A stretch of DNA of 53,644 nt, taken from assembly GCA_003160215.1 (NCBI GenBank), contig PLQW01000191.1, forward strand, positions 49,009 to 102,652. The letters are read 5' to 3'. This document shows, piece by piece, positions 1 through 53,644 of this stretch (within the stretch, counting starts at the first letter, position 1; each line of letters opens with the position of its first letter). The stretch is from Acidobacteriaceae bacterium. GTDB lineage: Bacteria > Acidobacteriota > Terriglobia > Terriglobales > Acidobacteriaceae. Position numbers and translations under genes: made by a program. Under the pieces are notes generated by a model that searched no databases, was not told where the DNA came from, and saw only the letters and a list, made by a program, of their open reading frames with translations.

Positions 1-660
1 GCCGATGTGAACGCTGACGCCGGCCGGTTTCAGATACGGGTTTTCGGCGCCTTTACGGTAGAGAGCTGTCGCATCGCGCCAGGGCACACCAAACTTGTGC
101 TCGTGCAGGCCCGTGGAGATGTAAGGATGGGTTTCCGTTGCGACATCGGGGTTCACCCGCACCGCGAAATTAGCTGCCTTGCGAAGATGGGTCGCACGCG
201 CCGCCAGCAATTCCAGCTCGCTGGCGCTCTCGACATTGAAGAGCAAAATGCCAGAGCGAAGCGCGAGATCGATCTCCAGAGACAGCTTTCCGACGCCGGA
301 AAAAACGACTTTCGATTTGATTTTGCCGCTGGCTTCGGTTACCCGCTGCAGTTCTCCGCCAGAAACGATGTCGAATCCCGCTCCCAGTCGGGCAAGCAGG
401 CGCAAGATCGAAAGATTCGAATTCGCCTTTACCGAGTAACAAATGGTGTGCTCGCAGCCGTCAAACGCCTTATTGAAGTGCTCGAAGCGCTGGCGGATCG
501 TCGAACCCGAGTAAACGTAGAGCGGCGTGTCGTAGAGTCGCGCCAGCCGGCAGAGCGGAACCTCGTCCGCGTGCAGCTCGAAGTCAGACTTGCGGAGGAC
601 TCGCGTATCGCGGCGATAGGTGAACGCGGGTGGCCGTTCCGGTGGTCGGGGAGATTTCAC
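1..660 (-). CDS. lysA: Diaminopimelate decarboxylase, 3' end cut by window
   Basis: PLP enzyme of the alanine-racemase fold that makes L-lysine from meso-diaminopimelate, the last step of lysine synthesis. The 220 residues present are the N-terminal half. They include LYDTPLYVYSG, the CYSVKANSN segment whose Lys binds PLP, GFDIVSGGE, and a C-terminal GVSVHIG reached at the window edge. The start is GTG at 660; its GTGA overlaps the TGA stop of the upstream phosphatase gene, so translation is probably coupled. The reading frame lies opposite several long but meaningless plus-strand ORFs. The family identity is clear; only the C-terminal half is unseen. Confidence 0.93.
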   Translation of the reverse strand, partial: MKSPRPPERPPAFTYRRDTRVLRKSDFELHADEVPLCRLARLYDTPLYVYSGSTIRQRFEHFNKAFDGCEHTICYSVKANSNLSILRLLARLGAGFDIVSGGELQRVTEASGKIKSKVVFSGVGKLSLEIDLALRSGILLFNVESASELELLAARATHLRKAANFAVRVNPDVATETHPYISTGLHEHKFGVPWRDATALYRKGAENPYLKPAGVSVHIG

Positions 661-2489
661 TTTTTAGCGGACGGTCCTTTCACTTTCATGACCACGATGG
701 TCTGGTCGTCGAATGCCTCGACACCTTCCGCGTGACTGGAAACAGCCGTGAAGATCGTGTCCGCCAGCTCCTCGGCGCCACGACGCGCATTGTCGCGCAC
801 GATTTTCTCCAGCCGATGGCGTCCGAACATCTCCCCCTTGGAGCTAGTGGCGTCGAGAATCCCATCGCTGAAGAAGAGGAATACATCTCCCGCATGCCCG
901 CGCAGATTCAGTTCGTCGTAGGTGGCATTGGGGAACAAACCGATCGGCAAGCCGGTAGCTTGAATCTCTTCCAGCTTGCCATCATGACAGTGAATCGGAC
1001 GCGGCAAGCCTGAGTTCGAGATCTGGAGCAGTTGCTGGTTGTCGTCCCAGATGGCGTAGATCATCGAAACGTACTGTCCTTCGATCGGACGTTCCGACAG
1101 CGAGAGGTTGATTGCCTCCAGCATACCCGCGGCGCTAGGTTCTTCGTTGGCAAGCGAGCGCGCGATGCCGCTGACCAGCGCCGCATAGATGGCGGCGGGC
1201 GCGCCTTTGCCGCTTACATCGCCGACGACGATGCCGGTTACGCCCTGTCCACTGTACTTCAGGAAGTCGTAAAGGTCGCCGCCGATCTGTCGCGCCGGCG
1301 CAAAGCGCGAAGCCACTTCGGCATTCTGGAATGTCGGCATTTTCTGCGGCAGCAGCCGGAACTGCAGCTCCCGGGCCAGCGCCAGGTCCTGCTCCAGCCG
1401 TTTCTCCTGACGAGCGATGCGCTCATACAGGGTCGCGTTCTCGATTGCGATTGCCACCTGCGCGGCCAGCGTAGTCATGGTGCGCACGTGGTCTTCGGTG
1501 AAGTACCCGCGACGTGTGTGTTCGATATCGAGTACGCCGATCACGTTGTCTTTGTAGATCAGCGGAATGCAAAGCTCCGAGCGCGTCTCCGGATTGGCCT
1601 TGATGTAGCGCGGGTCTTTGCTGACGTCCGGCACCAGGACTGCCTGCTTGTGCTGGGCGGCGTATCCCACCAGACCGACGCCCAGCGGGACCTCGTGCTT
1701 GAGTTTCACGCTCTCGTTGAAGCGCAACGAAAAACGATGCTGCAAGAGGGTGCCGCTGGGGTCGAGCAGCAAGATGGAGAACATCTGGTAGTCGATAATG
1801 CGGGTGACCAGTTCGGCAATGCGTTTCAGCAGTTGGTCCACGTTGAGAATGGACGTCAATTCGCGGCTGATCTCGGTCAGCAATGTCAGTTGTCGCGCCT
1901 GTCGTGAGACCCGCGTATACAGGCGGGCGTTCTCGACGCCACTGGCGATACGCGAGGCGAACAACGTCAGCAGGCGCTTGTGTTCCTCGGTGAATGCGCC
2001 CGGTTGTGCGGCTTCCACGTCGATGACGCCGATCACTTTGTTCTTGGCGATGAGGGGTGCGGCCAGTTCGGACCGCACGCCTGGCGCAGAGTTGATGAAA
2101 TTCTCCTCGGCCGCCACATCGTTGACCAGCACGGTCTCGCGGCGCTGTACGGCTTGTCCGGTGACGCCCTGCCCGACCTTGATGCGGATGCGTTCCGCCA
2201 CCTCGGGAGGATGGCCGACCTGGAAACGGACGCGCAGCTCTTGGGTCTTCTCGTTCAGCAGCAGGATGGCAAAAATTTCGTAATCGATGACCCGCTTCAG
2301 CATCTCTGCAATGCGTTGCAGCAGAGTGTTCAAATCCAGCGTCCGGTTTACTGCGTCCGCCACTTCCAGCAAGTAACTATCGACGGAGGCGGGCGCTGGA
2401 GGCTGTTTGATTTGGGCTGACATCGGGCTGGGACTCTTGTCCTTCATCATAACAGTCGAATCGAGCGCAACAGGGCCTGGGAAGCGCAT
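657..2489 (-). CDS. GAF-GAF-SpoIIE (RsbU-like) serine/threonine phosphatase
   Basis: Cytoplasmic PP2C-type phosphatase, likely the switch in a partner-switching (anti-anti-sigma) pathway or a related stress response. GAF domains lie at about 50-195 and 220-355, followed by a short coiled linker (356-385) and a SpoIIE/PP2C domain from about 400 to 606. Metal-binding motifs are GGDLYD (403-408) and VGDVSGKG (422-429), with FSDGILDA and FDDQTIVV near the end. At 610 aa it has the usual length for two GAFs plus SpoIIE. ATG at 2489 has a GAGG upstream; internal ATGs at 2450 and 2423 are alternatives. It overlaps lysA by 4 bases. No anti-sigma or STAS partner is visible in the window. What the GAF domains sense is unknown. 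Confidence 0.93.
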   Translation of the reverse strand: MRFPGPVALDSTVMMKDKSPSPMSAQIKQPPAPASVDSYLLEVADAVNRTLDLNTLLQRIAEMLKRVIDYEIFAILLLNEKTQELRVRFQVGHPPEVAERIRIKVGQGVTGQAVQRRETVLVNDVAAEENFINSAPGVRSELAAPLIAKNKVIGVIDVEAAQPGAFTEEHKRLLTLFASRIASGVENARLYTRVSRQARQLTLLTEISRELTSILNVDQLLKRIAELVTRIIDYQMFSILLLDPSGTLLQHRFSLRFNESVKLKHEVPLGVGLVGYAAQHKQAVLVPDVSKDPRYIKANPETRSELCIPLIYKDNVIGVLDIEHTRRGYFTEDHVRTMTTLAAQVAIAIENATLYERIARQEKRLEQDLALARELQFRLLPQKMPTFQNAEVASRFAPARQIGGDLYDFLKYSGQGVTGIVVGDVSGKGAPAAIYAALVSGIARSLANEEPSAAGMLEAINLSLSERPIEGQYVSMIYAIWDDNQQLLQISNSGLPRPIHCHDGKLEEIQATGLPIGLFPNATYDELNLRGHAGDVFLFFSDGILDATSSKGEMFGRHRLEKIVRDNARRGAEELADTIFTAVSSHAEGVEAFDDQTIVVMKVKGPSAKK

Positions 2490-2659
2490 TCCGGGCCTCT
2501 ACAGCAGCATTGCAACGTTACCGAGACCAGGCTCAGCGCCAAGGCAGCATGGTAACACTGCGACTCGCCTGCTGATGTATCCTCTCGGGTGGGCATGCAA
2601 ATTGCACCGCCGTGGCGCAGCCCCTGGACTTCTCACCGGTCAAAGGCGCGTAAAATCGT

Positions 2660-3289
2660 TTGAACTTTTTGCTCACCCATAAACGCGAAGTGGCAACCCT
2701 GACCGTAGAACACCTTTGGCTGGTGGGCATATCGATGATGCTCGCCATCCTCGTCGGAGTGCCGCTGGGCATACTGCTGACGCGCCGTCCGAAGTGGAAA
2801 GCGTTTGTGCTCGGCAGCACCAACGTAGTCCAGACGATTCCCAGTCTCGCGCTCTTCGGATTGCTGCTGCCGCTGCCGTGGCTAGGCGCTCGCGCGGACC
2901 GTTTAGCGATCATTGCGCTCGCTCTCTACGCTCTGCTTCCAGTGGTCCGCAATACCTACGTGGGGATTTCTGGCATCGATGCACCAGTGCGCGAAGCCGC
3001 GATCGCCATGGGCCTCACTTCGGGCCAACTGCTCTGGCATGTGGAACTCCCGTTGGCGTTGCCAGTGATGCTCGCAGGCATTCGCGTCGCTGCCGTGATT
3101 ACCATCGGAGTTGCGACCATCGCGGCGGCCATCGGCGCGGGCGGACTTGGTGAGTTCATCTTTCGCGGCATCGCCATGGTGGATAACGGAGTGATTCTGG
3201 CCGGCGCCATCCCCGCGGCTTTGATGGCATTGGCTGCGGACCTGCTCCTGAGCGGCTTCGAAAAGCTGATGGTCCGCAGGATCCACTGA
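2660..3289 (+). CDS. ABC permease, glycine betaine/choline (OpuB/ProW) type
   Basis: Inner-membrane permease of an osmoprotectant-type ABC importer. The 209 residues contain about five or six hydrophobic segments and the cytoplasmic coupling loop typical of the family (REAAIAMGLTSGQLLWHVELP). The start is taken as TTG at 2660 because no ATG fits; the Shine-Dalgarno sequence is weak (AAAGG about 14 bases upstream), so the start is uncertain. The stop is one base from the ATG of the binding-protein gene. No ATPase gene lies on either side, so the nucleotide-binding subunit must come from elsewhere. Confidence 0.88.
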   Translation: MNFLLTHKREVATLTVEHLWLVGISMMLAILVGVPLGILLTRRPKWKAFVLGSTNVVQTIPSLALFGLLLPLPWLGARADRLAIIALALYALLPVVRNTYVGISGIDAPVREAAIAMGLTSGQLLWHVELPLALPVMLAGIRVAAVITIGVATIAAAIGAGGLGEFIFRGIAMVDNGVILAGAIPAALMALAADLLLSGFEKLMVRRIH

Positions 3290-3290
3290 C

Positions 3291-4175
3291 ATGGACCGTC
3301 GCAGCTTCCTGGCCGGGCTTGCGCTCGTTTCCGCCGCTGGTTGTATGCCGCGGAAGAGGGCGCTCACCGTCGGCTCCAAGAACTTCACCGAACAACTGGT
3401 CCTGGGCGAACTGCTGGCGCAATTGCTGGTGAGCGCTTGTCGCCAGCCGGTCGGGCGGCGCTTCTATCTTGCCGGCACCTATATCTGTCACCAAGCGTTG
3501 CTCGCCGGACGCATCGACGTGTACGTCGAGTACACCGGAACCGCGCTCGCCGCCATCCTGAAAGAACATCCTTCCGGCGATTCCCAGAGTGTGTATCGAC
3601 AGGTGAAGGACCAGTATCTGCACAAGTTCGGTTTGGATGTCATGCCGCCGCTTGGTTTCAACAACAGCTTCGCCATGGTTATGCGGGGGGACGAAGCGCG
3701 CCGCCTGAAGCTGACAAAACTTTCGCAACTCGCGAGTGTCGCCCCCGATTTACGCCTGGGAGTGGGATACGAATTTATCGAGCGCCAGGACGGATATAAG
3801 GGCTTGGTCAGCACCTACGGCCTGAAGTTTGCGGAAGCGCCACGCGTAATGGATTTAGGATTGCTCTATCGCGCACTGCAAAATAAATCGGTGGACGTCG
3901 TCGCCGGCAACAACACGGACGGCTTGATCGCGGCGCTTGGATTTATCGTGCTCGAAGATGACAAACATTACTTCCCTCCCTACGATGCCGTGTCGATTGT
4001 TCGTCCGCAGGTCTTTCAAGAATGTCCCCAGGCGAGAGCAGCCTTCGACCGGCTGGGCGGCCGCATCACCGCCGAGAATATGCGAAAGATGAATTACGCC
4101 GTGGACGGCGAAAAGAAAGACGCCGCGGAGGTGGTGAGGGAGTTCCTCCATGACCAGGGTCTAGAAGTTGGGTAG
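3291..4175 (+). CDS. Osmoprotectant-type ABC substrate-binding lipoprotein
   Basis: Extracytoplasmic binding protein of the OpuAC/OpuBC family for quaternary ammonium or related solutes. Residues 1-18 form a lipoprotein signal with a lipobox-like AAGC, so Cys18 is the likely lipidated residue. The mature part starts with the family signature LTVGSKNFTEQ and contains DVYVEYTGTAL and AGNNTDGLIAALG. Its 294 aa is typical. ATG at 3291 is one base after the permease stop, so the two are co-translated. The ligand cannot be read from sequence; glycine betaine, choline or carnitine are the usual ones. Confidence 0.9.
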   Translation: MDRRSFLAGLALVSAAGCMPRKRALTVGSKNFTEQLVLGELLAQLLVSACRQPVGRRFYLAGTYICHQALLAGRIDVYVEYTGTALAAILKEHPSGDSQSVYRQVKDQYLHKFGLDVMPPLGFNNSFAMVMRGDEARRLKLTKLSQLASVAPDLRLGVGYEFIERQDGYKGLVSTYGLKFAEAPRVMDLGLLYRALQNKSVDVVAGNNTDGLIAALGFIVLEDDKHYFPPYDAVSIVRPQVFQECPQARAAFDRLGGRITAENMRKMNYAVDGEKKDAAEVVREFLHDQGLEVG

Positions 4176-4570
4176 GTCTCGGAGAATCCGGAGCTTAGGA
4201 CCCTTGGCGTGAATTCTCCGTCTGCGGGTTTCGGATACACCCCTACTAATTCCAATTGCATTAGGGATATCCACTTCCTCGTTATGTGCAACTCCTTGCA
4301 CCTTGCGAGCATGCCGGTAAATGTTGCTCGTCATATAAATTATAGATTATTATGGGGCTTACCCCTTGTTTGGCCTTAGGCGCAAGGTGGAGGGGTACGT
4401 GCATCGATACCTTCGGCGTGGTGTGGCGCTTTCGTCCCATACCCCAGTAGTATTGGCAGCGCAAATTCGTCAAGGACCCTTGTTTTCCTAAGAATCTGCG
4501 CTTTTCCGGCAAGGCAGTGGTTCGGACTCAGCCCTGTCGTTGTCTCTACATCTAACCGCGGAGGACTTAC
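4176..4570. other. Intergenic region, no gene seen
   Basis: 395 bases between the binding-protein gene and the first PEP-CTERM gene. No convincing ORF was found. It holds a small inverted repeat, GTGCAA (4286-4291) and TTGCAC (4296-4301), the AT-rich stretch 4335-4353, and a GGGG-ctta-CCCC mini-hairpin just after it. A 7-bp inverted repeat GGAGAAT/ATTCTCC follows the binding-protein stop and could end its transcript. No sigma-54 promoter pattern of the sort often linked to PEP-CTERM genes could be found. Confidence 0.5.
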
Positions 4571-5218
4571 ATGAAAAGACTCAGCATACTCACAACGGCA
4601 TTGCTTGCTCTGCTGATCGTCTCAGCAGGACTAGCGAGCGCCGGTAATCTGCTAAACAACGGAAGCTTCCAGTCGGGCAGTTTCCCCCCGTGGGTTCAGG
4701 GTGCCACCCCCAACGGCACACCGGGAGCTGGCTTCCCAGTAATTACCGCATGGCCCTTGGGCGGCATGAACGCTGCCGAGTACGAAGTCGGCGAAGTTAG
4801 CTTTGATGGCACTTTGCAAGGCGCAACCCTGTCAGAGACCTTCTCGACCACGGGCGGAACCCTAAGCATGGGCTTCATGTGGGCAGCCATGGGCGATGGA
4901 ATCCACCAAAACGCAGATGGCGGCTACTTCGCGCTGGTGCTCGATGGAGTGACCCTTGCCAGCTTCGATGTCGGCACGATCAACCCGACTCAATTAATCA
5001 ACGGCAGCTTGATGGCGACCGATCCCGTTTCTGCTGGCATGCACACCTTCGAGATTGAAATTCTGCGCCCCTACCTGTCGGAACCGGGCAACACTCCGTA
5101 TCAGTACGTGACCGGGGCTTATGTGAATGGTCCCGGGGGATCGACTCCCGAACCCAGCACTCTGCTTCTTCTCGGCTCTGGCATAGCCGGTGTGTGGTAC
5201 CGGCGCAAGCGCTCCTAG
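4571..5218 (+). CDS. PEP-CTERM exported protein 1
   Basis: Secreted protein with an exosortase sorting signal. The N-terminal signal peptide covers about residues 1-24 (MKRLSILTTALLALLIVSAG). The C-terminus has the PEP-CTERM layout: STPEPSTLLLLGSGIAG, a hydrophobic helix, then YRRKRS. The middle (about 150 residues) is rich in Gly, Thr and Asn and resembles jelly-roll-type cell-surface domains, but the function is unknown. GGAGG lies seven bases before the ATG. The exosortase itself is not in the window. PEP-CTERM proteins are usually linked to exopolysaccharide or extracellular matrix, which would fit a soil acidobacterium. Confidence 0.88.
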   Translation: MKRLSILTTALLALLIVSAGLASAGNLLNNGSFQSGSFPPWVQGATPNGTPGAGFPVITAWPLGGMNAAEYEVGEVSFDGTLQGATLSETFSTTGGTLSMGFMWAAMGDGIHQNADGGYFALVLDGVTLASFDVGTINPTQLINGSLMATDPVSAGMHTFEIEILRPYLSEPGNTPYQYVTGAYVNGPGGSTPEPSTLLLLGSGIAGVWYRRKRS

Positions 5219-5241
5219 AACCTATCTGGCTCTGTTGACAT

Positions 5242-5269
5242 CCCGAGGCACTGAGTTAAGTGCCTCGGG
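5242..5269 (+). terminator. Perfect 11-bp hairpin after PEP-CTERM gene 1
   Basis: CCCGAGGCACT (5242-5252), a 6-base loop, and AGTGCCTCGGG (5259-5269) form a perfect stem 23 bases after the stop codon. No T tract follows, so it may act as a weak terminator or as a 3' mRNA-protecting stem. Confidence 0.6.
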
Positions 5270-5397
5270 CGAGTGGCCAGCCCTAGGGCGACAAATATTG
5301 GGTGCCCCCGTTCTACACTGGTTTTAGCTAGGGCGGGGCAGTTCAAGGCTTCATAATGGGAGCGAGCAGCGGCATCAGCGCGGCTCCGTTCCCAGCC

Positions 5398-5640
5398 TTA
5401 CGATGTTCTCAATGTGGAAACGGTCAGTCCACGGTCGATTTCTTCCTGCTTGACTCCAACGGCAACTAGTGGGGCGCCGATGCCGCTACGACCGGAGGAA
5501 CCATTCCTGAGTCGGCCAAGTCTGCTGCTCCTGGGCACGGTTGTGGCTGGAGTGCTCGGTTCCGTCCGCCGCAGATTGATGTAACGGGATTCCATCCTCT
5601 TTCTGCTTGGGCTGAGACGATGGCGATCACTCGGAGGGTT
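5398..5640 (+). pseudogene. Degenerate duplicate of the PEP-CTERM gene 2 3' end
   Basis: This stretch aligns with 6244-6485, the last part of the intact PEP-CTERM gene 2 and its downstream flank. Shared blocks include CGATTTCTTCCTGCTTGACT, GGGGCGCC and the shared GATTGATGTAACG-like end around the stop. The copy has a TAG where the intact gene reads CAG (GGCAACTAGTGG versus GGCCAACAGTGG) and one extra base before the hydrophobic anchor codons (GCCAAGTCTG versus GCCAGTCTG). It therefore cannot encode a working sorting signal. No upstream 5' part of the gene is present. The remaining bases to 5875 hold no gene. Confidence 0.8.
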
Positions 5641-5875
5641 GTTTGAATTGGGGAGATCCCAATACAGGACGACGAGCTTTGACTGAGACCTCGGAGAGTC
5701 CACGCGCTCGATGTGTGGCACAAATTCTCCGTTTTGCTCGAAACATATGTGCAATACTCTGCAATCCTGCCCCGCTTCTCGGAATGCAAGTAAAGGAATC
5801 TATTGCTCTTAATTTGGCCACCAACGTGCGTTATCAGAAGTGAAATCTCAATTCGTCGGTAGGAGGGCGCTCTTC

Positions 5876-6421
5876 ATGAACAGTCGTCGTGCAATGTTTT
5901 TGGTGTTGTGTCTTTGCTTGCTCAGCGTCGGAGCCTTTGCTGATTCCGTCACTGGCCAGTTCACCATCGGTACTGGGGGCACAGTTGCCAGCCAGGGATC
6001 TGTTACCTTCACTCTGGTCGGCGGAAATATCGACGCCTCTTTGACCATTACAAACGGAGCCAATATCCTAGGGTTCGGTTTCAACTCACTGACAGCTAAT
6101 CTGCCCGAGTCGAACTTCTCGCCGACCCAACCCGACAACCCAGACGGCTGGTCAGATTTCTTCGGCTCCCAACCGTCTGGATTTTTCTGCAGCTCGTGCG
6201 GGACGACAGAGACCTGGACCATCGACGGTAGCTACTCGTCGGTTTACGATGTTCTGAATGGTGGAAGCCAGTCCTCAGTCGATTTCTTCCTGCTTGACTC
6301 GAACGGCCAACAGTGGGGCGCCAATCCGAGCAGTCCAACTACGCCTGAGCCAGCCAGTCTGTTGCTGCTAGGCACGGGTGTGCTTGGAGTGCTGGGTTCC
6401 ATTCGCCGCAAATTGATGTAA
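5876..6421 (+). CDS. PEP-CTERM exported protein 2
   Basis: Secreted 181-aa protein with a signal peptide (residues 1 to about 22, MFLVLCLCLLSVGAFA core) and a C-terminal PEP-CTERM signal (TPEPASLLLLGTGVLG, helix, SIRRKLM). ATG at 5876 is preferred over the upstream in-frame start at 5840 because GTAGGAGGG sits eight bases before it and the signal peptide then begins properly. The body is Ser/Gly/Asn rich, with a CSSC pair near residue 103 that could form a disulfide. No enzymatic motif is visible. Its 3' end is duplicated in broken form upstream at 5398-5640. Confidence 0.88.
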   Translation: MNSRRAMFLVLCLCLLSVGAFADSVTGQFTIGTGGTVASQGSVTFTLVGGNIDASLTITNGANILGFGFNSLTANLPESNFSPTQPDNPDGWSDFFGSQPSGFFCSSCGTTETWTIDGSYSSVYDVLNGGSQSSVDFFLLDSNGQQWGANPSSPTTPEPASLLLLGTGVLGVLGSIRRKLM

Positions 6422-6505
6422 CGATGTAACAGGGTTTCAGATATTTTTCTGCTTGCGCCGGGACGATAGCGATCGCTCGGCGCAATTTTTTGCGTCACGG
6501 AGGTC

Positions 6506-7447
6506 TCAAGCCTTCTCGGTGATGCGGTCGATCTCGGCAAGTTCCTCCGCGCTCAGGTCCCAGTTGGCGGATACGGCGTTCTTTTCGACCTGCTCTGGCT
6601 TGGTGGCTCCGGCGATCACGCTTGCCACTGCAGGACGCGCCAGCAGCCAACTGAACGCCAGCTCCAGCAACGTGTGCCCATGCTCTTTCGCGAAGTGCTC
6701 CAGGCGCTCGACTTTTTCCAGGTTGGCCTCATTCAGGTACCGGTCCGCTAGTCCTTGTTTTTCCGCCAGTCTCGTACCCTTCGGCGCCGCCTGTCCCTTC
6801 CTGTACTTCCCGGTCAGCAACCCACTCGCCAGCGGGAAGTAGGGAAGCTCCGCCATGCCGTATTTCTCCACCACCGGCAGCAGCTCGGGTTCGATGTCGC
6901 GCACCACGAGGCTGTATTCATCCTGGCTGGAGACAAAGCTCGTCAGCTTGTTGGCTTTGGCAACGCTCTGCGCTTCGACAAGCTGTGCGGCAGACAAATT
7001 GGAACAACCGATGTGACGGACCTTGCCTTGCTGGACGAGGTCATCCAGCGCCCTCAGAGTCTCTTTCATCGGCGTGTTGGGGTCGGGACGGTGGAGCTGG
7101 TAAAGATCGATCCAATGCGTCCGCAGCCGCCGCAGGCTCGATTCGATGGCCGAAAAAATATAGGCCCGGGAGGCGCCCTTTTTCCTGCCTTCCTGGTCCA
7201 ACTGAGACCCGAACTTGGTCGCCAGCACGATCTTCTTCCGACGTTCACCCAGCACCTCACCTAGGATTTCTTCCGAGCTGCCGTAGCTGTCGGAAGTGTC
7301 GAAAAAGTTGATGCCGGTGTCGATCGCTTGGTCGACGACTTTGCGCGATGCCGCCACATCCATGTTCGCGACAAATCCGAAGTTGTTGCACCCGAGGCCC
7401 ACCACCGAAACTTGCAACTCCGACTTTCCCAGCTTCCTATGTTTCAC
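6506..7447 (-). CDS. Aldo/keto reductase
   Basis: NADPH-dependent TIM-barrel oxidoreductase of the aldo/keto reductase family, subgroup resembling YajO/Tas-like proteins. The catalytic tetrad is readable: Asp50, Tyr55 (in FFDTSDSYGSSEE), Lys78 (ATKFG) and His119 (YQLHRPD). The cofactor-binding C-terminal part includes SVIAGATKPEQVEKN. At 313 aa it has standard length. ATG at 7447 opens MKHRKLGKSELQVSVVGLGC, the usual family start. It is a single gene, convergent with the PEP-CTERM gene. The substrate cannot be inferred. Confidence 0.95.
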   Translation of the reverse strand: MKHRKLGKSELQVSVVGLGCNNFGFVANMDVAASRKVVDQAIDTGINFFDTSDSYGSSEEILGEVLGERRKKIVLATKFGSQLDQEGRKKGASRAYIFSAIESSLRRLRTHWIDLYQLHRPDPNTPMKETLRALDDLVQQGKVRHIGCSNLSAAQLVEAQSVAKANKLTSFVSSQDEYSLVVRDIEPELLPVVEKYGMAELPYFPLASGLLTGKYRKGQAAPKGTRLAEKQGLADRYLNEANLEKVERLEHFAKEHGHTLLELAFSWLLARPAVASVIAGATKPEQVEKNAVSANWDLSAEELAEIDRITEKA

Positions 7448-7680
7448 GTTAGGTCCTTTCCCTTGGAACGATATATGGGATGCCAGGCCCAGCGTAGCGG
7501 AATCTCAAATAGCCCATAACAAACGAAGGACATCGTTCTGTTTCGGGATACGCTTTGGGACGCGTTCCCTGCAACGTTACAACGCAGAGGTTCCTCTCCC
7601 TACCACAGGACGAAAAGCGCCAGATGTAGGACACTATGGAGAGACGGCATGTTTGCCTCCCTGGATCCTTGGAGACACCG

Positions 7681-9198
7681 ATGCGTTTGCGATTTCGCTC
7701 GCTGCAGTTCCTGGTTGTTTTGGCGCTTTTCTCGCTGCCACTGCTGGCCCAGGCGCCGGCGGAAACAATTACGATTGATGCCGACGCGCCCACCCATCCG
7801 TTTCCCCATTTCTGGGAGCAGATGTTCGGTTCGGGCCGGGCCATCCTCAGCTTGCGCGACTCCTATCGCCGCGATTTGCGCTGGGTCTACCAAATCACCG
7901 GATTTCATTACGTGCGTTTTCACGCCATTCTCGACGATGACGTGGGGATTTATAGCGAAAACAAGCAAGGCCATCCAATTTACAACTTCTCATACGTTGA
8001 CCAGATCTACGACAATCTGCTGGCCAACGACGTGAAGCCGTTCGTCGAGTTTAGCTTCATGCCTTACCAGCTGGCTGCGCGACAGGATTTGCAATCGTTC
8101 TGGTATCGTCCCAACGTCTCACCCCCGAAGGACTACGCCAAGTGGGACGACATGATTACTCAATTCGTGAAGCACCTGGTCGATCGATACGGCATGGAAG
8201 AGGTCGCGAGCTGGTACTTCGAGGTGTGGAACGAGCCCAACCTCGACTTCTGGACGGGAACTCCCAAGCAGGAATCGTACTTCGAGCTGTACGACCACAC
8301 GGCCCGGGACATCAAGGCGGTGGGCCCGCAATTGCGAGTCGGCGGTCCGGCGACCGCTCAAGCCGCTTGGGTCGATGCCATGATCAAGCACGCGACGCAG
8401 ACGCATGTTCCCCTGGATTTTGTCTCCAGCCACGTGTACGGCAACGACAAGGCCGCCGATGTTTTCCACACCAGCGAGAACATTCCACGCGACCAAATGG
8501 TGTGTCGCGCAGTTAAGAAAGTGCATGACGAGATCAAGGCCTCGGCACTTCCCGATCTACCCCTGATCTGGAGCGAGTTTAATGCCGCTTACGACAACCA
8601 CGTCGAGGTGACCGATTCCATCTACATGGGTCCATGGCTGGCGGCGACCATCAGCCAGTGCGACGGCTTGACGCAAATGATGTCCTATTGGACCTTCTCG
8701 GACGTATTTGAAGAGCAGGGCGTAGTGAAGGAGCCGTTTTACGGCGGCTTTGGAGTAATTGCCGCGGGCGGCATTCCCAAGCCTTCGTTTTATGCCTTGC
8801 AAGTACTCCACCGCCTTGGCGATCAACGCATCGAAAACAACAGCCAGAGTGTGCTGGTCACAAAGACGAGCGCAGGAGCGCTGGTTATCGCGCTGTGGAA
8901 CATCGCGAATCCCGGTTCGACCGGCGCGCCGCGGACGGTAAAACTCGGCATCAAGGGAGTCGAGCCTGATTCTGGTGTTCGCGTCAGCCGCGTGGATGCG
9001 GAGCATGGCAATACCCTGGCGCTGTACGAGAAGATGGGCAAACCGCGTTACCCCACGCAAAATCAGATTCGGGAGCTGCGGGAGCAGTCCCAATTGCCCG
9101 ATCCCGAATACCGCGAGCTGAGCGATGGAAGCCTGACCCTGCAGTTGCCGGTCAATGGCCTGGCCGTCCTGCAGGTGATCAAGACAGGGGGCCACTGA
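7681..9198 (+). CDS. Exported GH39-family glycoside hydrolase (beta-xylosidase-like)
   Basis: Secreted glycosidase, probably releasing xylose or a related sugar from plant or microbial glycans. A signal peptide covers residues 1-25. The catalytic barrel follows, with acid/base Glu185 in FEVWNEPNLDFW and nucleophile Glu299 in IWSEFNAAYDNH, the GH39 arrangement. A C-terminal beta domain ends the protein (505 aa). ATG at 7681 is chosen because GGAG lies just before it and the signal peptide then starts cleanly; an in-frame ATG at 7636 would add 15 unlikely residues. No other carbohydrate genes are adjacent. Confidence 0.9.
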   Translation: MRLRFRSLQFLVVLALFSLPLLAQAPAETITIDADAPTHPFPHFWEQMFGSGRAILSLRDSYRRDLRWVYQITGFHYVRFHAILDDDVGIYSENKQGHPIYNFSYVDQIYDNLLANDVKPFVEFSFMPYQLAARQDLQSFWYRPNVSPPKDYAKWDDMITQFVKHLVDRYGMEEVASWYFEVWNEPNLDFWTGTPKQESYFELYDHTARDIKAVGPQLRVGGPATAQAAWVDAMIKHATQTHVPLDFVSSHVYGNDKAADVFHTSENIPRDQMVCRAVKKVHDEIKASALPDLPLIWSEFNAAYDNHVEVTDSIYMGPWLAATISQCDGLTQMMSYWTFSDVFEEQGVVKEPFYGGFGVIAAGGIPKPSFYALQVLHRLGDQRIENNSQSVLVTKTSAGALVIALWNIANPGSTGAPRTVKLGIKGVEPDSGVRVSRVDAEHGNTLALYEKMGKPRYPTQNQIRELREQSQLPDPEYRELSDGSLTLQLPVNGLAVLQVIKTGGH

Positions 9199-9213
9199 AC
9201 CGACTGACGCGGA

Positions 9214-9642
9214 TTAAACGGTGGTCACCTGCCACTGAAAAGTGCGAAATTCGGCGAGCCTGCTGAAGTCTCGTTCGTTGGCTGTGATCACTCGGATGCC
9301 CAGTCGCCCTGCGCTCATCGCAATCAGTGCGTCATTCGTCAGCCGTCCCTGTCCGATTTGCTCGTAACCATACTTGATCGCCAGGCGAGCCAGCACTTTT
9401 CCGGCTTGAGCCCAGTCGCTGAGATTCGGTACCAGGATCCGCTTCGCTCTGTCAAAATCGCGCTCCAATCGCTCCACCACGTGCCGATCGCGGTCGCGTG
9501 CGCCAGCATAGAGTTCTTCGAGTACTACCGAACTCAACCAAACTGGTGCGTCCGGGGCCAATCGCCTGAGCCCGAGAGCTGCATCGCTTCCCCGGCGCAA
9601 AGCGGATATGTAGAGGGAAGAGTCGAAGAGCGCGGGCCGCAT
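9214..9642 (-). CDS. PIN-domain toxin (VapC-like)
   Basis: Probable ribonuclease toxin of a type II toxin-antitoxin pair. The 142 residues show the PIN acidic set: Asp7 (MRPALFDSSLY), Glu42/43, Asp104 (LTNDALIAMSA) and Asp125 (ITANERDF). VapC enzymes cut tRNA, rRNA or other RNA; the target here is unknown. Its ATG follows the antitoxin stop TAG directly with no spacer, which implies coupled translation. The family is confident, the activity inferred. Confidence 0.85.
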   Translation of the reverse strand: MRPALFDSSLYISALRRGSDAALGLRRLAPDAPVWLSSVVLEELYAGARDRDRHVVERLERDFDRAKRILVPNLSDWAQAGKVLARLAIKYGYEQIGQGRLTNDALIAMSAGRLGIRVITANERDFSRLAEFRTFQWQVTTV

Positions 9643-9870
9643 CTAGCCACCCAGCCTGCCGTACACATCTTTAATGTCAATGCCGCTCTCGACAAAACGT
9701 TCGTTGGCTTCGAGAACCAATCGGTTCTTCTGGTGTTCGGCGATGGCTAAATCCAGTGCGCGCTCGATGGTCTCCGTCTCAGTTTTGGCCCGCAACGCTT
9801 TTTGGGCGCGCTTGATTTTCACGGAGTCCAACTGAAAGTGCTTGTGCGATCGATTCTTTGTCGTGGCCAT
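9643..9870 (-). CDS. Antitoxin-like small protein (VapB/RHH type)
   Basis: 75-aa basic-to-acidic protein immediately upstream of the PIN toxin. Residues 12-45 (QLDSVKIKRAQKALRAKTET and following helix) resemble a ribbon-helix-helix or related small DNA-binding fold. The C-terminal part would bind and block the toxin. By family habit it also represses its own promoter, and a double palindrome lies 38 bases upstream of its start. The fold assignment is by pattern only. Confidence 0.75.
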   Translation of the reverse strand: MATTKNRSHKHFQLDSVKIKRAQKALRAKTETETIERALDLAIAEHQKNRLVLEANERFVESGIDIKDVYGRLGG

Positions 9871-9907
9871 TAGATCGTCCCCCTTTCGGGTTTCAGTCTA
9901 TCACTGA

Positions 9908-9936
9908 ATGTACATATACTCCATCTCTATGTACAT
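9908..9936. promoter_or_regulatory. Likely operator of the VapBC-like pair
   Basis: Two copies of the palindrome ATGTACAT (9908-9915 and 9929-9936) are spaced 21 bases start to start, two helical turns. Together they also form an outer inverted repeat TGTACATA (9909-9916) and TATGTACA (9928-9935). The position, just upstream of the antitoxin start (9870, minus strand), suits an autorepression site. The rest of 9871-10198 has no gene; no riboswitch fold for metH was recognised there. Confidence 0.65.
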
Positions 9937-10198
9937 CGTCCCGGAATCTGCTGTTTCTTCCCATGGCAACGACTTTTTCGGCAGCCCCTCAATGCGCGGA
10001 AAGCCCCACCCGGCTGCGAACGCTGCACTTTGCTGCGCGGAACTTTCGCCTGGCAAGAGAAACTGCGATACTTAACTAGCATCGCGAGTCTTTCCTATTT
10101 CCCGCTGCCAGCGACGTTTTGATCCAGTTGGGCAAATCGCGCTCGGCGCTTGGCATCCCGTAGTGATTGCCTTCCGGAAGACCGCAATACAAGGACCA

Positions 10199-13100
10199 AT
10201 GAGCGACTTTCTACAAGCCGTGCAGGAACGCGTCGTCATCTACGACGGTGCCATGGGCACCAGCATCCAGGCCCGCAACCCCTCGGTGGACGACTACTGG
10301 GGCAAGGAAGGCTGCAACGAACTCCTGGTGTTGAGCCGGCCTGACATCGTTAAGGACATCCACGCTGCCTTCTGCAACGTGGGCTGCGACGTGGTCGAGA
10401 CCGATACGTTCGGGGCGACGCGCGTCGTGTTGGCGGAATACGACCTGCAGGACAAAGTACACGAGATCAACTTCGCCGCTGCCAAGCTGGCTCGCGAAGT
10501 CGCTGCGAGTTTCTCATCCAACGGACGCAAACGCTTTGTTGCGGGTTCCATCGGTCCGACGACAAAGCTACCGTCGCTCGGGCACATCACCTTCGACAAC
10601 ATGGCCGCCTCGTACACCGAGCAGGCGGTCGCTCTTATCGAAGGGGGAGTTGATGTTCTCCTGTTGGAGACTTGCCAGGACATCCTTCAGGCGAAGGCCG
10701 GACTGGTCGGCCTATTCGACGCATTGCAGCAAACCGGCAAGAACGTGCCCATCCAGGTGCAAGTCACGCTGGAAGCTACCGGCACGATGCTGCTTGGCAC
10801 CGAGATCGGGGCGGCGCTGACCACGCTGGAGATGTTCGACGTTGCTGCGATCGGTCTGAACTGCGCTACCGGCCCGAAAGAGATGAACGATGCGGTCCGC
10901 TACCTGGGCGCGAACTCGCCGAAGCATGTTTCCGTCCTGCCCAATGCTGGGTTGCCGCAGAACCAAGGGGGCCGCGCGGTGTACCTGCTGCAGCCGCAGG
11001 AGCTGGCCGACTATCACAAGCAATTCATTACCGAATACGGCGTGCGCATTGTTGGCGGCTGCTGTGGTACCACGCCCGAGCACCTGAAGGCAGTTGCGGA
11101 AACCTGCGCCAATCTTGAGCCCGCAAAGCGCGATGTGAAAGTCACCGCCGCCGCGGCCAGCGCGTATTCGATGGTGCCCCTCGATCTCGATCCTAAGCCG
11201 CTGATCGTGGCCGAGGAGATGAACACCACCACTCGCGTCGAGCACTTCAAGAACATGGTCCGCACCCAGAACTATGACGCGATTCTCACCCTGGCCAAGA
11301 AGCTGGTGAATGAAGGCTCGCATATGCTCGACCTGTGCTGCGCGATCGTTGGCGAAGACGAGAAGGGCTACATCAGCAACATTCTCGAAAAGATTGCCAC
11401 GCGTGTGCCCGCGCCGATCACCATCGACTCCACCGAAGCCGATGTCGTGGAAGAAGCGTTGAAGCGCATTCCCGGCAAGGCGATCATCAATTCCATCAAC
11501 CTTGAGGACGGTGAGAAGCGCACCTCCAAAGTTCTCCCCATGGCCAAGCGTTACGGCGCGGCCGTCATCGCCTTGACCATCGACGAAGATGGCATGGCGC
11601 TTACGGCGGAGAAGAAGCTGGCGATTGCCAAGCGCATCTTCGATCTGGCGGTAAACAAATACGGCATCCGTCCGGTCGATCTCATCTTCGACGCGCTGAC
11701 ACTGCCCATCTCGACCGGCCAGGATGATTATCGAACCGCCGGCATCGAAACCTTGAAAGCGGTGAAGGCGATTAAGGCCGAGCTGCCCGACGTCAAGACT
11801 ATCCTCGGGGTCAGCAATATTTCCTTCGGATTGAATGCCTATTCACGCCGAATCCTGAATAGCGTTTTCATGCACGAAGCGGTAGACAATGGCCTCGACA
11901 TGGCCATCGTGAACTACAGCAAGATTTATCCGCTGTACAAGATTCCCGAGGCGGAAGTCGATCTGGCGCGCAAGCTGATTTACTACGATAAGTCGAACGG
12001 CGACCCGCTTCAGGTCTACATGGCGCACTTTGCCGGCACCAAGGGCAAGGAAGAGACCACCACCGCGCATGTGGACACGCTCTCGATCGAAGATAAGCTG
12101 AAGTGGTCGATTATCAATGGCGAAAAGACGATTGGCGACGGTGCGACCAAGAAGTCACTCGCCGAATTACTGGAAGAGGCGCTCGTCACCTACACGCCGC
12201 TGGAGCTTATCAACAACGTGCTGCTCGACGGAATGCGCACCGTGGGCGACCTGTTCGGCGCGCGCAAGATGCAGTTGCCATCCGTGCTCGACTCCGCGGG
12301 CGTGATGAAGGCGGCCGTCGCCTATCTCGAGCCCAAGATGGAGAAGAAAGAGGGTAGCCAGAAGGCGACCATCGTGCTCGCCACGGTGAAGGGTGACGTC
12401 CACGACATTGGCAAAAACCTGGTGGACATCATCCTTACCAACAACGGCTATCGGGTTGTGAATCTCGGCATCAAGCAACCGTCAGACACCATCATCAAAG
12501 CGGCCCTGGCCGAGAAAGCCGATGCTATCGGGCTGAGTGGCTTGCTGGTGAAGTCCACGCTGGAGATGAAGTATGTGGTGCAGGACCTGCATCACCAGAA
12601 GCTCGACTTCCCGGTGATCTGCGGCGGCGCCGCGCTGACCCGCAAGTACGTGGAAGACGATCTGCGGCGCGAATACAACGGCGGCATTTTCTATGCCGAT
12701 GACGCCTTTGCCGGGCTTCACATCATGGAGGACCTCGCGTCGCCCAATGGCGCACGCGAGAAGCGCATCGCGGAGGGCAAGGTCATCAAAGAGTTCGTCC
12801 GGGCAGCAGTCGCCAGTGGCGATGGAGACGCACCTACTGCGCCCAGCATCGAGATTGCCCCTGCGCCGAACATTCCGCAGCCTGCTTTCTGGGGCATTCG
12901 CGTACTGAAGCCGCAAGACTTCGACTTGCGCGAAATCTTCCAGTACATCAACGAGACCGCGCTGTTCAAGAACCAGTGGCAGTTGAAGACGGCCTCGCAG
13001 GAAGACTACGGTCGGCTGGTCGAGACCAAGTATCGCCCCATTCTCAAGAACCTCGAAGAGGAAGTGATCGCGGCGGCCTGGTTCGAGCCAAAAGTTGTGT

Positions 13101-13690
13101 ACGGACACTTCGGAGCGCAGGGCGACGGCAACGACGTCATCGTATACAACCTGCCGCAAGGCTGGAAGCAGGGCGATGCGGTTCCGCCGGAGACGCTGCG
13201 CTTCACCTTCCCGCGCCAGCGCGAAGGGCGGCATTTGTGCATCTCCGACTTCCTGTTGCCTAAGAGCGGCGGGCGCATGGATGTTCTTGCCATGTCGTGC
13301 GTGACCATAGGTGCGATAGCTTCGCGCGAGACCCAGAAGCTGTTTGAAGGCGGAGAGTACACCAAGTATCTCTACCTGCACGGGCTCAGCGTGGAGTCGG
13401 CCGAAGCGCTGGCCGAGCTGTCGCATAAGCTCATTCGTCAGGAATTGGGAATCGCCGGCGACGACTCGCCGCATGTCCGCGACCTCTTCCACCAGAAGTA
13501 TCGCGGCTCGCGGTATTCATTTGGTTACCCGGCGTGCCCCAATCTGGAAGACCAGACGAAGCTGTTCGCACTGTTGCATCCGGACGAAAACATCGGTGTG
13601 CATTTGACCACCGGATTTCTGCTCGATCCCGAGCAGAGCACCTCCGCCATCGTCGTGCATCATCCCGCGGCGAAGTACTTCGTTGTCTAG
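10199..13690 (+). CDS. metH: Cobalamin-dependent methionine synthase
   Basis: Transfers the methyl group of 5-methyl-tetrahydrofolate to homocysteine through methylcobalamin. The 1163 aa carry all four modules: homocysteine domain (about 1-315, zinc ligands Cys222 in GLNCATGP and Cys288-Cys289 in GGCCGTT), pterin domain (about 340-620), cobalamin cap and Rossmann domain (about 640-880, DVHDIGKN with cobalt-ligand His735) and reactivation domain (about 920-1163, GYPACPNLEDQ for AdoMet). ATG at 10199 has AAGGA five bases upstream; GTG at 10163 is in frame but has no ribosome site and adds non-family residues. Single gene, full length. Confidence 0.97.
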   Translation: MSDFLQAVQERVVIYDGAMGTSIQARNPSVDDYWGKEGCNELLVLSRPDIVKDIHAAFCNVGCDVVETDTFGATRVVLAEYDLQDKVHEINFAAAKLAREVAASFSSNGRKRFVAGSIGPTTKLPSLGHITFDNMAASYTEQAVALIEGGVDVLLLETCQDILQAKAGLVGLFDALQQTGKNVPIQVQVTLEATGTMLLGTEIGAALTTLEMFDVAAIGLNCATGPKEMNDAVRYLGANSPKHVSVLPNAGLPQNQGGRAVYLLQPQELADYHKQFITEYGVRIVGGCCGTTPEHLKAVAETCANLEPAKRDVKVTAAAASAYSMVPLDLDPKPLIVAEEMNTTTRVEHFKNMVRTQNYDAILTLAKKLVNEGSHMLDLCCAIVGEDEKGYISNILEKIATRVPAPITIDSTEADVVEEALKRIPGKAIINSINLEDGEKRTSKVLPMAKRYGAAVIALTIDEDGMALTAEKKLAIAKRIFDLAVNKYGIRPVDLIFDALTLPISTGQDDYRTAGIETLKAVKAIKAELPDVKTILGVSNISFGLNAYSRRILNSVFMHEAVDNGLDMAIVNYSKIYPLYKIPEAEVDLARKLIYYDKSNGDPLQVYMAHFAGTKGKEETTTAHVDTLSIEDKLKWSIINGEKTIGDGATKKSLAELLEEALVTYTPLELINNVLLDGMRTVGDLFGARKMQLPSVLDSAGVMKAAVAYLEPKMEKKEGSQKATIVLATVKGDVHDIGKNLVDIILTNNGYRVVNLGIKQPSDTIIKAALAEKADAIGLSGLLVKSTLEMKYVVQDLHHQKLDFPVICGGAALTRKYVEDDLRREYNGGIFYADDAFAGLHIMEDLASPNGAREKRIAEGKVIKEFVRAAVASGDGDAPTAPSIEIAPAPNIPQPAFWGIRVLKPQDFDLREIFQYINETALFKNQWQLKTASQEDYGRLVETKYRPILKNLEEEVIAAAWFEPKVVYGHFGAQGDGNDVIVYNLPQGWKQGDAVPPETLRFTFPRQREGRHLCISDFLLPKSGGRMDVLAMSCVTIGAIASRETQKLFEGGEYTKYLYLHGLSVESAEALAELSHKLIRQELGIAGDDSPHVRDLFHQKYRGSRYSFGYPACPNLEDQTKLFALLHPDENIGVHLTTGFLLDPEQSTSAIVVHHPAAKYFVV

Positions 13691-13754
13691 GCCGTTAACC
13701 GTTTCGGCTTTGAAGCCGTCGATCCTATTGCAAAGCTGTGCCTGCAAAAACTCG

Positions 13755-13805
13755 ACTTGCACGTTTTCGTGCAATAATGTCTAATTTGCACGAAAACGTG
13801 CAAGT
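13755..13805. promoter_or_regulatory. Mirror-image double palindrome upstream of satD-like gene
   Basis: ACTTGCACGTTTTCGTGCAA (13755-13774) and its exact reverse complement TTGCACGAAAACGTGCAAGT (13786-13805) are separated by 11 bases. Each half is itself a palindrome, TTGCACG with CGTGCAA around four bases. The second copy abuts the ribosome-binding site of the gene at 13815. This is very likely an operator, most simply for the HTH domain of that gene's own product, or a cruciform-forming site. Confidence 0.75.
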
Positions 13806-13814
13806 GAGGTTTTT

Positions 13815-14462
13815 GTGGCCTCAGACAAAATGTATGCCGTCATCACGGCGGATGTCATCGACTCCCGTCGCATCGATGACTTTCGACGGAAACGGGATGC
13901 GAAGTTGCGTCCGCTCTCGAGATTGCACGTCCGCCAGAAGCTTGTCCTTTCTGACTATGCGGTCACCGCGTGGGACGAGTTTCAGGCAGTCCTGTACAGC
14001 CCCCAGGCGATCCCACATGTGGTCCTCGACCTTAGACGTAACTTCTATCCCATGCATCTCTGGATTGCGATTGGCATTGGCAAGGTGAGCGAACCGCGCA
14101 AGAAGCCGGTCAATCAGTTCGCCGGCGGCGAGGCCTTCGAGCGGGCCCGACTGGCGGCCGACCGACTCAAAGCCGACAGGGCCGGGAAAGACCCCACACT
14201 CACCGGTTTCGTTTCCGGCAACGCAGTGTTCGACCTGATCGCTAATACCATCTATCGCCTGCACGACACCTTGCTTCAGGATGTATCCGCGAAGCAGTGG
14301 GAGACGATTCTGGCCCAGATCAGTACGGGTAATCAGGAACTGGCAGCGAAGAAATTGGGCGTGAACGTGTCGACTGTGTCTAGAAACTTACGTCGAGCGC
14401 ATCATTGGCAAATGGAAGAGACGTGCCAGGCCGTGGAAGCCATAATTCGCAGTTATTTCTGA
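13815..14462 (+). CDS. SatD-family protein with cyclase-like palm motifs and C-terminal HTH
   Basis: 215-aa cytoplasmic protein. The N-terminal part (YAVITADVIDSRR, 7-19) and the segment AWDEFQAVL (52-60) match the SatD family. The two aspartates Asp13 and Asp54, 41 residues apart, sit where class III nucleotidyl cyclases and GGDEF-like palm domains hold their metals. IAIGIGKV and GGEAFERARLAADRL (104-118) also resemble the second half of a cyclase palm. Residues 174-194 (ELAAKKLGVNVSTVSRNLRR) form a helix-turn-helix. GTG at 13815 follows GTGAGG. SatD itself is only loosely linked to acid tolerance in streptococci; cyclase activity here is inference. Its natural partner is probably the DUF3307 gene now at 19887. 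Confidence 0.75.
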   Translation: MASDKMYAVITADVIDSRRIDDFRRKRDAKLRPLSRLHVRQKLVLSDYAVTAWDEFQAVLYSPQAIPHVVLDLRRNFYPMHLWIAIGIGKVSEPRKKPVNQFAGGEAFERARLAADRLKADRAGKDPTLTGFVSGNAVFDLIANTIYRLHDTLLQDVSAKQWETILAQISTGNQELAAKKLGVNVSTVSRNLRRAHHWQMEETCQAVEAIIRSYF

Positions 14463-14463
14463 T

Positions 14464-14481
14464 TTGCACGTTTTTGTGCAA
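14464..14481. promoter_or_regulatory. Third TTGCAC palindrome, directly after satD-like stop
   Basis: TTGCACGTTTTTGTGCAA begins one base after the TGA. It differs from the upstream operators at a single position. Before the insertion described below it would have sat 23 bases ahead of the DUF3307 start codon, a good place for an operator inside a two-gene unit. Confidence 0.65.
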
Positions 14482-14495
14482 AAATCATCTTTTTG

Positions 14496-14507
14496 CATCC
14501 TGCTATG
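14496..14507. repeat. Left target-site duplication of the 5.4-kb element
   Basis: CATCCTGCTATG, identical to 19878-19889. The ATG at its end corresponds to the start codon of the DUF3307 gene. Joining sequence left of here to sequence right of 19889 gives TTTTGCAT-CCTGCT-ATGCAAAA, a perfect palindrome centred on the duplicated bases. Confidence 0.8.
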
Positions 14508-14600
14508 GCTTTGCACAAAATCGCCCGAAAGTGTTACACGAAAGTGTGCCTTGCGGCGAGTATTTGTGCAGCCCGCCGAATTCTCCCGACTTATTGTGCA
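14508..14600 (+). repeat. Left end of element with subterminal repeats
   Basis: Terminal GCTTTGCACA (14508-14517), then TTTGTGCA (14563-14570) and ATTGTGCA (14593-14600) in the opposite orientation. Both internal copies are followed by G, as in the other ends (TTTGTGCAG, ATTGTGCAG). Multiple end motifs of this sort are usual transposase-binding sites. The intervening bases contain no gene. Confidence 0.65.
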
Positions 14601-14645
14601 GGAATCGGAGGGGGCTATGATGTGCGAGAGGGAGGACTCCGGGCG

Positions 14646-14963
14646 ATGCGCATTCTTAGGGTCATCGGCGCAGTGCTGGTCGCGGTGGCCACGGTGGTGG
14701 GCGGTGTTGTGGCGTTCCTCACGTGGCGGGGCGTCAAGCCGAAGGACTTGCGCATGACCTGGCATTGGTTGTGGCTGGCGCTCGCTCTCGCGTTGCTTAC
14801 CTGTGGCGCAGGCTCGTTCCGCTTGCTGGTGAAGTACGTCAGGGAGGACATAGTGGTCGCTCGGCAAAGGAAAGCGGAACGGATTGCCGCCGCCCGCGCC
14901 GTGCGTACCGAGATGGAGCGGAGATACTTCGGTCTGCTGGAGCGTATGTTCAAGCGGCGCTAG
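14646..14963 (+). CDS. Small two-helix membrane protein
   Basis: 105-aa protein with two hydrophobic segments, about residues 5-25 (VIGAVLVAVATVVGGVVAF) and 40-62, followed by a very basic, Arg-rich C-terminal tail (RQRKAERIAAARAVRTEMER). GGGAGGA lies about nine bases before the ATG. The stop overlaps by three bases the converging transposase gene. I do not recognise the family. As the first cargo gene after the left end of unit 1 it occupies the position held by the Ntn hydrolase in unit 2. An in-frame extension upstream runs into the element end and is unlikely to be translated. Confidence 0.5.
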   Translation: MRILRVIGAVLVAVATVVGGVVAFLTWRGVKPKDLRMTWHWLWLALALALLTCGAGSFRLLVKYVREDIVVARQRKAERIAAARAVRTEMERRYFGLLERMFKRR

Positions 14964-16183
14964 GCCACGCAGTTCCAGAAAACGGGGTCGATGCCGAGTT
15001 CGTACATTTCGTGGATGAGCACTACCAGATTATGACAGAGCACCTTACAAAGCGTCTCGTTGACCATCGCCACATCGCTCTTGCTGCGCAGCGAGTCGCC
15101 GAACTTGCGCTTCATCATGCTGAAGGTGGACTCCACGTTCGACCGCTTGTGGTAGTGCGCGAGGTATTCGTCCCGCTTGAACATGAAGTAATGGTACATC
15201 TGCTCGAACGTCCCGCCCGCCTTGCCGGTCGCCGAGCCCTTGAACGCAATGAACGGGGTGCCTCCGGCTTTGGTAACAGCGTCCGTGTTGGAGAGGCTGC
15301 CGTAAGCCTTGTCCGCCGAAACCTCCGCGATGGAGAAATTCTCGGCGGTCGTCTTGACCATCGGCGCGAGCATCAGCGTGTCGTTCGTGTACATCCCTTC
15401 GATTTCCACGGCGGTCACGATGTTCGTTTTGACTCCGCACATGAGATGGCACTTGACCCAATCCTGCTTGACGTGCTTTTCGCCGTACTTCACGTCATAC
15501 CAGCGGGTGAAGCGGGATGCTGCGAAACCGGAGGAATCGACCGCGAAGCTGGTTTCAACGCTCTGGAGCGGGCGGCTGCTCTGCACGATGAGGCCGCGCA
15601 GGACGGGCGTCATGTTGGCGTTGTCGAGGTAGTTCAAAATCGAGTTGAAGTGGGGCAGCTTGGAGACGTAGCCGCGTGCTTGCGCCTCGCGCAGGTCGGA
15701 TATGAATCGCCTTGCGCTGAACGTCGAGTACACCTTGAACGCCGCGCTGAAGATGGCGTCGGAAATGGGCAGGGGCGGACGGCCAAGTCTCCGCACCCGC
15801 GGCTCGGCAACGCCACGGCACAGGTCGAACAGCAGGGCTTGGAACTTGTCCTTCTCGTTGGTCTGTGCGGCGTTGTAGGCAGACCATACTTGGGGATACG
15901 TGACCCGCTTTGTGGCCGTAAATGTGGCGGTCTCCGTTACTGTGGTGCTGCCGTCGGCATTTTGTTCACGTCGCATAACGTAGATGGCCGCGTAGATGTG
16001 CTTGCAGTTCCGGTGGCGCGCCTCGTAGTCGGGGCAGGAGCACTCGGGGTTTGTCTCGGCCAGATGCCTGACCGCATAGACGCCCTTGCCGCTCTGCGAC
16101 GGCACAAGCCAGCAATCGCCGTGCCGCTGAATCCTCTTTGTGGCCGCCAGTACGATTCCGCGCTGCTCTCTCAGGTCTTCCAT
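14960..16183 (-). CDS. SWIM zinc-finger DDE transposase
   Basis: 407-aa transposase. A SWIM-type zinc motif lies near the N-terminus (CSCPDYEARHRNCKH, about 49-63). It precedes an RNase-H-like DDE domain with FAVDSSGF (first Asp), SADKAYGS (second Asp) and SNVESTFSMMKRKFG (Glu), an IS4/IS5-type arrangement. It looks intact: no frameshift, full catalytic set, AGAGAGG five bases before the ATG and a near-consensus promoter. It is the only recombinase in the element and probably acts on the GCTTTGCACA ends, although this is not proven. The long ORF on the opposite strand is a shadow. Confidence 0.88.
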   Translation of the reverse strand: MEDLREQRGIVLAATKRIQRHGDCWLVPSQSGKGVYAVRHLAETNPECSCPDYEARHRNCKHIYAAIYVMRREQNADGSTTVTETATFTATKRVTYPQVWSAYNAAQTNEKDKFQALLFDLCRGVAEPRVRRLGRPPLPISDAIFSAAFKVYSTFSARRFISDLREAQARGYVSKLPHFNSILNYLDNANMTPVLRGLIVQSSRPLQSVETSFAVDSSGFAASRFTRWYDVKYGEKHVKQDWVKCHLMCGVKTNIVTAVEIEGMYTNDTLMLAPMVKTTAENFSIAEVSADKAYGSLSNTDAVTKAGGTPFIAFKGSATGKAGGTFEQMYHYFMFKRDEYLAHYHKRSNVESTFSMMKRKFGDSLRSKSDVAMVNETLCKVLCHNLVVLIHEMYELGIDPVFWNCVA

Positions 16184-16207
16184 AAGTGCCTCTCTTACCT
16201 GAGAACT

Positions 16208-16296
16208 ATATTACTAATTAGGTATATACTTGTCAAGGAAATAAGGAGAGAAGCCGAAGATTATTCCCTTGACAGTAATACCCTACTTGGTATATA
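16208..16296. promoter_or_regulatory. Divergent near-consensus sigma-70 promoters
   Basis: Minus strand: TTGACA (complement of 16231-16236), 17-base spacer, TAATAT (complement of 16208-16213), serving the transposase. Plus strand: TTGACA (16269-16274), 16-base spacer, TATATA (16291-16296), serving the zinc-ribbon gene. The two -35 boxes lie within a 14-bp inverted repeat with one mismatch (16231-16244, 16261-16274). The palindrome GTATATAC occurs twice (16222-16229, 16290-16297), overlapping the spacer of one promoter and the -10 of the other, and looks like an operator. Confidence 0.75.
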
Positions 16297-16307
16297 CGTA
16301 GTTACGT

Positions 16308-16469
16308 ATGGTACTAACGACACTAAAACTCAAGGGCTACCGCTGCACGCGCTGCGGGCACGAGTGGGTGCCACGCAAGAATCGCGCGACCGAACCGCGC
16401 GTTTGTCCGAGGTGCAAGTCGCCCTATTGGAATCGCCCCCGCAAACTGAAGAAGTCCAAGAACGCATGA
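16308..16469 (+). CDS. Small zinc-ribbon protein
   Basis: 53-aa protein with two CxxC pairs (CTRCGHEW at 13-20 and CPRCKSPYW at 33-41), a compact zinc ribbon of a widespread type, and a Lys-rich tail (RPRKLKKSKNA). It may bind nucleic acid or regulate the transposase; no function is established. The ATG begins only about 12 bases after the -10 box, so its mRNA would be leaderless or nearly so, and no Shine-Dalgarno sequence is present. A second copy of just its C-terminal tail sits at 18383-18421 in unit 2. Confidence 0.75.
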   Translation: MVLTTLKLKGYRCTRCGHEWVPRKNRATEPRVCPRCKSPYWNRPRKLKKSKNA

Positions 16470-16510
16470 CCGGACTTCGCAACTTTGCTCGGGCACGTTT
16501 CGATGCAATG

Positions 16511-16586
16511 TGGTGGAGGCGACCCGACTCGAACGGGCATCCCGCGATATCTCAGACCGCTGCTCTACCAGTTGAGCTACGCCCCC
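16511..16586 (-). tRNA. tRNA with GAG anticodon, class I fold, encoded CCA
   Basis: A canonical 76-nt cloverleaf reads on the minus strand: acceptor GGGGGCG/CGCCTCC (one G-U), D arm GCTC/GAGC with GG at 18-19, anticodon stem GCGGT/ATCGC, loop CTGAGAT (anticodon GAG), five-base variable loop, T arm GCCCG-TTCGAGT-CGGGT, discriminator A and genomic CCA. GAG decodes the Leu codon CTC. Bacterial leucine tRNAs have a long variable arm, which is absent, so charging identity is doubtful. It lies within the mobile element beside a conserved structured RNA. Confidence 0.8.
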
Positions 16587-16639
16587 ATCGCTGCCGCATC
16601 GGAAATGGCGGAGGCACCACCTCCGCCAGCGACAAGAGA

Positions 16640-16721
16640 GGCCAGACGTTTTGCGCTTGCCTGTCACAGCAAGAGCGCAGGACTCTGGCCCCTCTACTAC
16701 ATGATAGGAATTTGCGTGGAG
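16640..16721. ncRNA. Conserved 82-nt structured RNA element, copy 1
   Basis: Predicted folds: outer stem GGCCAGA (16640-16646) with TCTGGCC (16684-16690); inner stem TGCGCTTGC (16652-16660) with GCAAGAGCGCA (16669-16679, GA bulge); second hairpin CTCTAC (16692-16697) with GTGGAG (16716-16721). Copy 2 at 18560-18641 has the same length with 75 of 82 bases identical. All changes are in loops or swap A-U for G-U in the last stem. It lies about 135 bases ahead of an exported-protein gene and could be its leader; the active strand is not certain. Confidence 0.55.
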
Positions 16722-16855
16722 CTTATTTCTGAGGCGTGCTTAACGAGAATACGGATTCTAAGCAATGTGCGCTGGAAGGCCCGTAAATAGAGGGCTTCAG
16801 AGCACGAAGAAAATGAAACGGTGGGTGCGGAATTAGCGCGAGCGGAGAATTTTCT

Positions 16856-17275
16856 ATGAAACGCAAGACTGCTGTGCAAGCCGGATTGCTGTTTGTCATT
16901 TGCGCTGTGATGTGCAGTGTGATGCTGAATGCGAGCAATATCAGCAAGACGGCGACATTCAAGGGTACTTCCGATCAGGTGTTCAACGCCGCTGTCAAGG
17001 TCGCGCAGCTAAAATGGCACGTGACGTTCCTTGACCGCGAAACGAAAACGCTGAGCTTTCACGACTTTCCGACGATAGGGGATGTCGCGTGCAGCGTCGT
17101 GGTTGATGACTCGTATGGCGATTTAGTTCTTGTGACGCTGGGGATGCAGGCACGAAGTTCGGATGGGCGGGGCGTGATGGCGCTGGAAGTGGGGGAGGAA
17201 ATCGCTTCCCAATTCTTTAAGGGGATAGAAGCTGAACTTTCAAGGCAGGCGAAGTTGGCGAAGCAGCCGCACTAG
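16856..17275 (+). CDS. Exported protein of unknown function, unit 1
   Basis: 139-aa protein with a signal peptide (LLFVICAVMCSVMLNA, about residues 11-26) and a mature domain of about 110 residues with alternating beta strands (TATFKGTSDQVFNAAVKVAQ, LVLVTLGMQ). It has the look of a small periplasmic domain. GGAGA sits seven bases before the ATG. The gene lies downstream of the structured RNA and ends before a strong terminator. I cannot assign a family. Its counterpart in unit 2 (18757-19398) occupies the same slot but is not similar in its mature part. Confidence 0.7.
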   Translation: MKRKTAVQAGLLFVICAVMCSVMLNASNISKTATFKGTSDQVFNAAVKVAQLKWHVTFLDRETKTLSFHDFPTIGDVACSVVVDDSYGDLVLVTLGMQARSSDGRGVMALEVGEEIASQFFKGIEAELSRQAKLAKQPH

Positions 17276-17299
17276 GTCACTTTTTGACACGTAGGAACA

Positions 17300-17324
17300 G
17301 CCCGCCACATGGCGGGCCTTTTTC
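17300..17324 (+). terminator. Rho-independent terminator, unit 1
   Basis: GCCCGCC (17300-17306), loop ACAT, GGCGGGC (17311-17317), then CTTTTTC. Flanking bases match the unit 2 terminator at 19419 (AGAACAG or GGAACAG before, TTTTTCATTTTGCGA after), so the whole module was copied. Confidence 0.9.
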
Positions 17325-17340
17325 ATTTTGCGAGGGAACT

Positions 17341-17372
17341 ATGGCTAAGGCAGTAAAGGGCGACAGTCAAGG
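17341..17372 (+). pseudogene. Possible gene start cut off by the internal left end
   Basis: ATGGCTAAGGCAGTAAAGGG opens MAKAVKGDSQG after GAGGGA, and the frame then runs into the GCTTTGCACA end at 17373. If real, it is the first 10-11 codons of a unit 1 gene truncated when unit 2 joined. No continuation was found on the far side. Weak evidence. Confidence 0.25.
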
Positions 17373-17444
17373 GCTTTGCACAAGAAGGCCCGGAAAGGGC
17401 CGGTGTGCTGTGACTTTTTGTGCAGCCTCTGGACTTCTTGTGCA
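17373..17444 (+). repeat. Internal left end (start of unit 2)
   Basis: GCTTTGCACA (17373-17382) is identical to the terminal repeat at 14508. It is followed by TTTTTGTGCAG (17415-17425) and TTCTTGTGCAG (17435-17445), 20 bases apart, the same order and orientation as the outer left end. The matching right end would be the one at 19868. Confidence 0.65.
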
Positions 17445-17481
17445 GGCACGGCTCGGGCAGGGTTGGCGGAGGGGGTGTTAA

Positions 17482-18381
17482 ATGGTACGGACACTTCCGA
17501 AGCCGCACCCAAAGTTGGAGCGGCCAAAGGCGAAAAACATGACCTTGGTTGCGGGATTCAAATGTAGAGATGGCTTCGTCGTTGCCGCCGACACGGAGAT
17601 CACTTACGGAGCGGTGCGGTTTCAGGGGCACAAGCTTGCCAAGTACTACGGTCAAAGCAAGTCGTACGACATCATTATTGGAGGGGCGGGCGATGGAGTC
17701 TACATTGACGCGGTGTGCCAAAAGATTAGGGATGCTGTTTCCGCACTTTCCCAGCCGACGCTCGCGAATATCAAAGATGCGGTGGAGAAAGTAATCGCCG
17801 CCGTACACAGCGACTCAATTTTCAAGTACTGGAAACCGGATGACCCTGACCGTCCCTTTGTGCAACTCGTTTGCGGTATCCAAGACGGACAAAAGGATTG
17901 GGGTCTGCTGCAAACGGATAGAGATGCCTTGGCAGAGGCAGACGACCATGCTGTGGCCGGAAGCGGCTCTATATTGGCCGAGTACTTGATTGAGAAGATG
18001 TGGATTCCCGGACTCTCGACAGCGGTTACAGTCCATTTAGCTCGTCAGTTGTTTCGGGAGGTCAAGACTAAGGGGTCATACGTTGGGGGGAATACAGAAA
18101 TAATAGGGCGGCGCGTGACTAAAGACGCGGAGCAGTTCTTCGATGTTGCGGAGGAAGACTACAGGTTCTTGTGGGGCATCGACGAACTTATGCTTAGTGG
18201 CGTCAGAGTTGCTTTGGACTACACCAAATCGCCGCAATTGGTGCTCAACAGAATTGAGGAGATCACTGCAAGGCTGAAGAAAATACGGGAGAGCAGTGAG
18301 AAGCCACGTCCTCCCAAGGGCGATACATTAAGGCTCACCGAATTCGGAAGCGAGTACGGTGACTGGTTCAAGGATTACTAG
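17482..18381 (+). CDS. Orphan proteasome-like Ntn hydrolase
   Basis: 299-aa protein of the proteasome-beta/HslV superfamily. After residue 20 (Met) the sequence reads TLVAGFKCRDGFVVAADTE. Numbering from that Thr gives Thr1 and Asp17, the conserved proteasome positions, with Lys31 or Lys34 near the usual Lys33. GGAGGGGG precedes the ATG at 17482, so residues 1-20 could be a propeptide; an internal ATG at 17539 would expose Thr directly after Met removal. The C-terminal 80 residues are mostly helical. No ATPase or alpha subunit is nearby. Its location as cargo in a mobile element suggests a self-contained protease with an unknown target. Confidence 0.75.
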   Translation: MVRTLPKPHPKLERPKAKNMTLVAGFKCRDGFVVAADTEITYGAVRFQGHKLAKYYGQSKSYDIIIGGAGDGVYIDAVCQKIRDAVSALSQPTLANIKDAVEKVIAAVHSDSIFKYWKPDDPDRPFVQLVCGIQDGQKDWGLLQTDRDALAEADDHAVAGSGSILAEYLIEKMWIPGLSTAVTVHLARQLFREVKTKGSYVGGNTEIIGRRVTKDAEQFFDVAEEDYRFLWGIDELMLSGVRVALDYTKSPQLVLNRIEEITARLKKIRESSEKPRPPKGDTLRLTEFGSEYGDWFKDY

Positions 18382-18382
18382 G

Positions 18383-18421
18383 CCAAAGCCTCGCAAGTTG
18401 AAGAAGGCGAAGAAGGCATGA
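18383..18421 (+). pseudogene. Zinc-ribbon gene remnant (C-terminal tail only)
   Basis: Directly after the Ntn hydrolase stop, codons for KPRKLKKAKKA and a stop match the tail RPRKLKKSKNA of the zinc-ribbon gene at 16308-16469. The zinc ribbon itself is missing. This shows that unit 2 lost the transposase and most of the zinc-ribbon gene, replaced by the hydrolase gene. Confidence 0.65.
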
Positions 18422-18462
18422 TTCACCTCGGTGAACTAGCGCGAGCAGGTTGCGATACGGTG

Positions 18463-18543
18463 TTGTGGAGACCGGAGCCGGAGTCGAACCGGATGGACAG
18501 CCGTTGCAAAGGGTGCTCCGTTCCGCACGGAACTCCGGTCTCC
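18463..18543 (-). other. tRNA-like sequence, unit 2
   Basis: At the position of the unit 1 tRNA, the minus strand has a good T-arm (CCGG-TTCGACT-CCGG) but an 11-bp acceptor-like stem, GGAGACCGGAG with CTCCGGTCTCC (ends 18467 and 18543), and no convincing D or anticodon stem (TTTGCAA loop unpaired). No CCA follows. It is a decayed or non-standard tRNA, or a tRNA mimic. The rest of 18382-18756 holds only the tail remnant and RNA copy 2. Confidence 0.35.
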
Positions 18544-18559
18544 GTCAGCAATACGAAGA

Positions 18560-18641
18560 GGCCAGACGTTTTGCGCTTGCCCATCACAGCAAGAGCGCAC
18601 ACTTCTGGCCCCTCTACTACATGATAGGAATTTGCGTAGAG
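18560..18641. ncRNA. Conserved 82-nt structured RNA element, copy 2
   Basis: Same fold as 16640-16721: GGCCAGA (18560-18566) with TCTGGCC (18604-18610), the inner TGCGCTTGC with GCAAGAGCGCA stem, and CTCTAC (18612-18617) with GTAGAG (18636-18641). Similarity continues more weakly to about 18700. It precedes the exported-protein gene by about 115 bases. Confidence 0.55.
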
Positions 18642-18756
18642 CATTTTCTGAGGTGTGCTTAACGAGAAATGCGGATTCTAAGCAGATGTGCCGAGAACCC
18701 TTATCAGGAGCGGGCTTTTCGAGCGCAGAGAAAATGAAAGGCTGGGTGCGTAATTG

Positions 18757-19398
18757 ATGCAGGCTGAGAATTTTCTTGTTGCGGAGCAACTTCAATGGCG
18801 GAAGGTGTTTGGATTGCTGGCCCTGTTGGTGCTTGCGACGATTGTGGGCGCGCAGCAGCAGAAGTCGCCGTCCGTTAAGGCTGGAGTCGTGTCTGGCTCT
18901 GTGTTTCTCATCACGAAAAGTGGCGACCTGAAACCAGCGAGGATGGCGGATGTCTATTTGCTCTACCTATACCGCAGCGTGAAAGTGGCGAACGCAAATC
19001 CGGAAGATGCGGATTCCGCCGGTCATGCTTGGATGGATAACTACAACAAGGTTATGGAAGAGTTCCTGAAGGTGTTTGCATCACCGGAGGGAATGGCTTG
19101 GAGCGACAAGCTGGCGTGCCTTAAGCACTTGCAGAATTACCAAGATGCCTTGTCTCAAACACGGGATTGGGCGTCGGCAAAACATAAGGGTTGGCAGATA
19201 CTCATAACCGAGACTGATGAAAACGGGGTGTTCAGGATCGCCGTCCCCCATCCGGGGGAATACAGCATACTCGCAAGCGGGCGCGCAGGATTTAATGATG
19301 CTTTTTGGGTAGTCGATGCTCCCGGCATCATTGTCAATCCGGGGGCGACTACGACTGTGAAGTTGTCATCACCCGCAAAATCCTGCTTGGCAGACTGA
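18757..19398 (+). CDS. Exported protein with carboxypeptidase-regulatory-like fold, unit 2
   Basis: 213-aa protein. A hydrophobic stretch at about 17-32 (VFGLLALLVLATIVGAQ) is a signal peptide. The mature part begins GSVFLITKSGDLKPARMADV and ends with TETDENGVFRIAVPHPGEY, a pattern typical of carboxypeptidase-regulatory (prealbumin-like) domains that bind or coat surfaces. A helical insert lies between. ATG at 18757 has only a distant GAAAGG, so the start is uncertain. It lies between structured RNA copy 2 and a terminator identical in type to that of unit 1. Confidence 0.65.
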   Translation: MQAENFLVAEQLQWRKVFGLLALLVLATIVGAQQQKSPSVKAGVVSGSVFLITKSGDLKPARMADVYLLYLYRSVKVANANPEDADSAGHAWMDNYNKVMEEFLKVFASPEGMAWSDKLACLKHLQNYQDALSQTRDWASAKHKGWQILITETDENGVFRIAVPHPGEYSILASGRAGFNDAFWVVDAPGIIVNPGATTTVKLSSPAKSCLAD

Positions 19399-19418
19399 GG
19401 TTTTGACGTATAAGAACA

Positions 19419-19443
19419 GCCCGCCGTGCAGCGGGCCTTTTTC
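19419..19443 (+). terminator. Rho-independent terminator, unit 2
   Basis: GCCCGC (19419-19424), a six-base loop, GCGGGC (19431-19436), then CTTTTTC. The stem and flanks are a diverged copy of the unit 1 terminator. Confidence 0.88.
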
Positions 19444-19524
19444 ATTTTGCGAAAAGGTGTGAAATGCCCGAATCAAATTCAAAACAGCGGGGGTGGGGCC
19501 ACATGACTCCCGAGCAAGTTGAAT

Positions 19525-19803
19525 TCATAAACCGAACGCCTTTTCCGAAAGGGCCGTTTGGTCTAGATGCTCGCTCCCGGCGACGAGTGCTTGGATTTGG
19601 GCAAAGGATAGAAATACTAGGAATGTTTTTGGAAACGCTGGGACGTTGCCTTGTGCGAGTAGCCAATCTGTGAAGTGCTGGCTTTCGACCCAGATGCCGC
19701 TGATTTCGACATCGTGGAGCGTGAACTGCTGCCACTCGTCGGGCTGGAGGAACGACACCTTTACAAGGACGGTCTTGCCGACCAGATGCTGAAGTCGAGG
19801 CAT
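19525..19803 (-). CDS. Hypothetical 92-aa protein next to right end
   Basis: Minus-strand ORF starting ATG at 19803 (TTG at 19809 also possible). The sequence has a natural composition with beta-strand character (GKTVLVKVSFLQPDEWQQF, HDVEISGIWVES) and a helical end. No family is recognised. Its 5' end is 13 bases from the first TTTTTGTGCA of the right end, so its promoter would overlap the transposase sites. A plus-strand ORF at 19464-19673 overlaps it and follows a weak ribosome site; I consider the minus ORF more protein-like. Confidence 0.5.
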   Translation of the reverse strand: MPRLQHLVGKTVLVKVSFLQPDEWQQFTLHDVEISGIWVESQHFTDWLLAQGNVPAFPKTFLVFLSFAQIQALVAGSEHLDQTALSEKAFGL

Positions 19804-19815
19804 GAGCAATTATAC

Positions 19816-19877
19816 TTTTTGTGCAGGACAGGGAGTTTTTGTGCAATGGAGGGGAACTTGAACTTAATGTGCAAAGC
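19816..19877 (-). repeat. Right end of element with subterminal repeats
   Basis: TTTTTGTGCA at 19816-19825 and 19836-19845 (20 bases apart) and terminal TGTGCAAAGC (19868-19877), the exact complement of the left terminal repeat. Confidence 0.65.
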
Positions 19878-19889
19878 CATCCTGCTATG
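19878..19889. repeat. Right target-site duplication
   Basis: CATCCTGCTATG, matching 14496-14507. Its last three bases are the start codon of the DUF3307 gene. Confidence 0.8.
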
Positions 19890-20669
19890 CAAAACGCATT
19901 CCGCACGTTCCTGGCGATCCTGCTGGCTCATCTGCTGGCCGATTTTCCGCTTCAGACCGACTCCATCGCGTTGGGCAAGAAAAATCGCAAGCTGCCCTAC
20001 TTCAAGCACGGGGCCATTCACTTCATCGTGCTGATTGCGCTTCTGCTGATCTTCACCAGCACGCCGCTGTGGTCTGGGCCCGTGCAACTGCTGATCGTCG
20101 CTTACATTGCGTTTCACGTCGGGTTGGACTTCTTGAAGAACCGGCTGGTGGACAGAAAGATATTTGGTGATTCCACCGGGTTGTTCTTGCTGGATCAAGC
20201 ATTTCATCTAGCCACAATTGTTGCGCTCACCTGGGCCTTCACTAAATATCGTTGGAGCGATGTCAAGGCTGCAATTGGCTGGTCGGAGGCCGAACAGTTG
20301 CACATGCTGACGGTAGCTGTGCTCTACGTGGCAGTGATATTTGGCGGTGGATACCTGGTCCGTTATCTTACCCGCTCACTGACCCTTCAGCTTCCCGACA
20401 CCAAGGGAGAAAATGCGGCGGAGCTTCGCAATGCCGGCCTGTATATCGGATGGCTGGAACGGTTCCTGGTTTTGACTGCCGTGCTGGTGCAGTCGCCGGC
20501 CATGATTGGCTTGATCCTCACCGGCAAATCGATTGCCCGTCTTCCGGAACTCAAAGGACCAAGGTTTGCTGAGTACTTCCTGATAGGTACGCTCTTGAGC
20601 ATCAGTCTGGCTTTGCTGGGTGGCATCGTTCTGTCGCGGCTTCTCTTTGGAACTGTTACTTTCAGGTAA
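19887..20669 (+). CDS. DUF3307 membrane protein
   Basis: 260-aa protein with about six membrane helices. The N-terminal half shows the DUF3307 signature LLAHLLADFPLQTDSIALGK, HGAIHF, and LLDQAFHLATI. ATG at 19887 is the family start; upstream in-frame codons fall inside the element end. Function is unknown. DUF3307 genes are, from memory, often beside SatD-family genes, and the sequence here shows the pair was split by insertion. The element now separates it from its own promoter or operator at 14464, so expression may be altered. Confidence 0.85.
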   Translation: MQNAFRTFLAILLAHLLADFPLQTDSIALGKKNRKLPYFKHGAIHFIVLIALLLIFTSTPLWSGPVQLLIVAYIAFHVGLDFLKNRLVDRKIFGDSTGLFLLDQAFHLATIVALTWAFTKYRWSDVKAAIGWSEAEQLHMLTVAVLYVAVIFGGGYLVRYLTRSLTLQLPDTKGENAAELRNAGLYIGWLERFLVLTAVLVQSPAMIGLILTGKSIARLPELKGPRFAEYFLIGTLLSISLALLGGIVLSRLLFGTVTFR

Positions 20670-20769
20670 AAGTTTTGTATGAAGTGAAGTTGACGGCCCT
20701 CCAAAAGCCGGCGCCTGTTTTCTCGCAGGCATGAAGCAACTGCGTCGGCAGTCTTCTCAAGCAGGGCCA

Positions 20770-21729
20770 TCACTGCGCCCCAATGGCCACATGTTCCAGG
20801 ACCGCGTTCTGCGCGCGCTTAATCTTGTTCTGCGAATGTGGCGATGGAGCTTTTTGCCTGTCCTTATGCGCCACGTAGGTTCCCACGCCATATCCGATTA
20901 CCGATCCCGAAAAGACATCGGCAGGGAAGTGCACTCCACCGGTCACACGGGTTGTGCTGACCGCAGTTGCCGCTCCGTACATCAGCAGACGCATGGGCCA
21001 GTTCGGGTACTCGTGCGCCATGACAGAGGCGAGCGTCCAGGCGAAGGTTGCGTGTCCCGAGGGAAAGGAACCGCTCGTCCAATTGCCGGAGAAGAATTTC
21101 CCTTCGCCCGCGCCGGTGTAGGGCCGTTGCCGCGCCAGGACCGCTTTCAGTGCGGCGTACAGGATGACACTGTCGACGCTTGCCTCCGCGCTGCGTATCC
21201 CCGTGTCGGTAGCGTGCTCGTTGTGAGTAATCAATCCGGTGACGAAGATGCCTCCGGCCGCCGCGCCCAAACCATATACGCCGGCATTAGAGATGTTGAT
21301 GCTGGTGTTGTGCCAGCTCGGCGAGACTTGGTGGGCAACGCTCTCGTCGTTCGCGATCAGGACCCCTGTGGCGCCCACGGCCAGAGCATCCCATTTAAGA
21401 GCGCTTACCGAAAACGGCGACTTGACGATATGGAGTTCGTCGTCGCCAATCGTCTTGACCGCGGTCCCCAACGATTTCCCGAACGAGCTCGACTGGTGAT
21501 CTTTTGCGGCGGAGGGTGCATCGGGTAGGACCGCCTCGGTCGCCGGAGTCTGCTCTGTCGCAGTTGCGTCGGACGGGTGTCCTTGGGCATGTGCGACGGA
21601 CCACGATGGCGCCAGCAACGTGAGGGCAATCACCAACACCAGAAACGATTTCCGTCTTGCCAGCGGATAGACAGCGCCTGACACCAGCGAGACTCTCAGC
21701 AGATGGCCCATTTCGGTTCTCTCATCCAT
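20770..21729 (-). CDS. PAP2-family phosphatase, exported/membrane
   Basis: 319-aa lipid-phosphate-phosphatase-like protein. A signal sequence or membrane anchor lies near residues 25-48. A low-complexity linker (Ala/Thr/Glu) follows, then the three PAP2 motifs: KAVLARQRPY, FPSGHATFA and TTRVTGGVHFPADV (catalytic His in the last). ATG at 21729 with CAGGAG eight bases upstream is preferred to TTG at 21750. Substrates could be undecaprenyl pyrophosphate, phosphatidate or others. It converges with the DUF3307 gene. Confidence 0.88.
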   Translation of the reverse strand: MDERTEMGHLLRVSLVSGAVYPLARRKSFLVLVIALTLLAPSWSVAHAQGHPSDATATEQTPATEAVLPDAPSAAKDHQSSSFGKSLGTAVKTIGDDELHIVKSPFSVSALKWDALAVGATGVLIANDESVAHQVSPSWHNTSINISNAGVYGLGAAAGGIFVTGLITHNEHATDTGIRSAEASVDSVILYAALKAVLARQRPYTGAGEGKFFSGNWTSGSFPSGHATFAWTLASVMAHEYPNWPMRLLMYGAATAVSTTRVTGGVHFPADVFSGSVIGYGVGTYVAHKDRQKAPSPHSQNKIKRAQNAVLEHVAIGAQ

Positions 21730-22076
21730 GGATTTGACTCCTGGATACAACTCACCTTCTGTTTGGATTCGCCTTGGCGCCAGAAGAGTGCCAATTTAAC
21801 AGATTTGTAATGAATACGCTGCTGTACTTGGTAACCGGCCCGTAGGTTTGGACGAGTGCCGCACCTCACGCTGGAGCCAATTTCCCTTGGGGCAGGGAAT
21901 GAGGCTAATAAACACCGAAAACGTGCCCCGGACGTCGCAAGTAAAACCTACTCATCGTAGCTTGAACGGCACTTTTCATTGCTCTCGCCGCCAATGTGCG
22001 CTATGTCCGCCGGGTCTGTGACGTATGCCACAGACTGAGTGTGCGTACCCCCGCAGAATCAAGAGTGGAGGGTACT
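21730..22076. other. Intergenic region with a GTCTGTG inverted repeat
   Basis: No gene. An inverted repeat GTCTGTG (22014-22020) / CACAGAC (22029-22035) with an 8-base spacer lies 42 bases upstream of the nfnA start and could bind a regulator. GGAGGG at about 22067 is the ribosome site that fixes the GTG start of nfnA. An in-frame GTG at 21996 would run translation through these elements and is less likely. Confidence 0.5.
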
Positions 22077-22982
22077 GTGTTCGCTATTGTAGAAGCGCGC
22101 CCGCTGGCGCGAGGTATCAAGCTTTTTGTGATCAAGGCTCCCCGTATCGCGCGCAAGCAGCGGCCGGGACAGTTTGTCATTGTGCGGCTGGATGAGTATG
22201 GGGAACGAATCCCGCTGACCATCGCCGATGCCGACCCCAAGGCCGGCACAGTCACCATCGTGGTGCAAGCTATCGGCAAGACCACCATGCTGCTCAGCAT
22301 GCTGGAGGCCGGCGACTCCATCCTCGACGTAGTCGGTCCTCTCGGCAAGCCCTCTGAAATCGAAAAGTTTGGGACGACGGTCGTGGTAAGCGGCAGCGTG
22401 GGAACCGCCATGGCCTACCCCACCGCTCGGGAACTGAAGCGGGCAGGGAACAAAGTCATTTCCATCGTCGGAGCACGCAGCAAAGATCTGCTCGTCCTGG
22501 AAGATGAGGTCCGCGCCGTCAGCGACGAAACCTATGTCGTTACCGACGATGGCAGTTACGGCCAGAAAGGTCTGGTCACCGACAAGCTGAAGGAGTTGGT
22601 TGCCGCCGGCGACGTGGATTACGTGCTGGCCGTCGGTCCGGTGCCGATGATGCGCGCCGTGGCGAATCTCACCGGCCCCCACAAGATCAAGACCATCGTC
22701 AGTTTGAATTCCATCATGGTGGACGGTACCGGGATGTGCGGCGGCTGCCGCGTTCTGGTGAACAACACCAGCCAATTTGCCTGCGTGGACGGCCCCGACT
22801 TCGATGCCACCCAGGTCAACTTCGAGGTCCTGACGCAGCGCAACAACATGTATCGCGAGCAGGAGCGTGCCAGCATCGAGCGCTTGCAGGCCGATCCGGA
22901 AGGCGAGTTGCGAAGTCTGCGAGAGAGTATGGCGATGCGCCGCGAATGCGCCGCCATTGAGGCGGGGGTGTTCGATGAGTAA
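22077..22982 (+). CDS. nfnA: NADH-dependent reduced-ferredoxin:NADP oxidoreductase subunit A (NfnA-like)
   Basis: 301-aa FAD/NAD-binding subunit with a ferredoxin-reductase fold. The opening FAIVEARPLARGIKLFVIKA, then RPGQFVIVRL and ERIPLTIAD (FAD), VVVSGSVGTAMAYP (NAD) and the cysteine cluster GTGMCGGCRV...FACVDG for a [2Fe-2S] centre all match NfnA/sulfide-dehydrogenase beta subunits. GTG at 22077 is preceded by GGAGGG. Its stop overlaps the next gene by 8 bases. With NfnB it would balance NADH, NADPH and ferredoxin by electron bifurcation. A plain glutamate-synthase-type or sulfide-dehydrogenase role cannot be excluded. Confidence 0.88.
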   Translation: MFAIVEARPLARGIKLFVIKAPRIARKQRPGQFVIVRLDEYGERIPLTIADADPKAGTVTIVVQAIGKTTMLLSMLEAGDSILDVVGPLGKPSEIEKFGTTVVVSGSVGTAMAYPTARELKRAGNKVISIVGARSKDLLVLEDEVRAVSDETYVVTDDGSYGQKGLVTDKLKELVAAGDVDYVLAVGPVPMMRAVANLTGPHKIKTIVSLNSIMVDGTGMCGGCRVLVNNTSQFACVDGPDFDATQVNFEVLTQRNNMYREQERASIERLQADPEGELRSLRESMAMRRECAAIEAGVFDE

Positions 22983-24462
22983 TAAAGTTCCCAGCAATAA
23001 TCCGCTGCCGAACAAGGAACGGGTAAAGCTGCCACGGCAGCGAGTGCCCGAACAAAATCCCGAGGTGCGCGCCCACAACTTCCTGGAAGTAAACCTCGGT
23101 TTCCCTATCGAGCAAGCACGGCAGGAATCGCTGCGCTGCATTGAATGTCCCAAGCCCGGCTGCGTCGAGAAGTGTCCGGTGTCGGTGGACGTGCGAGCGG
23201 TGATCGATCTCATACTCGCAGGTGATTACCAGGGCGCGGCGTCGAAGGTCCGCGAGGACAATGCGCTGCCCGCGATCACCGGACGCGTATGTCCGGTCGA
23301 AGACCAGTGCGAGTCGGGTTGTGTGCTGGGCAAGAAGGGCGAGCCGGTTGGAATTGCCTACCTGGAGCGCTTCGTGGCGGATTGGGAGCGCGAGACAGGA
23401 CAGTTCGGATCTCCCGTGTCCGCGCCTGCCACGGGCAAGAAGGTGGGCCTCATCGGCAGCGGCCCGGCGAGCCTGGCGTGCGCTGGCGACCTTATCCAGA
23501 TGGGACACCAGGTGCACGTGTTTGAAGCTCTGCACGAACTCGGCGGCGTTCTGGTGTATGGCATTCCAGAGTTTCGGTTGCCCAAGGATATTGTCCGTCA
23601 CGAGATTGAGGTGCTACGCCGCCGCGGCGTTGAGTTCGAGACGAATGTTGTGGTCGGCAAGACGGTCACGATTGACGAACTGATGCAAGAGGAAGGATTC
23701 GACGCCATCTTCGTGGCGACCGGCGCTGGTCTGCCCCGCTTCCTCAAAGTTCCGGGAGAGAACTTTAACGGTGTCTATTCGGCCAACGAGTTTCTTACCC
23801 GCGTGAACCTGATGCGGGCTTATCTTTTCCCCCAGTACGACGAGCCGCTCTATCCTTGCAAGGACCGCGACGTGATCGTGGTCGGAGGCGGCAACACCGC
23901 GATGGACGCGGTGCGCAGCGCGCTACGCCTGGGCGCAAAGACCGCCAGTATCTTTTACCGCCGCACTCTGGTGGAGATGCCAGCCCGCGTGGAAGAAGTG
24001 CATCACGCCAAGGACGAGGGCGTTCACTTCGAGATGCTGGTGAATCCGGTGGAGTTTTTCGGCGACGAGAAAGGTAATCTCACCGCCGTGAAGTGCATCC
24101 GCCAGGAACTGGGCGAGCCGGATGATTCGGGACGCCGCAGCCCGGTGCCAATTAAGGGCACAGAGTTCGTTACGCCGTGCTCGGTCGCGATCATCGCGGC
24201 CGGTACATCGGCGAACCCGTTGATCCAGTCAACCACTCCGGGACTGGCGGTGACCAAGCGCGGATACATCTCGGCAAACGACGACCTCGCGACCTCGAAG
24301 CCGGGCGTGTTCGCGGGCGGCGACATCGTTACCGGCGGCGCAACCGTGATCCTCGCCATGGGCGCCGGGCGCAAGGCGGCCAAGTCGATCAATGAGTATC
24401 TGATGGGCGCACCGAAGGAAAGCGTGCAGGAGAAGGCTAGCACGGCCGTTTCCGCCGACTAG
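22975..24462 (+). CDS. nfnB: NfnB-like flavoprotein with two [4Fe-4S] clusters (GltD family)
   Basis: 495-aa partner of NfnA, of the glutamate-synthase small-subunit family. N-terminal cysteines for two [4Fe-4S] clusters are present (RCIECPKPGCVEKCPVSVD and GRVCPVEDQCESGC). Then come an FAD-binding VGLIGSGPASLACAG and an NADPH-binding VVGGGNTAMDAVRSA, and a final GVFAGGDIVTGGATVILAMG. ATG at 22975 overlaps the nfnA stop, so translation is coupled. NfnB carries the bifurcating FAD in characterised enzymes. Confidence 0.9.
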   Translation: MSNKVPSNNPLPNKERVKLPRQRVPEQNPEVRAHNFLEVNLGFPIEQARQESLRCIECPKPGCVEKCPVSVDVRAVIDLILAGDYQGAASKVREDNALPAITGRVCPVEDQCESGCVLGKKGEPVGIAYLERFVADWERETGQFGSPVSAPATGKKVGLIGSGPASLACAGDLIQMGHQVHVFEALHELGGVLVYGIPEFRLPKDIVRHEIEVLRRRGVEFETNVVVGKTVTIDELMQEEGFDAIFVATGAGLPRFLKVPGENFNGVYSANEFLTRVNLMRAYLFPQYDEPLYPCKDRDVIVVGGGNTAMDAVRSALRLGAKTASIFYRRTLVEMPARVEEVHHAKDEGVHFEMLVNPVEFFGDEKGNLTAVKCIRQELGEPDDSGRRSPVPIKGTEFVTPCSVAIIAAGTSANPLIQSTTPGLAVTKRGYISANDDLATSKPGVFAGGDIVTGGATVILAMGAGRKAAKSINEYLMGAPKESVQEKASTAVSAD

Positions 24463-24573
24463 TGCTTTCAGAATTGATGTGTGCTCCCCGCGTGGATCGT
24501 TCGCCTCCGTGGCCGCGTATAGGGGCAGAAAGAAAAATCGCTTAAGCCGCCCAGAAGCGCTCAATGGGGATCT

Positions 24574-25272
24574 ATGAAAAATGATAGCTTGCTTCCTTGC
24601 CGTGAATTGAGTGATGTGCTTCGGCCCGCCTACAATCCGTGCCACGGCTTTGAATCCATATGTACAAGCATGCGGTGGATTCCGGCGAACGGCCATGTCC
24701 CACGTGGATTTTGCGGTGCGTTGGGGCAACTCGACAATGTCGAACTTGTCTTGATTGTGGCGGAACCGGGCGACCCACACTCGGGTGAGTCCTACTCAGC
24801 GGATTCGCCAGACGAGTGGCTCGCGGCAGTTAGCAAGAGAGTGTACGAGTGTTTTGAAAAAGGCACAGATCTATATCATAGGAACATTCGGGAAATTCTT
24901 AACAAATGTTGGGACGGGCTACCTTTCGCCGAGCAGATGCGGCGAACTTGGGTTACGGAATCGGTTCTTTGCTCCGCTCAAAGAGAGTGCGGTAGTGTTC
25001 CGGCAAAAATTAGCCGACACTGCGTGGACGCATATCTCAGGAAGCAACTCTCAATGCTGTCCCATGCAACGCTGTCCCATGCAACCATTGCAACCCTGGG
25101 CCGAAAGGCTAAGAACCGAACGGTGCGTCTTGAGTGTGCGCTCGGACAAAAGTTCATTAACGCCTTTGCCGCCGCCCCTCCAGGGTGTTATCGCCGCGAA
25201 GCGAAGCCGTCCTGGGATCGAATAGCTGTCGAGGTCCGGAGGCGCTCCAAACCGGACGGGGCCCCGTCGTAA
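24574..25272 (+). CDS. Diverged uracil-DNA-glycosylase-superfamily-like protein
   Basis: 232-aa protein. The order of motifs resembles the UDG fold: VELVLIVAEPGDPHSGE (like the VGEAPG loop), a helical middle with NIREILNKCW, WVTESVLCSA (like the TN strand), CVDAYLRKQLSML and TIATLGRKAKNR (like the ivalG.xA segment). The activity is only a guess from motif order, and the catalytic Asp/Asn is not clear. A 15-bp in-frame tandem duplication (25057-25086) gives LSHATLSHAT just before the TLG strand. Upstream GGGGA suits the ATG at 24574. It converges on aroG. Confidence 0.5.
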   Translation: MKNDSLLPCRELSDVLRPAYNPCHGFESICTSMRWIPANGHVPRGFCGALGQLDNVELVLIVAEPGDPHSGESYSADSPDEWLAAVSKRVYECFEKGTDLYHRNIREILNKCWDGLPFAEQMRRTWVTESVLCSAQRECGSVPAKISRHCVDAYLRKQLSMLSHATLSHATIATLGRKAKNRTVRLECALGQKFINAFAAAPPGCYRREAKPSWDRIAVEVRRRSKPDGAPS

Positions 25273-25294
25273 GTTAGGCCCGCCGCCTGCCCAG

Positions 25295-26347
25295 TTATCG
25301 CCCCGCCCGAACCGCCTTCGCAAGCCCGCCCAGCAACTCCGATGTCTCGTCCCATCCCATACACGCATCGGTGATGCTCTGCCCATACACCAAAGGTTCG
25401 CCTGGGACCATCTTCTGCGCTCCCGCGACCAGATTGCTTTCCAACATGACGCCAATGATATTGCGGTTTCCCTCGGCAATCTGCCCTGCGACGTCGCGGC
25501 AAACCGCAGGCTGACGAGTGTGGTCTTTGCCGCTGTTGGCGTGGCTGCAATCAATCATGACGCGCGGGGGCAGCCCGGCTTCCTGTAGCTGTCTGCACAC
25601 ATGGGCGACCGCATCGGCGGTGTAGTTCACGGTCCTTCTTCCGCCGCGCAGGATGACGTGGCAGTCCTGATTACCGGTTGTCACAAATATCGCAGATTGC
25701 CCATGCTTGGTGTGTCCCAGAAACGTATGCGGGTGGGCAGCCGACAAGACCGCTTCGATGGCAATCTGCACGTCTCCCGAGGTAGCGTTCTTGAATCCCA
25801 CCGGGCAGGAGAGGCCCGAAACCAGTTGCCGATGGACCTGGCTCTCGGTGGTACGCGCGCCAATGGCTCCCCAACTGACCAATCCCGCCAAATACTGGGG
25901 AGTGATCATGTCAAGGAACTCAGTTCCGGCGGGCACTCCCATTTCCGCCAAATCGAGTAGCAGACGCCTGGCCAGCCGCAGGCCGTCATTGATCTGGTAA
26001 GACTGGTCGAGATGAGGATCGTTGATCAATCCCTTCCATCCCACCGTGGTGCGGGGCTTCTCGAAATAAACGCGCATCACGATGCGCAGTTCCTTAGAAA
26101 ACTCCGCGATGGCAGCCTGGAGCAGGCTTGCATACCCGCGCGCAGCTTGCGGGTCATGAATCGAACACGGCCCGCACACCACCAGGAGACGACGGTCTCT
26201 GCCGGCGAGAATCTCGCAGATCTCACGACGAGTGTGGTGGACCGTTGCAGAAGCTGTCTCGGTTGTGGGCATCTCTTCCTCCAGAAAAACCGGAGGAAGC
26301 ACGACCTTGGTCCACTTTATGCGCAGGTCATCGATGGGATGGAACAT
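25295..26347 (-). CDS. aroG: 3-deoxy-7-phosphoheptulonate (DAHP) synthase, class I
   Basis: First enzyme of the shikimate pathway, joining phosphoenolpyruvate and erythrose 4-phosphate. The 350 aa contain the family hallmarks VCGPCSIHDP (metal Cys), YFEKPRTTVGWKGLINDP, IGARTTESQVHR, GFKNATSGD, GHTKHG and MIDCSHANSGKDH. AroF, AroG and AroH isotypes, and therefore which aromatic amino acid inhibits it, cannot be told from sequence alone. ATG at 26347. It stands alone among unlike genes. Confidence 0.95.
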   Translation of the reverse strand: MFHPIDDLRIKWTKVVLPPVFLEEEMPTTETASATVHHTRREICEILAGRDRRLLVVCGPCSIHDPQAARGYASLLQAAIAEFSKELRIVMRVYFEKPRTTVGWKGLINDPHLDQSYQINDGLRLARRLLLDLAEMGVPAGTEFLDMITPQYLAGLVSWGAIGARTTESQVHRQLVSGLSCPVGFKNATSGDVQIAIEAVLSAAHPHTFLGHTKHGQSAIFVTTGNQDCHVILRGGRRTVNYTADAVAHVCRQLQEAGLPPRVMIDCSHANSGKDHTRQPAVCRDVAGQIAEGNRNIIGVMLESNLVAGAQKMVPGEPLVYGQSITDACMGWDETSELLGGLAKAVRAGR

Positions 26348-26391
26348 GATGGCGCCGTAACTCTATTCTATGGGTGAGGAATGAATGTTCA

Positions 26392-26560
26392 CCACGGAGG
26401 CCACGGAGAGCACGGAGTAAATCAGGAGACCTCAAGAGTGTCACCCCTCGAGTCCGTATCGCTCCGCTCAGAGCACAAAGACGACTCCGCTTTGCTCTGT
26501 TCAGGATAACAAATGACAAAGAAAACCTGTCTTTCTCCGTGCGCTCCGTGTCCTCCGTGG
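26392..26560. repeat. Inverted repeat of CCACGGAG units
   Basis: A 26-base run of CCACGGAG/CACGGAG units (26392-26417) faces a near-perfect complement CTCCGTGCG...CTCCGTGG (26535-26560) across a 117-base loop. Such units are, from memory, common between genes in acidobacterial genomes. The loop contains no gene; it may fold into a large hairpin. Confidence 0.7.
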
Positions 26561-26574
26561 TTAATTCCACTCCC

Positions 26575-27765
26575 TTACGCCCACAACGCGGCCGAACCGC
26601 CTACCCATTCCAGATTGCGATTGTGATCGACGCCCATCATCATGCCACGTCCCATGCGCACTAGCGGCAGCACGGGCGTAAGGTCGCCGCCCTCGGGCCA
26701 AACAAACATCATGCGAATTTCCATTTGCGTCGGACCGTGCGGTGTTTGAATCACAGGCTCGAACTGCATCCGCTCCTGGAGAATGTAGTCGTGGCGCTGG
26801 TCGTTTGGGATTGCGTCGATGTCTGCCTGCGTCGGCGAAAACTTGATGCCGACTCCGGCGAACGAATACAGCGGCTTGAGCAGGTAATTCTCGTTGTCTT
26901 TCGGAAACTCGCGGAGATGGTCGAGAAACCATGTCTTCGGCACGCACCTATGTTTTAAGTGCGGGATGGAAAATTTACTGATCCGAAAATACCAGTTAGG
27001 ATGGCCCGCCCACTCGACGTCGAGTTCCTCCCGCAGATCGAAAGGCAGAGTCACCCCTTTGCGTTCGAGCTCGTCCACTATGCAGCGGTTGTAGATGCGT
27101 CGAACCTCAACCTCGCGCCCGTCCTTCGTATAAAAGAGCTTCTTGCCGCGCCTCTTCAGCGACAGAATGTCGACGATCGCGATCCCCAGTTCCCGCTGCG
27201 TCACCAGGAAGTCGGGCAGTGTCTTCTGGTGCTCCGGATCGATCTCCATCAGGATGACGTTCTCAGGATCTTGGCCGGCCACGATGAGCTCGCGCATCAG
27301 CTTCCAATACGAGTTAGGCTCGTAGCCGCTGAGATAGATGCCTAGATCCGACGGCAGCTCGTAAGTCTCAATGTATTGATGCGCCGATAGCGCCTGGTAT
27401 CCATAGAGAGAAGGGAAGGCCTGCAGCTCGACGAGTTTCGGCTCCAATTCTCCCGTCGCAGTGCGCACCACGCCGAAGTCCACCTGCACGAACATGGGCA
27501 GCGGCGATTCATTGGGCACGTTGTATTGCGGAGGGACGGACGCGTCGGACGTCCGGCGGTACTCTGGATTATTCACAAGTTGCAGGACCAGATCACGGCC
27601 ATACTGCGACATCTGGTCGAGCAAACCTTTGGGTACAAAGCAGGGCGTCTCCGAGACGCGGAAGCCGATGTGCGTACCGCAGGCCTGATCCAAATGCTGG
27701 AGGAGTTGGCGGTATTTCTCCGGAGTGAAGTTGCGGTTGAACTCCTCGCGCAGCGCTGGGATCAT
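26575..27765 (-). CDS. ATP-grasp-like protein of unknown substrate
   Basis: 396-aa protein. NYLLKPLYSFAGVGIKFSPT resembles the lysine-bearing, glycine-rich strand of ATP-grasp ligases, and VDFGVVRTATGELEPKLVEL carries conserved acidic residues near the N-terminus. It is probably a non-standard (circularly permuted or degenerate) ATP-grasp enzyme joining a carboxylate to an amine. Its ATG is two bases after the M29-like stop, so it is the last gene of a cluster with an amide ligase, another ATP-grasp enzyme and a peptidase. Family assignment moderate, substrate unknown. Confidence 0.65.
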   Translation of the reverse strand: MIPALREEFNRNFTPEKYRQLLQHLDQACGTHIGFRVSETPCFVPKGLLDQMSQYGRDLVLQLVNNPEYRRTSDASVPPQYNVPNESPLPMFVQVDFGVVRTATGELEPKLVELQAFPSLYGYQALSAHQYIETYELPSDLGIYLSGYEPNSYWKLMRELIVAGQDPENVILMEIDPEHQKTLPDFLVTQRELGIAIVDILSLKRRGKKLFYTKDGREVEVRRIYNRCIVDELERKGVTLPFDLREELDVEWAGHPNWYFRISKFSIPHLKHRCVPKTWFLDHLREFPKDNENYLLKPLYSFAGVGIKFSPTQADIDAIPNDQRHDYILQERMQFEPVIQTPHGPTQMEIRMMFVWPEGGDLTPVLPLVRMGRGMMMGVDHNRNLEWVGGSAALWA

Positions 27766-27767
27766 TC

Positions 27768-28805
27768 TCAGGCCTCGATGAGAAAGCGGCCCTTCTCCAT
27801 GATTTGTTGGCCGTCAACCCAGATATCGAAGTGCAAGCCCACGACGTCAATGTGGGTGCTGGAATACCACTCTGCGCCGGTGTGCGCGCCATAAGGGTTT
27901 CCGAAGGCGATGTGCACGCCGGGAAATTTCTCGTCTTGCAGAATCTGCCCGATGACATGCTTCAGTTCGAGGTTCGTTCCGATGGCGAACTCCCCGACCA
28001 GATGGCTGTTTTCGTCGGTGTGCGTGTAGGCCCAGAACTCCTCTTCCAGAACTTTGTTGTCGCTGAAGACCTCGGTGATTCGGTTGTTCTTCATGTGGAT
28101 GGTGAGCGGCTGGCGCGCCAGGTCGGGATACTTCTCGCACAGGTAGTCGCCAACCACGCCATCCACGACATAAGTTCCGTTTACTTCTCCCGGGGCGGTG
28201 AACACCTCGCCGCCGGGCAGGTTCCCCCATTTATCAGGGCTGATGATGCCACTGGTTTTCACCCAGCGGTAGTTGGGATTCAGAGTCGCCGAGAAATCGC
28301 TACCGGCAGGGTTCTTGGCTTTGATTTCTTTCGCCTTGTTGACGATCTCGATGACCTTCTTGCTGAGCGCGTCCACGCGGTTGAAGTCGGCGCGCATGCC
28401 TTCCAGCATGATCTGCCGGTTGATATTGACCATGTGCGCGTGCCGCATCTTGCGCCGGTTCACGATGTCCGTCATCTGCATGCGCGACTTCAGTTCGTTG
28501 CGCTGCACGCGGACGGCGAAGATGCTGACCTGGCTGGTCTCCATGTCGGCCGCGATTTCCGGCGGCAGTTCGATAAGCGGCCGCGGTGCGAGGTCTTCGA
28601 GCACAAACGCCTTAAATGGCGAGCCGACCGTCAGCAATTCCTGCGCAATGCTGGCTGCGATGTCACGACAAATGTTGTCGGTGATGAGCGTGACTTTTTC
28701 CCATGGCTGAATGCGCAGGCAGGTGTGCACCGCGTTGTGAGCGCCAGGAGAAAGTTCAGCATCGAATGTAGTTTTGGTGAGATCGGTCAGAACGGGTTGA
28801 ATCAA
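27768..28805 (-). CDS. M29-like aminopeptidase (thermophilic metallopeptidase family)
   Basis: 345-aa cytoplasmic peptidase-like protein. Late motifs fit family M29: GEVFTAPGEVNGTYVVDG, SHLVGEFAIGTN (metal Glu), GNPYGAHTGAEWYSSTH and HIDVVG (metal His and Asp). The ORF opens upstream at 28997, but AGAAAGGA lies seven bases before a TTG at 28805 and the family begins there, so that start is chosen. It would trim small peptides, probably linked to the amide-forming enzymes in the same cluster. Whether it degrades or matures the product cannot be told. Confidence 0.75.
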   Translation of the reverse strand: MIQPVLTDLTKTTFDAELSPGAHNAVHTCLRIQPWEKVTLITDNICRDIAASIAQELLTVGSPFKAFVLEDLAPRPLIELPPEIAADMETSQVSIFAVRVQRNELKSRMQMTDIVNRRKMRHAHMVNINRQIMLEGMRADFNRVDALSKKVIEIVNKAKEIKAKNPAGSDFSATLNPNYRWVKTSGIISPDKWGNLPGGEVFTAPGEVNGTYVVDGVVGDYLCEKYPDLARQPLTIHMKNNRITEVFSDNKVLEEEFWAYTHTDENSHLVGEFAIGTNLELKHVIGQILQDEKFPGVHIAFGNPYGAHTGAEWYSSTHIDVVGLHFDIWVDGQQIMEKGRFLIEA

Positions 28806-28838
28806 GAACAATCCTTTCTGGATGTTTCGTCTTGAAGG

Positions 28839-28859
28839 GGCACGGGCTCCAGCCGTGCC
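28839..28859 (-). terminator. Hairpin between OmpH-like and M29-like genes
   Basis: GGCACGG (28839-28845) pairs with CCGTGCC (28853-28859) around a 7-base loop. It has no clear T tract, so it may attenuate rather than end transcription. Hairpins of this sequence type look like an intergenic repeat family. Confidence 0.5.
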
Positions 28860-28875
28860 GTAAACGAATCCGGTG

Positions 28876-30006
28876 TCAGTGAGTAGTACACCCTTTATAA
28901 GGACACGGCTCCTGCGGAGCTGGCTGGCTGCTTTGGGGTTGCTGCTGAGCAATTCCTTGCGAAGGCGGCGGCGCTCCGTCCCACTGCACTCGGGCATTGC
29001 ACGAGTGCGACAGGTCCTGCTCGTCAGGGAAACAAATGTATAGCGCTGTCGGACTGTCGGCTCCGCACGTCCAAATGCCGCCAGGGCTGAGAAAACCGCC
29101 CAGCTTTTCGCCCGGGTTCAGCGTAGCCGCTAGCTTAGATGACTTATCCCAAATACCTTTCCGGTGAAAGATAACTGTGCACGTGACTTTCTGCGTAGAT
29201 ACGTTCGTCAACCAAGCGTCCACTTCGCCAGAACAGCTTCCAGGCCCTGTTGCCATCCTAGATTCAGCTTTCACGGATTGATTGACCGAACTGCATGAGG
29301 AGGGTGAAGGGTTATATCCCAAAGTCGATGAGACCTGAGAAAGGCCGTCGCTTGTGCCTGTCGCCTGGGCTTGTGGGCCAGCCCCCTGCTGAGCAGCTGA
29401 CAGACCGGCGGCGCTGGCGAGGTTGTACGCTTCAATAATCCCTGAAGTTATGTCAGACTCGGGCTTTGTAGCCAATGCTGCGTGCTCGTCTACTAATGGT
29501 CCGCTCATTAGCAACGGACCTTTTGGCCAAAGTTCCGTCGTGTAATGATCGCCGACAAACGATGGCACGATGATTGCGTCCAATCCATTTTCCCGGACAT
29601 ACTCCTTTATTATCGGGGCCATCTTCTGCAAGATCCGCTGGGCGATCTCGGTCTGCTGGCGTTTAAAGTCCTCTTGCGCGTCCTCGATCGAGCGCCGGAG
29701 GCTCTTCTGCTTGGTTTCGATGGATCTTAAGAGGCTGTCGCGGGCCTCGTCGTTCATCTCGTTGCCCTGTGTCTTAAGCTGCGTCTTCAGGTTTTCCACC
29801 TCGGCGTTGAGGTTCTGCAGCTCGATGCGTCGGGGTTCAAACTTCTTGGTTAAAGCTTCGAAGTCGCTCGCGCCACTGCTGGCAATCGCCCGTTGAATAT
29901 CGATACTGACGACCTTTATCGGAGCCTGGGATGAGCCGACAGTTTGTCCCAGACATGCAGTAACAGGTAAAACCAGCAACCAAAGCACAATCACAGTCTT
30001 GTTCAT
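28876..30006 (-). CDS. Secreted OmpH/Skp-like coiled-coil protein with cysteine-rich C-terminus
   Basis: 376-aa exported protein. A signal sequence (TVIVLWLLVLPVTACLG) is followed by a Skp/OmpH-like region (about 28-155) with KVVSIDIQRAIASSG, long charged coiled coil and ending KEYVRENGLDAIIVPS. After a low-complexity Ala/Gln linker comes an unusual second half with eight or more Cys and a beta-rich core (TCTVIFHRKGIWD, SPGGIWTCGADSPT), ending in a Pro/Gln tail. Skp is normally about 160 aa. ATG at 30006 has GAGGAG ten bases upstream. Its neighbours are amide-ligase genes; whether it belongs functionally to them is unclear. Confidence 0.7.
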   Translation of the reverse strand: MNKTVIVLWLLVLPVTACLGQTVGSSQAPIKVVSIDIQRAIASSGASDFEALTKKFEPRRIELQNLNAEVENLKTQLKTQGNEMNDEARDSLLRSIETKQKSLRRSIEDAQEDFKRQQTEIAQRILQKMAPIIKEYVRENGLDAIIVPSFVGDHYTTELWPKGPLLMSGPLVDEHAALATKPESDITSGIIEAYNLASAAGLSAAQQGAGPQAQATGTSDGLSQVSSTLGYNPSPSSCSSVNQSVKAESRMATGPGSCSGEVDAWLTNVSTQKVTCTVIFHRKGIWDKSSKLAATLNPGEKLGGFLSPGGIWTCGADSPTALYICFPDEQDLSHSCNARVQWDGAPPPSQGIAQQQPQSSQPAPQEPCPYKGCTTH

Positions 30007-30108
30007 TGAGGCCAATCTCCTCACAACTCGATTTCGCTCGGTCATTACATCTTAATCAGCCCATGTCAATCAGCTATTAAGTCAAGGCCGTGTCTTTTCA
30101 AATCCGTT

Positions 30109-31239
30109 CTACCTGCCTGCGGAGACCTGATCGAATACTCCGACTCGCGTCTCGGCGACGATGTAGTCCACGACCTGCTTCAGGTCGCCGGTCTCCTCGA
30201 ACACCTTCAGCTGACGGTCGGCGCCGGTACCCATCTCGAGCATCCGGTAAATGTAATTGATCTCTTTCCGCGATCCCAGTTCATCCACCACCGGGTCAAT
30301 CAAATTAAGATATTCCAGCATCAAGTCGCGGACCGGGACCTCTTCCTCTTTTCCGAAATCAATCAGCTTGCCCTGGATTCCGTAACGCGAGGCGCGGAAT
30401 TTGTTCTCCATGATGAGCGCACGGCCATAGATGCGATAGCTCTTATTGGATGCATGCAGCTTGTACAGCATGGCCATGGTCGCCTGGATTAGCGCCGCGA
30501 TCGCTACCGTTTCGTCGAGCCGCATGGGGATGTCGCACACTCGCACCTCGAGGGTATCGAAGAACGGATGCGGGCGGATGTCCCACCAGATTTTCTTGCC
30601 GTTATCGATGCAATGGGTCTTGACCAGCAGGTCAACGAAAGTCTCGTATTCCGACCAGTTGGCGAAAACATCGGGGATGTTGGTGCGTGGGAAACGCTCA
30701 AACACTTTGCAGCGGTACGATTTAAACCCGGTATTCATGCCCATCCAGAACGGCGAGTTCGACGACAGCGCCAGGATATGCGGCAGGAAGTACCGCATGG
30801 AATTCATGATGTGGATGGCGGTATTGCGGTCCTCAATGCCGATGTGGACGTGCAATCCGAAAACCAGGTTGGCGCGCGCGATGAGCTGCATGTCCTCGAC
30901 CACCTGCGCATAGCGCTCGTCGGGATAAATCTCCTGCAGCTTCCAGTCTGAAAACGGATGGGTGCTGGCCGCCGCCAGCAACATGCCCTGCTCGCTGGCG
31001 AGGGTGATCATTTGGCGGCGAAGAGATTGGATGTTCTCCCGAGCTTCTTTAATGTCCCTACAAACGCGGGTGCCGACCTCGATGACCGACTGGTGCATCT
31101 CGGGCTTGACTGCCTCGGCCAGCGCCAGCTTCGCTTTGGGGAGGATCTCAGATGCGATGTGCGAGCGGAGATCGCGCGTCTCCGGATCGATCGTCTGATA
31201 TTCCTCTTCAATCCCGATGCTGAGGCTTGGCCGCTCCAT
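30109..31239 (-). CDS. ybdK: YbdK-type carboxylate-amine ligase (GCS2 family)
   Basis: 376-aa enzyme of the glutamate-cysteine ligase 2 family that forms a peptide-like amide bond using ATP. Motifs: LSIGIEEEYQTID, HQSVIEVGT, GLHVHIGIEDRNT and WDIRPHPFFDTLEVRVCD. E. coli YbdK has weak gamma-glutamylcysteine activity, and other members have other substrates. The ATG lies four bases after the upstream ATP-grasp gene's stop, so both are made together. The natural product of the pair is unknown. Confidence 0.9.
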   Translation of the reverse strand: MERPSLSIGIEEEYQTIDPETRDLRSHIASEILPKAKLALAEAVKPEMHQSVIEVGTRVCRDIKEARENIQSLRRQMITLASEQGMLLAAASTHPFSDWKLQEIYPDERYAQVVEDMQLIARANLVFGLHVHIGIEDRNTAIHIMNSMRYFLPHILALSSNSPFWMGMNTGFKSYRCKVFERFPRTNIPDVFANWSEYETFVDLLVKTHCIDNGKKIWWDIRPHPFFDTLEVRVCDIPMRLDETVAIAALIQATMAMLYKLHASNKSYRIYGRALIMENKFRASRYGIQGKLIDFGKEEEVPVRDLMLEYLNLIDPVVDELGSRKEINYIYRMLEMGTGADRQLKVFEETGDLKQVVDYIVAETRVGVFDQVSAGR

Positions 31240-31243
31240 CCGC

Positions 31244-32266
31244 TTACCCCTTGCCTGCTCGCTTGGCCGTCAGTTTGGATGCAGACGACGGTTTCGAAGC
31301 CTTCGCCCTCGTCTTGGAATCCGCTTCCGCCGTGTAGCCGCTGAGGAATGCACTCCAGCGATAATCCGGAGTCAGATCGGCCTGCTGCTTGGCTTTACGA
31401 ACCGCCAGTTCCGCCACGGCGTTCACAATCCAGTCGAAATTCTCCTGGCCCACAGAGTTTACATCAGCATCGGGAGCGGGATTCATGAAGTCGATGGCGT
31501 AGGGTATGCCGTCCTCGCAGGCAAATTCAACCGTGTTGAGGTCGTAGCCCAGAGCGCGGCAGAGGGTCAGGCAATCGCGCTCCACCCGTTCCAGCAGCTT
31601 CGGATCGGTGGCTGGCGGATTCCTCACGTAGCGCTCGTGGAAGGGCGCCGACGGATCGTAGTGCATGATGTGCACCTTCTCCTGGCCGACCACGTAGCAC
31701 CGGAAATATTCTTTGAACTTCACCCCGCGCTGCAGCGTCATGCAGAGATCGCGGCTCTGGTCGTAGGCGTTGAAGAATTCCTCGGGCGAGTTCACCTTGT
31801 ACACGTCTTTCCAGCCGCCGCCATCGAAGGGCTTTAGGAAGGCGGGAAATCCAACGTAGCTGAAAATGCTGTCCCACGGCATGGGATATTGCAGGTTGCG
31901 CATGGAGCGCTCGGTGGTACCCGGCGGATGCTCCTTGTGCGGCAGCAGCACAGTCTGCGGAATCGCAACGCCCAGCTTGGTTCCGAGCGCGAAGTTGAAG
32001 AACTTGTCGTCGGCGCTCCACCAGAATGGATTATTGATAACGATCGTGCCGGAGAGCGCCGCGTTCTTGAGATAGCCGCGATAGAAGGGAATATCGTGTG
32101 AAATGCGGTCCACGATGACACTGTAGGGAGACGGTTCCGCCATTCGGACTTCGCCAACCGTGGCGAGTTCAGCCTGGATGTCAGGCTCGCCCATGGAGTT
32201 GATCTTGTCGACCAACGCGGGCGGAAAGGTGGTCTCCATGCCAAAAATGATTCCGATCTTCTTCAC
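31244..32266 (-). CDS. ATP-grasp ligase (RimK / D-Ala-D-Ala ligase-like)
   Basis: 340-aa enzyme with the ATP-grasp layout: YVGFPAFLKPFDGGGWKDV (lysine and glycine-rich loop binding phosphates), then NTVEFACEDGIPYAIDFMNP with the metal-binding Glu, Asp and Asn. The N-terminal 100 residues are the pre-ATP-grasp fold (KKIGIIFGME). A basic C-terminal tail (TAKRAGKG) follows. First gene of the cluster; it would activate a carboxylate as an acyl phosphate. No D-Ala ligase specificity motif is evident. Confidence 0.82.
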   Translation of the reverse strand: MKKIGIIFGMETTFPPALVDKINSMGEPDIQAELATVGEVRMAEPSPYSVIVDRISHDIPFYRGYLKNAALSGTIVINNPFWWSADDKFFNFALGTKLGVAIPQTVLLPHKEHPPGTTERSMRNLQYPMPWDSIFSYVGFPAFLKPFDGGGWKDVYKVNSPEEFFNAYDQSRDLCMTLQRGVKFKEYFRCYVVGQEKVHIMHYDPSAPFHERYVRNPPATDPKLLERVERDCLTLCRALGYDLNTVEFACEDGIPYAIDFMNPAPDADVNSVGQENFDWIVNAVAELAVRKAKQQADLTPDYRWSAFLSGYTAEADSKTRAKASKPSSASKLTAKRAGKG

Positions 32267-32481
32267 GGCTGCTCCTTAGCGAGCGACACCAATCCTGTGG
32301 CGTCAATTCGCAATTGTTGGGGAAACCCGGGAAAACAGCGCTTGGGTGCGCGACAACTAATCGAGTATTGTAGGCGAAAGTGGCAGGAATTTGTCAGGGA
32401 AAATGGACTTTTCTACGGAGCAAAGACGAAACGGAGGAAGACCGCTTCAGCGATGTGATCTTTGTAACGTATGAGTACAGG

Positions 32482-33195
32482 CTAAGCGCCGACCAGTTTT
32501 TCCAGTACGCCTTTGTTACGTACAGTGAGCGTGGATCCCTTCAGCACCGCGATCTGCCGCTTGCGGAAGTCCGCCAGTACGCGCGTGACGGTCTCGCGCG
32601 AGGTGCCGATAATCTGCGCAATCTCTTCGTGAGTGAGCGCCAGTTTCACCTTGGGCTCGGCTTGCTCGGGACTGGAGGCGGTCCACTCAAGCAGCAGGCG
32701 CGCCAACCGCTCGGGCGCGGAATGCGACAGGCCCAGACTGCGAATTTGCTGATATGCGGTCTGGCAGTCCTTGCTCAGGTGTTGCGCCGCTTTCAGGCAG
32801 GCGTCTCCGTGCTTTTGCAAGAAGTTCGAGAAGTCGTCGCGCTTGACGAAATTCAATTGGCAGGGCTGCCCGGTTTCAGCGGTAATTTCATAAGGTGTTC
32901 CGGAGACCGTGGCGTGCATCCCCAGGACTTCACCCGGCTGGGCAATTTTCAGAATGAGTGTCTTGCCTTCGGCGGAAGTGGTCGAGAGCTTGACCCGGCC
33001 TTTGCACAGCATGTAGATTCCGCGCGGCGCCTGGCCTTCGACAAACAATACAGCTCCCGCCGGATAGGAAGCGGTATACTTCATCTTGTCGAACGCTTCT
33101 AATGCGCCCTTGGGAAGAGAACAGAAAAAGCTGTCGCTACGCAGCTTGCAGATCAGGCAATTCTCTACCAGTTCAAAGCCGTAAGGTGACCCCAC
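32482..33195 (-). CDS. Crp/Fnr-family regulator with FNR-like cysteines
   Basis: 237-aa transcription factor. N-terminal cysteines Cys13, Cys16 and Cys25, plus Cys112, occupy roughly the positions that hold a [4Fe-4S] cluster in FNR. The cyclic-nucleotide-type beta barrel spans about 25-140, and a C-terminal winged helix has EEIAQIIGTSRETVTRVL. The recognition helix SRETVTR is close to CRP's and should read GTGA half-sites. GTG start at 33195 with GGAGGACAAC just before it. Whether it senses oxygen, nitric oxide or a nucleotide is unknown. Confidence 0.85.
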   Translation of the reverse strand: MGSPYGFELVENCLICKLRSDSFFCSLPKGALEAFDKMKYTASYPAGAVLFVEGQAPRGIYMLCKGRVKLSTTSAEGKTLILKIAQPGEVLGMHATVSGTPYEITAETGQPCQLNFVKRDDFSNFLQKHGDACLKAAQHLSKDCQTAYQQIRSLGLSHSAPERLARLLLEWTASSPEQAEPKVKLALTHEEIAQIIGTSRETVTRVLADFRKRQIAVLKGSTLTVRNKGVLEKLVGA

Positions 33196-33215
33196 GTTGT
33201 CCTCCGGGCGCTATT

Positions 33216-33229
33216 GTGTATGTTATCAC
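33216..33229. promoter_or_regulatory. Crp-type site near the regulator start
   Basis: GTGT-N6-TCAC, one change from the Crp consensus GTGA-N6-TCAC, 21 bases upstream of the regulator's GTG. It would suit autoregulation. Confidence 0.45.
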
Positions 33230-33305
33230 CTTAGGCAACTTCAAGATACAAGTCGATTCTGGACGGCCGAATTCCGCCTTTGGCCGGGTCTCAACCGCCT
33301 GCCGC

Positions 33306-33319
33306 GTGACCCACATCAC
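33306..33319. promoter_or_regulatory. Perfect Crp-type palindrome
   Basis: GTGA (33306-33309), six bases, TCAC (33316-33319). It lies 111 bases upstream of the regulator gene and about 450 bases upstream of the transporter gene. It matches what the regulator's recognition helix should bind. Confidence 0.55.
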
Positions 33320-33766
33320 AAGCACGCGTATCCGGAATCACAGACCTCTGGCCATCCCGCGAAGGAAAATTCCGCCCACAACGGCTCAAATAGGCGGGAG
33401 GCGAAGGTCTCATACTTCACCCTGTCGGGTCCGGCCGGCGAACCCACGTTCACGGTCGGAAGACTGGAATCCTAGTTCCGGTTTGCAACCTTGCACCGGA
33501 AGGGTGAGGATCTTGACCACTCTCCTCTACCCCAAGTCGCCTCCCGCCGACGGTTTTGTGACTCGGCCTGATCCAGCCCAGACCAGGCAGGGGTGGTACG
33601 CAGCACACAGGTTCTTAGGAGGTCGCGTTCGTGATGGCCAATGAACCCCGGGACAGCCGGCCCATACCTCGCACCAGTTCCCTCCTAAGTCGTTCGGCGC
33701 AGCAATCATTGCTCTCAGGAAACCAAGATAGTAAATTTCTTGCTCGGTAGGAAGGGAGGAATTGAA

Positions 33767-35020
33767 ATGGCTTTAGCAACAGCAAACGCTCAGTCGATTG
33801 AGATTGGCAGTACCGGCTTGAACCGTTGGTGGCGCGTCTTCGGCGGCATGATGATGAACATTGCTCTGGGCACGCTCTATGCGTGGAGCGTCTTTGTGGC
33901 ATCGCTGGAGAAGGAGTTTGGATGGAAGCGCGCCGACACCTCCATGGTGTTTACCATCGCGGTGGTGGTGTTCGCCCTCACTTTCATTGTCGCAGGTCGG
34001 CTGCAGGACAAGTTCGGCCCCTTCTGGGTATCTCTCACCGGCGCAATACTGGTGAGCCTGGGATTCTTTCTGTGTGCGTTCACCCACAGCCTGATGTACC
34101 TGTTCATCTGCTTCGGCGTGATTGGCGGGTTGGGCAACGGCTTCGGCTACTCCACACCCATTCCGGTGATGGCCAAGTGGTTTCCTGACAAACGCGGTTT
34201 GGCCGTGGGACTGGCGGTCGGCGGATACGGAGCCGGTTCGGCGTTGTTCGGGCCTCTGGCCAATTTGTACCTCATTCCTAAATATGGCGTGCACACCACA
34301 TTCATGATTCTGGGCGGAATTTTCCTGGTCATGACCGTGATTGGAGCCTTCCTGCTGAAGAACCCTCCCCCGGGCTACAAACCCGAGGGCTGGACCCCTG
34401 CGCCGGCAACTGCGAGAGCGAGTGCGACCACGCAGGAATTTACCCCGAGCGAGGTGCTGCGGACCCCGGCCTTTTATTTCATGTGGATTGCCTACGCGCT
34501 GGGAACCTCAGCCGGCTTAATGGTTATCAGCCAGCTGGTACCCTTCGCCAAGAGCGTACACATTCCCAGCGCAGCGCTGTTGACCTTGACGCTGGTTGTC
34601 GGAGCGGCTGGCAACGCCGGTGGACGAATTTTATCGGGATGGATGTCGGATGCGCTGGGCCGATTGAATGTCTTGCGACTGATGATTGCCGTCTCAATGA
34701 TTTCCATGCCTTTGCTCTACCTGGCGGGCAGCAACGTGACCTTCCTGTACGTGATGGTGTTTATCGTGTACTGGTGCTACGGCACGCAATTATCGGTGAA
34801 CGGCTCCGCCACTGCCGACTTCTGGGGCACCAAGAACGCTGGCATGAATTACGGCATGCTGTTTACGGCATGGGGCGTGGCAGGAATTATCGGGCCGAGA
34901 ATCGGCGGCGTTTTATTCGACAAATACCATAATTATCAGATGGCGTTCTACACTGCGGCGGTACTGGCCGCAGTGGCGTTGTTGGCCGAGTTCATGGCCC
35001 GCCGTCCCAAGCATGTATGA
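33767..35020 (+). CDS. OxlT-like MFS transporter
   Basis: 417-aa major-facilitator protein with 12 predicted helices, of the oxalate/formate antiporter (OxlT) group: WWRVFGGMMMNIALGTLYAW, GYSTPIPVMAKWFPDKRGLA and MNYGMLFTAWGVAGIIGPR are group features. Members move oxalate, formate or other monocarboxylates. ATG at 33767 with GGGAGGA before it; the ORF extends upstream to 33740 without support. Two acyl-CoA synthetases follow on the same strand, suggesting uptake then activation of an organic acid. The actual substrate cannot be read. Confidence 0.88.
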   Translation: MALATANAQSIEIGSTGLNRWWRVFGGMMMNIALGTLYAWSVFVASLEKEFGWKRADTSMVFTIAVVVFALTFIVAGRLQDKFGPFWVSLTGAILVSLGFFLCAFTHSLMYLFICFGVIGGLGNGFGYSTPIPVMAKWFPDKRGLAVGLAVGGYGAGSALFGPLANLYLIPKYGVHTTFMILGGIFLVMTVIGAFLLKNPPPGYKPEGWTPAPATARASATTQEFTPSEVLRTPAFYFMWIAYALGTSAGLMVISQLVPFAKSVHIPSAALLTLTLVVGAAGNAGGRILSGWMSDALGRLNVLRLMIAVSMISMPLLYLAGSNVTFLYVMVFIVYWCYGTQLSVNGSATADFWGTKNAGMNYGMLFTAWGVAGIIGPRIGGVLFDKYHNYQMAFYTAAVLAAVALLAEFMARRPKHV

Positions 35021-35026
35021 GATCGT

Positions 35027-35060
35027 GGCCGGACTGCTAAAACGGTCCGGCCAAATTTTT
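35027..35060 (+). terminator. Rho-independent terminator after the MFS gene
   Basis: GGCCGGAC (35027-35034), 10-base loop, GTCCGGCC (35045-35052), then AAATTTTT. It separates the transporter from the first synthetase, so they are not a simple operon. Confidence 0.85.
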
Positions 35061-35117
35061 GGTTGATTTTGACGGGTTTTCATACCGCCCCTATTGATTG
35101 AAAAGGAGTGTCTTCCG

Positions 35118-37136
35118 ATGGCTACTGCAACAAAATCACCGGACCAGAACGTAACCAAGGGAGCAGTGGACGAGCCCACCGCTCACGTCGCCACGCATGG
35201 CCTGGTCAGTCCGGTGGTGCAAAAGTGGATCGATGAAGGCAAGAATGATCCGGACGCCCTTTGGGGGCGCGCAGCAAACGAGCTGCACTGGTTCCGCAAA
35301 TGGGACCGCGTGCTGGAGTGGACGCCGCCAACCTTTAAGTGGTTTGTCGGAGCACAGACGAACCTGGCCTACAACGCGCTGGATTATCACGTCAAGCGCG
35401 GCTGGGGAGGACACGCCGCCCTGGTCTACCTCAACGAACGCGGCGAGCGCCGCACCTATACCTACGCGCATTTGCTGCATGAGGTGGAGCGGGTGGCGGC
35501 GGCGCTGCGTGGCATGGGCATCAAGAAGGGCGATCGCCTCACGGTGTACATGCCCACCAGTCCGGAGGCAATCATACTGATGCTGGCGACGGTCCGCATC
35601 GGCGCGATCCACTCCGTGGTGTTTGCCGGCTTTGGCGCGAAAGCGCTGGGCGATCGCATTCAGGCTAGCGGCTCGAAATTAGTGTTTACCGCTGACGTGA
35701 CCTATCGCAAGGGCAAAGATACCCGCCTGAAAGAGATCGTCGATGAGGCCTTGGACAATGCCGGCGACAAGGTTGAGCACGTTATCGTTCTGAAGCGGAC
35801 GGCCGGGGAAACTCCCATGCGTCCCGGACGCGATATTCTCTGGGAGCAGTTTTTGGAGCACGGCGCCGGTGAAAGCGGCGACTATGTCACCATGGAAGCC
35901 AATGAGCCAGCCTTCATCCTGGCGACTTCTGGGACGACCGCGACCCCCAAGCTGGCGGTTCACACCCATGGCGGGTATCAAGTCCATATCGACGCCATGG
36001 GTAAGTGGCTGTTTGGCCTGAAACCCACCGACGTTTGGTGGTCAACTTCCGACATCGGCTGGATCGTTGGTCACAGCTATATTGTGTACGCGCCCTTGAT
36101 CGCCGGTGCGACCACCATCGTTTTTGAAGGCGCCCTGGATTATCCGGCGCCGGAAACCAATTGGAAGACACTGATTGAGGAGTATCGGGTCACGGGAATT
36201 TTCACTTCTCCCACGGCGGTGCGACTGCTGATGCGTTACGGCGATGCCGTCCTGGGCAAGACCGATCACCAATATCTCGAACGGGTGTTTTGCGCGGGCG
36301 AAGTGCTGAACGCGCCAGCTTGGGAGTGGTTGCAGAAGAAGGTTTTCAAGAACAAGATTCCGGTTATCGATCATATGTGGCAGACCGAAACCAGCGGGCC
36401 CATGTTCGGCAATCCTTATGGGCTGGGAATGTTGCCCATCAAACCGGGGTCCTCCACGCTCCCCATGCCGGGCATCGATGCCGAAGTGGTGTCCCTTGAC
36501 GGCACACCCTGCGGAGTCAATGAAAAAGGCATCATGGTGATCAAGCGGCCGTTTCCGGGATTGACCCCGGAATTGTGGGGTGAAACGGAACGCTACGGCC
36601 GCGATTATTGGCAGATTATTCCTGGTGTCTATTACACCGGCGATTCGGCGCAAATCGACCAAGACGGTTACGTCTGGTTTGCCGGTCGCGCCGATGAGAT
36701 CATCAAGATCGCCGGTCATCGCATCGGCACCATCGAAGTCGAGACCGCGCTGCTTGGCCATCCCGCGGTCGCGGAATCGGGCGTCATTGGCCGGCCCGAC
36801 GAACTTCGCGGCGAAGTGATCTCGGCATTCGTGGTGCTCAAGCAGGGCTTCATTCCGTCGCAGGAACTCAAGCAGAAGCTGCTTGACCAGGTGCGCCATG
36901 AACTCGGACCGGTTGCCGTAATCGGAGAATTGAACTTCGTGGACATGCTGCCCAAGACGCGCAGCGGTAAGATCATGCGGCGCGTGTTGAAGGCGGTAAC
37001 GCAGGAGAAGAACCCCGGAGACATCACGACCATCGAAGACGAAGGCTCGGTGGAAGAAGCCAGGCACGCATGGCACCAGATGAGGGCGGCCCTGGACAAC
37101 CAGCCGGTACCAGCGGGTCCTTCGAAGGGCAAGTGA
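35118..37136 (+). CDS. acs: Acetyl-CoA synthetase-like (AMP-forming)
   Basis: 672-aa adenylate-forming enzyme making an acyl-CoA from a short acid, ATP and CoA. Motifs in order: ILATSGTTATPKLAVHTHGG (ATP loop), DHMWQTETSG with the Trp that limits the acyl pocket to acetate-sized acids, YTGDSAQIDQDGYVWFAGR hinge, and KTRSGKIMRR with the catalytic and acetylation-target Lys. The ATP loop is slightly non-standard (TTATPKLAV instead of STGKPKGV). ATG at 35118 has AAGGAG nine bases upstream. A second synthetase follows 224 bases downstream. Confidence 0.92.
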   Translation: MATATKSPDQNVTKGAVDEPTAHVATHGLVSPVVQKWIDEGKNDPDALWGRAANELHWFRKWDRVLEWTPPTFKWFVGAQTNLAYNALDYHVKRGWGGHAALVYLNERGERRTYTYAHLLHEVERVAAALRGMGIKKGDRLTVYMPTSPEAIILMLATVRIGAIHSVVFAGFGAKALGDRIQASGSKLVFTADVTYRKGKDTRLKEIVDEALDNAGDKVEHVIVLKRTAGETPMRPGRDILWEQFLEHGAGESGDYVTMEANEPAFILATSGTTATPKLAVHTHGGYQVHIDAMGKWLFGLKPTDVWWSTSDIGWIVGHSYIVYAPLIAGATTIVFEGALDYPAPETNWKTLIEEYRVTGIFTSPTAVRLLMRYGDAVLGKTDHQYLERVFCAGEVLNAPAWEWLQKKVFKNKIPVIDHMWQTETSGPMFGNPYGLGMLPIKPGSSTLPMPGIDAEVVSLDGTPCGVNEKGIMVIKRPFPGLTPELWGETERYGRDYWQIIPGVYYTGDSAQIDQDGYVWFAGRADEIIKIAGHRIGTIEVETALLGHPAVAESGVIGRPDELRGEVISAFVVLKQGFIPSQELKQKLLDQVRHELGPVAVIGELNFVDMLPKTRSGKIMRRVLKAVTQEKNPGDITTIEDEGSVEEARHAWHQMRAALDNQPVPAGPSKGK

Positions 37137-37157
37137 ACCAGGCAGTAATGGTATCTC

Positions 37158-37178
37158 GGCCCGCTACAATGGCGGGCC
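37158..37178 (+). terminator. Hairpin after first synthetase
   Basis: GGCCCGC (37158-37164), 7-base loop, GCGGGCC (37172-37178). No T run follows, so it is a weak terminator candidate. Confidence 0.5.
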
Positions 37179-37360
37179 GGGCCATGTAAGACTCTACCTG
37201 TAATGTTCCAGGATGAGCAAAGGTGTTGCTGTGACGTACCGAATGTTCCATCATGTGGGCTTGAACGGAGCGCGAGGGCGCGCTCCGTCAACCCAGGAAA
37301 CGCGGGCGAAGAACTACCGGGGATGCATCACAAATTCAGAAATCCTAAGGAGTGATTGAT

Positions 37361-39475
37361 ATGGCTCGAACTCTTCCGAAGCAGAATGCGGTGATAGAGA
37401 CCAGCGAGGCCCAGATCGCAGTCCATTGGCGGGAGGAAGAATACTATTATCCTTCCGCAAAATTTGTCGGCCAGGCAAATCTGACCGATCCCGACGTCAA
37501 CGAACGCTTCAGCGAGAAGAATTTCCCGGAGTGCTTCCGGGAGTACGCCGATCTGCTGAGCTGGGACAAGTACTGGGACACGACGCTCGACACCAGTGAT
37601 CCGCCATTCTGGAAGTGGTTCGCGGGCGGCAAAATCAACGCCTCGTACAACTGCGTGGACCGGCATCTCGACAAGTACAAGAACAAAGCGGCGATCATCT
37701 TTGTTCCGGAGCCGGAAACCGAGGCGCCCGTATCCCTCACTTACCGCGAACTCTATGTACAAGTGAATGAATTCGCCGCGCTGCTGCGCGATTTCTGTGG
37801 TCTGAAGGCTGGAGACCGCGTCACCATTCATATGCCGATGGTCCCCGAGTTGCCGGTCACCATGCTGGCCTGCGCCCGCCTGGGGGTCATTCACTCGGTG
37901 GTGTTTGGCGGCTTCAGCGGCGAGGCTTGCGGCATGCGCGCCGCCGATTCAGGCAGCCAGGTTCTGATCACCATGGATGGCTACTATCGCAATGGCAAGT
38001 TGCTCGACCACAAAGCTGGTGCCGATATTGCGTTGAACATAGCCAAGAAGGAAGGCACGACCGTGGAGAAGGTCCTGGTCTGGAGGCGTCACCCAGGGCA
38101 GAATGCGTCCGCTTCGCCGTTTGTAGAAGGGCGCGATTTCTTCGTTGACGAGATCCTTCCCAACTACTCGGGTGAAATCGTGCCTCCCGTTCCGATGGAT
38201 TCGGAGGCGCCGCTGTTTCTTATGTACACCAGCGGCAGCACCGGAAAGCCCAAAGGCTGTCAACACCGCACTGGCGGCTACCTCGCCTATGTGACGGGCT
38301 GCTCCAAATACATCCAGGACATCCACCCCGAAGATGTGTACTGGTGCATGGCCGACATCGGCTGGATCACCGGGCACTCGTTTATTGTCTATGGACCTTT
38401 GGCCCTGGCCGCCACCAGCGTCATCTACGAAGGTGTCCCGACCTACCCCGACGCCGGCAGGGTATGGAGAATCGCCGAGCGCCTGGATGTGAACATCTTC
38501 CACACCTCGCCTACGGCCATCCGCATGTTGCGCAAATCCGGTCACGATGAACCCACCAAGTACAAGTACCATTTCAAGCATATGACCACGGTGGGAGAAC
38601 CGATCGAGCCGGAGGTTTGGCGCTGGTATTACGAAACGGTGGGCAAGGGTGAAGCCGTCATTGTGGACACATGGTGGCAAACCGAAAACGGAGGGTTCCT
38701 GTGCAGCACCAAGCCGGCAATGGATCCCATGAAGCCGGGAAGCGCAGGCCCAGGTGTGCCGGGCATCTATCCCATGATCTACGACGAGATGGGAGAGGAA
38801 GTGCACGCTGGTTCGGGGAAGGCGGGCAACATCTGCATCCGCAATCCCTGGCCAGGAATCATGCAGACCATTTGGGGTGACCGTGAGCGCTTCGTGGCCC
38901 AGTACTACGCCAAGTACTGCAAGGATCCCAACAGCAAGCGATGGCAGGACTGGCCGTACTTTGCCGCGGACGGGGCCGTACTGGCCGTGGACGGGTATTT
39001 TCGGATACTGGGACGCGTGGATGACGTCATCAACGTAGCCGGGCATCGCCTGGGCACAAAGGAAATCGAGTCTGCATGCCTGACGATTCCCGAAGTGGCA
39101 GAAGCGGCGGTGGTGCCGGTGGTGGACGAAATCAAGGGCCGTGTGCCCGAGGTCTATATCGTCCTGCAGCCGGATATACTGCCGACACAGAATCAGGAGA
39201 TCATGGAGAAGGTCAATCATGTAATTGAGACGATGATTGGCAAGATTGCCCGTCCGCGCAGGATCCTCATTGTTCCGGATATGCCTAAAACACGGTCCGG
39301 CAAGCTCATGCGGCGTGTTCTCGCCGCCCTCTCCAACAACATGAACACCGGAGATATCACCACCTTGGCCAATCCTGATGTGGTGGAATCGGTCCGGGTA
39401 TTGGTTCAGGGCAAAGACGCGGTGGTGCTGACAGATGTACCAGAAGACCTGAAAACATTTGGGGCGGTCGATTAA
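37361..39475 (+). CDS. acs: Second acetyl/propionyl-CoA synthetase-like (AMP-forming)
   Basis: 704-aa adenylate-forming enzyme. The ATP loop is standard (LMYTSGSTGKPKGCQHRTGG), followed by DTWWQTENGGFLCS, DGYFRILGRVDDVINVAGHR and KTRSGKLMRRVLAAL. AAGGAG lies eight bases before ATG at 37361. It is about 30 residues longer than the first copy and clearly a different paralogue, so the pair may activate two different acids (for example acetate and propionate). Control by lysine acetylation of the C-terminal Lys is a family habit; no acetyltransferase is adjacent. Confidence 0.92.
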   Translation: MARTLPKQNAVIETSEAQIAVHWREEEYYYPSAKFVGQANLTDPDVNERFSEKNFPECFREYADLLSWDKYWDTTLDTSDPPFWKWFAGGKINASYNCVDRHLDKYKNKAAIIFVPEPETEAPVSLTYRELYVQVNEFAALLRDFCGLKAGDRVTIHMPMVPELPVTMLACARLGVIHSVVFGGFSGEACGMRAADSGSQVLITMDGYYRNGKLLDHKAGADIALNIAKKEGTTVEKVLVWRRHPGQNASASPFVEGRDFFVDEILPNYSGEIVPPVPMDSEAPLFLMYTSGSTGKPKGCQHRTGGYLAYVTGCSKYIQDIHPEDVYWCMADIGWITGHSFIVYGPLALAATSVIYEGVPTYPDAGRVWRIAERLDVNIFHTSPTAIRMLRKSGHDEPTKYKYHFKHMTTVGEPIEPEVWRWYYETVGKGEAVIVDTWWQTENGGFLCSTKPAMDPMKPGSAGPGVPGIYPMIYDEMGEEVHAGSGKAGNICIRNPWPGIMQTIWGDRERFVAQYYAKYCKDPNSKRWQDWPYFAADGAVLAVDGYFRILGRVDDVINVAGHRLGTKEIESACLTIPEVAEAAVVPVVDEIKGRVPEVYIVLQPDILPTQNQEIMEKVNHVIETMIGKIARPRRILIVPDMPKTRSGKLMRRVLAALSNNMNTGDITTLANPDVVESVRVLVQGKDAVVLTDVPEDLKTFGAVD

Positions 39476-39514
39476 AGGCTGACCTCGGGGTACCTTCGGA
39501 GTCGGTTAACTAAG

Positions 39515-39538
39515 CGGGGCGCGCTATGCGCCCCGTTT
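39515..39538 (+). terminator. Terminator after second synthetase
   Basis: CGGGGCGC (39515-39522), five-base loop, GCGCCCCG (39528-39535), then TTT. A perfect 8-bp stem. Confidence 0.8.
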
Positions 39539-39696
39539 GGTTCGTGGTGCGTCGTCAGGCTTTCGCTTCGCCCCAGTTGGTCTGTTGGCGCTCAGTACCC
39601 TCTTTCGACCGAATTCCGTAGATGTTCTGTGCTATGCCGCATACGTCGAGGTGTTCCTCAAAGATCGCCTATGAGCGCGGCATCTTTGCCCAGTCG

Positions 39697-40689
39697 TCAC
39701 GTCCCCGTTGGCGGCGCTTCGGTCTCGGGGAGCGGCGGCAAATCCGGTTCAGGAACGAGGGGAGTTTCGGCTACTTCGATCACCCCCTCCGGCTCCGGCG
39801 TCGTGTAAGCCACCGAAGCGGCCGGGACCGGCTCCGCGTACCGCTTGTACCATGCGGTAGCGCTTGCAAGTTGCCAAAGCCGGGCAGCCAACTGTGACAG
39901 AAGGATCAGTTCCAGCAGAACGAACGTTACAGGCGTCGCTGTTGGTGGCAGCTTGGCCCATATCACGAGCCCGATGGCGAGGGTGATCCACGCGAACAGG
40001 CTGATGCGGAAATACATCCAGTACAGACTGGGAAGGTCATGAACCGTGATGCTGAATGCTCTCCAGGTATTGCGCCACATGCCGCGTTCGTTCCGGGCGA
40101 CCGCGCGCACCTGTGCCACATCGAACCACAGCCGCACCCCGAGCGCGAGCAGCAGAAACACAACCGTGCTGGCCCACCGAGAGAGGATGCCAACCTGATC
40201 GGCGATCGCCTTGTCTCCAACGTAATCCGCCAGCTTGTCGAGACCCTGATAGATTGAACCAGCAATGATGAAGGGGATAATCGATAGCAGCATCAGCAGC
40301 ACGAAACGCCAGAAGAATGCCCCTGAGGAAGCGAAGAAATCGCCAGTGTTCAGCCGGCGGTCTTGCCGGTAGGTTTCCAGAATCCCGCCGGTGACGAACA
40401 GCATGAAGAGGGAGAACAGGAACGCGAAAATGTACGAACTGGTTGTCGAGCGCATCAGACTTACGTGCGGCAGCCTCAACAGCTCGACAAACATCCCCAG
40501 GTCAAAGCCGTTGGCGAGTTGCTGTCCGGCCCTGCTGTGATGCAGCGCCCGACTGAGTTGCAGCGCTGCGGGAGCGGTCCCCAGTGCGCCGCAGATGAAG
40601 TTCACCGCGAACACCCACCACAGCACTCCCTGCCTGCGCCGCAGGAGGCTGAATCCAGAAGCTACCAGACCTTTTTCCTTGTCTGCCAT
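39697..40689 (-). CDS. Polytopic membrane protein of unknown function
   Basis: 330-aa protein with about six membrane spans (for example VLWWVFAVNFICGAL, YIFAFLFSLFMLFVTGGI, TVVFLLLALGVRLW) and a Pro/Glu-rich cytoplasmic tail (PEPDLPPLPETEAPPTGT). It resembles glycerophosphodiester-phosphodiesterase-type membrane domains and other DUF families but matches none surely. GGGAGAG just before ATG at 40689 decides the start; earlier GTG/ATG codons overlap the upstream M1 peptidase stop. The two genes are probably one transcript. Confidence 0.75.
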   Translation of the reverse strand: MADKEKGLVASGFSLLRRRQGVLWWVFAVNFICGALGTAPAALQLSRALHHSRAGQQLANGFDLGMFVELLRLPHVSLMRSTTSSYIFAFLFSLFMLFVTGGILETYRQDRRLNTGDFFASSGAFFWRFVLLMLLSIIPFIIAGSIYQGLDKLADYVGDKAIADQVGILSRWASTVVFLLLALGVRLWFDVAQVRAVARNERGMWRNTWRAFSITVHDLPSLYWMYFRISLFAWITLAIGLVIWAKLPPTATPVTFVLLELILLSQLAARLWQLASATAWYKRYAEPVPAASVAYTTPEPEGVIEVAETPLVPEPDLPPLPETEAPPTGT

Positions 40690-40700
40690 CGTCTCTCCCA

Positions 40701-42653
40701 TCACGCCAGCCAGCTCAGGACTTGAGCCAGAAACTGGGTCAGGAACATCCAGTACGTTGCAATCTTCGCGGTCGCCTTGTGCTGCGAGTCGGTGACGTAG
40801 CTATTGTTGAGGTAATCGCGATCCAGCGTGATCCGGTAGTCAGGATCGATCTGCACCGACTCTACCTTCGCTTTCCTTCGGTACACGTATCGCACCCATC
40901 GGTCCTTCCCGTCCCACCGTTCGAGAGTGCTCTCGCCATTGTCGAACTTCACCTCCGCCTCGACAGGAAAGATGAAGTCGCCTTTGCGATGCAGGATAAC
41001 TTGCGTTTCATACTCCGTCTCGCCTTTTTTCTCTTTTAGGTTCTCGTCATACCACTTCACCGGATTGGAGTCGGCGCGTAGCACCTCGTAGTCCAACACT
41101 TGGGTTCCGTAAACTGCCTGGCTCCAATACCAGCTCAAATCCTGGCCGGCGACTTCGTTTACGGTGCGCATGAAGTCCTCCTGCGAGGGATGAGTAAAGC
41201 GATACCGCATGAAATATGTGTGTAGCGCCTGCTTCAGCGTCTGCTCGCCGACGATGGTCTCCAGCGAAACCAACATGGTCGCGGTCTTACCGTAAGTGAC
41301 ACTGCCGTACGTGTACATGCTCATGTCGGTATAACTGGGCCGCGCGAGGGAATCGGTATCCTCCGCGCCGAGATAGTCCATGCGTTGCAGACCACGCTCG
41401 CCCAACTGTGCTCCCAGCAAGTTAATGATGCTGGCGTTCTCGCCGTACAGGTTGTCCAGCACCTTCACTTCGGCATAGCTGTTGATCCCTTCATCCAGCC
41501 AGCCGTTCTCAAATTCGTTGGTCGCCACCATTCCGTACCAATACTGGTGACCAAATTCGTGCTCGGTGACCAAGTCGATCAAGTGAATCCCCTTCGGAAT
41601 GAACCAGCCGCTGTCGCCAGTAATGAATGTCGGGTACTCCATTCCCCCAGCTTCACCGCCTCCATGGGGAGGATCGACCACGGTGAGCTGCGCGTAGGGG
41701 TAAGGGCCGTACCATTCGTCAAAGCGCTTCATGCTCTCCTTGACGCAATAGATGTAGGGCTGCCATGCGCGTTTGTGGCTGTCATAAGTGAGCAGCCGGA
41801 TTTTCACCCGCCCCACACTGCCATCGAACTGGTCTTCCACCACCTTGAAATTAGGGTCGGCAGTCCAGGCGAAATCGTGCACATCTTCGGCGTGGAAGGC
41901 AACGGTCTTGGTGCCGTTGCCGTTATCGATATCGCTCGTCTGCACACCGGTAGCGCCGATTACGTAATCCTTCGGCAAAGTGATCTTCACGTCATAGGTG
42001 CCGAAGTCGGCAAAAAACTCGGTCAGAGCATGGAACTGGTGGCAATTCCACCGTCCGTGCCACCACACCCCAACCTTGGGAAACCACTGCCCAGCGAGCA
42101 GAAAGGTGCGCTTGTATCCGGTGCGCGCAATAACTTCGGGGAAGGTTGCCTTGAATTTGATTTTGAACTGCACATCCGTACCAGGCGCAACCGGACGCGG
42201 CAGCTTCACCTCGAAAACCGTCTTGTCGTCTGGATTGCCATCATCCGGTGATATGAACTTCATCTGCTTGGTCAGGTCGCCCATGCCGACGACCTCGAAG
42301 GAAGTAATCTCGTTCGACCCATAGTCGTTAGGTTTCCACTCATCCAGGCTGCTGGTGCGAAAGTTTCCGTCCCGGTGCGCCTCGTGTATCCAGGTGGACT
42401 TCTGCTGAAAGGCATTCAGGTACAGGTGAAAGGGAAAGCGATCGAGCGGCTGACCTGTCAGATTGTGATAGGTCAGCGTCTCAGTGGCGTCAACCGTGTG
42501 TTTCGCAGGATCGTACTTCGCATCAATCTGGTAGGCCACGACTCGCTGTGATAGTGGCCCCGAAACTTTCGGAGCAAAAGGACTTTGCGCCGTTGCCGAA
42601 GCGCAGCAAAGCACACTAACAGCGAACAGTAATAGTCCTACGTGACGTTGCAT
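40701..42653 (-). CDS. Exported M1-family metallopeptidase
   Basis: 650-aa zinc aminopeptidase-like protein. A signal peptide (GLLLFAVSVLCCASATAQS) is followed by the N-terminal beta domain, a substrate-binding GGGEAGGMEYPT and the catalytic HEFGHQYWYG with Glu 18 residues later in NGWLDEG, the M1 zinc set. The C-terminus ends with a hydrophobic stretch (YWMFLTQFLAQVLSWLA), perhaps a membrane anchor. GGAGG six bases before ATG at 42653. Specificity unknown. Confidence 0.93.
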   Translation of the reverse strand: MQRHVGLLLFAVSVLCCASATAQSPFAPKVSGPLSQRVVAYQIDAKYDPAKHTVDATETLTYHNLTGQPLDRFPFHLYLNAFQQKSTWIHEAHRDGNFRTSSLDEWKPNDYGSNEITSFEVVGMGDLTKQMKFISPDDGNPDDKTVFEVKLPRPVAPGTDVQFKIKFKATFPEVIARTGYKRTFLLAGQWFPKVGVWWHGRWNCHQFHALTEFFADFGTYDVKITLPKDYVIGATGVQTSDIDNGNGTKTVAFHAEDVHDFAWTADPNFKVVEDQFDGSVGRVKIRLLTYDSHKRAWQPYIYCVKESMKRFDEWYGPYPYAQLTVVDPPHGGGEAGGMEYPTFITGDSGWFIPKGIHLIDLVTEHEFGHQYWYGMVATNEFENGWLDEGINSYAEVKVLDNLYGENASIINLLGAQLGERGLQRMDYLGAEDTDSLARPSYTDMSMYTYGSVTYGKTATMLVSLETIVGEQTLKQALHTYFMRYRFTHPSQEDFMRTVNEVAGQDLSWYWSQAVYGTQVLDYEVLRADSNPVKWYDENLKEKKGETEYETQVILHRKGDFIFPVEAEVKFDNGESTLERWDGKDRWVRYVYRRKAKVESVQIDPDYRITLDRDYLNNSYVTDSQHKATAKIATYWMFLTQFLAQVLSWLA

Positions 42654-42683
42654 CGCTGACCTCCAAGACATTCCTAGCTATAC

Positions 42684-43757
42684 CTACTTATTCGCCGGGG
42701 CGGTGGGAATGGGATCGATCAATCCCATCGCGACTTCCACCAGTTCCGGATCGACAGGGCGAGTTTTGTGAATGGCATCTACCAACGGAATCGTGACAAT
42801 GTCGGTCCCGCGAAGCGCGACCATGACTCCGAATTCGGCTTTGTGGACCTGGTCGATGGCGCCGATTCCGTAGCGCGACGCCAGCACGCGATCGAAAGCG
42901 CTCGGCGAGCCTCCGCGCTGGATATGGCCAAGCACGACGTTGCGAGTCTCAAGCCCGGTGCGACGTTCGAGTTCGTGCGCCAGAATCTGCCCGATGCCGC
43001 CCAGACGCACGTGACCAAACTCGTCTTTGCCCATGTCGGTGACCACCGGCGCACCGTGCGCAGTAGCGGCATCGGTGGCGAACTTCGCTCCTTCCGCTAC
43101 CACGACGATGCTGAAATAACGGCCGCGCGCATGGCGCATACGAATGCGCTCGGCAACCTCTTCGATGTCGAAGGGGCGCTCGGGAATAAGAATGACGTCC
43201 GCCCCTCCCGCGATACCGCTGTACACCGCAATCCAACCCGAGTCGCGGCCCATCACTTCAACCACGATCACGCGCTGATGAGCTTCGGCGGTGGTATGCA
43301 CGCGGTCAATGGCTTCGGTCGCGGTGTTCACCGCGGTGTCGAAACCAAAGCAAAAGTCGGTCCCCATCAGGTCGTTGTCTATGGTCTTGGGAACGCCGAC
43401 CACTTTCAGGCCCAGCTCGTACATGCGTTGGGCCACGCTCATGGTGTCGTCTCCGCCGATGGCAATGAGCGCCTCTACTCCATTGGTGCGGAGATTTTCC
43501 ATGCAGCGCTGCAGCCCACCTTCGCGCTTGGCTGGGTTGGTCCGCGACGTGCGTAGGATAGTGCCCCCCCGCGGCAGAATGCCCGCGATCGCATCCATAT
43601 TCACTTCCATCGTCTTGTTCTCGAAAACGCCGCGCCAGCCTTCCATGAAGCCGACAAACTGATCGTCATAGTGCATGATGCCTTTGCGCACCACCGCTCG
43701 TATGACGGCATTCAGTCCAGGGCAGTCTCCACCGCCGGTTAAAATCCCAATTCTCAT
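42684..43757 (-). CDS. 6-phosphofructokinase, residues of the pyrophosphate-dependent type
   Basis: 357-aa glycolytic kinase phosphorylating fructose 6-phosphate. TGGGDCPGLNAVIR begins the fold, and GRDSGWIA and GHIQRGGSPSAFDR follow. At the two key positions it has Asp104 (GGDDT) and Lys124 (PKTIDND). ATP-dependent enzymes usually have Gly at both, whereas Asp104 and Lys124 are the pyrophosphate-dependent signature. ATG at 43757 is the family start; the ORF continues upstream without a signal. The residues are seen directly; the cofactor is inferred. Confidence 0.9.
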   Translation of the reverse strand: MRIGILTGGGDCPGLNAVIRAVVRKGIMHYDDQFVGFMEGWRGVFENKTMEVNMDAIAGILPRGGTILRTSRTNPAKREGGLQRCMENLRTNGVEALIAIGGDDTMSVAQRMYELGLKVVGVPKTIDNDLMGTDFCFGFDTAVNTATEAIDRVHTTAEAHQRVIVVEVMGRDSGWIAVYSGIAGGADVILIPERPFDIEEVAERIRMRHARGRYFSIVVVAEGAKFATDAATAHGAPVVTDMGKDEFGHVRLGGIGQILAHELERRTGLETRNVVLGHIQRGGSPSAFDRVLASRYGIGAIDQVHKAEFGVMVALRGTDIVTIPLVDAIHKTRPVDPELVEVAMGLIDPIPTAPANK

Positions 43758-43872
43758 GTTCGGCAGAATGCCTCCACAGGAATAGTAAAGCCATCGCAAG
43801 ATTCCTGCATGGAGGAGTACACTTGCGCGGCTGGGCCGAGCCACTTCAACGCTCAGCGAGAGGGTGTTTGTC

Positions 43873-44220
43873 ATGTCTGAACCGCAGACATTCCGTTCCT
43901 ACGAAGAGTTCTTCAGCTTCTATCTGGAACAGCACAGCGAGGCAGGAAATCGCTGGATGCACGCCATCGGAACCACTCTGGGTCTGATGGTCGCGATCGT
44001 CGCCTTTGTCACGCATCATCCCTGGTATGCCCTGCTGTGGATTCCGCTCGGCTACGGCTTTGCGTGGACCGGCCATTTTCTGCTGGAAAAGAACACGCCC
44101 GCCACCTTTGGTCATCCGTTCTGGTCGTTCATCAGCGACTTCCGCATGCTGTGGTTGATGGTGACCGGGCGCTTGGATGCGCGCATGAAGGAGGACTTGA
44201 AGTCGCCCCAGCGTTTCTGA
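43873..44220 (+). CDS. DUF962 (Mpo1-like) membrane protein
   Basis: 115-aa protein with two hydrophobic hairpins (IGTTLGLMVAIVAFV and LLWIPLGYGFAWTGHFLLE). FYLEQHSEAGNRWMHAIG and FGHPFWSFISDFRML match DUF962/Mpo1, where yeast Mpo1 is a 2-hydroxy fatty acid dioxygenase with metal-binding His. Histidines at the conserved places are present. ATG at 43873 has GAGAGGG eight bases upstream. Divergent from the phosphofructokinase. Confidence 0.88.
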   Translation: MSEPQTFRSYEEFFSFYLEQHSEAGNRWMHAIGTTLGLMVAIVAFVTHHPWYALLWIPLGYGFAWTGHFLLEKNTPATFGHPFWSFISDFRMLWLMVTGRLDARMKEDLKSPQRF

Positions 44221-44270
44221 GCGCTGCCGGCACCGGACGAAAGTTTCGTTGCACCATTTTTGGAAACAGC

Positions 44271-44532
44271 GTGCGGAATTTTCAGGTTCCGGTTCGCCAT
44301 GTGGCATGATCGGCGTTCTAGCCGAATTGGAGCGGAGCCTATCAGCGAACGCACCCGCGCCGGAGTGAAGGCCGCGCAAAGCCGGAGCGTGAAATTCGGT
44401 CGGGAGAAAAAGCTCAACGCACAACAGCGCAACCACGTCCGCAAGCTAATCTCCCAGGAGGAGCGGCCCGGCGATATTGCTACGCTTTTCAAGGTGAGCC
44501 GTGCAACCGTTTACCGGGCGCTTGCCAGTTGA
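44271..44532 (+). pseudogene. Serine recombinase (resolvase/invertase) remnant with frameshift
   Basis: One frame reads GMIGVLAELERSL, the E-helix end of a small serine recombinase. One base further on, the other frame continues ISERTRAGVKAAQSRS and the C-terminal HTH GDIATLFKVSRATVYRALAS. A missing base near 44338 separates them. The N-terminal catalytic part with the active serine is absent. It marks an old mobile-element event next to the TIR gene. Confidence 0.72.
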
Positions 44533-44581
44533 ACGCAGGGTATGGCGAGGAACGCGACAGGTTTTGTGGTCTACTTTAGAC

Positions 44582-45304
44582 ATGGGACGCATAGAGAAAA
44601 CCGTCTTTCTCAGTTATCGCCGCACAAACGCCACGTGGGCACTGGCTATCTTCCAGAATTTGACTCAAAACGGCTATGATGTGTTCTTCGATTATGATGG
44701 TATCGCCAGTGGCGACTTCGAGCGCGTGATACTCGAAAACATCAAGGCACGGGCGCATTTTCTTGTCCTGCTCACGCCGTCCGCATTAGAGCGCTGCGGC
44801 GACCCGAGCGACTGGTTGCGCCGCGAGATCGAGACTGCACTGGATACCCGGCGCAATATCGTCCCCCTCATGTTAGACGGGTTCGAGTTCGGCCCCGGCG
44901 ATCAGCTCGGCACGCTTGAGGCCCTCCGGCACTACAACGGCCTCCGTGTCCCGGTGGACTACTTCTCCGAAGCCATGTTCCGCCTGCGTGAGAAATTCCT
45001 GAGCGTGCCGCTGGACGCAGTGCTGCACCCTGCTTCCCCGACTGCGCGACAAGCCGCAGAAGACCAGCGGGCTGCCGCTGTCACATTTCCCGCCGTTACG
45101 GAAGAAAAGCTTAGAGAGGCAGAACAACCGCGCTACCTTTTCACCGTGAAAATCGAATATCAAGATGAGCTTGAAAAAATCGAAGGAACCCGTGCTGAAG
45201 AACCATACGGCCCCTCAAGTCTCACGATCTACGATGGAGGTTCGGTTGTTGCTCGATATTCCAAAAAAGTAGAACGATGGGTACGCCAACAACGCCAGCC
45301 TTAG
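44582..45304 (+). CDS. TIR-domain protein
   Basis: 240-aa protein. Residues 5-145 form a TIR domain: KTVFLSYRRTNATWALAIFQ, GYDVFFDYDGIASGDF and WLRREIETALDT, where Glu82 is at the position of the NAD-cleaving glutamate. The C-terminal 95 residues (after a Pro/Ala linker) have a small beta domain (LFTVKIEYQDELEKIEG) not recognised. Such TIR proteins often deplete NAD in antiviral defence, but bacterial TIRs have other roles too. Start at ATG 44582; an upstream in-frame ATG at 44501 lies in the recombinase remnant. The next gene begins five bases downstream. Confidence 0.85.
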   Translation: MGRIEKTVFLSYRRTNATWALAIFQNLTQNGYDVFFDYDGIASGDFERVILENIKARAHFLVLLTPSALERCGDPSDWLRREIETALDTRRNIVPLMLDGFEFGPGDQLGTLEALRHYNGLRVPVDYFSEAMFRLREKFLSVPLDAVLHPASPTARQAAEDQRAAAVTFPAVTEEKLREAEQPRYLFTVKIEYQDELEKIEGTRAEEPYGPSSLTIYDGGSVVARYSKKVERWVRQQRQP

Positions 45305-45308
45305 CCAA

Positions 45309-45935
45309 ATGAAGGGCATATCATCCGTCCCACCGCAGCGCCGGGCAAAAACGACGCGATATCATCTGCATATGGCTTACGAGAAGATGGAACGCACGTT
45401 TTCCTGCATGTGTAGCAATGGCAAGATGATTGCGGAGTGGGAAGAGCACGATACGTGGCCAGGGCCAGGCCCAAACCGGAACATCCGTTGGCGTTTTGAG
45501 TGTTTTCACTGCACGGCTGAATACATCTTTTATTCTCCCCTCGTTGGGCTGTTGTACGTTGTTGGTAAAGGAGACGCCCAGAAGCATCATGCTATGGTCC
45601 TCGACTGTCAGGCAGCCCGCCGGAGGCGTGCGGATATCGCTTCAAAATACGAGCAGAGATGGGTTGACTACGTTATGTCTTTGCCAACTAGAAGAGCTAT
45701 GCACCATGCAATTTCCGACCGTAGCTACGGAACCTTTCTAAAACGGTCGAGGTCTGCGGAGTGGTTGGAGGAGGAAGCGAAGAGTCGGTTTCGGCAACGT
45801 CCCGGAGAATGTTTGGCTCGGCTAAAGATCACAGATGTTGAAGTCAATGAAAGCGCGGCGGCGGTCGAAGACTTAGAAAAAGCCGCAGAGGCCTTTTGGC
45901 AGGGCATTGACAAGAAGGACGTACCGCCCCAGTGA
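45309..45935 (+). CDS. Cysteine-containing protein of unknown function, next to TIR gene
   Basis: 208-aa protein (or 187 aa if it starts at ATG 45372). Cysteines in FSCMCSNGKMIAEW and RWRFECFHCTAEY could form a zinc site. The rest is helical and charged (RRRRADIASKYEQRWVDYV, VEDLEKAAEAFWQG). No family recognised. Only four bases separate it from the TIR stop, so the two genes are most likely one operon and possibly one system. Confidence 0.65.
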   Translation: MKGISSVPPQRRAKTTRYHLHMAYEKMERTFSCMCSNGKMIAEWEEHDTWPGPGPNRNIRWRFECFHCTAEYIFYSPLVGLLYVVGKGDAQKHHAMVLDCQAARRRRADIASKYEQRWVDYVMSLPTRRAMHHAISDRSYGTFLKRSRSAEWLEEEAKSRFRQRPGECLARLKITDVEVNESAAAVEDLEKAAEAFWQGIDKKDVPPQ

Positions 45936-46174
45936 ACCCGATAAGCCGATTGGTCTTCGTGGAAGCGGCGTGTGGGGCCTTCAGGTCGGCATCCATAGCT
46001 CTTTAAGTTGTTGTCATGCTAAGCCGGTTTCAGCCGACGAGGGATCTGCTTTCGACCTCTTTTTCGCAGGCTGTTTACGGCGCCCTTCAAGAGGTTTACC
46101 AACCCGCTGCCGACGTCGATTTACCCGCTGACTTGGTTGCGTCTCCTGCTAAACTCGCGACAGGTCGGAAGCTC

Positions 46175-46678
46175 ATGCGTATCCTCGGAATCGATTGCGG
46201 CGGCGAATACACTGGCTACGGCGTCGTCGAGCAGGACGACGAGGGCTCGCTGCATCACCTCTGCAGCGGGGCCATCCGGTTGTTGCCGCGGGAACCGCTG
46301 GAGCTTCGGCTCAAGAAGATTTGCGAGAAACTTAGCGAAATTATCGCCACCTATACGCCCGAGCAGGTTGCCATTGAAGATGTATTCTACGCAGTGAATG
46401 TTAAGTCGGCGCTGAAGCTTGGGCACGTGCGCGGAGTTGCCATGCTAGCCGCGGCGCAAGCTGGTTTACAGGTGGTTGCCTACTCTCCGCTTTCGATCAA
46501 GTCAGCCGTGGTGGGATACGGCAAGGCGGAGAAGTGCCAAGTGCAGATGATGGTCGCACGCCTGCTCGATTTGCCCGCGCCTCCCGAGCCGCCCGATGTG
46601 GCCGACGCACTGGCCATCGCCATTTGCCACTTGCACACCGCAGGCACGCTGCGGCGGCAACATGCAACCACAGGTTGA
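46175..46678 (+). CDS. ruvC: Crossover junction endodeoxyribonuclease
   Basis: Holliday-junction resolvase of homologous recombination. The 167 aa show the four catalytic acids: Asp7 (LGIDCGG), Glu68 (VAIEDVFYAVN), Asp141 and Asp144 (PPDVADALAIAI). The ORF runs further upstream to 46016, but the family starts at ATG 46175. RuvA and RuvB are not in the window. No YebC partner was seen. Confidence 0.95.
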   Translation: MRILGIDCGGEYTGYGVVEQDDEGSLHHLCSGAIRLLPREPLELRLKKICEKLSEIIATYTPEQVAIEDVFYAVNVKSALKLGHVRGVAMLAAAQAGLQVVAYSPLSIKSAVVGYGKAEKCQVQMMVARLLDLPAPPEPPDVADALAIAICHLHTAGTLRRQHATTG

Positions 46679-46739
46679 ATCCACTTTTGAGAGTCTGCAG
46701 TAGCTTGTCCGGCAAAATCGGATAGAATCTCTGCCCAGC

Positions 46740-47435
46740 ATGAGATTGCGTTTTGCCTTCGCCATAGTTCTGTTGGTCTTGCCGGTTTCGGCGCAACAAG
46801 AAGCCGCTTCGGCCGTCCAGCCCTCGGTGACCTTCAACTTCGATTGGAGTCAGGGAATTCCCTGGCAAACGTACTCCATCGCGGTACAGGCGGACGGCAA
46901 CACGCATTTCCAAGGGACGCCTGCCCCGGACGGGCCGGGTGGCGATACCGATCCGTTTCAGCAGGACTTCACCATGTCGGAGGCCAATCGCTCGAAGATC
47001 TTCGACCTGGCCAAGAAGCTCAATTACTTCCAAGGCGATTTCGATTCGCACCTGAAGCGAATTGCCCAGACAGGAAGCAAGACGCTGGAGTACAAGTCGG
47101 TAACCGCGCATGGCTCCGCCACATACAACTGGTCGCAGAATGCCGATGTGCAGGAGTTGACCCGGCTATTTCTGGCGATTGCCAATACCCTCGATTACGG
47201 ACGCAAGCTGACGTTCCAGTACCGCTTCGACAAGCTGGGCATGGACACCCGGCTGAAGGAGTTGGAGGACTTGAGGGCCAACCATTATGCCGAGGAGCTG
47301 AAGGCGATAGCGCCGATTCTACGCAAGATCGCGGATGATCCCAACATGATGCACATCAGCCGCCAGACTGCTCAACAACTCCTGCGCAGTCTGAGCGGGC
47401 CTAGCCAACCGAACGAAACGCCTGCTCAGCCATAG
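46740..47435 (+). CDS. Exported hypothetical protein
   Basis: 231-aa protein with a signal peptide (MRLRFAFAIVLLVLPVSAQ) followed by a beta-rich part (SVTFNFDWSQGIPWQTYSI) and a helical part (MDTRLKELEDLRANHYAEEL). No catalytic motif is visible. Probably periplasmic. It follows ruvC at 61 bases, and a relation is unlikely. Confidence 0.75.
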   Translation: MRLRFAFAIVLLVLPVSAQQEAASAVQPSVTFNFDWSQGIPWQTYSIAVQADGNTHFQGTPAPDGPGGDTDPFQQDFTMSEANRSKIFDLAKKLNYFQGDFDSHLKRIAQTGSKTLEYKSVTAHGSATYNWSQNADVQELTRLFLAIANTLDYGRKLTFQYRFDKLGMDTRLKELEDLRANHYAEELKAIAPILRKIADDPNMMHISRQTAQQLLRSLSGPSQPNETPAQP

Positions 47436-47596
47436 CGAAGATCCCGCGTTTGTTGGGAATTCCCGCAACTTCGCACCCAACTAGTGTTTAATACGATTAG
47501 GCAGAGAAGGCCTCGACGAGGCCCACGATCCCAACCCCGCCGGCCCGCACTCGAGACGTACAATAGGACTAGACAAGGCCCTAAAGGAGTAACGGT

Positions 47597-49009
47597 ATGC
47601 CACGGCACCTGAAATCCGCACTAGCACTGTTAACGGCGTTTATGCTGGCCGCAGCGGCTGGCGCATTCGCAGAGTCGCATGTCAGGATTGTCCGTCTCAG
47701 CTACCTTAATGGGCAGGTGCGGACAGATCGGACAACGGGACAAGGACTAGAGCGCGCCATCTTGAATACACCCATCGTGCAGGGAATGCGAGTTGAGACC
47801 GGGAATGACGGTTTGGCCGAAGTGGAATTCGAGAACGCAAGCACCCTGCGAATCGCGGAGAACTCAGAAATCGAGTTCCGCACGCTGTCCATGAACGACT
47901 CCGGCGCCAAGGTCAACGAGATCGAGGTGGTCAAAGGCGTCGTCTATCTCGACGCCCGCTCCAAGGGCGATGACATCTATCGCATCAAGAGTGGCGATTC
48001 GATCCTCCTGGTGCAGCGCGACACCCAACTCCGATTGAGCGTGACTCCTGAGCGGGCGCGGCTAGCCGTGTTCAAAGGCAACGTCCAACTCATGGACCAG
48101 CCACAGATGGTGAACGTTAAGCGGAAAGAAACTCTCACCGTCGACCCGACAGATCCGGCTGGGTACAAGGTTGCGGTTGGCACCGAACCGCTTCCGGCGG
48201 ATGGCTGGAACCGCGAACGGGAAGCTTACCAGCAGGCCTACGCAGACAACGCCGGCAACCCTGGTCCCAGGGTTGGGTATGGGCTGCAAGACCTCAACTA
48301 CTATGGAAGCTACTTCATGGCGCCCGGCTATGGATATGCCTGGCAGCCGTACGGCTTCGCCAATTCGATGATTGGATGGGATCCCTATTCTCTTGGCGCG
48401 TGGATCTTTTCTCCCGGCCTCGGGTACTCGTTCGCTTCGCAATATCCGTGGGGATGGCTGCCGTACCACTACGGCTCCTGGGCTTTCTTAGGCGGCGGTA
48501 TCGGATGGGCCTGGATTCCCGGCGGAAACTACGGTAGCGGCTGGTATAGCAGCCGGTTCCAGGCCACTCCAATTGTGGCGAAAGCACCTTCCGGCTGGAC
48601 AGCCGCTACTGCGCCGGCCGTGGCGGTGGGCCAATCTCCGAAGCCGACCGTGATGGTTGGAAGAGCTAATTCCGCAGCGTACATCCCCGGCGGACGCATA
48701 CCTCCTGCCTTTAGCAGCGTGATTCGCGGACACAGTGCCGGTGCAAGCGCGACCTTCAACAACGCCGGTGTTCGGAACCGAGCGATGAACGACAACGTGT
48801 TCGTGCCCCACTACAACGCCTTCGGGGCCGGGCCCAACTCACAGAGGGGACACGTATTTGCCGCACCGGTTGCCCCGGTTGCAGTGATGGGAAGTCCAAT
48901 GTCTGTCGGCCCGGGGTATGGTACGAGTGCAGGTCGAGGCGTTGCGGCGCCGCCGGCGTCGAGCGGCCACGCAAGCGCCAGCCATAGCTCGGGTCCCTCT
49001 CACAACTGA
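47597..49009 (+). CDS. Exported FecR-domain protein with Gly/aromatic-rich C-terminus
   Basis: 470-aa secreted protein. Signal peptide about 1-25, then a FecR-like beta domain (about 29-190: LSYLNGQVRTDRTTGQGLER, GLAEVEFENASTLRIAENSE, IKSGDSILLVQRDTQLRLS). The C-terminal 270 residues are rich in Gly, Tyr and Trp (WGWLPYHYGSWAFLGGGIGW, WAWIPGGNYGSGWYSSRF), seen in many acidobacterial surface proteins. AAGGAG precedes ATG by seven bases. It is unlikely to be a true iron-signalling FecR because no sigma factor is beside it. Confidence 0.85.
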   Translation: MPRHLKSALALLTAFMLAAAAGAFAESHVRIVRLSYLNGQVRTDRTTGQGLERAILNTPIVQGMRVETGNDGLAEVEFENASTLRIAENSEIEFRTLSMNDSGAKVNEIEVVKGVVYLDARSKGDDIYRIKSGDSILLVQRDTQLRLSVTPERARLAVFKGNVQLMDQPQMVNVKRKETLTVDPTDPAGYKVAVGTEPLPADGWNREREAYQQAYADNAGNPGPRVGYGLQDLNYYGSYFMAPGYGYAWQPYGFANSMIGWDPYSLGAWIFSPGLGYSFASQYPWGWLPYHYGSWAFLGGGIGWAWIPGGNYGSGWYSSRFQATPIVAKAPSGWTAATAPAVAVGQSPKPTVMVGRANSAAYIPGGRIPPAFSSVIRGHSAGASATFNNAGVRNRAMNDNVFVPHYNAFGAGPNSQRGHVFAAPVAPVAVMGSPMSVGPGYGTSAGRGVAAPPASSGHASASHSSGPSHN

Positions 49010-49026
49010 AGGACCGTTGGATCCTT

Positions 49027-49063
49027 GAAGAAGGCGGCCTTTTTTGGGTCGCCCTTCTTTTTT
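49027..49063 (+). terminator. Terminator after FecR-domain gene
   Basis: GAAGAAGGCG (49027-49036) pairs with CGCCCTTCTTT (49050-49060, one bulge), ending in a T run. It lies between convergent genes and could serve both. Confidence 0.78.
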
Positions 49064-49078
49064 ACGTCATCAGAGAAT

Positions 49079-49912
49079 TCAATACACCGCGATGCCGGCG
49101 TATCCGACGACCATGTCGCGGTCTCCCGAGACGTCGCCAGAGGTGGCATAACGGACCAATTCCGCCTGGGTTGCCCCCAGCTTCTTGGCCGCGGTCAGCA
49201 TCACCACTGCGGGACCGTATCCGCACATGCTGATATTGGCTTGATGCACAGTTTCGTATAGCCCGCGCGGATCGAGTGCCAATATCCGATCGATGGCGCG
49301 GCGATCTTTCACCCGGGTTATGTCGTCGCTCTCGTAGTGATTCATGTCGCTCGATGCGATGACCAGCACCGGCTCACCGGCTTCCCCGGCGACGCTTCCG
49401 ATCACGACTCCGAGCGCGCTCAGCGCGTCGAAATTGCTGGTTCCCACAGTGATCGGCACGAATCGAAACCCTGGCGCGAGCACTTGCAGAAAAGGTAGCT
49501 GAACTTCCAGCGCGTGCTCGTAGCGATGGGCCGCCTGGTCTTCGGCCAGCAGTGGCATGCGTGACTTCAACTGATTCGCCATGGCCTCGTCGATTAAGGC
49601 GTCGCCCAATGGCGTGTGCCATGCGCCCTCGCTCATGATGGCCAGCGGCTCGCCCATGCCGGTGTGGTTGGGGCAAAGAATTACCATCCGCCGCGGCAAA
49701 TCGAGGCGGCGATAGACAGCTCCCGCGACGTGTCCCGAGTACACGTATCCGGCGTGGGGAACAATGCAGCCCATGGCGCGAATCCTCGGTTCGGACTCAG
49801 CCGAAGCATCGGCGCGCACCGTGGTATAAGTCTCAACTTCCGCTCGGAGGTGCTGTGCGTTGGCGGGATAGAAGCGTCCTGCAACGGCTGGCTGACGAAC
49901 TGCGGTAGCCAT
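49079..49912 (-). CDS. amrB: AmrB / Memo-family protein
   Basis: 277-aa protein of the AmmeMemoRadiSam system B (Memo) family. AVAGRFYPAN, IVPHAGYVYSGHVAGAVYR, CPNHTGMG and EHALEVQLPFLQ and VIASSDMNHYE are signature segments with His and Cys residues for a metal. Memo relatives resemble aromatic-ring dioxygenases, but bacterial function is unproven. The usual AmmeMemoRadiSam partners (an AMMECR1 protein and a radical-SAM enzyme) are not adjacent. Confidence 0.93.
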   Translation of the reverse strand: MATAVRQPAVAGRFYPANAQHLRAEVETYTTVRADASAESEPRIRAMGCIVPHAGYVYSGHVAGAVYRRLDLPRRMVILCPNHTGMGEPLAIMSEGAWHTPLGDALIDEAMANQLKSRMPLLAEDQAAHRYEHALEVQLPFLQVLAPGFRFVPITVGTSNFDALSALGVVIGSVAGEAGEPVLVIASSDMNHYESDDITRVKDRRAIDRILALDPRGLYETVHQANISMCGYGPAVVMLTAAKKLGATQAELVRYATSGDVSGDRDMVVGYAGIAVY

Positions 49913-49963
49913 GATGCTCGCTCCTTCGTGCGCTGCGGCGACTCCGTCGCTGTGGCTCGGGTA

Positions 49964-50090
49964 GTGCGGGCCTTTCAGGCCCGCGTTAGAACGCCCGCAC
50001 GGTTCTTAGCTTTAGCCGCTGAGGTCGTCGACCTCAGGGGCTAAAGCGATTTTTCCTCTCGCCCTTGGACGCGGGCCTGAAGGCCCGCAC
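49964..50090. repeat. Nested intergenic inverted repeats
   Basis: The outer arms GTGCGGGCCTTTCAGGCC... (49964-49986) and ACGCGGGCCTGAAGGCC... (50069-50090) are near complements. Inside, 50009-50047 forms a nearly perfect 39-base hairpin, GCTTTAGCC-CTGAGGTC with its complement and a three-base loop. It is a typical repeat pair of this genome type; no gene lies within. Confidence 0.7.
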
Positions 50091-50195
50091 TGCCCGTGCG
50101 AGCGGATACACCAATCCTAGAACCGCTTTAACTACAAGCTTTTACTCGCATTCGAAAATCAATTGCAAGTAGCGACGTTAAGGAGACACTGACAA

Positions 50196-50348
50196 ATGTT
50201 AATTGTCCTGTTGGTTATTCTGTTACTGTTGTCGGTCGGGTCGGTCCCGTCCTGGCCGTACAGCCGCGGGTGGGGCTATTACCCCTCAAGTGGCCTGGGC
50301 TTGATCGTGCTCATTCTTGTTATTCTGTTACTGCTCGGCCGCGTTTGA
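50196..50348 (+). CDS. DUF3309 small membrane protein
   Basis: 50-aa protein missed by length filters. Two hydrophobic segments (LIVLLVILLLLSVGS and LIVLILVILLLLG) flank the conserved centre SWPYSRGWGYYPSSG, which is the DUF3309 pattern. AAGGAG lies ten bases before ATG. Function unknown; the family is common in soil bacteria and linked by some to stress. Confidence 0.88.
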   Translation: MLIVLLVILLLLSVGSVPSWPYSRGWGYYPSSGLGLIVLILVILLLLGRV

Positions 50349-50363
50349 AGACTTGCAGGTTCC

Positions 50364-51731
50364 ATGAGACAGGCAACTCCGCGCCCGCTCACAGCGATGT
50401 TCTGCATTACGCTGATGATTTGCGTGTTTGCATTCGCACCGCTTTGCGCGGGTTACTCGGTGCTGACTCACGAAGAAATCATCGACCTACTCTGGGACCA
50501 GCAGATCCAGCCATTACTGCTGGCGCGATTCCCCGATGCCTCGCCGCAGGACCTGGTAAAAGCCCATGCCTATGCCTACGGCGGCAGCGTCGTCCAGGAC
50601 ATTGGCTACTATCCCTTCGGTAATCATGTCTTCAGCGATCTCACACACTATGTCCGCACCGGTGACTTCGTTCTGGCGATGCTCAGCGATGCGCAGCATC
50701 TGGACGAGTACGCTTTCGCTCTGGGAGCGCTCTCCCACTACATTTCCGACATCAACGGACATCCCTACATTAATTTGTCGGTTGGCATCGCCTACCCCGC
50801 GCTGGCGAGGCAGTACGGGCCCGCAGTGCCCTTCGACGTCGACCACAAGGCCCATCTGAAAACTGAGTTCGGCTTTGATATTTTACAGATCGCGAAGGGC
50901 CGCTATGCGCCCGAGAATTATCACAACTTCATCGGGTTCGAGGTCTCCGCCTCTCTGCTGGAGCGGGCCTTTTACGACACCTACGGATTGAAGCTGACCG
51001 ATGTGATGCCGAACGAACAACTTGCCATCGGGACCTATCGCCGAAGCATCAGCCAGATCCTCCCGGAAATGACCAAGGTAGCGCTGTTGCTCAAGGGAGA
51101 CGAGCTGAAACGCGAAATCCCAAGTTTTAACCGGCAGCGCTTTCTCTATCGTCTGTCGAAGGCCGACTACAACAAGTCGTGGGGATCGGGATACCAGAAT
51201 CCGGGGCCGGGCGCGCATTTTCTCGCTGTCCTCTTCAAGGTTGCGCCCAAAGTAGGGCCGCTCCGCACCATGGACTTCAAGCAGCCGACGCCCCAAACCG
51301 AGGACCTCTATTTCAAGAGCGTGGACCAGACGATTGATCGCTTCGGCAAGGCCCTCGGCGAAGTCAAGAATCACAATCTGCAAACCCCCAACATCGATCT
51401 CGACACGGGTAAAGCGACCCAGCGCGGCGAATATCCTCTGGCCGACGCGACCTACCGCGAGCTGCTCGACGATCTGGCCCACGACCATTTCAACCACATG
51501 GACGATGCGCTGCGGGATAACATCCTGGAGTTTTATGAGGGGTTCGGTTTCCCCAAGCCCGGTACGCGTATTGACAAATGCGTCGTTCAACGCTGGCGAA
51601 AAACCTGGATCGAACTAAACCAGGTACGTGCGGCCGAGTTGCTCGGTGTACCGGACCCGGCGCAACCTCCGACAACGACTCAAATGTCGATGCTGCCGGC
51701 AGATTCAGCGACTCAGCCCTGTATGGAATGA
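50364..51731 (+). CDS. Zinc-dependent phospholipase-C-like exported protein
   Basis: 455-aa protein. A signal peptide (FCITLMICVFAFAPLCAG) is followed by the zinc phospholipase-C-like fold: SVLTHEEIIDLLWD, QDIGYYPFGNHVFSDLTHYV, YAFALGALSHYISDINGHPY with the metal-binding His and Asp residues, and later DHFNHMDDALRDNI. Probable action on phospholipids or other phosphodiesters at the cell surface. The ATG has only a weak ribosome site; an internal ATG at 50397 would give a shorter signal. Confidence 0.82.
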   Translation: MRQATPRPLTAMFCITLMICVFAFAPLCAGYSVLTHEEIIDLLWDQQIQPLLLARFPDASPQDLVKAHAYAYGGSVVQDIGYYPFGNHVFSDLTHYVRTGDFVLAMLSDAQHLDEYAFALGALSHYISDINGHPYINLSVGIAYPALARQYGPAVPFDVDHKAHLKTEFGFDILQIAKGRYAPENYHNFIGFEVSASLLERAFYDTYGLKLTDVMPNEQLAIGTYRRSISQILPEMTKVALLLKGDELKREIPSFNRQRFLYRLSKADYNKSWGSGYQNPGPGAHFLAVLFKVAPKVGPLRTMDFKQPTPQTEDLYFKSVDQTIDRFGKALGEVKNHNLQTPNIDLDTGKATQRGEYPLADATYRELLDDLAHDHFNHMDDALRDNILEFYEGFGFPKPGTRIDKCVVQRWRKTWIELNQVRAAELLGVPDPAQPPTTTQMSMLPADSATQPCME

Positions 51732-51997
51732 TTCGCGCCCGATCCGAGTCGCTGCTCTGTAGGGTCTCGGCGAATCCCCAACCGGCAGGCAGAACTTATA
51801 CCGCCAGCTTTCGTGTCGTTTGACCACCCTGCACCGCTCTCATACACTTAAGCTTAGTGGCAATTGCCGGGAGCGCGCTGGTTGCTGCCCAGACGGAGGC
51901 ACTCGCACCGCGGGCGTGGAATCAGGTTCCACGCAACCCGTCGCCGGTTGCATTCCGGGGTCGAACACGGCCACATTCACAGGTGAAGGCGATTTCT

Positions 51998-53326
51998 TTG
52001 ACGACTGAATCCAATACGAGCGAGACAACTGCGACGGACGCCACCTCCTCCGAACCGTCCAATCCATGCAAGCGCGAACTCACCATCGAGATTCCTGCCG
52101 ACGTGATCAACGCCGAAGCCGAAAGCGTTGTGAACCGCTACCGGAAGCAGGCGCGAATTCCCGGTTTCCGTAAGGGCAAAGTTCCGGCATCCATCGTGCG
52201 CCAGCGTTTCGCCGAAGAGATTAAGAACGAAATCGTCGAGGCCCTGGTCCCTCGTTATTTCCGCCAGGAGACACAGCAGCAGAACCTGTTGCCGGTTTCG
52301 CAACCGCGAGTCACTGACCTTCACCTGCATGAGGGCGAGCCACTGAAGTTTACGGCGTCCTTCGAGGTGCTGCCCGATTTCAAAGTCGCTCCCTACGAGG
52401 ACCTCCACATTCCAAGGCTTGACGCCAACGTGAGCGAGCAAGACGTGGAAAACGCTCTCACCAACTTGCGTGAACAGCACGCCACCTACAGTGCGGTGGA
52501 CGAAGAGCGTCAGCTGGCGGATGGCGACTTCGCCGTCGTTAGCTTTAAGGGCACGCCCAAGGAAAGCGAACAGAACGCCGATTCCAAGCCCGTCGAGGTG
52601 GACGAGGTCATGGTGGAGATTGGCGGAGAGAACACCATTCCGGAGTTCACCGAGAACCTGCGCGGCGCCAAGTCGGGCGAGCAGCGCAGCTTCGAAGTGA
52701 AGTACGCCGATGATTTTTCCGACAAGCGGCTCGCCGGGAAGGCCATGACGTACGAAGTGGACGTGAAAGGCATCAAGACCCGCAGTATTCCCGAACTGAA
52801 CGACGAATTCGCCAAAGAGCTGAGCACCGACTTCAATTCGCTGGATGAGCTTCGTAACCGGCTTCGCAAGAACATGAAGGCGGAGAAGCAACATGAGGCC
52901 GAACACCAGGGTAAGGACCAAATCGTCGAGGAGCTGGTGAAGCGCAACGATTTTCCGGTTCCCGAAGCGATGTTGGATCAGCAGATCGATCTCCGGCTGG
53001 AGCGCGGCTTGCGTGCTCTGGCGGCACAGGGCATGCGCACGGAAGACATGAAGCGTATGGACTTTGCCCGCCTGCGCGCCGGGCAGCGCGATGGCGCACT
53101 GCGCGAGGTGAAGGCATCTTTGATCCTGGAGCAGATTGCTGACGAGGAAAAGATCGAAGTCAGTGACGAGGAGTTCGACCGCGAATTGGCAGCGCTGGCG
53201 ACCCAGTCGAAGCAGACCCTCGAACAGGTCCGGGCTCGTTTGACGCAGGATGGAGGGCTGGATAGAATTCGGCATCGCATCCGCAACGAGAAGACCTTGG
53301 ATTCTCTGTACCGCAGGTCCGCATAG
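51998..53326 (+). CDS. tig: Trigger factor
   Basis: Ribosome-associated chaperone and peptidyl-prolyl isomerase. The N-terminal ribosome-binding signature IPGFRKGKVP is present, then the FKBP-like PPIase domain (LADGDFAVVSFKGT to VKGIKTR) and the helical C-terminal chaperone domain. TTG at 51998 is chosen because GAAGG lies eight bases before it, giving 442 aa, the normal length; GTG at 51983 and the ORF start at 51857 are less likely. tig and clpP adjacent is a standard gene pair. Confidence 0.93.
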   Translation: MTTESNTSETTATDATSSEPSNPCKRELTIEIPADVINAEAESVVNRYRKQARIPGFRKGKVPASIVRQRFAEEIKNEIVEALVPRYFRQETQQQNLLPVSQPRVTDLHLHEGEPLKFTASFEVLPDFKVAPYEDLHIPRLDANVSEQDVENALTNLREQHATYSAVDEERQLADGDFAVVSFKGTPKESEQNADSKPVEVDEVMVEIGGENTIPEFTENLRGAKSGEQRSFEVKYADDFSDKRLAGKAMTYEVDVKGIKTRSIPELNDEFAKELSTDFNSLDELRNRLRKNMKAEKQHEAEHQGKDQIVEELVKRNDFPVPEAMLDQQIDLRLERGLRALAAQGMRTEDMKRMDFARLRAGQRDGALREVKASLILEQIADEEKIEVSDEEFDRELAALATQSKQTLEQVRARLTQDGGLDRIRHRIRNEKTLDSLYRRSA

Positions 53327-53403
53327 GGCGGGCTGCGTTCCACCTCCCAACTTCGACCCTAGGGAAGAAGTGTGGCCTAGTAACGTGAAGGGAGCAACCA
53401 ACA

Positions 53404-53644
53404 ATGCTTGTGCCCATGGTGATTGAGCAAACCAGCAGGGGCGAGCGGGCTTACGACATTTATTCCCGCCTGTTGCGGGACAATATTGTTTTTCTCGGCA
53501 CTCCTATTGACGATAATGTCGCAAACTTGATCATCGCCCAAATGCTGTTTCTCGAGGCCGAAGATCCGGAGAAAGACATTTCGCTATACGTTAATTCGCC
53601 CGGTGGTTCGATCACTGCGGGCATGGCGATCTACGACACCATGC
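53404..53644 (+). CDS. clpP: ATP-dependent Clp protease proteolytic subunit, 3' end cut
   Basis: First 80 residues of Clp[36 protein letters not shown] and the strand [20 protein letters not shown]. The active-site Ser and His lie beyond the window. ATG at 53404. It follows tig by 77 bases, and clpX probably comes next. Confidence 0.95.

Follow-up and report, generated by a model that had tools for sequence, protein, structure and literature searches.

Passenger-carrying insertion sequences, termed tIS, hold a single transposase and accessory genes between IS-like ends, and we know of none in which tRNA genes are a conserved passenger. Phages are also mobile DNA with tRNA genes, and the phage-borne tRNAs possibly act on host translation or defense. 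Irregular "allo-tRNAs" and tandem transcripts have been found in soil data, with no genomic home or purpose assigned to them. Allo-tRNAs insert Ser in E. coli, some soil allo-tRNAs are not aminoacylated by E. coli enzymes, and one irregular tRNA overlaps a transposon-related ORF (reviewed in PMC7609411). The IS903 group of the IS5 family has ends of the form GGCTTTGTTGCACAAA and a 9-bp duplication (PMC6382973, PMC3281130).

We analyzed a window of 53,644 nucleotides from an Acidobacteriaceae genome and found that the insert at 14507–19878 (5,372 bp) is a real mobile element splitting a SatD–DUF3307 gene pair, as stated in the original prediction. The sequence CATCCTGCTATG is present in the window in exactly two copies, at 14496–14507 and 19878–19889, and none of 100 shuffles had any. 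The left copy is followed by GCTTTGCACA at 14508–14517, the complement of which is at 19868–19877, and a third exact copy of this 10-mer starts at 17373 (+ strand). With at most one mismatch, the 10-mer alone is at chance level (4 observed versus 4.06 expected), and the case therefore rests on its pairing with the target duplication. Terminal repeats of 10 bp and a duplication of 12 bp had been proposed; both features exist, but the lengths had to be revised. Because the GG..CC part belongs to the element in relatives having both ends, the terminal inverted repeat is the 11-bp GGCTTTGCACA, found on the transposase side at 14507–14517 (+ strand, placed by comparison with relatives) and on the passenger side at 19868–19878 (− strand), and the duplication is the 10-bp ATCCTGCTAT, with the left copy at 14497–14506 and the right copy at 19879–19888.

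The SatD and DUF3307 assignments are backed by Pfam. The SatD stop is at 14462, and after rejoining, the DUF3307 ATG at 14505, restored by the right-hand duplication copy (19887–19889), lies 42 bp downstream. Removal of the element also gives back the expected palindrome, TTTTGCAT-CCTGCT-ATGCAAAA. In another genome of the genus (G004), locus L059 is the site without the element and aligns free of gaps through the junction (TTTTTGCACTCCGCTATGCAAACCG against TTTTTGCATCCTGCTATGCAAAACG). The comparisons show an insertion into a palindromic intergenic site between the satD-like and DUF3307 genes with a 10-bp duplication. As a group-wide rule, the palindromic target was rejected: among 20 members, strong palindromes were seen only in the window, L008, L092, L013 and L095.

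Paired ends of this type with duplications also surround other transposases, 19 further ones plus one more. Both GGCTTTG ends and duplications of 9–10 bp were found in 20 members, the duplication being 9 bp long in 16 and 10 bp in 4 (the window and three others); as the end search accepted only GGCT or a near-identical repeat next to a duplication, the presence of GGCTTTG in 20/20 is partly by construction. The original prediction knew of no named family with such ends, but the IS903 group (IS903, ISAba12, IS17 and IS Pam1) is a known counterpart: its members share a repeat that starts with GGCTTTG and contains TGCACAA, the 9-bp duplication of most members here, and a DDE_Tnp_1-type transposase. 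Unlike the IS903 group, where approximately 1.05 kb is filled by the transposase, the elements here span 2.3–6.7 kb, passengers included, and have a SWIM finger, passengers, a probable regulator and about three motif copies per end. Against NF033579, the nearest IS5 model, the transposase scored 103 bits with a cut-off of 140, and other IS5 models scored lower. We place the element, a DDE transposon with passengers, in a distinct, poorly described group related to the IS5 family, and it resembles tIS in having one transposase plus accessory genes inside IS-like ends.

The ends of the group are IS903-like but larger, asymmetric and multi-site. A TGCNNN motif is found in about three copies at each end and varies from element to element in step with the terminal repeat; matches to an element's own motif are enriched at the ends (36 versus 8.7 expected, a count that 10,000 permutations never reached). 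In the host genome, the ends were searched for by pattern. In the window copy, two subterminal motifs on the transposase side (14563–14602, + strand), TTTGTGCAG at 14563–14571 and TTGTGCAGG at 14594–14602, are oriented opposite to the terminal motif, and the passenger-side end has two subterminal TTTTTGTGCA motifs at 19816–19825 and 19836–19845 (+ strand). Extra motifs at the ends had been noted earlier, but the internal end at 17372 and the tRNA genes had been overlooked. Judging from this anatomy, the transposase would bind a short TGCACAA-type motif, three copies per end, and the ends would be cut and rejoined by DDE chemistry with a stagger of 9–10 bp.

The window copy is an autonomous unit A, with the transposase, zinc ribbon and tRNA, fused with a transposase-less unit B that has its own internal end (17372–17446, + strand), consisting of GGCTTTGCACA at 17372–17382, TTTTTGTGCAG at 17415–17425 and TTGTGCAGG at 17438–17446. 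This third end has the same build as the transposase-side end. The hairpin cassette is duplicated, with 16637–16727 and its second copy being 90% identical over 91 nt. The perfect outer duplication indicates that the whole fusion moved as one. A composite transposon of two complete IS copies was rejected, there being one transposase, three ends and no second IS, as was an independent nested insertion of unit B, around which no duplication is seen when the sequence is read directly. The third end at 17372 and the presence of the cassette in two copies could also stem from two separate insertions or from a join made in assembly, but such an origin is highly improbable given that 17372–19878 alone has no flanking duplication, that an empty site exists and that the two outer 10-bp copies match perfectly.

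Unit A contains a passenger ORF of ~105 aa (14646–14963, + strand), membrane-protein-like and of no confident family, and the 407-aa transposase (14960–16183, − strand) with a SWIM zinc finger (residues 46–68) and a DDE_Tnp_1 domain (212–386). The catalytic residues are D216, D291 and E351, the last within Y344-x2-R347-x3-E351-x6-K358; fold matches are weak and Tn5/integrase-like, sequence search found no relatives of solved structure, and this genome has only one copy of the transposase. A divergent 53-aa zinc-ribbon protein (16308–16469, + strand), conserved in 7/7 acidobacterial members examined, probably regulates the transposase. A signal-peptide-like passenger ORF of 139 aa (16856–17275, + strand) is followed by a terminator-like repeat closing the unit (17282–17333, + strand), 83% identical to 19401–19452. 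On the + strand, unit B has a 299-aa passenger ORF of the proteasome-type Ntn-hydrolase family (17482–18381; PF00227, 33 bits), a zinc-ribbon gene remnant with the C-terminal PRKLKKAKKA (18382–18420) and a 214-aa ORF with a weak carboxypeptidase-regulatory-like signal (18754–19398). PADLOC found no defense families among the three window passengers tested.

The tRNA slot lies upstream of the transposase and on its strand, with a hairpin on one side and the divergent zinc-ribbon gene on the other. In unit A it holds a tRNA gene with a 7/5 cloverleaf, anticodon GAG and an encoded ACCA end (16511–16586, − strand), which has a type-I body and tRNA-Met as the nearest host tRNA; the adjoining hairpin, AGAGGCCAGA...TCTGGCCCCTCT (16637–16695, − strand), has a z score of −4.0. 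Unit B has an irregular tRNA-like gene with an 8-bp acceptor and 4-bp T stem and U73-CCA (18466–18540, − strand), scoring 24 bits and below the cut-off against the tRNA-Sec model, and the second hairpin copy (18557–18615, − strand). As the Rfam tRNA-Sec model has matches in 399/399 genomes, ordinary tRNAs included, the genome-wide test of allo-tRNA linkage based on it is uninformative. A search of the 399 genomes gave two occurrences of the hairpin pattern, each inside one of these elements; viral contigs had neither the hairpin nor the allo-tRNA pattern, and no plasmid relatives were found.

Slot tRNAs in the same place and on the same strand were found in eight members (window, L008, L009, L010, L011, L012, L092 and L152), all inside one acidobacterial clade of 12 (97/94); the count leaves out tRNA-like genes near L016 and L018, elements whose ends were not found. 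Of the clade's other four rows, two have a truncated or interrupted slot (L014, L154) and two a different sequence in its place (L015, L156). The tRNAs are thus not strictly required by the element, as L015 and L156 show, and elements without tRNAs also exist outside the clade. The slot tRNAs have proper folds and, for the most part, CCA ends, and nearly all copies show a mismatch between body and anticodon, the types including 9/3 allo-tRNAs with GCA and UAA, Ser-like bodies with GCA or GUC, and Glu-like bodies with UGC, UUU or UUA. The acceptor and T stems are 9/3 in L008, L009, L012 and L092, 8/4 in the window gene at 18466–18540, and 7/5 in the window gene at 16511–16586, L010, L011 and L152. 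By sequence, G73 and a long variable arm are combined with a non-Ser anticodon in L008, L009, L011, L012, L092 and L152 and in neither window tRNA.

The 9/3 or 8/4 shape, G73, long variable arm, non-Ser anticodons, acidobacterial hosts and tandem irregular tRNAs agree with the allo-tRNAs of Mukai et al. 2017, as far as these are described in PMC7609411. Compared with that description, the tRNAs here occupy a defined slot of a transposon, alongside a hairpin, zinc ribbon and transposase, and both tRNAs of the window copy differ from the full allo type, one being 7/5 and the other 8/4 without a long variable arm. Compared with phage tRNAs, their carrier is a DDE transposon, with one or two per element and a mismatched body and anticodon.

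We are highly confident of the overall explanation, a passenger-carrying IS5-related transposon with fused units and a tRNA slot in one clade. The slot tRNAs are more likely cargo than aids to transposition itself, and would be expressed and act in trans on translation or on its attackers. On balance, we lean toward these two roles taken jointly, the tRNAs working either by miscoding or suppression or as decoys for tRNA-cutting enzymes. Miscoding by itself, in which a body charged by SerRS, GluRS or others reads a foreign codon (Cys, Lys, Asp, Leu or stop UAA) and the resulting statistical mistranslation or readthrough benefits the element, is possible but doubtful: body and anticodon are mismatched in nearly all copies, and the 9/3 bodies that have G73 and a non-Ser anticodon correspond to the Ser-inserting allo-tRNAs, but nothing in the element's own genes calls for it, the L012 transposase and zinc ribbon having no UUA codon, and some soil allo-tRNAs stay uncharged by E. 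coli enzymes (PMC7609411). Self-miscoding of the element's own Cys codons as regulation was rejected as not general, the L012 tRNA reading a codon that neither the transposase nor the zinc ribbon of L012 contains. Rather doubtful is a role of the altered tRNAs solely as (counter-)defense cargo absorbing or resisting tRNA-cleaving toxins or anticodon nucleases; sister elements carry restriction-modification genes and the tRNAs turn over quickly within an otherwise conserved slot, but a linked anticodon nuclease was not found.

The hairpin–tRNA block could be a processing or insulation signal, with RNase P/Z cutting parting the passenger transcripts from the zinc-ribbon/transposase region and tRNA shape alone mattering. 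The position of the block between passenger and transposase, its transposase strand, the strong hairpin and a seemingly freely varying anticodon would fit, but CCA ends, long variable arms and two tRNAs in a row are unneeded for such a signal, and we regard it as unlikely. Chance capture of host tRNA genes that now decay is quite unlikely and already disfavored: some slots are degenerate (the second tRNA of L010 and unit B of the window) and two members are without tRNAs, but slot, strand and neighbors are the same across eight members of one clade, and the closest tRNAs encoded by the window's host reach just 68–77% identity and often differ in isotype. Two diverged slot tRNAs furthermore keep 28/28 pairs, five with changes on both sides; these compensatory changes suggest selection on the slot tRNAs, in an alignment of two sequences only, whose score was reached by 15/500 shuffles.

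Returning to the cargo reading, we tentatively propose that one clade reserves a slot for mis-assigned tRNAs able to replace one another, which would be charged and would alter translation or block tRNA-cutting attackers, and that these elements are the native home of orphan soil allo-tRNAs. The mis-assigned types are allo-tRNAs, an ochre-suppressor-like tRNA and Ser bodies bearing a Cys or Asp anticodon. An odd-tRNA slot in most copies of the acidobacterial branch may explain the origin of some soil allo-tRNAs. Such tRNAs in Acidobacteria are now tied to a specific mobile element that has defined ends, a transposase and a probable regulator, a context that makes their expression, charging and benefit testable. 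Outside the tRNA clade, many copies come with restriction-modification genes, the cargo including DNA methyltransferases and BglII-, BstXI- and HNH-type nucleases, and these other branches of the group are a vehicle for moving defense genes.

The transposase searches recovered relatives in Acidobacteria, Planctomycetota, Bradyrhizobium, one Thermoplasmatales archaeon and many viral contigs. Both ends were accepted where the inverted repeat adjoins the target duplication, giving 20 elements, all with ends starting in GGCTTTG; the duplication is 9 bp long in 16 of them and 10 bp in 4, the window element being among the latter. A further member of the same anatomy, L152, has 2,330 bp and the 9-bp duplication AACACAGAC, and members range from 2.3 to 6.7 kb in size. 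Comparison of the ends across members fixes the boundaries of the window element at 14507–19878; the original prediction of a two-ended mobile element stood, with its boundaries corrected. The paired 12-mers, inverted 10-mers and palindrome were all found in the window sequence where they had been placed. The flanking duplication is far above chance expectation (0 of 100 shuffles contained such a 12-mer); the terminal 10-mer taken alone is not rare in the window. We consider it nearly certain that 14507–19878 is a transposon.

The passenger-side end usually has three motif copies in direct repeat, and the transposase-side end the terminal motif plus two further, mostly inverted copies. The motif varies by member (TGCACA, TGCCCA, TGCAAC, TGTAAC and others) and covaries with the terminal repeat: matches to an element's own motif in the subterminal DNA numbered 36, compared with 8.7 when elements were permuted (maximum 27 in 10,000 permutations), a figure that serves as a guide and not as an exact probability because the sample includes some related elements. 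Such covariation is the pattern expected of a transposase-binding array, and we infer that the transposase would bind the arrays at the ends.

A 588-bp probe of the joined flanks, the empty-site check proposed originally, matched one genome of the same genus, G004, unbroken over positions 10–517. As this match crosses the junction (at ~347) and the local alignment is gap-free there, the adjacent SatD–DUF3307 pair is, judged from the alignment, the older arrangement and predates the insertion. With the start codon of DUF3307 recreated by the duplication, the downstream gene can still be read. A host inverted repeat at 14463–14489 (TTTGCACG...GTGCAAA) adjoins the target and resembles the element end motif; it is also found in the G004 empty site. 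Another congener retains an 84-bp leftover of the transposase 3′ end, 88% identical (L096, G005:C31), so the family was present earlier in this genus.

The window transposase has 407 aa. DDE_Tnp_1 was found in 12 of 12 members and a SWIM finger in 9, with D216, D291 and E351 invariant and the Y-R-E-K spacing present. The closest curated models are those of IS5, at scores under their cut-offs, and the predicted structure, of moderate quality (pLDDT 71), weakly resembles Tn5 transposase and integrase cores. Published descriptions give the IS903 group GGCTTTGTTGCACAAA-type ends, 9-bp duplications and a length of ~1.05 kb; the group studied here works alike, yet we do not file it as an IS903 member.

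Between a hairpin and the divergent zinc-ribbon gene, ~300–550 bp upstream of the transposase and on its strand, lie tRNAs in the window element and at six related loci (L008–L012 and L092), detected with ARAGORN and a simple cloverleaf scan; the L152 tRNA was read by eye and then folded. With acceptor/T-stem lengths given as pairs, this slot holds a 7/5 GAG tRNA whose CCA is encoded, plus an 8/4 tRNA that has U73, in the window, UGC and 9/3 GCA tRNAs in L008, a 9/3 GCA tRNA in L009, UUA and 9/3 GCA tRNAs in L092, an irregular and a 9/3 UAA tRNA in L012, a UUU tRNA and a remnant in L010, a Ser-like 7/5 GCA tRNA in L011, and a 7/5 GUC tRNA with a long variable arm in L152. Under the tRNA-Sec model, whose cut-off is 47 bits, the 9/3 tRNAs scored 35–44 bits. 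The window host also has its own canonical tRNA-Leu(GAG).

We regard the slot as very probably conserved. Between the L092 and L012 tRNAs, 28 of 28 pairs are retained, 5 with double changes; slid alignments pair 41–54%, and 15 of 500 shuffles equalled the observed values. L008 and L092 occupy one orthologous site, with flanks 75% identical over 932 bp and the element 74%, so the slot appears, from these alignments, to have been retained there for a long time. The two elements, from different genomes, sit at the same orthologous palindrome, GCCACACTTCGTGGC (in the region L008:5923–6852 and in the L092 flank), which could mark an old shared insertion or one hot spot used repeatedly.

In the transposase trees, every tRNA carrier falls within a single acidobacterial clade (support 100/97; 97/94 with 12 rows after member addition). 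Within it, the upstream part is truncated or interrupted in L014 and L154. In L015 and L156, a different conserved, hairpin-rich stretch (TCATCGTGCTCATATAAGCACGA ...) 300–500 bp upstream of the transposase fills the slot in place of tRNAs and could be another non-coding RNA. ARAGORN detected no tRNA in L093 and L095, acidobacterial loci outside the clade. A hairpin pattern derived from the slot matched twice in 399 genomes of the class, both times within these elements. At the archaeal and planctomycete loci L018 and L016, tRNA genes lie 380–540 bp upstream of the transposase; a search for element ends there found none.

Allo-tRNAs, irregular 9/3 or 8/4 tRNAs, occur in Acidobacteria; an Edaphobacter allo-tRNA pseudogene overlaps a transposon-related ORF, forest and peat soil metatranscriptomes contain tandem irregular tRNAs, and transposons or toxin–antitoxin systems are suspected behind them (PMC7609411). 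Our loci provide a candidate for the suspected transposon, an element with ends and duplications. The slot tRNAs would be expressed and act in trans, with the zinc ribbon as a putative regulator. Restriction–modification genes are the passengers of many complete copies that fall outside the tRNA clade: BglII-like and N6_N4 methylase (L030), BstXI and methylase (L045), C5-methylase and HNH (L039), and methylases (L035, L041, L046, L048, L049). Most such copies sit on contigs classed as viral, a bias of the sample. By analogy with this cargo, a defence-related role of the tRNAs is thinkable; any one particular function is, at best, unlikely to be the right one.

The window element itself consists of two units, with a third end copy at 17372–17446 whose downstream motifs are the same as at the left end. 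Cassette A, part of the autonomous unit A, runs through zinc-ribbon tail, tRNA, hairpin, ORF and terminator. It and cassette B, in unit B, are diverged copies: identity is 82% over ~240 nt on the side of the hairpin, 71% in the zinc-ribbon tail and 83% at the terminators; their tRNAs align no better than tRNAs in general. Unit B has an end of the transposase-side type, and a proteasome-type Ntn-hydrolase passenger gene (17482–18381) replaces the transposase. No target duplication of its own was found for unit B, and because the outer duplication encloses both units, the fused element is read as having moved in one piece. In L008, a second transposase-type end (GGCTTTGCCCAGGAACC...) begins at L008:9270, directly past the element's target duplication and with no partner within that locus; lone-end remnants adjoin full elements there and, likewise, at 17372 in the window.

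Follow-up and report, generated by a model that had tools for sequence, protein, structure and literature searches.

A structure-prone repeat beside tRNA sequences and cargo genes in a composite transposon of an Acidobacteriaceae bacterium

What is the 82-nt sequence that stands twice in one contig of an Acidobacteriaceae bacterium, and why are its two copies so alike? The window, which is the whole stretch of 53,644 nt analysed here, is taken from contig PLQW01000191.1 of assembly GCA_003160215.1 (forward strand, positions 49,009 to 102,652). A first-pass annotation had described the repeat as a conserved structured RNA, possibly new, and its coordinates and counts are correct on recount. The copies at 16640–16721 and 18560–18641 are both 82 nt long with 75 of 82 bases identical, and the stems GGCCAGA/TCTGGCC and CTCTAC/GTGGAG or GTAGAG are found in both. 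Taken as 88 nt, each copy folds better than 200 of 200 shuffles on the plus strand (z −3.8 and −3.5). The 82 nt is the best-kept end of a plus-strand repeat of ~220 nt (16637–16855 and 18557–18776), which is 83% identical over 219 bases. The similarity runs from hairpin P1 (from 16637 and 18557) up to the start of the next ORF. In copy 1 the P1 hairpin (16640–16690) and the P2 hairpin (16692–16721) are followed by more hairpins up to the start of ORF1; in copy 2 P1 occupies 18560–18610 and P2 18612–18641. Downstream are cargo ORF1 (16856–17275, plus strand, 139 aa), which belongs to no family, and cargo ORF2 (18757–19398, plus strand, 213 aa from its ATG). Both have signal-peptide-like starts, as expected from the annotation's placing of the copies ahead of exported-protein genes. 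ORF2 has no similarity to ORF1, and a homology between the two was rejected, as no alignment was obtained. The repeat similarity returns 3′ of each ORF in a plus-strand stretch of 52 nt with an intrinsic terminator (17282–17333, terminator 17300–17317; 19401–19452, terminator 19419–19436). A possible short leader ORF (window 16700–16790 and 18620–18661) begins in the P2 loop with MIGICVE... and has ~29 codons in copy 1 and 13 in copy 2; the sole change in the shared start, GTG to GTA, is synonymous.

Both copies lie in a composite transposon of 5,370 bp (14508–19877), which ends in 10-bp inverted repeats and is flanked by a perfect target duplication of 12 bp. The left terminal inverted repeat GCTTTGCACA (14508–14517, plus strand) and the right one TGTGCAAAGC (19868–19877, plus strand), the latter preceded by two TTTTTGTGCA sites at 19816 and 19836, are bounded by identical copies of CATCCTGCTATG at 14496–14507 and 19878–19889. 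Ends of the form GCTTTGC[AC]CA recur in related elements. A genome of the same genus (G004) provides the empty site, in which the target is present once as CACTCCGCTATG. There the methionine synthase and SatD genes directly adjoin the DUF3307 gene, and the window has 5.4 kb extra at this point. An internal left-end-like sequence (17373–17445, plus strand) has the same sub-terminal sites as the first left end and marks the start of a second element, which indicates that the segment is a composite of two related elements. The insertion is supported by the target duplication and the empty site, and its make-up of two elements by the internal left end and the repeated flanks around unrelated ORFs. 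A tRNA or tRNA-like sequence, a leader, a cargo ORF and a terminator are present in both elements. In the second element, a proteasome-like (Ntn-hydrolase) cargo ORF of 299 aa (17482–18381, plus strand) is found in place of the transposase and most of the zinc-ribbon gene. Only a relic of the zinc-ribbon 3′ end is left (18389–18421, plus strand), so that this tail is also repeated on the other flank, with 27 of 33 bases shared with 16437–16469. The exchange of cargo between like flanks had raised the idea of integron-like cassettes, which was dropped, as the segment is marked as a transposon by its terminal repeats and target duplication. Two copies of the repeat are seen because two related elements are joined. 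Judged from the sequence, the copies are paralogues inside one mobile element, since they sit in its two halves. The term "conserved", in its evolutionary meaning, was thus not borne out: both copies belong to one genome and one transposon, and no convincing third copy is found.

The search for further copies bears on whether the repeat is a new structured RNA family that stands on its own and is conserved among bacteria. The repeat, taken at 82 to 220 nt, matches no Rfam family above the gathering threshold, which would agree with such a family. Further copies are not present in the own genome, and blastn in 150 relatives gave no third copy. No convincing third copy was found with covariance model R1 in samples of 399 genomes of the class and 245 of the family, in a 20-mer exact search of IMG/VR or in a 19-mer exact search of GTDB r220. 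The one 19-mer match, L033 in a Chloroflexi MAG, is a chance match with the flanking stems absent. The one weak candidate of the model search, L035 (25 bits, E 0.002), came from a single genome of the 399 and was rejected, with about one such match expected in 399. Because the genome samples overlap and the search tool filters more strictly on large sets, distant copies may be missed. The Rfam and covariance-model check that had been proposed thus gave no known family and also no homologues outside the transposon in which the stems could be tested. With no convincing copy outside the transposon in any search and the weak L035 match at about chance, a stand-alone conserved RNA family is largely refuted and very improbable. 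Of the wording "structured RNA, possibly new", the structure-prone nature and the absence from Rfam hold, but a new RNA family is not established, and any RNA function of the 82 nt is putative.

Are the stems kept beyond chance? It had been noted that the stems stay paired and that the changes lie in loops. The counts agree with this, as six of the seven changes between the 82-nt copies are outside the named stems and the seventh turns a U-G pair into U-A, but the retention is no better than chance. With the structure taken from one copy and scored in the other, random placement of the 8 changes in 88 columns keeps as many pairs in 26–62% of trials. Stem-keeping in P1–P2 carries little weight because of these few changes and this chance-level retention. 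Over the full leader, the number of surviving pairs exceeds that under random placement in 4 of 4 tests (P 0.007–0.09). P1–P2 is better kept than the remaining leader (8/88 vs 34/130 changes, P = 0.0016), but not significantly better than the zinc-ribbon tail plus terminator (P = 0.12). It could be argued that there is no RNA role at all: the similarity would be neutral, left by the joining of elements, and the hairpins would be DNA inverted repeats, possibly protein-binding or recombination sites. The last comparison, the chance-level stem-keeping and the presence of only two copies agree with this, whereas the uneven conservation along the leader, the folding of both copies well below shuffles and the pairs kept above expectation in the full leader speak against it. 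We consider this explanation rather unlikely. Two copies are too few to settle whether the stems are kept by selection.

The retained-pair test favours neither strand. Several helix changes give G-U on the plus strand and would give A-C on the minus strand, a mild hint that may point to the plus strand. No sigma-70-like promoter is found in the leader on either strand. These observations concern a further explanation, in which the repeat is only a plus-strand cis-regulatory leader. The ~220-nt RNA would act on the exported cargo genes by controlling their translation or early termination, and the tRNA would be incidental. The match is unbroken to the starts of the two ORFs, which are unrelated to one another and both followed by the same terminator, and together with the G-U changes this argues for a leader. 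Yet the strand test is indecisive, a promoter was not found, and the nearest relative of ORF1, in the same-genus genome G002, is without the repeat leader. A role as leader only therefore seems doubtful to us.

A tRNA on the opposite strand had been claimed beside the copies, and tRNA sequences are indeed found there on the minus strand. At 16511–16586 lies a type I tRNA with anticodon GAG (Leu codons CUC/CUU) and an encoded CCA; its part from 16514 to 16586 is the only sequence above the Rfam gathering score. It has an ordinary 7/5 type I body with A73, and its nearest match is elongator tRNA-Met (73%). The own genome also encodes an ordinary type II tRNA-Leu(GAG). The counterpart next to copy 2 is a decayed tRNA-like sequence (about 18466–18543) with GCA in the anticodon loop and the T-arm motif kept, which scores 24 bits as tRNA-Sec in Rfam (cut-off 47). 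A minus-strand mini-hairpin with CCA, GGCGGAG-GTGGTGC-CTCCGCC-A, is found at 16606–16627, and L087 has a similar remnant just 3′ of its tRNA. The mini-hairpin may be a collapsed, bare acceptor stem left by a second tRNA that lost its middle. Elsewhere in the own genome, L052 and L053 (contigs C2 and C82) are type II Ser-like tRNAs, which ARAGORN calls tRNA-Ile(GAT) and tRNA-Ile(TAT).

Transposase searches led to related elements in further genera and families of the same class, with transposases 52–71% identical to that of the window. The checked relatives have similar ends, and their flanking duplications match at 11 of 11 positions in L069, 10/11 in L070, 9/11 in L071 and 10/12 in L077. The gene order transposase, zinc ribbon, non-canonical tRNA(s) and hairpin is kept. 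Seven relatives (L069, L070, L071, L076, L085, L086 and L087) have one or two tRNAs directly behind the zinc-ribbon gene on the opposite strand. Ser-type bodies with a long variable arm and G73 carry the anticodon GCA (L069, L070, L085, L086), TAA (L076) or GTC (L071); where ARAGORN made no call, anticodons were taken by hand from 7-nt loops. Glu-like tRNAs, all on the minus strand, are found in L069 (8587–8663, a second tRNA with anticodon TTA, which would read the UAA stop), L085 (8206–8281, TGC) and L087 (about 1532–1607 of the flipped locus, TTT), each arranged in tandem with a tRNA of Ser type with anticodon GCA or with what remains of one. Across the family, the bodies are thus Ser-type or Glu-like and the anticodons those for Cys, Leu, Asp, Lys, Ala or stop. 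The acceptor stem is a contiguous 9 bp in L069, L076, L085 and L086 and of the 7/5 type in L070, L071, L087 and the window tRNA. Allo-tRNAs, in which the 12-bp acceptor branch is built as 8/4 or 9/3, have been described, in Acidobacteria among others (Mukai et al. 2017, reviewed in PMC7609411). By their sequence features, the Ser-type tRNAs of the relatives resemble these allo-tRNAs: the Ser-type body, long variable arm, G73, non-Ser anticodons and side-by-side irregular tRNAs are shared, and so is the contiguous 9-bp acceptor stem of the four elements named above. In contrast, the window tRNA (type I, A73, 7/5) is not an allo-tRNA, the Glu-like second tRNAs are without Ser-type features, and the fixed tRNA place in a defined transposon family with a shared 5′ hairpin is absent from the review (PMC7609411). 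Taken together, these transposon-borne tRNAs look able to misread the genetic code.

In four elements (L072, L077, L090 and L091) a tRNA is absent. The tRNA-bearing elements were considered as one clade, but on the tree their distribution takes three changes, which neither demonstrates nor rules against a single gain with losses. The smallest complete elements are L071 (2,328 bp), with transposase, zinc ribbon, tRNA and hairpin, and L069 (2,986 bp), to which one ORF and a second tRNA are added. As these elements hold little else, their tRNA is not there as chance cargo. In L090 (~7773–7845) and L091 (~1088–1200), with the transposase on the minus strand, the tRNA slot holds a small ORF with the shared start MSTM-VIESSE, which in L090 is followed by an exported-protein gene. 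The tRNA-less, distant L072 (8463–11097) has a large cargo gene, called by eye from its motifs as N6-DNA-methylase-like (restriction-type).

The relatives also offer a place for the repeat. In L069, L070, L071, L085, L086 and L087, the tRNA strand carries a hairpin 5′ of the tRNA(s), with a GC-rich outer stem of 9 bp and mostly with CAAACGTTTG inside. L076 has a different, unrelated-looking hairpin in the same slot, so that seven relatives in total have a hairpin directly 5′ of the tRNA(s). Model R2, built from the hairpin of the six, matches only five known elements in 250 family genomes. Both window copies occupy this slot, a short way 5′ of the tRNA or tRNA-like sequence when read in its direction. 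The end of P1 is ~10–14 nt from the mini-remnant (copy 1) or the tRNA-like sequence (copy 2) and ~50 nt from the copy 1 tRNA, and the gap in the relatives is ~7–40 nt. Homology of P1 to the relatives' hairpin was rejected, as R2 gives 6 bits at best with filters off, which is at chance level. Since R2 does not match the window hairpin, P1 is to be regarded as its positional counterpart and not as a detectable homologue.

Weighing these observations, the repeat is probably a structured non-coding module, present in each half of the composite between a minus-strand non-canonical tRNA and a plus-strand cargo gene. It is most likely a control stretch in which two roles, head of the tRNA transcript and leader of the cargo, would be combined. 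As minus-strand RNA, P1 would be the form that the hairpin at the start of the tRNA transcript takes in this element. As plus-strand RNA, the entire ~220 nt would form the 5′ untranslated leader of the cargo gene, in a transcript ending at the repeated terminator. The copies would be alike through the joining of two related elements and not through a wide spread of the RNA. For the non-canonical tRNAs of Acidobacteria, neither a place in the genome nor a role had been clear, apart from the guess that they accompany transposable elements. In at least eight elements of the present family, such a tRNA occupies a fixed slot of a transposon with defined ends, a target duplication and mostly a dedicated 5′ hairpin. 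The purpose of these tRNAs becomes testable on a small element of 2.3 kb (L071) or 3.0 kb (L069). The repeat alone is a local curiosity, and the transposon family with its regular, apparently mis-decoding tRNA is the finding worth following. A much more speculative and quite unlikely idea is that the family keeps, among its core genes, a tRNA which mis-decodes or reads stop codons. Acting through the structured leader and the hairpin-led tRNA transcript, this tRNA might adjust how the element's zinc-finger transposase, zinc ribbon or cargo is translated. If true, serine inserted at Cys codons would, for example, damage zinc ligands.

The transposase of the window (14960–16183, minus strand) has an N-terminal SWIM zinc finger and DDE_Tnp_1. 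Its best-scoring curated model is IS5_2 of the IS5-type insertion sequences (NCBIfam NF033579, transpos_IS5_2), but its 103 bits stay below the 140-bit cut-off of that model. The SWIM finger, the 11–12-bp target duplications and the cargo and tRNA genes further distinguish this transposon family from IS5-type insertion sequences. The transposase was not found in viral contigs, and the plasmid search gave only distant IS5-type matches, with ~24–30% identity among the matches listed. Defence-system cargo was considered and rejected, with no PADLOC match. The 53-aa zinc-ribbon ORF (16308–16469, plus strand) is divergent from the transposase gene and has the same position in related elements. The divergent promoter region of these two genes (16208–16310, and the same region in related elements) contains repeated TATATTACTA..TAGGTATATA-like palindromes, which are possible operators for self-regulation.
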